Positions 1-25,792 of a stretch of 25,792 nucleotides of DNA are shown here, in pieces; positions within the stretch are counted from its first letter, which is position 1; each line of letters starts with the position of its first letter. The position numbers were made by a program, and so were the translations under genes. The stretch lies in IMG/VR virus record IMGVR_UViG_3300026512_000234, positions 1-25,792 of that record, one strand, 5' to 3'. The stretch comes from a virus. The notes below the pieces were generated by a model. The model saw only the letters and a list, made by a program, of their open reading frames with translations, did no database searches and was not told where the DNA came from.

Positions 1-149
1 CGCGACTCACGAGCACACACTCAACTATTCGAGATGCAAGTAATGAGCTTTATGCAAGTAGTGATTCAGCTTATTGGTATGAAGATGATTCTAAAACTTG
101 GATAACTGGTCAAACTACAGGGTCATTGTCAATTACATCATGTGGATAG
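1..149 (+). CDS. 3' end of an unidentified gene (partial, probably structural)
   Basis: An open frame runs from the window edge (first full codon at base 3) to TAG at 147-149, giving about 48 residues. They are rich in Ser, Thr, Asp and Tyr and end in SLSITSCG. The composition resembles the C-terminus of a phage surface or tail protein, but no family can be named from so little. The stop codon overlaps the AGGAGG ribosome binding site of the next gene, so the two are probably co-transcribed and translationally coupled. The start lies outside the window. Confidence 0.6.
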   Translation, partial: RLTSTHSTIRDASNELYASSDSAYWYEDDSKTWITGQTTGSLSITSCG

Positions 150-153
150 GAGG
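148..153 (+). promoter_or_regulatory. Shine-Dalgarno site that fixes the nrdD-N start
   Basis: AGGAGG at 148-153 stands six bases before ATG at 160. A longer frame opens at GTG 142, but that codon precedes the site, and the residues it would add are encoded by the ribosome binding site itself. ATG 160 is therefore the better start. Confidence 0.85.
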
Positions 154-159
154 TTTTAC

Positions 160-2697
160 ATGAATAAGTACTACAAAACCATTGATCTTTTTATTCAAAA
201 TCATGATATAGCAAGAAATAATGCAAACTTTATTAGATCTTTACCAGTATTAGAACATGTGGTTACAGGTGAATTAATGAAAGATTACCTCTTTGATGTT
301 ATTTACAAAGGTTTACCTGTAAGAATTCATCATGAGGAAGGTTGGGCTTATCATCACCAAACATTTAAACTTTCACCTTATTGTATTGGTCTATCAGCAG
401 AATCAATAGCTTTTCATGGATTACAATCCAATGCAAAAAATGAAAGAAAAGCAAAACCTCCTAAAAGATTAGAGTCTTTATTTATGCAATGTGCTAATCT
501 TATATGTTTAATTGCTCAAGAAGTTTCAGGTGCAACATCTTTAAATGACATATCAACTATTGCTGCAGGGTATCTTTGGTATCTAGAAACTAATAATATC
601 AAAAAGTATTCAGATTATGAATTGGAAAATATTTGGCAAGAATTTCTTTACAATGTAAACTTACCATTTAGAAGTGGTAATAGTCCATTTTCTAATATTA
701 CATTGGATTTTGGAAAACCAAACTCTAGGCTAAAAACACATCCTGTAACTATAGCAGGTAAACAGCTTGATAAAACTTATAGTGATATACCAGCAGAGTA
801 TTACGATAGGATTAACATAGCATTTATTAAAGCAATGGCTAAAGGTGATGCTGATGGAAATCCATTCACATTTCCATTAATAACCGTTAACATTACAGAA
901 GATTTTGATAGATCAAATAAAGCATGGAGAATGCTACTTAAGGAAAGTGAAAAGTTTGGTGGATTCTATGTACAAAATTATTTGAAGGAACCTTTTGAAA
1001 AAGATTCAATTTACAAGAGAAAGAATCCTTTCATAAAACCATTTGATGAAGGAATGATTTACTCGAATTGTTGTTTTACAGGCGATATGTGTGTTGTTGA
1101 TGTCGAAACATCATCACCAGTTTCGTTTGAAGAATTATATCGTAGATATCAGAATAATGAACGACTACCACTTGTTATGTCATTTGACGAGAATAACAAA
1201 CGTTTCAGAGTATCCAAGATTAATAAGGTGGCTATTACAAGGTATGTTAAAGAATTGTGTTATGTGGAACTAGATAATGGATATGTGGTAAAGTGTACAC
1301 CAGATCATTTGTTTCTCAATGCACGCAACGAATGGAAACCTGCTAAAGATTTGAAGGCTGGAGAAATATTAAAATGGGCTCTGATTGACTATGATGATGC
1401 TTATCTATACATGACTGCATCTGGTGTGAATGACAAGATGATACACAGATATATAGCAGAGTATAAATACAATGTCGAATTGGGTCTTACACGAAAATAT
1501 CAAGTTCATCATAAAAATGGAATAAAAGATGATAATCGTATTGAAAACTTAGAATTATTATCGGCTTCTGAACATGCAAAACTCCATTTTGATAGAGAAT
1601 TCCATAGCAAGAAGGCTAAACAACAATGGACTGATGAAAGTTTCAGAAAATTACATTCTACAAAAACTAAACAACAATGGCAAGATCCGAGATTTAGAAG
1701 CAAAGTTATTGCATCTACAAAATATAAAACCTTACAAACCAAGATACGAAAAACAGCTAGGTATATAGCATCCAAGTATAATCAACCCATTACAGAAGAG
1801 TTGTGGGAAAAACATAGAACCGACGTTTATCGTTATATGCCGCATTACAATGTGATTGTAAATAATTCTCACTGGTTTGATGCGTTAATGGAAGGACAAC
1901 AGCAAGCTGGTGTTGTTAATCATCGTGTGAAATCTGTGAAAATTGTAAAGTTGGATAAGCCGATTCCTGTATATGATATAGAAGTTGATAAATATCATAA
2001 CTTTCTCCTTTATACTGGAGAATCAAAAATTGTTAAGAAAAATTACAAGTATGATACACCGCGAGTATGTAAGATATCAGGTGTAATTGTCCATAACTGC
2101 AGAATGACATTTAACATTGACTTGGTAGAAACGGTTACAGGTTCTAACCCATTCCATTCTGGTGCAGGTGTCGGTGGAATAGGTGTTTATGCTATTAATA
2201 TGAACAGATTACTATTCTTAGCTAAAAAAGATTTTGAGTTACTAAAACATATGCTTGATTATCTTTTAGATGTTGGTGCTAAAGCTTTACAACGAAAAAG
2301 AATGTGGTTAAAGGAACATTGGGAAGATTTATTTCCATATCTATCATTCTATCAACCTAATGATAAATCTTTGTATAACATATTCAGTGTTGTAGGTGTT
2401 CATGAAGGAATGATAAATGCTGGTTTTGAAGATGGATTGTTTAATAATGAAGCAAAAGAATATGCTCATAAAATAGCTCAGTATCTTTATGTAAAACTTG
2501 AAGAATTTATGCATAGAGATGGTGTTTTATATTCACTTGAATATGCTCCATCAGAAAATGCTGCATGTAAGATGGCTGAAAAAGATCTTGCTTTTGCAAA
2601 ACAAATTGAAAAATATTTTAAATCAGATGGTAATATGATTCTTTCAAAAGATAGGGAATTAGACCAATTAACCAAACTTGTATTAAGAGGATGGTAA
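160..2697 (+). CDS. nrdD: Anaerobic ribonucleotide reductase NrdD, N-terminal fragment, interrupted by an intein
   Basis: Class III reductases reduce ribonucleotides to deoxyribonucleotides using a glycyl radical. Starting at ATG 160 the product has 845 residues. The N-terminal extein (about residues 1-304) has NrdD-like sequence and begins without room for the usual ATP-cone regulatory domain. An HNH intein occupies residues 305-646. The C-terminal extein resumes at CRMTF, giving a spliced YSNC-CRM motif that matches the conserved catalytic-cysteine region. It continues through the GGIGVYAINM strand and the LEYAPSENAACKMAEKD motif typical of NrdD. The protein then ends after a short non-conserved tail at LVLRGW. 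The zinc-binding and glycyl-radical domain is absent here and is encoded separately at 3367-3885. Spliced length is about 503 residues. The stop TAA overlaps the nrdG start. The fragment cannot work alone and presumably pairs with the C-terminal fragment. Family is confident; activity is inferred. Confidence 0.9.
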   Translation: MNKYYKTIDLFIQNHDIARNNANFIRSLPVLEHVVTGELMKDYLFDVIYKGLPVRIHHEEGWAYHHQTFKLSPYCIGLSAESIAFHGLQSNAKNERKAKPPKRLESLFMQCANLICLIAQEVSGATSLNDISTIAAGYLWYLETNNIKKYSDYELENIWQEFLYNVNLPFRSGNSPFSNITLDFGKPNSRLKTHPVTIAGKQLDKTYSDIPAEYYDRINIAFIKAMAKGDADGNPFTFPLITVNITEDFDRSNKAWRMLLKESEKFGGFYVQNYLKEPFEKDSIYKRKNPFIKPFDEGMIYSNCCFTGDMCVVDVETSSPVSFEELYRRYQNNERLPLVMSFDENNKRFRVSKINKVAITRYVKELCYVELDNGYVVKCTPDHLFLNARNEWKPAKDLKAGEILKWALIDYDDAYLYMTASGVNDKMIHRYIAEYKYNVELGLTRKYQVHHKNGIKDDNRIENLELLSASEHAKLHFDREFHSKKAKQQWTDESFRKLHSTKTKQQWQDPRFRSKVIASTKYKTLQTKIRKTARYIASKYNQPITEELWEKHRTDVYRYMPHYNVIVNNSHWFDALMEGQQQAGVVNHRVKSVKIVKLDKPIPVYDIEVDKYHNFLLYTGESKIVKKNYKYDTPRVCKISGVIVHNCRMTFNIDLVETVTGSNPFHSGAGVGGIGVYAINMNRLLFLAKKDFELLKHMLDYLLDVGAKALQRKRMWLKEHWEDLFPYLSFYQPNDKSLYNIFSVVGVHEGMINAGFEDGLFNNEAKEYAHKIAQYLYVKLEEFMHRDGVLYSLEYAPSENAACKMAEKDLAFAKQIEKYFKSDGNMILSKDRELDQLTKLVLRGW
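1072..2097 (+). mobile_element. HNH-endonuclease intein inside NrdD
   Basis: The in-frame 342-codon insert begins at Cys in CFTGD (block A), has TPDH at host residues 380-383 (block B), and ends VIVHN followed by Cys (block G, with penultimate His and terminal Asn). A block F-like stretch, PVYDIEVDKYHNFLL, lies near residues 602-617. The central part carries an HNH endonuclease signature (HHKNG, then DNRIENL, then a downstream H..LH) at about residues 450-485. All splicing residues are present, so it is probably active in splicing. It sits so that its +1 residue is the cysteine of the conserved CRM motif in NrdD. CpG-containing codons such as CGA, ACG, TCG and CCG look commoner than in flanking exteins, which fits horizontal entry. 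An unusual ~20-residue extra segment lies between blocks F and G. Confidence 0.92.
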
Positions 2698-3353
2698 TGT
2701 TCTACCACATTGATACTCCTATTACATTCAAAGATCATCCAAATGTATTATCAATGGTGCTTTATCCTACATTTAAGTGTAATTTAAATTGTTATCATTG
2801 CCATAATCGTGAAGCAAGATCCATGTCATTTCCTGTAATGGATGATGATACATTACAAGAAAAATTGGAACATGCATTACTACTAGGTGTTAAATGGATT
2901 ATTATATCTGGTGGTGAACCAACATTATGCAATATTGATACATTAGTTTACTACATTCAATTCATAAAATCCTATGGTTTCAACATACGGATTGATTCAA
3001 ATGGAACAAATCCGGAAAAGATCAGACAATTAATTCCTCATGTAGATGCATTTGCAATTGATATAAAGATTCCTATAAAAGAGTCTTATACTGATGATGA
3101 ATTACGAAGATATTCAACCATCTTATTCTCCATTGATTCGAATCATAAAGGTGTACTATCATACAAAGAAAAACTATTAGATTCAATTCAAATGATAAAT
3201 GCATCTAATGTAAGGAACGATACAATTTACAGGACAGTTGAATATCCATTACTAACTCAAGATGATAAGAATGCTATAAACAACTTCACAAAATCGTTAG
3301 GTATAGACGAAAGACATTATTGGTTACCATTTCAACATATAGAAAATCAATAG
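2697..3353 (+). CDS. nrdG: Anaerobic ribonucleotide reductase activating protein (radical SAM)
   Basis: NrdG uses a 4Fe-4S cluster and S-adenosylmethionine to create the glycyl radical on NrdD. The radical SAM cysteine motif CNLNCYHC lies at residues 28-35, followed by SGGEPT (the GGE motif that contacts SAM) and a conserved IDSNGT strand. Length is 218 residues, longer than minimal NrdG (~155) and with an unfamiliar C-terminal third. An ATG at 2691 is also in frame, but AAGAGG at 2685-2690 abuts it. The ATG at 2697, six bases downstream and overlapping the nrdD-N stop as TAATG, fits better. The gene lies exactly between the two pieces of its own substrate protein. The three genes are close enough for translational coupling. 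Confidence 0.92.
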   Translation: MFYHIDTPITFKDHPNVLSMVLYPTFKCNLNCYHCHNREARSMSFPVMDDDTLQEKLEHALLLGVKWIIISGGEPTLCNIDTLVYYIQFIKSYGFNIRIDSNGTNPEKIRQLIPHVDAFAIDIKIPIKESYTDDELRRYSTILFSIDSNHKGVLSYKEKLLDSIQMINASNVRNDTIYRTVEYPLLTQDDKNAINNFTKSLGIDERHYWLPFQHIENQ

Positions 3354-3366
3354 CGAGGTAATGAAT

Positions 3367-3885
3367 ATGAAAGAAGTACGTATGTATGTTAACGGTGATC
3401 CTTCTACTGGTCGTGTATTTCTAACATCTGGATTTCAAGCACCATTTCAGGAAGGAGACCTATTGAAACAGATTGATGTTAATTCTCATTTCCAATCTTA
3501 TGCAACAGGTGGCTCTATATTCCACCTCTTTACTGCTGAAGAACTTACACCAGAGCAACAAGAAGAATTGATATTCAACATCATTAAGAATTTCCCAATA
3601 CAGTATATGACCAAAACACCATTCCTAACAACTTGTAATGCATGTGGTCATAAAATGGTTGGTAGAAAGACAAAATGTGAAAAATGTGGATCTGAAGATG
3701 TTACACTTTGGAGTAGACCTATTGGATACTTTAGACCTGTTATGAGAGGAAAGGTTTCTAAAGATTTCAAGAATGCAGAATATGTATTTTGGTTGAATGG
3801 CAGAATAGAAGATTTTGCTACAAGAAAAGAAGTACAGAAAGAAGATATTGAAGCTCTTATTGAAGAATTGCATAGTGGAATCTAA
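3367..3885 (+). CDS. nrdD: Anaerobic ribonucleotide reductase NrdD, C-terminal glycyl-radical fragment
   Basis: This 172-residue product carries the part of NrdD missing from the upstream fragment. Numbered from the alternative ATG at 3361, it shows the FLTSGFQAPF strand (equivalent to the YTNS.HLP region of intact NrdD), ATGGSIFHLF (TGG.I.H motif), four zinc-binding cysteines (C92, C95, C106, C109) and SRPIGYFRPV. Gly122 in the last motif is the expected radical-bearing glycine. GAGG at 3355-3358 is only two bases from ATG 3361 but eight from ATG 3367, so 3367 is preferred. It has its own ribosome binding site and no intein-like N-terminus, so it is likely translated independently and must associate with the NrdD-N/NrdG products. 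Family assignment is firm; assembly is inferred. Confidence 0.9.
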   Translation: MKEVRMYVNGDPSTGRVFLTSGFQAPFQEGDLLKQIDVNSHFQSYATGGSIFHLFTAEELTPEQQEELIFNIIKNFPIQYMTKTPFLTTCNACGHKMVGRKTKCEKCGSEDVTLWSRPIGYFRPVMRGKVSKDFKNAEYVFWLNGRIEDFATRKEVQKEDIEALIEELHSGI

Positions 3886-3899
3886 TGTTGGAGTCAACT

Positions 3900-4601
3900 A
3901 TGATCTACTATCTTTACAAAAGAGATACAGGTGAATATGTAGGAACTTCTGAAACTCCTATAGATTGTGCTTTTGTAGGAAGTACAACTAAAACACCACC
4001 TCAAACAAAGGAACATCAAAAACTTGTATTTGATTCAGATGCTAATCAATGGAAAGTAGTATATGATTTTCGTGGTGTATGGTATAACAAGAAAACAAAA
4101 GAATCTATTGTAATAGATAAACTTGGAGAGAAAGTTGATTTAACATTGTATACTAATAAACGACCATGTGAATTTTGTGTATGGGATGACAATGTTAATG
4201 ATTGGGTCTTTTCACTTGATCTTTACAAACAACATTGTATTACCAAGTTATTGGAACAATATCAGAAATATCTTATTAGCAAAGAGAATGTTTTAAGACT
4301 TATTGGATTTACATCAATTATTGCTAGGTGTTTGGTGATTCTTTCTACAAATAAAACACTAACTGATCAACAAATTGAGAAATTAGCATCCTTCATAGAA
4401 CAGTCTGATAAACTCTTTTGTTGGATTAGTGATGTTACAAAATATGAGCTTAGTTTAGAAAATCAACTTAAACAAGCAACATCAAAATCAGAAGTTGATC
4501 AAATTATGCAGTCAGTTAATTTTGAGCAATTTGATTCCACTTATCCAAATATATCATTAGCAGACAAAATGATTTTCATCAGCGGTTTATCACTTGAGTA
4601 A
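3900..4601 (+). CDS. Possible tail-fibre assembly protein
   Basis: A 233-residue protein. The N-terminal ~90 residues resemble phage tail-fibre assembly proteins: a beta-rich start with IYYLYKRDTGEYVGTSE, then TKTPPQ, then VFDSDANQWKVV. The C-terminal half is mostly helical. Such proteins act as chaperones for fibre folding and are usually encoded beside fibre genes, as here. A frame opens at ATG 3885 overlapping the nrdD stop, but TTGGAG at 3888-3893 is well placed for ATG 3900, which I take as the start. The gene at 5535 has the same layout (short beta region, then helices) and may be a distant relative. A strong terminator follows the stop directly. The family call is tentative. Confidence 0.55.
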   Translation: MIYYLYKRDTGEYVGTSETPIDCAFVGSTTKTPPQTKEHQKLVFDSDANQWKVVYDFRGVWYNKKTKESIVIDKLGEKVDLTLYTNKRPCEFCVWDDNVNDWVFSLDLYKQHCITKLLEQYQKYLISKENVLRLIGFTSIIARCLVILSTNKTLTDQQIEKLASFIEQSDKLFCWISDVTKYELSLENQLKQATSKSEVDQIMQSVNFEQFDSTYPNISLADKMIFISGLSLE

Positions 4602-4645
4602 GGTTTAGGCCTCTCTCCTTGGCCTAAACCTTACGAACTGTTTTT
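4599..4645 (+). terminator. Intrinsic-type terminator after the nrd cassette
   Basis: A perfect 13-bp inverted repeat (TAAGGTTTAGGCC, 9-nt loop, GGCCTAAACCTTA) spans 4599-4633 and begins with the stop codon of the preceding gene. Five T residues at 4641-4645 follow after seven bases, a slightly late T tract. It is among the longest perfect stems in the window and separates the nrd cassette from the tail genes. Confidence 0.8.
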
Positions 4646-4674
4646 GAAATAAATCATTAAAGGAGAATCATAAT

Positions 4675-5538
4675 ATGTCTTTAGCTAATATCATAAAAGA
4701 GTGGTATCATTTTGATGTAAGAACACATAAGTTCAATTATGTATCAGATGAGGATCCATCTGTAGATACAAATCCTGATAAACCAAATGTTATTTGGTTC
4801 AATAGAAAGAAAGGTGTTATATGGATTTGCATAGATAACACTCCCAATAAGAATAAATGGAAAGGAACAAATGGAGAAATCATAGGACCTACGACTATTC
4901 ACAAAGTTGACATATTTGAAGATGGTTCATGTCTTGGTCTTTGGACCTTTGATGGTCATATTCATGATCTTGGTGGTCAGTATGATGGTCAATGGGAAAA
5001 TATTCGTTATGAATATTATGAGGATGGTAAAATAGGACAAAGTGTTGCAAGTTTTCGTGGTCGTGGCCAAGTTAGAATAACTATACCAGGTTTGTCCTCA
5101 TATAAAGTCGTAACTATATCAGCATTTATTAGGTGGACAGGTCGTTATTATACAATGCCTTTTGGTTTCAAAGTATATGATTTATATTGCTGTTATGGTG
5201 ATTTTGGTTTTAATACAGGACGTGGAGATGTATATGGTATCAGGAATTTTATACAATATAGAAATAAATGGATTCATGTAGTAGCAGAATTTCATGCTGA
5301 TAATGTGCATAATAATAAACTCTGGATAAATGGTGAATTACAATCTTTAATTCAAACAAGAAGTAGTCCAAGATATCCACCTAAAATAACAGATCAATTC
5401 TATGTGTTTGGATGGGGTGCATCAAGAGGTTATCGTGCTTTTGGTAATGTTGATCAACTTAGAATTTTCAATAGATCTCTAACTCAAGATGAGGTTCTAA
5501 TGCTTAAGTCAGAAGGACATCAAGGAGATGGACAATGA
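4675..5538 (+). CDS. LamG-domain tail/fibre protein
   Basis: A 287-residue protein with a concanavalin-like LamG domain over about residues 80-275. It shows GLWTFDG, IGQSVASFRG, an ISAFIRW strand, WIHVVAEFHADN, LWINGEL and a closing FGNVDQLRIFNRSLTQDEV, the usual end of this fold. LamG domains bind carbohydrate or protein surfaces, and in phages they are typical of receptor-binding or decorative tail proteins. The first ~75 residues (DTNPDKPNVIWFNRKKGVIW) resemble short phage tail modules that describe a labelled value. AAAGGAG precedes ATG 4675 by about nine bases. The gene overlaps the next by four bases. It resembles the two LamG copies in the gene at 10744. Confidence 0.75.
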   Translation: MSLANIIKEWYHFDVRTHKFNYVSDEDPSVDTNPDKPNVIWFNRKKGVIWICIDNTPNKNKWKGTNGEIIGPTTIHKVDIFEDGSCLGLWTFDGHIHDLGGQYDGQWENIRYEYYEDGKIGQSVASFRGRGQVRITIPGLSSYKVVTISAFIRWTGRYYTMPFGFKVYDLYCCYGDFGFNTGRGDVYGIRNFIQYRNKWIHVVAEFHADNVHNNKLWINGELQSLIQTRSSPRYPPKITDQFYVFGWGASRGYRAFGNVDQLRIFNRSLTQDEVLMLKSEGHQGDGQ

Positions 5539-6158
5539 TCGTTCGTATTTTAAATGATAATACAGTTAAAGTTGTGAAAGGTATTGCACCTGAGCAAGAG
5601 GATGAATTCTTACAACAGAATCCAAATGGTTTTATGAAAGTAGATTCTCTTCCAGAAAGTAGATTTGGTTATTACAAATATAATCCTAGTACAAAACAGA
5701 TTGTTGTTGATGAAGAAAAAGAAATGGAAGCTTATAAACAACATTTAATAGAACGAGCAAATGAAGTTATACAAGAATACATTCTTTCTCATTATCCACT
5801 AGAAAAACAAAATGCAGATAATCAACAAAAAGATTATTACGGTACTGCAATTCTTATGATTAGAATGAACAAAACATCATCAACACCTTTAACATTAGAT
5901 CATATTTATCTTGAAGTAGGCGAAAAGGTCAACAAATTCTTTAATGGATATTCGTTTGATCAATTAGTATCAGAATATCCTGATGATGAAAGATTCTATT
6001 GGGAGCAATTACTTAAAGCAGGAATAAGAAAGGCTTGGGTAGTAAAATGTGTTTATGTATTCAATGATTTCAAACAAAAGGTTATGAGTGCTAAATCATT
6101 AGATGAACTTGAACAGTTAGATGTGCAAATACTAGACTTTCCAGAATTTCCATTATAA
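5535..6158 (+). CDS. Hypothetical protein, possibly a fibre-associated chaperone
   Basis: A 207-residue protein not recognised by family. The first ~60 residues are beta-rich (IVRILNDNTVKVV, then GYYKYNPSTKQIVVDEE) and resemble the start of tail-fibre assembly proteins. The rest is helical, with acidic, Lys-rich and aromatic residues. ATG overlaps the upstream stop (ATGA), and AAGGAG lies just upstream, so it is coupled to the LamG protein. Its position between two fibre-type genes suggests a partner or chaperone. No catalytic motif is visible. Confidence 0.6.
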   Translation: MIVRILNDNTVKVVKGIAPEQEDEFLQQNPNGFMKVDSLPESRFGYYKYNPSTKQIVVDEEKEMEAYKQHLIERANEVIQEYILSHYPLEKQNADNQQKDYYGTAILMIRMNKTSSTPLTLDHIYLEVGEKVNKFFNGYSFDQLVSEYPDDERFYWEQLLKAGIRKAWVVKCVYVFNDFKQKVMSAKSLDELEQLDVQILDFPEFPL

Positions 6159-6170
6159 GAGGAATGTTAA

Positions 6171-7244
6171 ATGAGAAATGTTCCATTCATATATGAAGTA
6201 TCAGGTCTTGGTGTTTCAGATCATAAGGTTGCTATAAATGATCAAGATAACAAACCTGACTATCTTCAATACAAGCTTGATCCAAATTATTTTTATGCTG
6301 ATGATGAAAATCTAATAGTACGTTTTAAGTCAGATTTGTTTGCACCAGCACAACATACACATACATTAGATGATATAGTTGACTTTGATGATTCTCGTTA
6401 TGTACATAGTACAGGAAATGAATTTATTTCTGGTGATAAAACATTTACAGATAATGTAACTGTAAACGGAGATTTAACTGTAAAAGGTTCAACTACCTTT
6501 GTAGATTCTAGCAATTTAGCTGTTAAGGATAATGAAATTGTTATAAACTCTGGAGAATCTGGTGCGGGCGTAAGTTTAGGTGAATCAGGTATTGCTGTTG
6601 ATAGAGGAACATTATCACCAGCTAAGATAATCTTTGATGAAAAGATTGATGCATGGAAGATTGGAATAGATCCAAATTATGATTTAATTGCAACACAAAC
6701 TTGGGTGAATGATCATTTCTCTGCTAAAAATCATACTCATGAAATAGATTCACTTAAAGATGTAGATTCAACAAATAAACAAGCTAATACAGTATTACTC
6801 TTTGATGGTCAAAAGTATGTATACACTTACTATAATCCAGATCTCCCAACAGAAGTAAGAGATTTCCTTGCTTCATTGGATAATATTACAAAATCATATG
6901 CTGTCTATGCTGCTATTATGACTCGTTTGAATTACTATACAATTCTTATTCCAAAAGCTAATGAATCTATGGTTGAAGATAGACTTATTCAACTTAAACC
7001 TCAAACCTCTATTATATATCAAATTGATTTGAAGAACACTGATGGTCTTTTTGCAAATCGTATAGCATTTGATGTAGTTATGAATCCCAATCTTAAGTTA
7101 CAATACTCTTTTGATGGATCGAACTTTCATGACTACCAACCTTTAACAATCCTTTATACAACATCTCAAACATTACACATAAAAATTACTAATGATTCAA
7201 ATGAAACAAAATATACATATGCTATTGTCATTGTTACAAATTAG
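6171..7244 (+). CDS. Tail fibre protein with a repeat common in phage fibres
   Basis: A 357-residue protein. Residues ~95-165 contain VTVNGDLTVKGSTTF, then NLAVKDNEIVINSGES and GESGIAVDRG, ending in FDEKIDAWKIG. This arrangement recurs in long tail fibres of T4-like and other phages, where it forms trimeric beta structure. Two HTH motifs (QHTHTLDDI near residue 60 and KNHTHEIDSL near 185) resemble the HxH motifs that bind metal along fibre axes. The C-terminal ~120 residues are beta-rich and unassigned, possibly the tip or a connector. AGAGGAA precedes the ATG. A structural role is well supported; which end of the fibre it forms is not. Confidence 0.75.
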   Translation: MRNVPFIYEVSGLGVSDHKVAINDQDNKPDYLQYKLDPNYFYADDENLIVRFKSDLFAPAQHTHTLDDIVDFDDSRYVHSTGNEFISGDKTFTDNVTVNGDLTVKGSTTFVDSSNLAVKDNEIVINSGESGAGVSLGESGIAVDRGTLSPAKIIFDEKIDAWKIGIDPNYDLIATQTWVNDHFSAKNHTHEIDSLKDVDSTNKQANTVLLFDGQKYVYTYYNPDLPTEVRDFLASLDNITKSYAVYAAIMTRLNYYTILIPKANESMVEDRLIQLKPQTSIIYQIDLKNTDGLFANRIAFDVVMNPNLKLQYSFDGSNFHDYQPLTILYTTSQTLHIKITNDSNETKYTYAIVIVTN

Positions 7245-7262
7245 TGGAGGATATAGGTTATC

Positions 7263-10200
7263 ATGATTATCAAAGGTAAAATTTTTCAGGGAGCACAACT
7301 TTCTGTAAGTTCCGAGCAACCAAATCCAAATGAAACAAATGTTTGGTATAATCCAGAAACAAAAACACTTTATGTTTGGAATGGAGAAGAATGGCAAACT
7401 GTTTCTTCTCATGTTAAATTAGTATACTCCGAAGATCAACCATCTGTTGATAATAGTGATCAATGTCTATGGGTAAAACGTAATAATAATCAAGAAGAAT
7501 ACTATCTTTATACAAATCAAAAATGGTATAGATTGAATATAGCTACATTTCCAGATACAGAAGGACAAAGTGGAAAATACTTGCGAATCAATCCCATAAC
7601 AAATCAACTTGAATGGGCATCTATTGATTTACCAGAAAGCTTAATAAACTCTTTACCTGGTCATTTGCTTTTAGAAAAGGAGGTTCATGTTAAAGCAAAT
7701 GAAACTATAGCATTAAAACATGATCCTGATAAAGCATATAAACGAAATGTTTTTGTAATGAAAAAGGAGATAGAAGATCCAAGGGATGTAGATCTTGGAA
7801 CTGATTCACTCTGTAAAACCTTTACTCAGAATCTTCAAGTTTCTAAATGCGTTCAGATAAATCCAACAAAATATCAAATCACAGTATTGAATCCATATGA
7901 TACAAACCTTTCAGAGGTAATATTTGTAAGACTTCCATATGATAGTAATAAGATTATAGACGAAAATGGACAAAATGTAACATGGGAATTATATGAAGGT
8001 TATGCATTAATTCCTGTCTCCCTTGGAGCTCATCAAAGTAAGACATTCTATGTACTTCATGATACATCAAATAATACTACAGGTTTAAACCTTTATAATC
8101 AATTAAAACATGGTGCTCAGGAATTCGTTACAACTGGTTATGTTAAAGATTTTACAGTTTTATCACCTTATTATATACATGCAAATCAACTTGAAAGTTC
8201 CATAGTCTCTGTTAAATTTCAAGATGTAAATACACCTTATGGTGTTATTGGTTCCGATGGATCTTTTATACGAGTAAATAATAGCAATTATGTTTGGTAT
8301 ATATTTGAACAATGGAATCTTCCACAGGATGATTATAAGATTGTTTTAAAAGATATACAAACTGTAACTGGTAATTGGAATACAATGGGTTTTGATTGGA
8401 TTGATAGAAATACATCTGCTATTATTCTAAGAATATGGCATCAGTCTTGGATGCATAAGTTTTACAACACATTAGAATTTCATGTACAAAACAGAAGAGT
8501 AGATGTATATGGAGATGGTCAACGTCTTGGAACGTACTATGCTAATCAAAATCTTTCTGGTGACAATATAAGATTTGCAATTGAATGTGAAAATCATGAT
8601 CCTTCTGAAACTTACTTCAAAGAGGCCTATATACTTCCTCTTAATTTACCAGAACCAGGACAAACTAATGGTAGATGGAAACGAATTAATTCTTTGGTGA
8701 TTCCAATAAGACAAGATCTTAAAACCATAGATCCTGCTCGTATGTTTTATGATGGATCTTCATCGACAGATTTGAGTGCTGCTCCTATACAATTACAACA
8801 GGGAAATGTAGATATTAGAAACGGTTATCTTTTATTTAGATATGATGATGTAAAGGACAGCAAAATTACAATAGAGTTTGATGTATCTGATCTATCTCAG
8901 ATTGAATTCTTTGCTTCCTCCATCATAAATCCTATTATTCATTGGAAACCAAAATTTACAAACCAACCAGCTCATGTGAAATTTGTAATAGATGGTAGAA
9001 ATAGAGTAGTTAGTTGTTTAGTTGATGGTAAATCAGCAATTGTATTTCCTTTAAGATATCCTAATAGACAAGTAGAAATTGATGGTAACTTAATCAATAA
9101 CAAATGGAATATAAGCTATAAATATGGAAATACAAACTATGGTGACATTCAACTATTAGCAATTAAAGTAGGACAGCAAACCTTATCAAACTTTAATGTA
9201 ACTTATCCTCTTACTTATGCATGTAAACCATTTATTCCATTAGATGATAATGGTAATGTTGTTCCATATTCAAAAGCTACTAATATAGTTATGTATGATG
9301 ATGGTTCTGACTATACATTGATTCAAAACAAGAGATACCTAGATTTACCATACAACAAAGACAAAAATGCATATGTGAGCACCAAGAATCAAATAACACA
9401 TCTTGTTTCTAATTTGACTTATACATCAGAAGAACCACCTAAACATGCGAGGATTGCTCCTATAGTAATGGAATATGTTAATCGTAATGATTATTCGAAA
9501 CTCTCATCTGTATCTGATCCTGGTATACAAGTTTCATTAGATGATAAAATGGTTAGAATTTACGGTAAAGAATCATTGGATGTTGTTAATGGTGTAGGGT
9601 GGTTTGGTAAAGCTGTTTTTGGAAAATTACAATATAATAACTTTGAGTGTACTGTAACATATAATTATAGCCAATATTTGATTGCTGGTATTGTACTACT
9701 TGATCATGATAGGAAACGTGTCTATAATGCCTTGTTTATAGCTCACAAAGAAGATGGATTATATAATCATAATGTAAAAAGTGGTGATGTTGTACAATTC
9801 AGTGTATCAAATGGTACATTAGTAATTACAAACAAAACATCTGGTAAACAATTAGCATCATGGACTCTTCCTAACAATTATGAAATAGGTTTGTTTGCAT
9901 GTACAAGATACGTTGGTAATTCATTTGATTTGAAATGTCAATTTAACAAACCAACACCTATAGCTAATGTAACAACAATTGATCAACTTTGTTTGAATAC
10001 ATTTGGCTTTTCATATGATTCTTTTGTGAGTTTACATCCTCTTTATGAAAATGATGGTATTGCAATTTCAGACTATATAAACACAAAACGTGTTAAAACA
10101 TGTGATGTTACATCCTATACAGGTGATTTTGACAATGTTGTATTTGGTGCAATAGCTAATGATGAAATCTATTATATGCAACAAAATCAACTTCACACAA

Positions 10201-10751
10201 CAACAAAACTTCTAGATGTACAAAATTCAGAAGTTACAATAGAAACTTTAGGAAGTTTCATTTCTCAAGTATTGCAAGAAACAAATGCTTCATCCATACA
10301 ACTTATATCATATCTTAAACATAGTGATACTAATTATGAAACACCTACAGTATGTGATATATCTTTACGTCTGTATACTTATCCAATTTACAGATTTGAA
10401 AATGAATCTAATTACGATATAAGCTTAGTGTCACCTACTCAAACTGTAATCAAAAACTTAACATCTGAAGATAAAGATTGGAGAGTGCTTATTACAGTTC
10501 CTCAATATGAATATACATATGAATTCTCGTTGGATAATAACGAAACAAAAATAATTGAACTTCCTTTAGCAACTAATGTAGATGGAGCAATCCTTAATTT
10601 GAAAGAGTTTAAACCTGGTCAGACTGGTAAAGTAGATGTTTGGACAATGGATGTTGGAACAGAGTCTGATTGGATTATGGATAACCCTGATAATGTTGTC
10701 TTTGAGAATGGTTATGTAACACTCAAATATTGGAGGATTAATAATGACTAA
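7263..10751 (+). CDS. Very large tail/virion structural protein (1162 aa)
   Basis: The N-terminal ~120 residues carry two copies of a phage tail module (NVWYNPETKTLYVWNGEEWQ, then a related CLWVKRNNNQEEYYLYTNQKWYR) followed by GQSGKYLRINPITNQLEW, typical of fibre and baseplate-associated proteins. Residues ~185-270 form a beta module (YQITVLNPYDTNLSEVIFVRLPY) resembling domains placed before lectin-like domains in surface proteins. The remaining ~900 residues are beta-rich, with several stretches suggesting concanavalin-like jelly rolls, for example VVNGVGWFGKAVFGKLQY and NYEIGLFACTRY. I see no enzyme motif. The ribosome binding site is AGG at 7255-7257 or the stronger GGAGG at 7246-7250 with long spacing. 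It overlaps the next gene by eight bases. Host-binding or fibre shaft is the likely role. Confidence 0.7.
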   Translation: MIIKGKIFQGAQLSVSSEQPNPNETNVWYNPETKTLYVWNGEEWQTVSSHVKLVYSEDQPSVDNSDQCLWVKRNNNQEEYYLYTNQKWYRLNIATFPDTEGQSGKYLRINPITNQLEWASIDLPESLINSLPGHLLLEKEVHVKANETIALKHDPDKAYKRNVFVMKKEIEDPRDVDLGTDSLCKTFTQNLQVSKCVQINPTKYQITVLNPYDTNLSEVIFVRLPYDSNKIIDENGQNVTWELYEGYALIPVSLGAHQSKTFYVLHDTSNNTTGLNLYNQLKHGAQEFVTTGYVKDFTVLSPYYIHANQLESSIVSVKFQDVNTPYGVIGSDGSFIRVNNSNYVWYIFEQWNLPQDDYKIVLKDIQTVTGNWNTMGFDWIDRNTSAIILRIWHQSWMHKFYNTLEFHVQNRRVDVYGDGQRLGTYYANQNLSGDNIRFAIECENHDPSETYFKEAYILPLNLPEPGQTNGRWKRINSLVIPIRQDLKTIDPARMFYDGSSSTDLSAAPIQLQQGNVDIRNGYLLFRYDDVKDSKITIEFDVSDLSQIEFFASSIINPIIHWKPKFTNQPAHVKFVIDGRNRVVSCLVDGKSAIVFPLRYPNRQVEIDGNLINNKWNISYKYGNTNYGDIQLLAIKVGQQTLSNFNVTYPLTYACKPFIPLDDNGNVVPYSKATNIVMYDDGSDYTLIQNKRYLDLPYNKDKNAYVSTKNQITHLVSNLTYTSEEPPKHARIAPIVMEYVNRNDYSKLSSVSDPGIQVSLDDKMVRIYGKESLDVVNGVGWFGKAVFGKLQYNNFECTVTYNYSQYLIAGIVLLDHDRKRVYNALFIAHKEDGLYNHNVKSGDVVQFSVSNGTLVITNKTSGKQLASWTLPNNYEIGLFACTRYVGNSFDLKCQFNKPTPIANVTTIDQLCLNTFGFSYDSFVSLHPLYENDGIAISDYINTKRVKTCDVTSYTGDFDNVVFGAIANDEIYYMQQNQLHTTTKLLDVQNSEVTIETLGSFISQVLQETNASSIQLISYLKHSDTNYETPTVCDISLRLYTYPIYRFENESNYDISLVSPTQTVIKNLTSEDKDWRVLITVPQYEYTYEFSLDNNETKIIELPLATNVDGAILNLKEFKPGQTGKVDVWTMDVGTESDWIMDNPDNVVFENGYVTLKYWRINND

Positions 10752-13245
10752 CATAAATCTAAATGAGGGCGTTGTGGTTGTTCCTGGCGCCCTCCTCATT
10801 TCCAATAAATCTGTAGATTTGTCTGTTATAAATCAGATTAATCAAATTCAAATTCAGTATAATGCAAAAAGTCCAGACCAGATTAAAATAGCATTTTCTG
10901 TTGATAATAAACAATCTTGGTTAGTTTGGGACAAAACAACATCTTCATGGAAAACCATTGATCTTGATCCAACACAATTTATGACTATCGAAGATGTAGA
11001 ATCATTAGATCCAACTGTTTTTGATCAACTTAAGCAAAAAGGTCATAAGCTAGATATAGCTATCTATTTACAGGCAACTGATTTGGAAAATGTCAGTTTT
11101 CCATTTAAGGTATCTGTTCAAGAATTTACTATTAATGTTACAAACACACGGAATCGTAATAGAACTGTAACATTTAAGATACCAAAACCACCTTTTAATA
11201 CATTTATAATTGTACAATCAGAAACTGGTGAAACTCCTAAATGGCAAATTTGGAATGATTTTGTGTGGATACAAGATTCATTCAATGCAAAAGAAACAAA
11301 AACTTATAGAATATTACAAAGTGAACAGTCAAATGCAACGAATGATTTATTATCAACTATTGATACATCTAATACATGTGATATATTCAAAGATGGTAGT
11401 TCAAAAGTTTTGCTACAGTTTGATAACTCAATTTCAGACCGTTGCAATAATGTAACAATTACTTCGTATGGACGTGTATCATATGGTCGTGGAAAATTCA
11501 AAAATGCATGTTATTTCAATGGTCGTACATATCTTAGAATGACTCCTCCTGTTACAAAACTTCCATTTACGATTTCTTGTTGGATCAAAACAAGACAAAG
11601 ATCATCTGGTAGTGCTGGATGGCATCATCCTACATTAATTGGATTTGCAACTGCATATCCTGAATCTAATGATTTTGGAATAGAGATTCATAATGGATAT
11701 ATACATGTATTCTCTGGTTTTGGTGTAGAAGATTACTATACAACCAACAAATATGTAGCTGATAACAAATGGCATCATATAGTTGTAGTATTTGATACAA
11801 ATGAGTATCGTATTTATTGTGATAAAACATTGGTTGCAAAAAGAAGCCAATCCTCAAATTCAGTTGCTAATGTAAGCTTTTGGTCAATTGGTGCTTTGTA
11901 TGATTTTGGATCAACATTAATGCATGATTCATTCTTTAACGGTTATATGGACCAACTCAGAATATTCAATAAAGCATTAACAGAAGATGAAATTTCTATT
12001 CTTTATGAGGAGAAAATACAAGGAATACAAGAAAGTGATGGTGTTCAGATAGATTCTTTGGTATTTAAATCTAATGATACACCAAAGGATTATGTAGTCT
12101 ATTTACCATTTGATAATTCTGTAGAAGATCAAACCAATCATACTACAGTACAACCTGTAGGGCAAAACATAGAGTTTGTTGATGGTGTATTTGGTAAAGC
12201 AATTCATCTTCGTGATAGATCATATCTAAAAATAACAGAACCTTTTACAAAACTACCAATGTCTATATCATGTTGGATTAGAACAAAGCAAAAACAAAAT
12301 GGAACCTATCCATGGTGTTCACCTACTATTATAGGATTTAGTACACGTGGTGGATCAAGTCGAGATTTTGGAATTGAGTTAACTAATGGTTATATGCACA
12401 TATTCTCAGGACTTGGAGGAAATCAAACTGATTATCACTACACAGATTCACAAATGATTGCTGATGATGAATGGCATCATATATGTGTTGTATTTGATCC
12501 TGGTCAAAACATAATACTTTATGTTGATGGTGTAAGAAAAGATACAGGTCTTAAATGTAATCTTGATTCATTAGCTAAAGTTCCTTTCTGGACAATAGGA
12601 TGCATATATGATTATGAACGAAATGCATGTATGCCTACATCATACTTTGATGGTTATATTGATGACTTAAGAATTTACAATCGTGCTTTAACAGACAAAG
12701 AAGTTAAAGTTTTAGCTAATAAACAACCTTACAAAATCAGAATTGAAAATCCAAATTCATCTAGCTTGTTAGCTTACTTGCTTCTTGATTTAAAACCAAT
12801 TGATTATGATGGTAAAATCCATTGGGATATGACTCTTCCAACACATCATAACATAGTATTTGCATCTTCAACAACAGAAAAGGTTTACACATGGGATAGT
12901 ACTAACAATACATTTACAACAAACTTACAAAATGTACTAACATTAGATCAAATCCAAGACAAACTATCTATGAAACAACTTTATGATTTCAAAATAGACA
13001 AGATTGAGATTGTGTGCGACTTTGAACCTTCCAATTATGCAGAAATTCATGATATACTATTGAATGCTTATACTTCAGCTCCAATTATTCATGATATTTC
13101 GTTACAAGTTTCATTTGGTGGTGAGTGGCATTGGGTAAATATAGATGGTAAGTCATTTGATGTTTATGAACAAGGTGACAGTGCAATTGTTATTTCGAAT
13201 AAGTCTGGCTCTTCAAAATTACTTCGTTTAAACATAATTGCTTAA
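10744..13245 (+). CDS. Tail protein with two tandem LamG domains
   Basis: An 833-residue protein. Residues ~1-200 are beta-rich, with TRNRNRTVTFKIPKPPF near 135-151 resembling a module of the upstream protein. LamG copy 1 spans ~220-425 and copy 2 spans ~450-658. Each has a LxFDNS start, a YFNG or IHLRD strand followed by YL, an ISCWI strand, a DFGIE strand, a WHHI(V/C)VVFD strand and a closing DLRI(F/Y)N.ALT..E. The C-terminal ~170 residues are another beta region. Tandem lectin-like domains suggest carbohydrate binding on the host surface. The start overlaps the upstream gene, with TGGAGG upstream. A GC-rich hairpin lies just inside the coding region. Confidence 0.75.
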   Translation: MTNINLNEGVVVVPGALLISNKSVDLSVINQINQIQIQYNAKSPDQIKIAFSVDNKQSWLVWDKTTSSWKTIDLDPTQFMTIEDVESLDPTVFDQLKQKGHKLDIAIYLQATDLENVSFPFKVSVQEFTINVTNTRNRNRTVTFKIPKPPFNTFIIVQSETGETPKWQIWNDFVWIQDSFNAKETKTYRILQSEQSNATNDLLSTIDTSNTCDIFKDGSSKVLLQFDNSISDRCNNVTITSYGRVSYGRGKFKNACYFNGRTYLRMTPPVTKLPFTISCWIKTRQRSSGSAGWHHPTLIGFATAYPESNDFGIEIHNGYIHVFSGFGVEDYYTTNKYVADNKWHHIVVVFDTNEYRIYCDKTLVAKRSQSSNSVANVSFWSIGALYDFGSTLMHDSFFNGYMDQLRIFNKALTEDEISILYEEKIQGIQESDGVQIDSLVFKSNDTPKDYVVYLPFDNSVEDQTNHTTVQPVGQNIEFVDGVFGKAIHLRDRSYLKITEPFTKLPMSISCWIRTKQKQNGTYPWCSPTIIGFSTRGGSSRDFGIELTNGYMHIFSGLGGNQTDYHYTDSQMIADDEWHHICVVFDPGQNIILYVDGVRKDTGLKCNLDSLAKVPFWTIGCIYDYERNACMPTSYFDGYIDDLRIYNRALTDKEVKVLANKQPYKIRIENPNSSSLLAYLLLDLKPIDYDGKIHWDMTLPTHHNIVFASSTTEKVYTWDSTNNTFTTNLQNVLTLDQIQDKLSMKQLYDFKIDKIEIVCDFEPSNYAEIHDILLNAYTSAPIIHDISLQVSFGGEWHWVNIDGKSFDVYEQGDSAIVISNKSGSSKLLRLNIIA
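10761..10801 (+). other. GC-rich hairpin at the start of the LamG gene
   Basis: GAGGGCG (10765-10771) pairs with CGCCCTC (10788-10794) around a 16-base loop. Four more pairs (AAAT with ATTT) extend the stem after a three-base bulge. It begins 17 bases after the ATG, in an otherwise AT-rich gene. It could modulate ribosome entry or upstream read-through, or it may be chance. Only the complementarity is seen directly. Confidence 0.4.
11404..12717 (+). repeat. Tandem LamG-encoding duplication
   Basis: Two diverged copies of a ~200-codon LamG domain lie at about 11404-12017 and 12094-12717. They share the same order of motifs (PFTISCWIKTRQ vs PMSISCWIRTKQ, and WHHIVVVFD vs WHHICVVFD). The same cassette appears once more, more distantly, in the gene at 4675, suggesting internal duplication and shuffling of receptor-binding domains. 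Confidence 0.7.
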
Positions 13246-13255
13246 GGAGGTAGAT

Positions 13256-13603
13256 ATGATTTGCGTTAATCTTGATACAACACCTACTCTTCTTGTGGAG
13301 GCTATTTCTCCCTATAATGTAGCTGTTATCAATCTTATAGTTGTCAACTATGGTGATACTCCAGCTTCTTTTACAATTTATGCTGTTCCACATGGAAAAA
13401 GTCTTCCAGAATTTGATAGTAATGGAAATTTAGTATCAGGTAATCTTGAAACGCATTTACTTGTTGATCAAAAAATCCAACCAAAAGATACCATATTCTT
13501 TAATTTTGAAAAGTTTCTACTGCATGGTGGTGATGCTTTGTATGCTAAGAAGAATTCAGATACAGATCAAATTGCTATTCATGTTGTATATGAAACCTAT
13601 TAA
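13256..13603 (+). CDS. Small beta-rich virion protein (hypothetical)
   Basis: A 115-residue protein, beta-rich throughout (LLVEAISPYNVAVINLIVVNY, then FTIYAVPHG), with an Ig- or jelly-roll-like feel. No family is recognised. A longer frame opens at TTG 13238, but AAGGAGG at 13244-13250 is five bases before ATG 13256, which decides the start. It lies within the tail operon, so it is probably a tail accessory or decoration protein. Confidence 0.65.
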   Translation: MICVNLDTTPTLLVEAISPYNVAVINLIVVNYGDTPASFTIYAVPHGKSLPEFDSNGNLVSGNLETHLLVDQKIQPKDTIFFNFEKFLLHGGDALYAKKNSDTDQIAIHVVYETY

Positions 13604-13615
13604 TGGAGATTCTAA

Positions 13616-13888
13616 ATGAGATCTGTTAAAGAAGCTATAAAATTTTGGTCGTCAGAATATGATAATCTAAAAGAATACATAGATGCAAGATATTCAGATT
13701 TTCAAAGTCTTGTGCAGTCTCTTTATCAATATATTCAAGAATTTAATTCAGAACTTACAGTACTACAAAAAACAGTAACAAACTTAAATTCAAGACTTAC
13801 ACAAGATGTATTAGAATCTATTGAAAACTTTGGTACAATCCAGGATTTTGAAAATGGTTTATATGATGGTTTTGGAGATAAAAGATGA
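13616..13888 (+). CDS. Small coiled-coil protein
   Basis: A 90-residue protein. Residues ~5-75 are predicted by eye to be almost wholly helical, with heptad-like spacing of Leu, Ile and Val (LVQSLYQYIQEF, then LTVLQKTVTNLNSRLTQ). This fits a trimeric coiled coil in a tail or fibre connector. ATG follows GGAG, and the stop overlaps the next start (ATGA). No catalytic motif is seen. Confidence 0.65.
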   Translation: MRSVKEAIKFWSSEYDNLKEYIDARYSDFQSLVQSLYQYIQEFNSELTVLQKTVTNLNSRLTQDVLESIENFGTIQDFENGLYDGFGDKR

Positions 13889-14574
13889 GTACGACTTTGT
13901 ATCAACTAGGTTTCAATGTTGGAAAACTTTTACGGAAAATACAAGGACAAAAAAGGCAAGTAGAAGTTGTTTATGATCAAATCAATGGTTCTGATACGAA
14001 TGATGGATTAGAATCACCTACATCTAACTTTGTTAATGCAATTTATACAGCAAATCAATTTTACCAAGCAAGTATCAAACCACAAAATATTCAAGCACAT
14101 GTAGTACATGGTGCATATGTAACTATTTCAGATATGATTCATTTTGAAATTGACGCATCTAAACTTAACAATCCATTAGAAATTGTCTTTTCTGTAATAG
14201 ATGAAAACAGTCAAGCTCTTGGAAGTATTTGGTTTAGCAATAGTTATATTGTTTTCAAGAATGTACAATTTACATTACCAGAAACATTACAACCATTAAC
14301 CGAAAAATATTTACCTTCCATACCTTTAATATTCAAATCATGTACAGTTAGATTTGAACAATGTATCTTTTATAACTACTCTAATTCTGAATTCATTACA
14401 TTTATGAATCTAGAAAATACAACTGTTATTGCAGAATCATGTAAGTTTCTAGGTAACACATTTACATTAGCTACATGCTTATCACATCCATCATTAGTAA
14501 GTACTGTAAATTGTGATAATCAAGCTAATTGTACAATTCAAGACCCAACTTCTAAATGGATAAAAACAACATAA
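13885..14574 (+). CDS. Right-handed beta-helix-like tail protein
   Basis: A 229-residue protein. The segment VVYDQINGSDTNDGLESPTS near residues 29-48 is the N-dG-xNDG sequence that commonly opens pectate-lyase-like beta-helix domains in phage tail proteins. Later strands recur as VFKNVQF, IFKSCTVRFEQCIF and VIAESCKFLGN, with Cys and Asn at stack-like positions. Beta helices of this type form spikes that bind or cleave surface polysaccharide. The protein is short for a complete catalytic spike, so binding is more likely than cleavage. It overlaps the preceding coiled-coil gene. Confidence 0.6.
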   Translation: MSTTLYQLGFNVGKLLRKIQGQKRQVEVVYDQINGSDTNDGLESPTSNFVNAIYTANQFYQASIKPQNIQAHVVHGAYVTISDMIHFEIDASKLNNPLEIVFSVIDENSQALGSIWFSNSYIVFKNVQFTLPETLQPLTEKYLPSIPLIFKSCTVRFEQCIFYNYSNSEFITFMNLENTTVIAESCKFLGNTFTLATCLSHPSLVSTVNCDNQANCTIQDPTSKWIKTT

Positions 14575-14585
14575 GGTGATTGAAC

Positions 14586-14900
14586 ATGCAAACAGCAAAA
14601 TATACTGGTGTACTACTACCTTTATCAAAAGAATTTACTATAACAAAAGAAGGTACAATTTATACAGACGAATTATTTGATGGAATAGTTTCAACAAAAC
14701 ACTGGTTACAAGTTGAGCCTACAACAGACAAACCTGTCCATGTAAGTGTTTACAAAACAGATTCTGCTAAAAGTACTAAACTCCTTGTTGAACAGTATAC
14801 ATTTCGAGAAACAGCTTATATGCTATTAGATGGATTTGGTCCTTTTATAGTTGAAATCAAAAATCCTTGTAAGGTTAAAGTAAAAACATTTAGATTGTAA
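14586..14900 (+). CDS. Small virion-type protein (hypothetical)
   Basis: A 104-residue protein, mostly beta (TGVLLPLSKEFTITKEGTIY at the start, FIVEIKNPCKVKVKTFRL at the end). No family is recognised. AAGGTG at 14573-14578, overlapping the preceding stop, serves ATG 14586; an in-frame TTG at 14580 is less likely. The 3' end is notable because the IS607 element starts within a few bases of its TAA. Without the element, that stop codon would overlap the ribosome binding site of the gene now at 16983. Confidence 0.6.
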   Translation: MQTAKYTGVLLPLSKEFTITKEGTIYTDELFDGIVSTKHWLQVEPTTDKPVHVSVYKTDSAKSTKLLVEQYTFRETAYMLLDGFGPFIVEIKNPCKVKVKTFRL

Positions 14901-14903
14901 AGG

Positions 14904-15004
14904 ACCTAGATAATCTCTAAGATTTCAAAGATTACCTAGGCCTGGGAGAGTTTCAAACTCTCCCGTTGATCTCCTGAAATCGACTTAATGGCAGACTTCA
15001 GGAG
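14904..15004 (-). ncRNA. Candidate omega/re-RNA scaffold at the tnpB 3' end
   Basis: TnpB nucleases use a guide RNA made from the 3' end of tnpB and the element end. Here that region contains three hairpins: CTCCTGAA (14971-14978) with TTCAGGAG (14997-15004); GGGAGAGTTT-C-AAACTCTCCC (14944-14964, a perfect 10-bp arm pair); and CCTAGATAATCT (14905-14916) with AGATTACCTAGG (14929-14940, one mismatch). Two of them lie within tnpB codons. On the minus strand the guide would then be the flanking sequence complementary to the end of the 14586 gene. Structure is seen; RNA function and ends are inferred. Confidence 0.5.
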
Positions 15005-16279
15005 CAAGGAAAAATGATACATGTTAGATAACTTATAATAAGACTTTACAACAATTGGTCGTGTGAGTTTTCTAATCCATTCTTTAGAAGCTGCAAATGT
15101 TGTTTGCATAGCCTTTTTGGCTATGTTAAGAGCAGCCATAAGATCTGCATGGTAGGTAGCTTTAGAACCTTTAGCTAGAGATCTCTTTCTCGTTACCTTT
15201 TCATTTGTAAAAGGATCGAATTGAGATGTATATGATTCATCAACCAACTTTACTTCAATTCCATATGGTTGTAGATACTGTTTAAGCAATGCTACAAAAT
15301 AACCAAATTTCATAAGTCTAAAAGCTTTATTGAAGAACCTACCAAGATTAGATTTCTCCTGGAATGATCTGAGAATATTCTGACCTATGAAAACATGTTT
15401 GATTTTCTTCTTAATTAGTACATTAGCTATCTGTTTAGCAATTGTTGTATAGAATACTTTCATCAAATTGTGATGATACAACCATAACTTTCTATAAGAA
15501 ATCCAATCTTCTTTGGATTGAAACTCTGCAAGCTTGTCTGTAAGCCAAACCAGATAATGTTTTAAAGGTTTACCATTGATGACTAATGATTCTAGCTTAT
15601 CGGATATCATTGAAACTAGGTTTGTATAGCCTAAATCAATGGATGCAAAACCACTGAGATCTTTTATGTGTAACTCATCTTCTTGTTGTTTATATGTGAT
15701 ATGGAATTGCAAGGCAGTATCTCTAATCCATACAACTGTAACCGTTTTAGCTTTATCAACAAAATTTGGAAGTTTTACCTTGTAGTTGACTCTGTTTCCA
15801 GTTTTGCTCTGACCAAGCTTAATAAGCAATTTGTTATTCATGTGCTTAAGACATTCATAATCAACAATGAATGAAATCTTGTTGATTTGACTAAGCTTTC
15901 TAGGTTTAGGTAATGAAGCTTTTTGACCCTTCTTTCTCAACTTTAGTACAGATTGCACACTCCACAGAACTTGATTAGTGAGAGCTTTAGTCAAACCAAA
16001 TCCTAGTTTTTCTTTATAGAGTTTGTTGAGATCTTCAAGAACATGATTTAGCTTATTATTTCTGAATGGATAAGGTTCACAAAGTTTCCTCACAAGTGTG
16101 TTAAACTTGTATGGTTGATTAGCTATCTCAAAGAAGAGATCAGAATCATATGATTCTAACTCAAGAAAGAAGATTCTTGACAGATTAATGAATTGAGCAA
16201 CAGGAAAGAAAAGTTTATTTTGAAACTTTCTTATTTGACTTTTCTTCTGAGTTTGAATGGTTATTGATCTGTAACTCAT
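14936..16279 (-). CDS. tnpB: TnpB RNA-guided nuclease of the IS607 element
   Basis: A 447-residue TnpB (OrfB) with a C-terminal RuvC-like nuclease. RuvC-I Asp is D215 in FASIDLGYTN, and RuvC-III Asp is D379 in YHADLMAALNIAKK. At the usual RuvC-II position (VFIGQN, ~297-301) there is no Glu, but E348 in VDESYTSQ is conserved in a TnpB subgroup with a shifted glutamate. The four-Cys zinc ribbon normally between YTS and the last Asp is absent (SQFDPFTNEKVTRKR), as in that subgroup. The C-terminus (SGDQRESLKLSQA) is encoded by the hairpin-rich element end. AAGGAG (complement of 16287-16292) serves ATG at 16279. It overlaps tnpA by 65 bases. Likely catalytically competent, and it could help the element persist by cutting empty sites. 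Confidence 0.88.
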   Translation of the reverse strand: MSYRSITIQTQKKSQIRKFQNKLFFPVAQFINLSRIFFLELESYDSDLFFEIANQPYKFNTLVRKLCEPYPFRNNKLNHVLEDLNKLYKEKLGFGLTKALTNQVLWSVQSVLKLRKKGQKASLPKPRKLSQINKISFIVDYECLKHMNNKLLIKLGQSKTGNRVNYKVKLPNFVDKAKTVTVVWIRDTALQFHITYKQQEDELHIKDLSGFASIDLGYTNLVSMISDKLESLVINGKPLKHYLVWLTDKLAEFQSKEDWISYRKLWLYHHNLMKVFYTTIAKQIANVLIKKKIKHVFIGQNILRSFQEKSNLGRFFNKAFRLMKFGYFVALLKQYLQPYGIEVKLVDESYTSQFDPFTNEKVTRKRSLAKGSKATYHADLMAALNIAKKAMQTTFAASKEWIRKLTRPIVVKSYYKLSNMYHFSLLLKSAIKSISGDQRESLKLSQA

Positions 16280-16907
16280 CTACACACTCCTTAAGTTTTT
16301 GAAGTTTTCTTTTATATGATCTAAAACCATACAGTCTTGATGTTATATAGTGGATGAAAGATATCAGTTCATCAGTTAAATCTTTGATTTGCCAATCTTC
16401 TAGATTCTTATCATCATTATCAACAATTTCAATCTTAACATTGAACTTATTGAATATGTATTTGAAGAGATCAAAAGCTATTCTGGACAGTCTATCTTTA
16501 TGATAGATTACAACCTTGGTTACTTCTTTGTTAAACACCAAATCAAGAAGTTTCTTTAAACCTGATCTTCTGAAATTGAATGAGCTAGCTGTATCTTTGA
16601 TTACATAATCAATTGTATATCCTCTTGATATACAATATTGCTTAAGAAGGTTAACCTGATTTTCAAGATTCTTATCGGATCTTTGGCTTACTCTTGCATA
16701 AATTGCTATCTTTTCACATGATGAACTGTTTTGATTTTCAGTATTGTGTGTATCTTCACCCAGTAGTCTGTGAACTTCTGATTCGGGTATACGATAAACA
16801 GACCCAACCTTAAAAGCCTTAATTTTACCTTTCTGACACCATTGCACAATGGTGGTTTGATGCAGACCAAGACGATCTGCTACTTCTTTTGTACCTAAAA
16901 GTTTCAT
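16215..16907 (-). CDS. tnpA: IS607-type serine recombinase TnpA
   Basis: A 230-residue transposase. A MerR-like helix-turn-helix lies at residues ~5-25 (TKEVADRLGLHQTTIVQWCQ), followed by the KVGSVYRIPESEV wing. The serine recombinase domain begins IAIYARVS (~67-74), where S74 is the catalytic serine and R72 the supporting arginine. YHKDRLSR (~135-142) is the conserved KDRL motif. The HTH ahead of the catalytic domain is characteristic of IS607 transposases, the reverse of ordinary resolvases. In-frame starts exist at 16922 (TTG) and 16919, but GGAGGG just ahead of ATG 16907 supports the latter. The C-terminus is Lys- and Ser-rich and overlaps tnpB. Confidence 0.92.
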   Translation of the reverse strand: MKLLGTKEVADRLGLHQTTIVQWCQKGKIKAFKVGSVYRIPESEVHRLLGEDTHNTENQNSSSCEKIAIYARVSQRSDKNLENQVNLLKQYCISRGYTIDYVIKDTASSFNFRRSGLKKLLDLVFNKEVTKVVIYHKDRLSRIAFDLFKYIFNKFNVKIEIVDNDDKNLEDWQIKDLTDELISFIHYITSRLYGFRSYKRKLQKLKECVDELQINNHSNSEEKSNKKVSK

Positions 16908-16938
16908 GATTCCCTCCATCAAACATTTATTTCAAATA

Positions 16939-16954
16939 TATGTTCTATAACATA
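16939..16954. promoter_or_regulatory. Palindrome at the IS607 left end
   Basis: TATGTT and AACATA flank CTAT at 16939-16954, between tnpA and the inferred element end. It could be a TnpA binding site or an operator for tnpA. No convincing -35/-10 pair was found around it, so the function is a guess from position and symmetry. Confidence 0.35.
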
Positions 16955-16982
16955 AATTACAACTGTAAAAGGAGGCGTTATA

Positions 16983-18536
16983 ATGGCAAAACCTATGTTT
17001 CAAGCTAACTCTGCATGTCCTGTAACATTTGGTGAAACTGATACTAGACTTTATCTTGCATATGAAATATATGATAAAGAAACACTTGTAAAAGATAAGT
17101 TTTATTCAGCTCATAAGATTCGTGCAATTGGACGTGATGGTGATTTCTGGAAGGTATTTTTTGCACCTGGCAGTCAAATAGCATACAGTGGTATATGTCG
17201 TGTATATAACGGAACATTTGGAGCAAACCCAAACTTATTGGATGATGTAGGAAATTCATTCTCATTCCTAGAAACAGGAAACAGCTTAGTATTTACTCCT
17301 GGTAATGGTATGTATTGTATGATGATTCATGATGAAACAGGAGAAGTTTTGCTAACTAATGATGAAGATTCAAATTACACCAGAATGGGTGTTGCAATAA
17401 GATTGAATGATGAAGAATTTCTTGTTGGACAGCACCATTCATATTACGATAGAGTTTATCTGTTTTCCAGGGTTCGTGTTGTAGGTGGATCTGCTATCCA
17501 CATCGTTCATGGTGCACGTGTAAACCATAACTCAGCAACTTTTGGATTCCTAACAAAAACAGATACAAAAGTATTTGCATATACAAGTCATGATGGTAAC
17601 TACTTTACAGTTTGGTCATATGACATCTCTCAACAATCTGCTAGTAAACTAATAGAAAGTAGAGTTGGGAAAAATGCAACTTATGTTCCATCACAATTTC
17701 ATCCAGATACAGCTAGTTCAAACCAAAAAATCTTTTATGTTGCTAGACCAGATACAAACACATTTACAATTGAAATGTATACATTAGATGTACAAAATAA
17801 CACATGTTCAAAGAAAAATTGTACAGTAACATTCACAGGAAGCAATATTTTCTTTAACACAAATGATAACCGTATGATAGTTGGTTGTTTCATAACAAGT
17901 ACAAACTCTAACAATTACCTGAATATTATTGTACAAAGTAGAGTTGATTACAAGCCAGATGGTAGAAACTTTAAAATTTACACATTCCAAATTGATTCAA
18001 CTGATCCATCAGTTCTGACATTTGTTACTCAAAAAGATTTGAAACAACAGACAACAGGCGTTATATTTCTTGATGATAATAGAACAAAGTTTGTAATTGG
18101 TGGACAAAATGATGCTGTTACTTATGTATTTGAAAATGACGAATGGGTTGATTATCCATTAGGTATCGGACAAGTAAGTTGTATCGCACTTGATAGCTAT
18201 AAGAGATTATGGATAAGAGGTCCACAATACACTTACTATATGCTTACACCAACATTACCTGCTAAAGTATTCATTAAATTCGATAGGAAAAATGTTGTAT
18301 TTGATGGAACTCCTGTTACAGCTAATGTTATTGTATCTGCTTACAACTTTGAAGGACAAAGAATATCTGTTACAGGAACTCTCAAGATTCTTTCAGGTGA
18401 TGCAACATTTAAAGATGGATCAATTGAGAAAGAAATCACAACATCTGCTACAGGTGATGTAACTGTTCCAATAGTTATTAAAGGTGTATCAAGAGTAAGG
18501 GTAGGATTTGATTACAAAATTGGATCTAATTCCTAA
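16983..18536 (+). CDS. Virion protein, propeller-like with C-terminal Ig-like domain
   Basis: A 517-residue protein. Residues ~20-400 are a regular series of short beta strands (FLVGQHHSYYDRVYLFSRV, NYFTVWSYDIS, KIFYVARPDTNTFTIEMYTLD, YLNIIVQSRV, TYVFENDEWVDYPLG), which suggests blades of a beta-propeller, though no exact repeat is clear. Residues ~425-517 (FIKFDRKNVVFDGTPVTANVIV to VRVGFDYKIG) look like an Ig-like or Big domain. Such Ig modules are common on phage particles and bind surfaces weakly. AAAGGAGG at 16968-16975 serves the ATG and is partly within the IS607 junction. It is probably a tail or head decoration protein. Confidence 0.6.
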   Translation: MAKPMFQANSACPVTFGETDTRLYLAYEIYDKETLVKDKFYSAHKIRAIGRDGDFWKVFFAPGSQIAYSGICRVYNGTFGANPNLLDDVGNSFSFLETGNSLVFTPGNGMYCMMIHDETGEVLLTNDEDSNYTRMGVAIRLNDEEFLVGQHHSYYDRVYLFSRVRVVGGSAIHIVHGARVNHNSATFGFLTKTDTKVFAYTSHDGNYFTVWSYDISQQSASKLIESRVGKNATYVPSQFHPDTASSNQKIFYVARPDTNTFTIEMYTLDVQNNTCSKKNCTVTFTGSNIFFNTNDNRMIVGCFITSTNSNNYLNIIVQSRVDYKPDGRNFKIYTFQIDSTDPSVLTFVTQKDLKQQTTGVIFLDDNRTKFVIGGQNDAVTYVFENDEWVDYPLGIGQVSCIALDSYKRLWIRGPQYTYYMLTPTLPAKVFIKFDRKNVVFDGTPVTANVIVSAYNFEGQRISVTGTLKILSGDATFKDGSIEKEITTSATGDVTVPIVIKGVSRVRVGFDYKIGSNS

Positions 18537-18548
18537 GCGGGTGTAAAT

Positions 18549-19397
18549 ATGGAAACAGCAGTCTTAGAGGTTAATGATTCATTTGATATATTAACTTGTG
18601 CAAATCAAGATGTTTGTGAAATACAAGTTATTTCTCCATTAGCATTTGTAGAGGATATACAAGAAGATTATTGTGATGTTGAATGGAAGCAACAAACTCA
18701 ATATTTAGCATCAACAGCAGATTTGGATATCAGTTTGCCATCTTCTGTTTCACATCTCTATGATACATCATGTGCTGCATATTATACCTTACCAACAGAT
18801 GTGCTGAACGTGGTAGATTCTATTCATTCCTGGCAATTTGAAAGTGAAGATTGTTTTGTTACATATCCAATAAGACAAGGTTCTTTTGAAAATGGAGTTG
18901 GGGAGCTTTCGTGTGCTCCCTCTCTTTCTATTAATATGCGTGTTGAAACAATTTTAGATGCATTGAGTTGTAATGCATTTCAATCTTATGAAACAGATAC
19001 ATGTGACTTATCTGTTATTTCATCACATCTTCATGTAGATGATAAACATATTTGTACATTAGACGTTATTAATGCTATTCCTGATTACTTATCAACACTA
19101 GGTTCCTGTGAATTTGCAAAACTGCGTGATATACAAGCTCATTTACAAGAAATTGTCATATATGCCAGAATTGGTGAATATAGTAAATTATTCGAACTTC
19201 CGAATTCTATTAATGATGAAATAGAAGCTGTTTATAAAAGACCATTTGGAATAGCTTTTGATTCAAAAAGCATTTTTGGTCGTATAACAACAGATCAACA
19301 AATAGAATTAATTGTAAAACTCAAATCACAACGTTACTTTAAACTAATCATCAAACCATACATTACACAAACAATTCAAAGTCTCTTTGGAGGGTAA
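18549..19397 (+). CDS. Cys-rich hypothetical protein with internal repeats
   Basis: A 282-residue protein of no recognised family. Residues ~22-55 (starting VCEIQVIS and ending QYLAST) resemble residues ~151-184 (TCDLSVIS to DYLST), so the N-terminal 190 residues seem built from a diverged ~35-residue unit with a Cys at the start of each strand pair. There are more than ten cysteines in the first 190 residues, high for this window. The last ~80 residues (EAVYKRPFGIAFDSKSIFGRITTDQQI) lack cysteines and are mixed. The ribosome binding site is weak (GGGTG). Position suggests a virion component. Confidence 0.55.
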   Translation: METAVLEVNDSFDILTCANQDVCEIQVISPLAFVEDIQEDYCDVEWKQQTQYLASTADLDISLPSSVSHLYDTSCAAYYTLPTDVLNVVDSIHSWQFESEDCFVTYPIRQGSFENGVGELSCAPSLSINMRVETILDALSCNAFQSYETDTCDLSVISSHLHVDDKHICTLDVINAIPDYLSTLGSCEFAKLRDIQAHLQEIVIYARIGEYSKLFELPNSINDEIEAVYKRPFGIAFDSKSIFGRITTDQQIELIVKLKSQRYFKLIIKPYITQTIQSLFGG

Positions 19398-19399
19398 TA

Positions 19400-19963
19400 A
19401 TGTTTTCTTATGAAATCTATCAACCAACAGATACAACTTATGCTTTTAAGATTATCAATAATGAAACTAAAGAAGTTATAATAGATCAACATGTAAATCC
19501 AGAAACAGGTCAACCGTTTATGACAGAAAGCGAAGTTAAAGAATATGCAAATCAAATGATTAAGCAATTTAACGAACAAGAAATGCAATCAGTTCCACCT
19601 TATATGGATGTCAAGTTTGAAGATGTTAATGGTAATCCTATAACAACAGTAGAAATTGGAGATCCTATTAATGTACGAGTTGAGTTATTTTATACAAACG
19701 GAAATGAAAAAGTTTATGCACCAGTTACAGGAGATTACATAGTTCCATACTACTATGCTGATTCTGATGTTCCAGCTGGATCTGTTCTTGTTCATATAGA
19801 AAATGGTTTAGGTCGTGGTTCTCTTAATATCAATCAATCTGGTATATTCGAAATAAAACTTGATAAGATTCTTAATGCTGAAACCATGAAACAACCATCT
19901 CCACTTCCTAGACTTCTTGAGAATCCAAGAATTGCGGTAGTTGAAAAGCTTGCTACAAAATAA
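19400..19963 (+). CDS. Virion-type protein with Ig-like domain (hypothetical)
   Basis: A 187-residue protein, last gene of the structural operon. The first ~65 residues (YEIYQPTDTTYAFKIINNETKEV, then a helix EVKEYANQMIKQFNEQEMQ) resemble a small capping module. Residues ~68-160 (MDVKFEDVNGNPITTVEIGDPINVRVELFYTNG) look like an Ig-like or cohesin-type beta sandwich. No signal peptide or catalytic motif is visible. TTGGAGGG precedes ATG 19400 by about nine bases. A strong terminator follows, so the gene closes the transcription unit. Role is inferred from context only. Confidence 0.6.
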   Translation: MFSYEIYQPTDTTYAFKIINNETKEVIIDQHVNPETGQPFMTESEVKEYANQMIKQFNEQEMQSVPPYMDVKFEDVNGNPITTVEIGDPINVRVELFYTNGNEKVYAPVTGDYIVPYYYADSDVPAGSVLVHIENGLGRGSLNINQSGIFEIKLDKILNAETMKQPSPLPRLLENPRIAVVEKLATK

Positions 19964-19983
19964 TTTATATTAAACTGAAGTAA

Positions 19984-20030
19984 GGGATCAGGAGTACGTA
20001 TTTTTTTGCTCCTGATCCCATAGTTTTTAT
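19984..20030 (+). terminator. Intrinsic terminator at the end of the structural operon
   Basis: A perfect 11-bp stem, GGGATCAGGAG (19984-19994) with CTCCTGATCCC (20009-20019), encloses a 14-base loop and is followed by ATAGTTTTTATTT. It lies in the 108-base gap between the virion genes and the DNA-metabolism genes. The AT-rich bases 20031-20060 could hold the promoter for the next operon, but no clear -35/-10 pair stands out. Confidence 0.85.
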
Positions 20031-20071
20031 TTAATTAAGTATGCTTTCATTACACTAAGTGAGGTGATTGA

Positions 20072-20635
20072 ATGAAAGCACCATGTCTTATTCTTGACAT
20101 TCGATACTATCCATTCATGATTGCAAACTTTCAAAAAGCAATTCAAATGTACTTACGTGGAATCAAATGTCTTGAATTTCATCCATCACAAGTTATTAGA
20201 ACACCACATCAAAAATTTATGGTTCCTATTGTGATGCTTGTTAATTCTGTTATTGATGTCAGACATATTTACGTCACACCATCTAGACAATTAATTTTTC
20301 TAAGAGATGGATATGTTTGCCAATATTGTGGAAGAGAGGTAAGTGAAAAAGAAGCAACAGTTGATCATGTGATACCTAAGTCAAAAGGTGGTCCTTGGTC
20401 TTGGACAAATCTGGTTACTTGCTGTCCAGAATGCAACCAAAAGAAAGGAGATGCTATATGGACACCCTTAAACAAACCAACACGTCCAGAACCATTTATT
20501 GTTACATTCAAGAAGACTATTAAAAAGGTTGATTTGGAAACTTTAGATGTTTGGTTGTCATACTTACCAGCTAAATGGAAGAAATTAGCCTTGACCATTT
20601 ACAACCAAAACAAAGGAGTTCATAATGGCTGTTAA
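20072..20635 (+). CDS. HNH endonuclease
   Basis: A 187-residue HNH nuclease. Residues ~77-125 contain FLRDGYVCQYCG, ATVDHVIPKSKGG and WTNLVTCCPECNQKKG: zinc cysteines C83, C86, C118 and C121, the D98-H99 pair and catalytic-region N122. The N-terminal ~70 residues (PCLILDIRYYPF, AIQMYLRG) match a widespread bacterial and phage HNH family beyond the nuclease core. Such genes are often free-standing nucleases in phages, some of them mobile. It overlaps the glycosylase gene by 11 bases and is its immediate upstream neighbour. A role in DNA processing or in mobilising this locus is possible. GAGGTGAT precedes the ATG. Confidence 0.85.
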   Translation: MKAPCLILDIRYYPFMIANFQKAIQMYLRGIKCLEFHPSQVIRTPHQKFMVPIVMLVNSVIDVRHIYVTPSRQLIFLRDGYVCQYCGREVSEKEATVDHVIPKSKGGPWSWTNLVTCCPECNQKKGDAIWTPLNKPTRPEPFIVTFKKTIKKVDLETLDVWLSYLPAKWKKLALTIYNQNKGVHNGC

Positions 20636-21602
20636 AGGTAAGAATGTATGGGAATGGTATTTTAATTGGTTGTTTGAAGATCCATCTTTAGATCCACCTC
20701 AGGAACTGATTGATTCAAAACAGATAACTCATAAAACTATTTTTACAACATTTCTCATGAATCCTAAACTAACAGATTACCTTGTAGAGCGAATTGCTGG
20801 TTATAACATATATATCATAAGCAAACGTGAATTATTAAAACGGCTCAAACAATTAGTGAAAAAATTCAAAGTTAGTAAACGAGATTTTTGGACATTAGCA
20901 CAAAAGAAACCTCATGAAGATCCATTAGCAAAATGCTTATGGGATCATTTTGAAATCAAACCTCAAGATCTAACATATGTGTATGAAATTCTAGGTTACG
21001 AAAATTGTAAAGCAATGTGTGGTAATGCTAAGAAACTTAAGAAAGATGAAGACATATTTGAATTAATGGCTAAACAAATTGATCATGCTAAACCGACTAA
21101 TCAATCATTACAACAAAGGTTGGAAGAATATAAACAATGGATTATAGATCTACTTGATAATAAACATATATCACCCAAATATGAAGGTTGTACTCATTGT
21201 CCATTAAGAACTCAACCTTTTGTTCCACCTGATTACATCATAGGTGATCCAACTAGGAATGAGGTTGATTTAGTTCTTGTTGGTATGAATCCATATGAAG
21301 AAGAAAGAAAACAAGGCAAACCTTTTGTAGGTAGAAGTGGAAAAGAACTAAGATCAACTTTAAAAGAGTTATGTTCCAACCTTAACATAGTAATTACTAA
21401 TGCTTGTATGTGTTATATTCCTAATAATGGAGATCCTGATATTAAAACACAGGAATGCTGTAAACCTTTACTTCTTGAACAAATTCGTAAACTCAAACCC
21501 AAAGTTGTAATGCCTTTGGGTGCATTAGCAACTAATATGCTAATACCTCTTGATCAAGGTATAACGAAAGTAGCTGGTCAAGAATTTACAATAAGCATTT
21601 GA
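20625..21602 (+). CDS. Uracil-DNA glycosylase, family 4-like, lacking its C-terminus
   Basis: A 325-residue product with an unassigned helical N-terminal domain (~1-185) and an Fe-S uracil-DNA glycosylase domain. Visible motifs are CTHCPLR (C189, C192), LVLVGMNPYEEE (~217-227, in place of the usual GExPG), KPFVGRSG (~232-239), C263 and C279 completing the 4Fe-4S ligands, and PKVVMPLGALAT. The protein stops at ITKVAGQEFTISI. Full-length relatives continue with a strand and the catalytic HPS motif, about 40 residues more. That missing piece is found at the start of the polymerase ORF at 22392. Uracil glycosylases excise uracil from DNA. This fragment alone lacks a key active-site motif, so it should be inactive unless the other piece joins it. 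AAAGGAG serves the ATG. Confidence 0.87.
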   Translation: MAVKGKNVWEWYFNWLFEDPSLDPPQELIDSKQITHKTIFTTFLMNPKLTDYLVERIAGYNIYIISKRELLKRLKQLVKKFKVSKRDFWTLAQKKPHEDPLAKCLWDHFEIKPQDLTYVYEILGYENCKAMCGNAKKLKKDEDIFELMAKQIDHAKPTNQSLQQRLEEYKQWIIDLLDNKHISPKYEGCTHCPLRTQPFVPPDYIIGDPTRNEVDLVLVGMNPYEEERKQGKPFVGRSGKELRSTLKELCSNLNIVITNACMCYIPNNGDPDIKTQECCKPLLLEQIRKLKPKVVMPLGALATNMLIPLDQGITKVAGQEFTISI

Positions 21603-21612
21603 GGGAGGTATG

Positions 21613-21786
21613 ATGAATGATGTTAAGATTCAACTCTATAAAGATAGACAAACCTATGCTAGATCTGCCATGAATCATTTGCAAAATTTTATTGAAACAG
21701 ATGATCCTAAGTTTATAACATACGTACTTGAAGATTTGATTGCCATACTTGACACTTACTTGGATAAAAACTTTGATCAGGAGTAA
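21613..21786 (+). CDS. Small hypothetical protein between the UDG pieces
   Basis: A 57-residue helical protein (from ATG 21613; an adjacent ATG lies at 21610). GGGAGG at 21602-21607 overlaps the upstream TGA and fits 21613 better. Residues include LYKDRQTYARSAMNHLQNF and VLEDLIAILDTYLD. No family is recognised. It is immediately followed by another coupled gene. It is one of two genes that separate the two halves of the glycosylase. Confidence 0.7.
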   Translation: MNDVKIQLYKDRQTYARSAMNHLQNFIETDDPKFITYVLEDLIAILDTYLDKNFDQE

Positions 21787-22392
21787 ATGATGTTTTTCGA
21801 GCTAGAGAGACTGTTTAGTTTTGGAGAATCAAGTTCTCTCTTATTGCCAGATCCTCATAGACAAGCAATTATATCTGCTGGTAAATTACTAGAAAAGATA
21901 ACGAAACAGAATTACTATGAATGGGAAATTGATCTGTATTTTCTTACAAAAGCAATCTTTCAATATTTCTATATGAAGTTTTCAAAAACTCAAAAGGATC
22001 TATCTATTTATTACCATTACATACAACATGCACAAACTAAATTCATGAATAACAAACTAGAAATTGATGAAGATAAATGCCTTGAATCATTAAAGTCTGT
22101 TGTACATCTTGATCAATTTGCATTCATATATCTTGTTGACATCATAAAACATTTTTGCCCTGATGACAAGTTTCATAAGCTTATACCTTACATTGAATCT
22201 TTTATTGTATTTCGATCTCATTTTGATCCAGATACATATAAGAGAATTTGGTATGGAATTCCGGATACAGAATTCATTCATAAAGCTTATAAACAGAATC
22301 TTCAATCTTCACATGAAATCGTTGAATTCTATTGGAATCATTATCCTCATGATACATGTCCCATTAAACAAGTAATATCAATGGAGGTGTAA
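21787..22392 (+). CDS. Hypothetical protein between the UDG pieces
   Basis: A 201-residue, predominantly helical protein rich in Tyr, Phe and His (NYYEWEIDLYFLTKAIFQYFYMKF). No zinc ligands, HNH, GIY-YIG or LAGLIDADG motif is seen, so it is not an obvious homing nuclease. AGGAG lies just before the TAA of the small upstream gene. Its own TAA overlaps the polymerase ATG (TAATG), so the four genes from the glycosylase onward are translationally coupled. Function unknown. It could be an accessory factor of the replisome or simply an inserted cargo gene. Confidence 0.7.
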   Translation: MMFFELERLFSFGESSSLLLPDPHRQAIISAGKLLEKITKQNYYEWEIDLYFLTKAIFQYFYMKFSKTQKDLSIYYHYIQHAQTKFMNNKLEIDEDKCLESLKSVVHLDQFAFIYLVDIIKHFCPDDKFHKLIPYIESFIVFRSHFDPDTYKRIWYGIPDTEFIHKAYKQNLQSSHEIVEFYWNHYPHDTCPIKQVISMEV

Positions 22393-22499
22393 TGCAAATC
22401 AAAGTTATCCCTAACCTTCATCCATCGGCTGTTATTAGGAATAAAAATAAGTTTGGACCTATCTTTAAACGCGTGTTTGAACAAGTTTCACAATCTCTG
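22392..22499 (+). other. Detached C-terminal segment of the uracil-DNA glycosylase
   Basis: These ~36 codons complete the glycosylase that stops at 21602. The HPS of NLHPSAVIRN is the catalytic motif of family-4 enzymes, and the following helix (FKRVFEQVSQSL) matches their C-terminal helix. Placed after ITKVAGQEFTISI, it restores the order seen in intact enzymes from memory of Thermotoga UDG (ITKVRG, then KVIPTFHPSYLLRN). Confidence 0.85.
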
Positions 22500-24707
22500 A
22501 CTACTAATTATACATCTGAATCTAAAAATCAATCATACGATACATCCATTAATATACAACCAATAATGTATGCTAATTCTGAAACATTTATACCAATTCT
22601 AAGTAGACTAAAAGAGCTTGGATATAAACTTATAGATGTACAAAGATACAAAGATTTTGTTGGTAATGATATTATTGATCAAGGTATATTTGCAAGATTT
22701 TCCAATGGCGAAGATCGTGTGCATGTATTCCTGAATGATGTACGTTTCTTTTACTTTGTTAAGAGAGCTAATCAATCACCAGATCCATTAATTTTTGAAT
22801 CAGATCTTATACAGGAGAAAGGTCCAACTGCCAAATCTATTGTGAATGACAGATATAAAGCTTTAAAAATGGATAAAAACAAGGTTTACTATGATTTTGA
22901 TTTTCAAATCGATGATTGGTTAGTATTTCAAATCAAAAAGATTATACCTGATGAACCAACATATACAATAGGCTTTTTTGATATTGAGGTTCATTCTGAA
23001 GATGGAGTATTCCCAAATGAAAGAGATGCAAATTATCCTATTTCAACTATTTCATTTGTAGTGAAGAATCAATTCTATCAACTTGTCAATAACGAATTAA
23101 TAACTAAAAACAAAATTGATAAGAATAAGATTCATGAATACATTAAACAGAATAATGTATCAATCGAAAACTTTCATCTTATTCATTTTGATAATGAAAA
23201 AGATATGCTTATTCACTTAGCAAAACTTTTTAAAGAATTTCAAATTGATGTATTAACAGCGTGGAACATTTACTTTGATATTAACTACATTGCTAATCGT
23301 TGTAAAAGATTGAATATTGATACGGAAATCTTTTCACCCATCAATAAACCAATGTATCCATCAGGTAAATTTGGATTTCATATAATACCAGGAATAATCA
23401 TAGCAGACCTACTTGAATTATATAAGTCTTATGAAAAACGTGAAATTAGATATACTTTGGATTACATAGTTGAAAAGAATCTTGGTCTCAATAAGGTTAA
23501 GTATGAAGGAACTCTTTCAGACTTACTTCATAATGACCCAAATCTCTATATTGCATATTCAGCTGTTGATACCAAACTTATTCAACAACTAGAAGCTAAG
23601 AAAGGTAATCTTGAATTGCATCTGATGCTAAAAGATCTTTCATGGGTAGCTTATCTTAACAGCTATTCAACATTAGCTCAGATTGATGGTTTGATGTATC
23701 AGTATGCTAAAAAGGAAGGATATGCATTAAGACAAAGACCATTACAAGCTGATAAATCATCTGCATTTGTAGGTGCTTTTGTAAGAGAACCTAGAAAAGG
23801 TTTCATTCCATGGGTTATAGACCTTGATGCATCTTCTATGTATCCATCCATAATGATTTCATTAAACATTTCACCTGAAACATTTGTAGGTTTCATTCAA
23901 GAAGGATCAAATCCAACCTTTATGGAGAAATTCTTACTAACAGATGAAGTTGATGATGAGGAAGTAACTGTTATACTTGATCCTAATAAAGATAAGTTTC
24001 AGCAACCTCAAACAATCCGGATAAAAGTCAAAGATCTTAAAAAGAAAATCTACAATAGTGATTTAACAATTAGCTTCTCAGGTGCTATATTTGATAGATC
24101 AAAGAAAGGATTCTTAATACAAATCCTTGAAGATCTAATATCCAGAAGAAAGAAGTATAAGGAAGAAGCATTAAGACTTCTTGCTAGTAGTGATCCAGAA
24201 GAAAGATCATTAGGAGCAAAATACAATGTTATACAGAAAGCTCTTAAAGTATTAGCTAATGCAATTTATGGAGCTATGGGAAATCAAGCATATAGATTCT
24301 TTGATACAAGAGTATCTGTTACAATTACATTAACAGGACAATATGAAATTAAGTTTGTGTCAGGTATAACAGAAAATCTTATTAAAGCTTTACTTAGCAA
24401 TGAGATTTCTGATGTAGATGAATTCCAATTTGAACTAACTAGAGATGTTGTACATCAAGCAGAAAAGGAGCAACATTATGTATTTTATTCAGATACAGAT
24501 TCATCATTCATTGATATCTATGAGTTATTAGCATTAAACTATCCAAAGATTCATCAAGAATATGAAAAGCTTTCAAATGGAAACATTGATGACTTCTTAG
24601 ATAAGGTCCTACAAGAAGCTAAGGAACGTTTGAAAGATAATAAGCCTCTGGATGATCTTCCTTTGCATAATACAGTATGTAAGATGTTTGCGGAGAAACT
24701 AGATTGA
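22392..24707 (+). CDS. UDG C-terminal piece fused to a truncated family-B DNA polymerase
   Basis: A 771-residue protein. Residues ~1-36 (IKVIPNLHPSAVIRNKNKFG and following) are the glycosylase HPS motif and end helix. The rest is a replicative-type family-B polymerase. The 3'-5' exonuclease sites are D197/E199 (FFDIEV), N292/D296 (NIYFD) and D393 (YSAVDT). Polymerase motif A is D479 (DASSMYPS), motif B is K619/N623/Y626-G627, and motif C is D701/D703 (YSDTDS). The spacing and motif B context resemble T4/RB69-like polymerases. Only 68 residues follow motif C, against roughly 235-275 in E. coli Pol II and T4 polymerases. The KKRY region and thumb are therefore missing and may be encoded downstream of the window. 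GGAGGTG serves the ATG. Confidence 0.88.
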   Translation: MQIKVIPNLHPSAVIRNKNKFGPIFKRVFEQVSQSLTTNYTSESKNQSYDTSINIQPIMYANSETFIPILSRLKELGYKLIDVQRYKDFVGNDIIDQGIFARFSNGEDRVHVFLNDVRFFYFVKRANQSPDPLIFESDLIQEKGPTAKSIVNDRYKALKMDKNKVYYDFDFQIDDWLVFQIKKIIPDEPTYTIGFFDIEVHSEDGVFPNERDANYPISTISFVVKNQFYQLVNNELITKNKIDKNKIHEYIKQNNVSIENFHLIHFDNEKDMLIHLAKLFKEFQIDVLTAWNIYFDINYIANRCKRLNIDTEIFSPINKPMYPSGKFGFHIIPGIIIADLLELYKSYEKREIRYTLDYIVEKNLGLNKVKYEGTLSDLLHNDPNLYIAYSAVDTKLIQQLEAKKGNLELHLMLKDLSWVAYLNSYSTLAQIDGLMYQYAKKEGYALRQRPLQADKSSAFVGAFVREPRKGFIPWVIDLDASSMYPSIMISLNISPETFVGFIQEGSNPTFMEKFLLTDEVDDEEVTVILDPNKDKFQQPQTIRIKVKDLKKKIYNSDLTISFSGAIFDRSKKGFLIQILEDLISRRKKYKEEALRLLASSDPEERSLGAKYNVIQKALKVLANAIYGAMGNQAYRFFDTRVSVTITLTGQYEIKFVSGITENLIKALLSNEISDVDEFQFELTRDVVHQAEKEQHYVFYSDTDSSFIDIYELLALNYPKIHQEYEKLSNGNIDDFLDKVLQEAKERLKDNKPLDDLPLHNTVCKMFAEKLD

Positions 24708-25543
24708 AAGGATGTATTGTACTACCTAAATATCCACCACCATTCTGGTATGGAGCATTTGAACACATTTACCAACTCAATAAACTACTAGATTTTGATT
24801 TTGTTGTACATCCTTCATTAGATTACGATATTTGGATAGTTGTTGATGAAGCTTTTATAAACATTGAAAATAGACCAAAACAATTAGTTTATGTCCTAAC
24901 ATATCCAAATATACAATTGTTAGATCACATTAGATATGAACCTGATATTCTCCTTACACCATCTGAGTTAATGGTTGAGAAAATTCAGAAAAAGCTTCCA
25001 TCAACACATGTTTTATATCTTCCTCCATTAATTGATGTACATGAATTACAAAAATTCTGTACATTCAGAAAGGACAAACACAGAATATGCTTTATTGGCA
25101 ACATTTATAAACAAGACTACAAAAATGTAAGGTTAATTCCAAAGTTAATTAGAAAATTTCCAATTGATTTCTTCATTATAGGTAGAGGAGTTTCACGTAT
25201 TATGTCATCTAGTCTGCCTAATGTTTATGTATTTGACTATATAACAAGACCTTATGCATTTCTTAATCAATCTACCATTGTAGTCATTCCATCAAAACAA
25301 GATTTGAATCCACTTACAGCTTACCATGCTCTTTACTTTGGATGTCATGTTATAGCAACACCTATTTACCAACTTAAGCAGGAAGTTCCTTTTATTCACT
25401 TTACAACAGAAGAGAGAATTATAGAAGCTATTGAAGAGTGTTTAGAAACAAAACCAAGTTTCATAAATGAGTATCATGAATACGTTAAAAAGTATGGTAT
25501 AACAGACTTTGATATTTCATTTATATTTAATCAAATATCTTAG
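24704..25543 (+). CDS. Glycosyltransferase-like protein (GT-B, GT4-like)
   Basis: A 279-residue protein. The C-terminal half shows a GT4-like Rossmann domain: ICFIGNIYKQDYKNVRLIPKLI (start of the second domain), FFIIGRG, and VVIPSKQDLNPLTAYHALYFGCHVIAT, which aligns with the nucleotide-sugar loop of GT4 enzymes. The usual glutamate of that loop seems replaced by His. The protein is short for GT4 (typically 350 or more), with a trimmed N-terminal domain. No ATG is in frame near the start; TTG 24704 overlaps the polymerase stop (TTGA), with GGAG at 24692-24695 suitably placed. It could glycosylate phage DNA, virion or host surface. Its location directly after the truncated polymerase means it separates that ORF from any downstream thumb fragment. 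Confidence 0.65.
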   Translation: MKGCIVLPKYPPPFWYGAFEHIYQLNKLLDFDFVVHPSLDYDIWIVVDEAFINIENRPKQLVYVLTYPNIQLLDHIRYEPDILLTPSELMVEKIQKKLPSTHVLYLPPLIDVHELQKFCTFRKDKHRICFIGNIYKQDYKNVRLIPKLIRKFPIDFFIIGRGVSRIMSSSLPNVYVFDYITRPYAFLNQSTIVVIPSKQDLNPLTAYHALYFGCHVIATPIYQLKQEVPFIHFTTEERIIEAIEECLETKPSFINEYHEYVKKYGITDFDISFIFNQIS

Positions 25544-25553
25544 GGAGGTAGTC

Positions 25554-25792
25554 ATGAGAAAAGCATTAGCAGCAGTAGCACTCTTAGGATTAGTGTTGAC
25601 AGGATGTACATCATCACATCATGCTCAACAAGAGAAAGCTGAGTCAGCCAAACCATACATGGTTTGTAGGGCTGGCTTAGATCAATTGAATGATGAGCTT
25701 GTTCCTCGTTATCAGGAACTCGTACATCAAATGGGAGCTCTCTATTTCCAAATTCCAATGGATTCTCAGTATGGTCTTACAGAGCAAGATAA
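25554..25792 (+). CDS. Lipoprotein (partial, runs off the window)
   Basis: The frame opens at ATG 25554 after GGGAGGT and stays open to the window end (79 codons). The product starts MRKALAAVALLGLVLTGC, a classical lipoprotein signal with basic start, hydrophobic core and lipobox LTGC, so mature Cys18 would be lipidated and anchored to a membrane. The mature part seen (TSSHHAQQEKAESAKPY, then a helical region) matches no family I recognise. Phage lipoproteins often block superinfection or alter the host envelope; that role is only a possibility here. It is not the polymerase C-terminus. Confidence 0.75.
   Translation, partial: MRKALAAVALLGLVLTGCTSSHHAQQEKAESAKPYMVCRAGLDQLNDELVPRYQELVHQMGALYFQIPMDSQYGLTEQD

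Follow-up and report, generated by a model that had tools for sequence, protein, structure and literature searches.

An order of bacteria and its phages appear to build the class III (anaerobic) ribonucleotide reductase from two separately encoded chains, NrdD-N and NrdD-C, which together very probably constitute a functional two-chain enzyme, to judge from their sequences. We examined this arrangement starting from a stretch of 25,792 nucleotides of the IMG/VR virus record IMGVR_UViG_3300026512_000234 (hereafter ‘the window’; the nrd genes described below and their features lie on its plus strand). At all 25 loci read, including the window, the catalytic cysteine and the radical glycine are encoded in separate genes, so that the usual NrdD trait of carrying both residues on one polypeptide (arguably not a defining trait) is absent throughout. 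A first-pass annotation of the window had described two separately translated NrdD pieces with glycine and cysteine on different polypeptides and had noted that the break carries neither half an intein nor the trace of a frameshift; that description held, and non-covalent assembly, which it had also proposed, would be the simplest reading of two separate pieces.

The first gene, nrdD-N (160–2697), encodes 845 amino acids, or 503 once its intein is removed, and covers the catalytic barrel part, in which the active-site cysteines lie (Pfam NRDD, E = 5.1e-55; PRK08270 matches; spliced sequence and its alignment, CC included; intein-free relatives L013, L015 and L017); it has no ATP-cone. The model of the N-piece superimposes on residues 34–517 of Thermotoga maritima NrdD (4con) with a Z of 25.0 and an rmsd of 2.8 over 411 residues. 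The in-frame cis-intein (342 amino acids, 1072–2097; Pfam Intein_splicing, TIGR01445/TIGR01443), the exact boundaries of which were taken from intein-free relatives, includes an HNH homing-endonuclease domain (1441–1578, residues 428–473; Pfam HNH_3, 4.7e-10) and sits in the active-site motif, between its two cysteines (YSNC|C). The first cysteine codon is at 1069–1071, and the second, at 2098–2100, encodes the +1 extein residue, as placed by aligning intact NrdD to the spliced N-piece; the CC motif is invariant among 44 aligned N-region sequences. An extra C-terminal tail (2590–2694), recognized in alignments and not found in fused sisters, is the counterpart of a confidently predicted helix (residues 489–507) in the AlphaFold2 model of the L013 N-piece. 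The N-piece had been thought to stop just after PSENAACKMAEKD, but it actually ends 36 residues beyond, in this tail, which is a conserved predicted helix in relatives.

The last gene, nrdD-C (3361–3885), specifies a product of 172–174 amino acids, depending on whether it starts at 3361 or 3367. The latter is the likelier start because a Shine-Dalgarno sequence, GAGG (3355–3358), precedes this ATG by 8 nt, and similar sites precede the C-piece in most relatives. The product comprises the last part of the barrel, the zinc cysteines, and the glycyl-radical loop, and its homology to the NrdD C-terminus, the absence of which would have undermined the first-pass annotation, is clear (Pfam NRDD 437–554, E = 1.9e-22). 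Pfam Gly_radical gave no match to the C-piece at E up to 1; NRDD alone did. The leading structural matches of its AlphaFold2 model are NrdD chains, with a moderate fit only (Z about 5–6), as may be expected for a part removed from its fold. Two alignments of relatives identify four zinc-type cysteines, C92, C95, C106, and C109 (3634–3687), all of which are present in the window and its four closest phage relatives; C92, C106, C109, and Gly122 are invariant across 48 aligned relatives, and C95 is so in the five closest sequences. Gly122 (codon 3724–3726), in SRPIGYFRPV, aligns with the glycine of intact NrdD and is the predicted glycyl-radical residue; Tyr123 is nearly invariant in the 48 sequences, and the Gly-Tyr of the glycyl-radical loop is thus kept.

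Between the two pieces in the window is a dedicated radical-SAM glycyl-radical activase gene, nrdG (2691–3353), the product of which is NrdG2-like (Pfam Radical_SAM; TIGR02495 NrdG2) and has the CxxxCxxC motif as CNLNCYHC; its start overlaps the nrdD-N stop by 7 nt. Elsewhere in the window, the genes for a uracil-DNA glycosylase and a family B polymerase also look truncated, and neither the window nor four related records yielded the C-terminal part of the phage DNA polymerase. In Aquificota, the matches to an IS607-like element were no more than weak, and no host link followed from them.

Joined, the N- and C-pieces span intact NrdD from end to end, the CC motif of the active site included, and the alignment of the joined translation without intein, a check proposed in the first-pass annotation, gave full coverage. 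The break lies near T. maritima NrdD residue 517, ahead of the last barrel strands, and falls in a loop that was located by means of the fused NrdD sisters of other Aquificota. These sisters (L142–L148) are the closest intact relatives found, with 44–50% identity in the first part of the N-piece, 41–44% in the C-piece, and the same C-terminal tail; they have no break, but a short loop in place of the tail helix, stop, and new start of the split lineage. In the tree, every split gene falls in a single clade (support 100/99), a topology by which a single origin of the split is shown.

Decay of the pieces, or an assembly error at the break, might be suspected from the truncated appearance of the glycosylase and polymerase genes, but for the split family as a whole this explanation is refuted, and we give it practically no credence for the window. 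The same break occurs in dozens of independent genomes, isolate chromosomes among them, and its recurrence in 25 loci, including the window, therefore excludes chance and assembly error. Both pieces are under strong purifying selection, with pairwise dN/dS values much lower than 1 (0.011–0.045 for N-pieces and 0.008–0.048 for C-pieces), and catalytic, zinc, and radical residues are all retained. Nor was an intact nrdD copy, beside which the pieces could have degraded, found in the genomes checked, namely seven phage records and 11 host metagenome-assembled genomes (MAGs); the window record is a 25.8-kb fragment, and for it the absence covers the fragment only. It is also very improbable, if slightly less so, that the pieces become covalently joined into an ordinary single chain by stop-codon readthrough, frameshifting, an RNA intron, or protein trans-splicing. 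Inteins are frequent in the N-piece, and in five loci (L015, L108, L157, L158, and L159) the C-gene follows the N-gene stop by only 3–6 nt and in the same frame. Across split loci, however, neither the stop codon (TAA, TAG, or TGA) nor the frame offset (0, 1, and 2 are all seen) nor the N-to-C spacing (−23 to +830 nt; two phages have nrdG in the gap) is conserved, and a majority of C-genes come with a Shine-Dalgarno sequence and start of their own. No intein half was located at the break among the Pfam/TIGR-type domain matches of the window, and in three phages only 2–13 nt, with no splicing insert, separate the N- and C-genes. The truly intron-interrupted nrdD of crAss-like phages differs in having a long insert with an endonuclease open reading frame (ORF).

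An alignment-based scan of IMG/VR recovered the same break in six records, corresponding to four distinct phages; single-protein scans of IMG/VR with the C-piece or N-piece returned no matches. Chromosomal loci, found by a contig scan with an alignment of close relatives, place the split at the same break in 22 of the 24 Desulfurobacteriales genomes, one of them on a contig cut off within the first piece. Carriers include contigs that match in length the type-strain chromosomes of Desulfurobacterium thermolithotrophum (1,541,968 bases) and Thermovibrio ammonificans (1,682,965 bases). The first-pass view of the split as a phage oddity thus stands as far as its presence in phages goes, but not as to its confinement there: in a bacterial order the split NrdD is fixed on the chromosome, and the phages of that order have it too. 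No true protein split was seen among those examined of 74 other IMG/VR NrdD loci; L027 was rejected as one because of in-frame TAG codons, and L071, L073, L076, L082, and L088 because an insert with an endonuclease-like ORF interrupts nrdD. A second kind of split occurs in other Aquificota, in which the glycyl loop alone is on a protein of 51–61 amino acids. Among open-licence papers (on split NrdD, separate glycyl-radical domains, and RNR in Desulfurobacterium/Thermovibrio), we found no published account of either kind, and RNR is not mentioned in the main texts on both type-strain genomes or on T. ammonificans or D. thermolithotrophum HR11 physiology.

The first-pass annotation had also suggested that the order of N-piece, activase, and C-piece (N-G-C) matters for assembly. 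A search for this order in phage metagenomes found it again in one other phage (L013/L014), and the window genes are closely spaced, as selection for assembly during translation might have it. Yet in the three remaining distinct phages and in every chromosome read, nrdG is upstream (G-N-C) and N adjoins C, often overlapping it. The nested NrdGs of the window and L013/L014 are only 33% identical, and N-G-C may therefore have arisen twice or drifted. The nested position of nrdG is not essential, and we regard its selection for co-translational assembly as improbable.

Intact NrdD (T. maritima 4coi/4con, phage T4 1h7b, and Prevotella copri 8p2s) shares with the split form its fold, CC motif, zinc cysteines, glycyl-radical loop, and NrdG partner, but is one polypeptide rather than two. 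Class II NrdJ in two genes, as in NrdJa/NrdJb of Pseudomonas, likewise has its catalytic chain in two adjacent genes, but depends on adenosylcobalamin rather than on a glycyl radical, and so has no radical residue on the second chain. Thermus phage phiYS40 also has NrdJ in two genes, and the nrdD of phage phiAS4 is in three fragments compared with an intact relative that is 97% identical (PMC3653736). The split NrdA of Aeromonas phage Aeh1, reported to be functional (PMC3653736), resembles split NrdD as an RNR catalytic subunit in pieces, but is of another class and broken elsewhere; it and other split phage RNR genes are tied to an inserted homing endonuclease, whereas split NrdD has no insert at the break and is fixed across a bacterial order. 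A similar layout is that of YfiD/GrcA with pyruvate formate-lyase (PFL), in which a separate glycyl-radical-loop protein also serves a larger cysteine-bearing chain (PMC8683613), as the loop-bearing product of 3361–3885 would serve that of 160–2697, though without kinship to the PFL C-terminus. YfiD serves as a spare part when oxygen has cleaved PFL, which is present in full length as well (PMC8683613); NrdD-C, in contrast, is the only glycine source in the genomes checked and also has zinc cysteines and barrel strands.

For the two-chain reductase, we infer complex formation, activation, inter-chain radical transfer, and turnover as follows. The intein would splice itself out of NrdD-N, which would then supply most of the catalytic barrel plus the active-site cysteines; NrdD-C would close the barrel, carry the zinc site, and set the radical glycine beside the active-site cysteine, and NrdG would generate the glycyl radical on NrdD-C, probably within the assembled complex. 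A fused ancestor very probably broke in the loop, with the N-piece later gaining its C-terminal helix, which probably helps docking. More speculatively, and in our estimation rather unlikely, the radical-bearing chain may be exchangeable: oxygen cleavage would cost only the 19-kDa NrdD-C (or the glycyl-loop protein of other Aquificota), a fresh copy would join the large catalytic chain, itself retained, a modular radical subunit would have evolved at least twice in class III, and phages would carry their own set.

To our knowledge, radical glycine and catalytic cysteine are normally thought to be required in one folded chain, with YfiD, a repair part, as the known exception. Class III reductase is a core, oxygen-sensitive enzyme of DNA precursor synthesis, and an order of deep-sea-vent bacteria together with its phages appears to run it permanently as a two-chain enzyme. 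Cultures exist of the type strains of D. thermolithotrophum and T. ammonificans, which makes this enzyme directly testable. With the radical-bearing part accessible alone, it would become possible to study whether NrdG acts on the free or the docked part, whether damaged copies are exchanged, and what a minimal radical carrier may be.

In the window, the class III (anaerobic) ribonucleotide reductase NrdD is encoded by two genes. The gene for the N-terminal piece (nrdD-N, 160–2697) matches NRDD at each end, with an intein carrying an HNH domain between; without the intein (residues 305–646), the piece is 503 aa long. The intein boundaries agree exactly with intein-free relatives in sequence comparison, and the insertion point, YSNC|C, splits two cysteines of the active-site motif. 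The activase gene nrdG (2691–3353) overlaps the end of nrdD-N and is followed by the gene for the C-terminal piece (nrdD-C, starting at 3361 or 3367 and ending at 3885), which matches NRDD positions 437–554. The first-pass annotation had interpreted the two products as parts of one enzyme, and alignment of the joined translation bears this out, the pieces together covering intact NrdD from end to end. Inteins are also found in the N-pieces of L012, L101, L104, L105, L109, and L153, at two recurrent sites (between the active-site cysteines as in the window, and at the SPY|C cysteine in L012, L105, and L109), with both occupied in some genes; in none of these N-pieces, including that of the window, does an intein lie at the N/C break.

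The window record is an IMG/VR virus fragment (25.8 kb) that also encodes tail-fibre-type genes, a T4-like family B polymerase, and, amid phage structural genes, an IS607-type element (serine resolvase and TnpB-like OrfB; 14936–16922, minus strand). Its uracil-DNA glycosylase lacks the C-terminal part, and its polymerase ends ~75 residues past motif C (20625–21602 and 22392–24707 for glycosylase and polymerase). The two form a single intact protein of 1311 aa in L094 and an 858 aa fusion ending ahead of motif C in L092; among these phages, this gene also appears to be fragmented in some.

A profile search returned six IMG/VR records with 51–66% identity to the window C-piece, and an identical set came from a second profile; these records represent four distinct phages because L013/L014 and L015/L016 are near-identical pairs. 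All six have a stand-alone C-gene (167–174 codons). The nesting of nrdG between the pieces, which the first-pass annotation had emphasized, recurs in L013/L014 but not in L012, L015/L016, and L017, in which nrdG is upstream and nrdD-N immediately ahead of nrdD-C. NrdG is far more variable than NrdD, the two nested copies being 33% identical. The other 74 IMG/VR loci returned mostly encode fused NrdD, and the exceptions examined were rejected as splits, having intron-like interruptions or in-frame TAG codons. In crAss-like phage nrdD genes (L071, L073, L076, L082, and L088), a ~1 kb insert with an endonuclease-like ORF within the TDGG/GSAAH region is likely a group I intron.

The split extends to bacterial chromosomes. 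A GTDB scan yielded 11 split loci, every one in a Desulfurobacteriaceae metagenome-assembled genome, with 79–86% identity to the window C-piece, the order nrdG, nrdD-N, nrdD-C, and ordinary chromosomal genes as neighbours. NrdD is present in 24/24 Desulfurobacteriales genomes, as the window-type split in 22 (including G030 and G021, in which the contig ends within the N-piece and the C-piece, respectively) and as another type, discussed further on, in two. Two contigs with the window-type split, G022:C1 (1,541,968 bases) and G028:C2 (1,682,965 bases), are, we infer, the chromosomes of D. thermolithotrophum BSA (PMC3368423) and T. ammonificans HB-1 (PMC3570795), so that finished genomes of isolates would also contain the split. 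In vent bacteria, split NrdD is chromosomally encoded.

The pieces are not products of decay. An intact nrdD elsewhere, which the first-pass annotation had named as the observation that would recast them as degraded copies, was not found: the six phage records (all possibly incomplete) contain no second NrdD, and each of the 11 Desulfurobacteriaceae genomes has a single, split NrdD locus. Close pairs gave dN/dS values (Nei-Gojobori) of 0.011–0.045 for the N-piece and 0.008–0.048 for the C-piece, with dS saturated in two further pairs. Readthrough could join the pieces in five loci, in which the two genes are in frame and 3–6 nt apart, but cannot be a general solution: across the split loci, the distance between the N-gene stop and the C-gene start ranges from -23 to +830 nt (start codons were set by rule, and single spacings may err by a few codons), all three frame offsets and all three stop codons are represented, and a GGAGG-like site is present for most C-genes.

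Fused sister enzymes in other Aquificota (L142–L148) locate the break. In the alignment, their loop of type KYKLYREYWLGKVDGIAPYVKGSPEGSGVFLTAGF is replaced in the split lineage by an N-piece tail of type ISKDPYLNLFIKEAIVKFGEKIFELVEV, a stop, a new start, and then KVRPKMYVNGDPSTGRVFLTSGF. The predicted L013 N-piece (516 aa, mean pLDDT 85) matches T. maritima NrdD residues 34–517 (Z 25.0, rmsd 2.8, 411 residues), and its tail helix (489–507) is modelled with high confidence (ten-residue blocks ~91–98). The leading structural matches of the C-piece model (mean pLDDT 84) are NrdD, and one class I NrdE chain matches its residues 25–88 (Z 4.5, 57 residues). These matches fit a C-piece that would supply the last barrel strands, together with the zinc site and radical loop.

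NrdD is divided in a second way in other Aquificota, with a separate loop-only ORF of 51–61 aa adjoining nrdG. In G130 (L136:177–2460) and G133 (L137:978–3246, minus strand), an NrdD of 703 aa terminates past the zinc-type cysteines and is followed by an overlapping gene of 54–61 codons with the glycyl loop only (KTLQYTRVVGYYRPIESFNKGKKGEF), then nrdG. The NrdD of G019 (L139:1356–4832, minus strand) likewise terminates ahead of the loop, and a 51-codon loop gene (ARVVGYHRPTMNYNSGKK; L140:1558–1713) lies on a different contig, immediately before nrdG. These loci fit the idea that class III reductases may be able to take the radical loop in trans. In G088, an 87-codon ORF (L141:2176–2439, minus strand) resembles an intact NrdD C-terminus; an NrdD N-part was not found in that genome, and the ORF is possibly a remnant or a further stand-alone radical domain.

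Maximum-likelihood analysis of the joined sequences recovers all split enzymes as monophyletic (100/99) and, nested among them, the bacterial enzymes as a further clade (100/98); the phages are a grade around the latter, the window being closest to the bacteria. The split may have originated in phages, which this topology would fit, but the phage branches are long and several steps are only moderately supported. The 81% identity over joined NrdD suggests that the host of the window phage is probably a member of the Desulfurobacteriales. A phage survey attributed split nrdD genes to introns, inteins, or fragmentation (PMC3653736), and in the open-licence literature we came across no description of NrdD fixed as two genes; the parts are already known, and the arrangement would be new.

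We propose that, once the intein is spliced out, NrdD-N would fold together with NrdD-C, which would close the barrel and set Gly122, the predicted radical residue, beside the active-site cysteine. NrdG would then generate the glycyl radical, which at each turnover would be transferred from one chain to the cysteine on the other. A glycyl radical provided in trans has a precedent in YfiD; this protein binds PFL that has been cleaved by oxygen, and it is barely activated in the absence of that partner (PMC8683613). By analogy, activation of NrdD may require the assembled complex. A possible, putative benefit of the split is that the small oxygen-damaged chain alone could be swapped.
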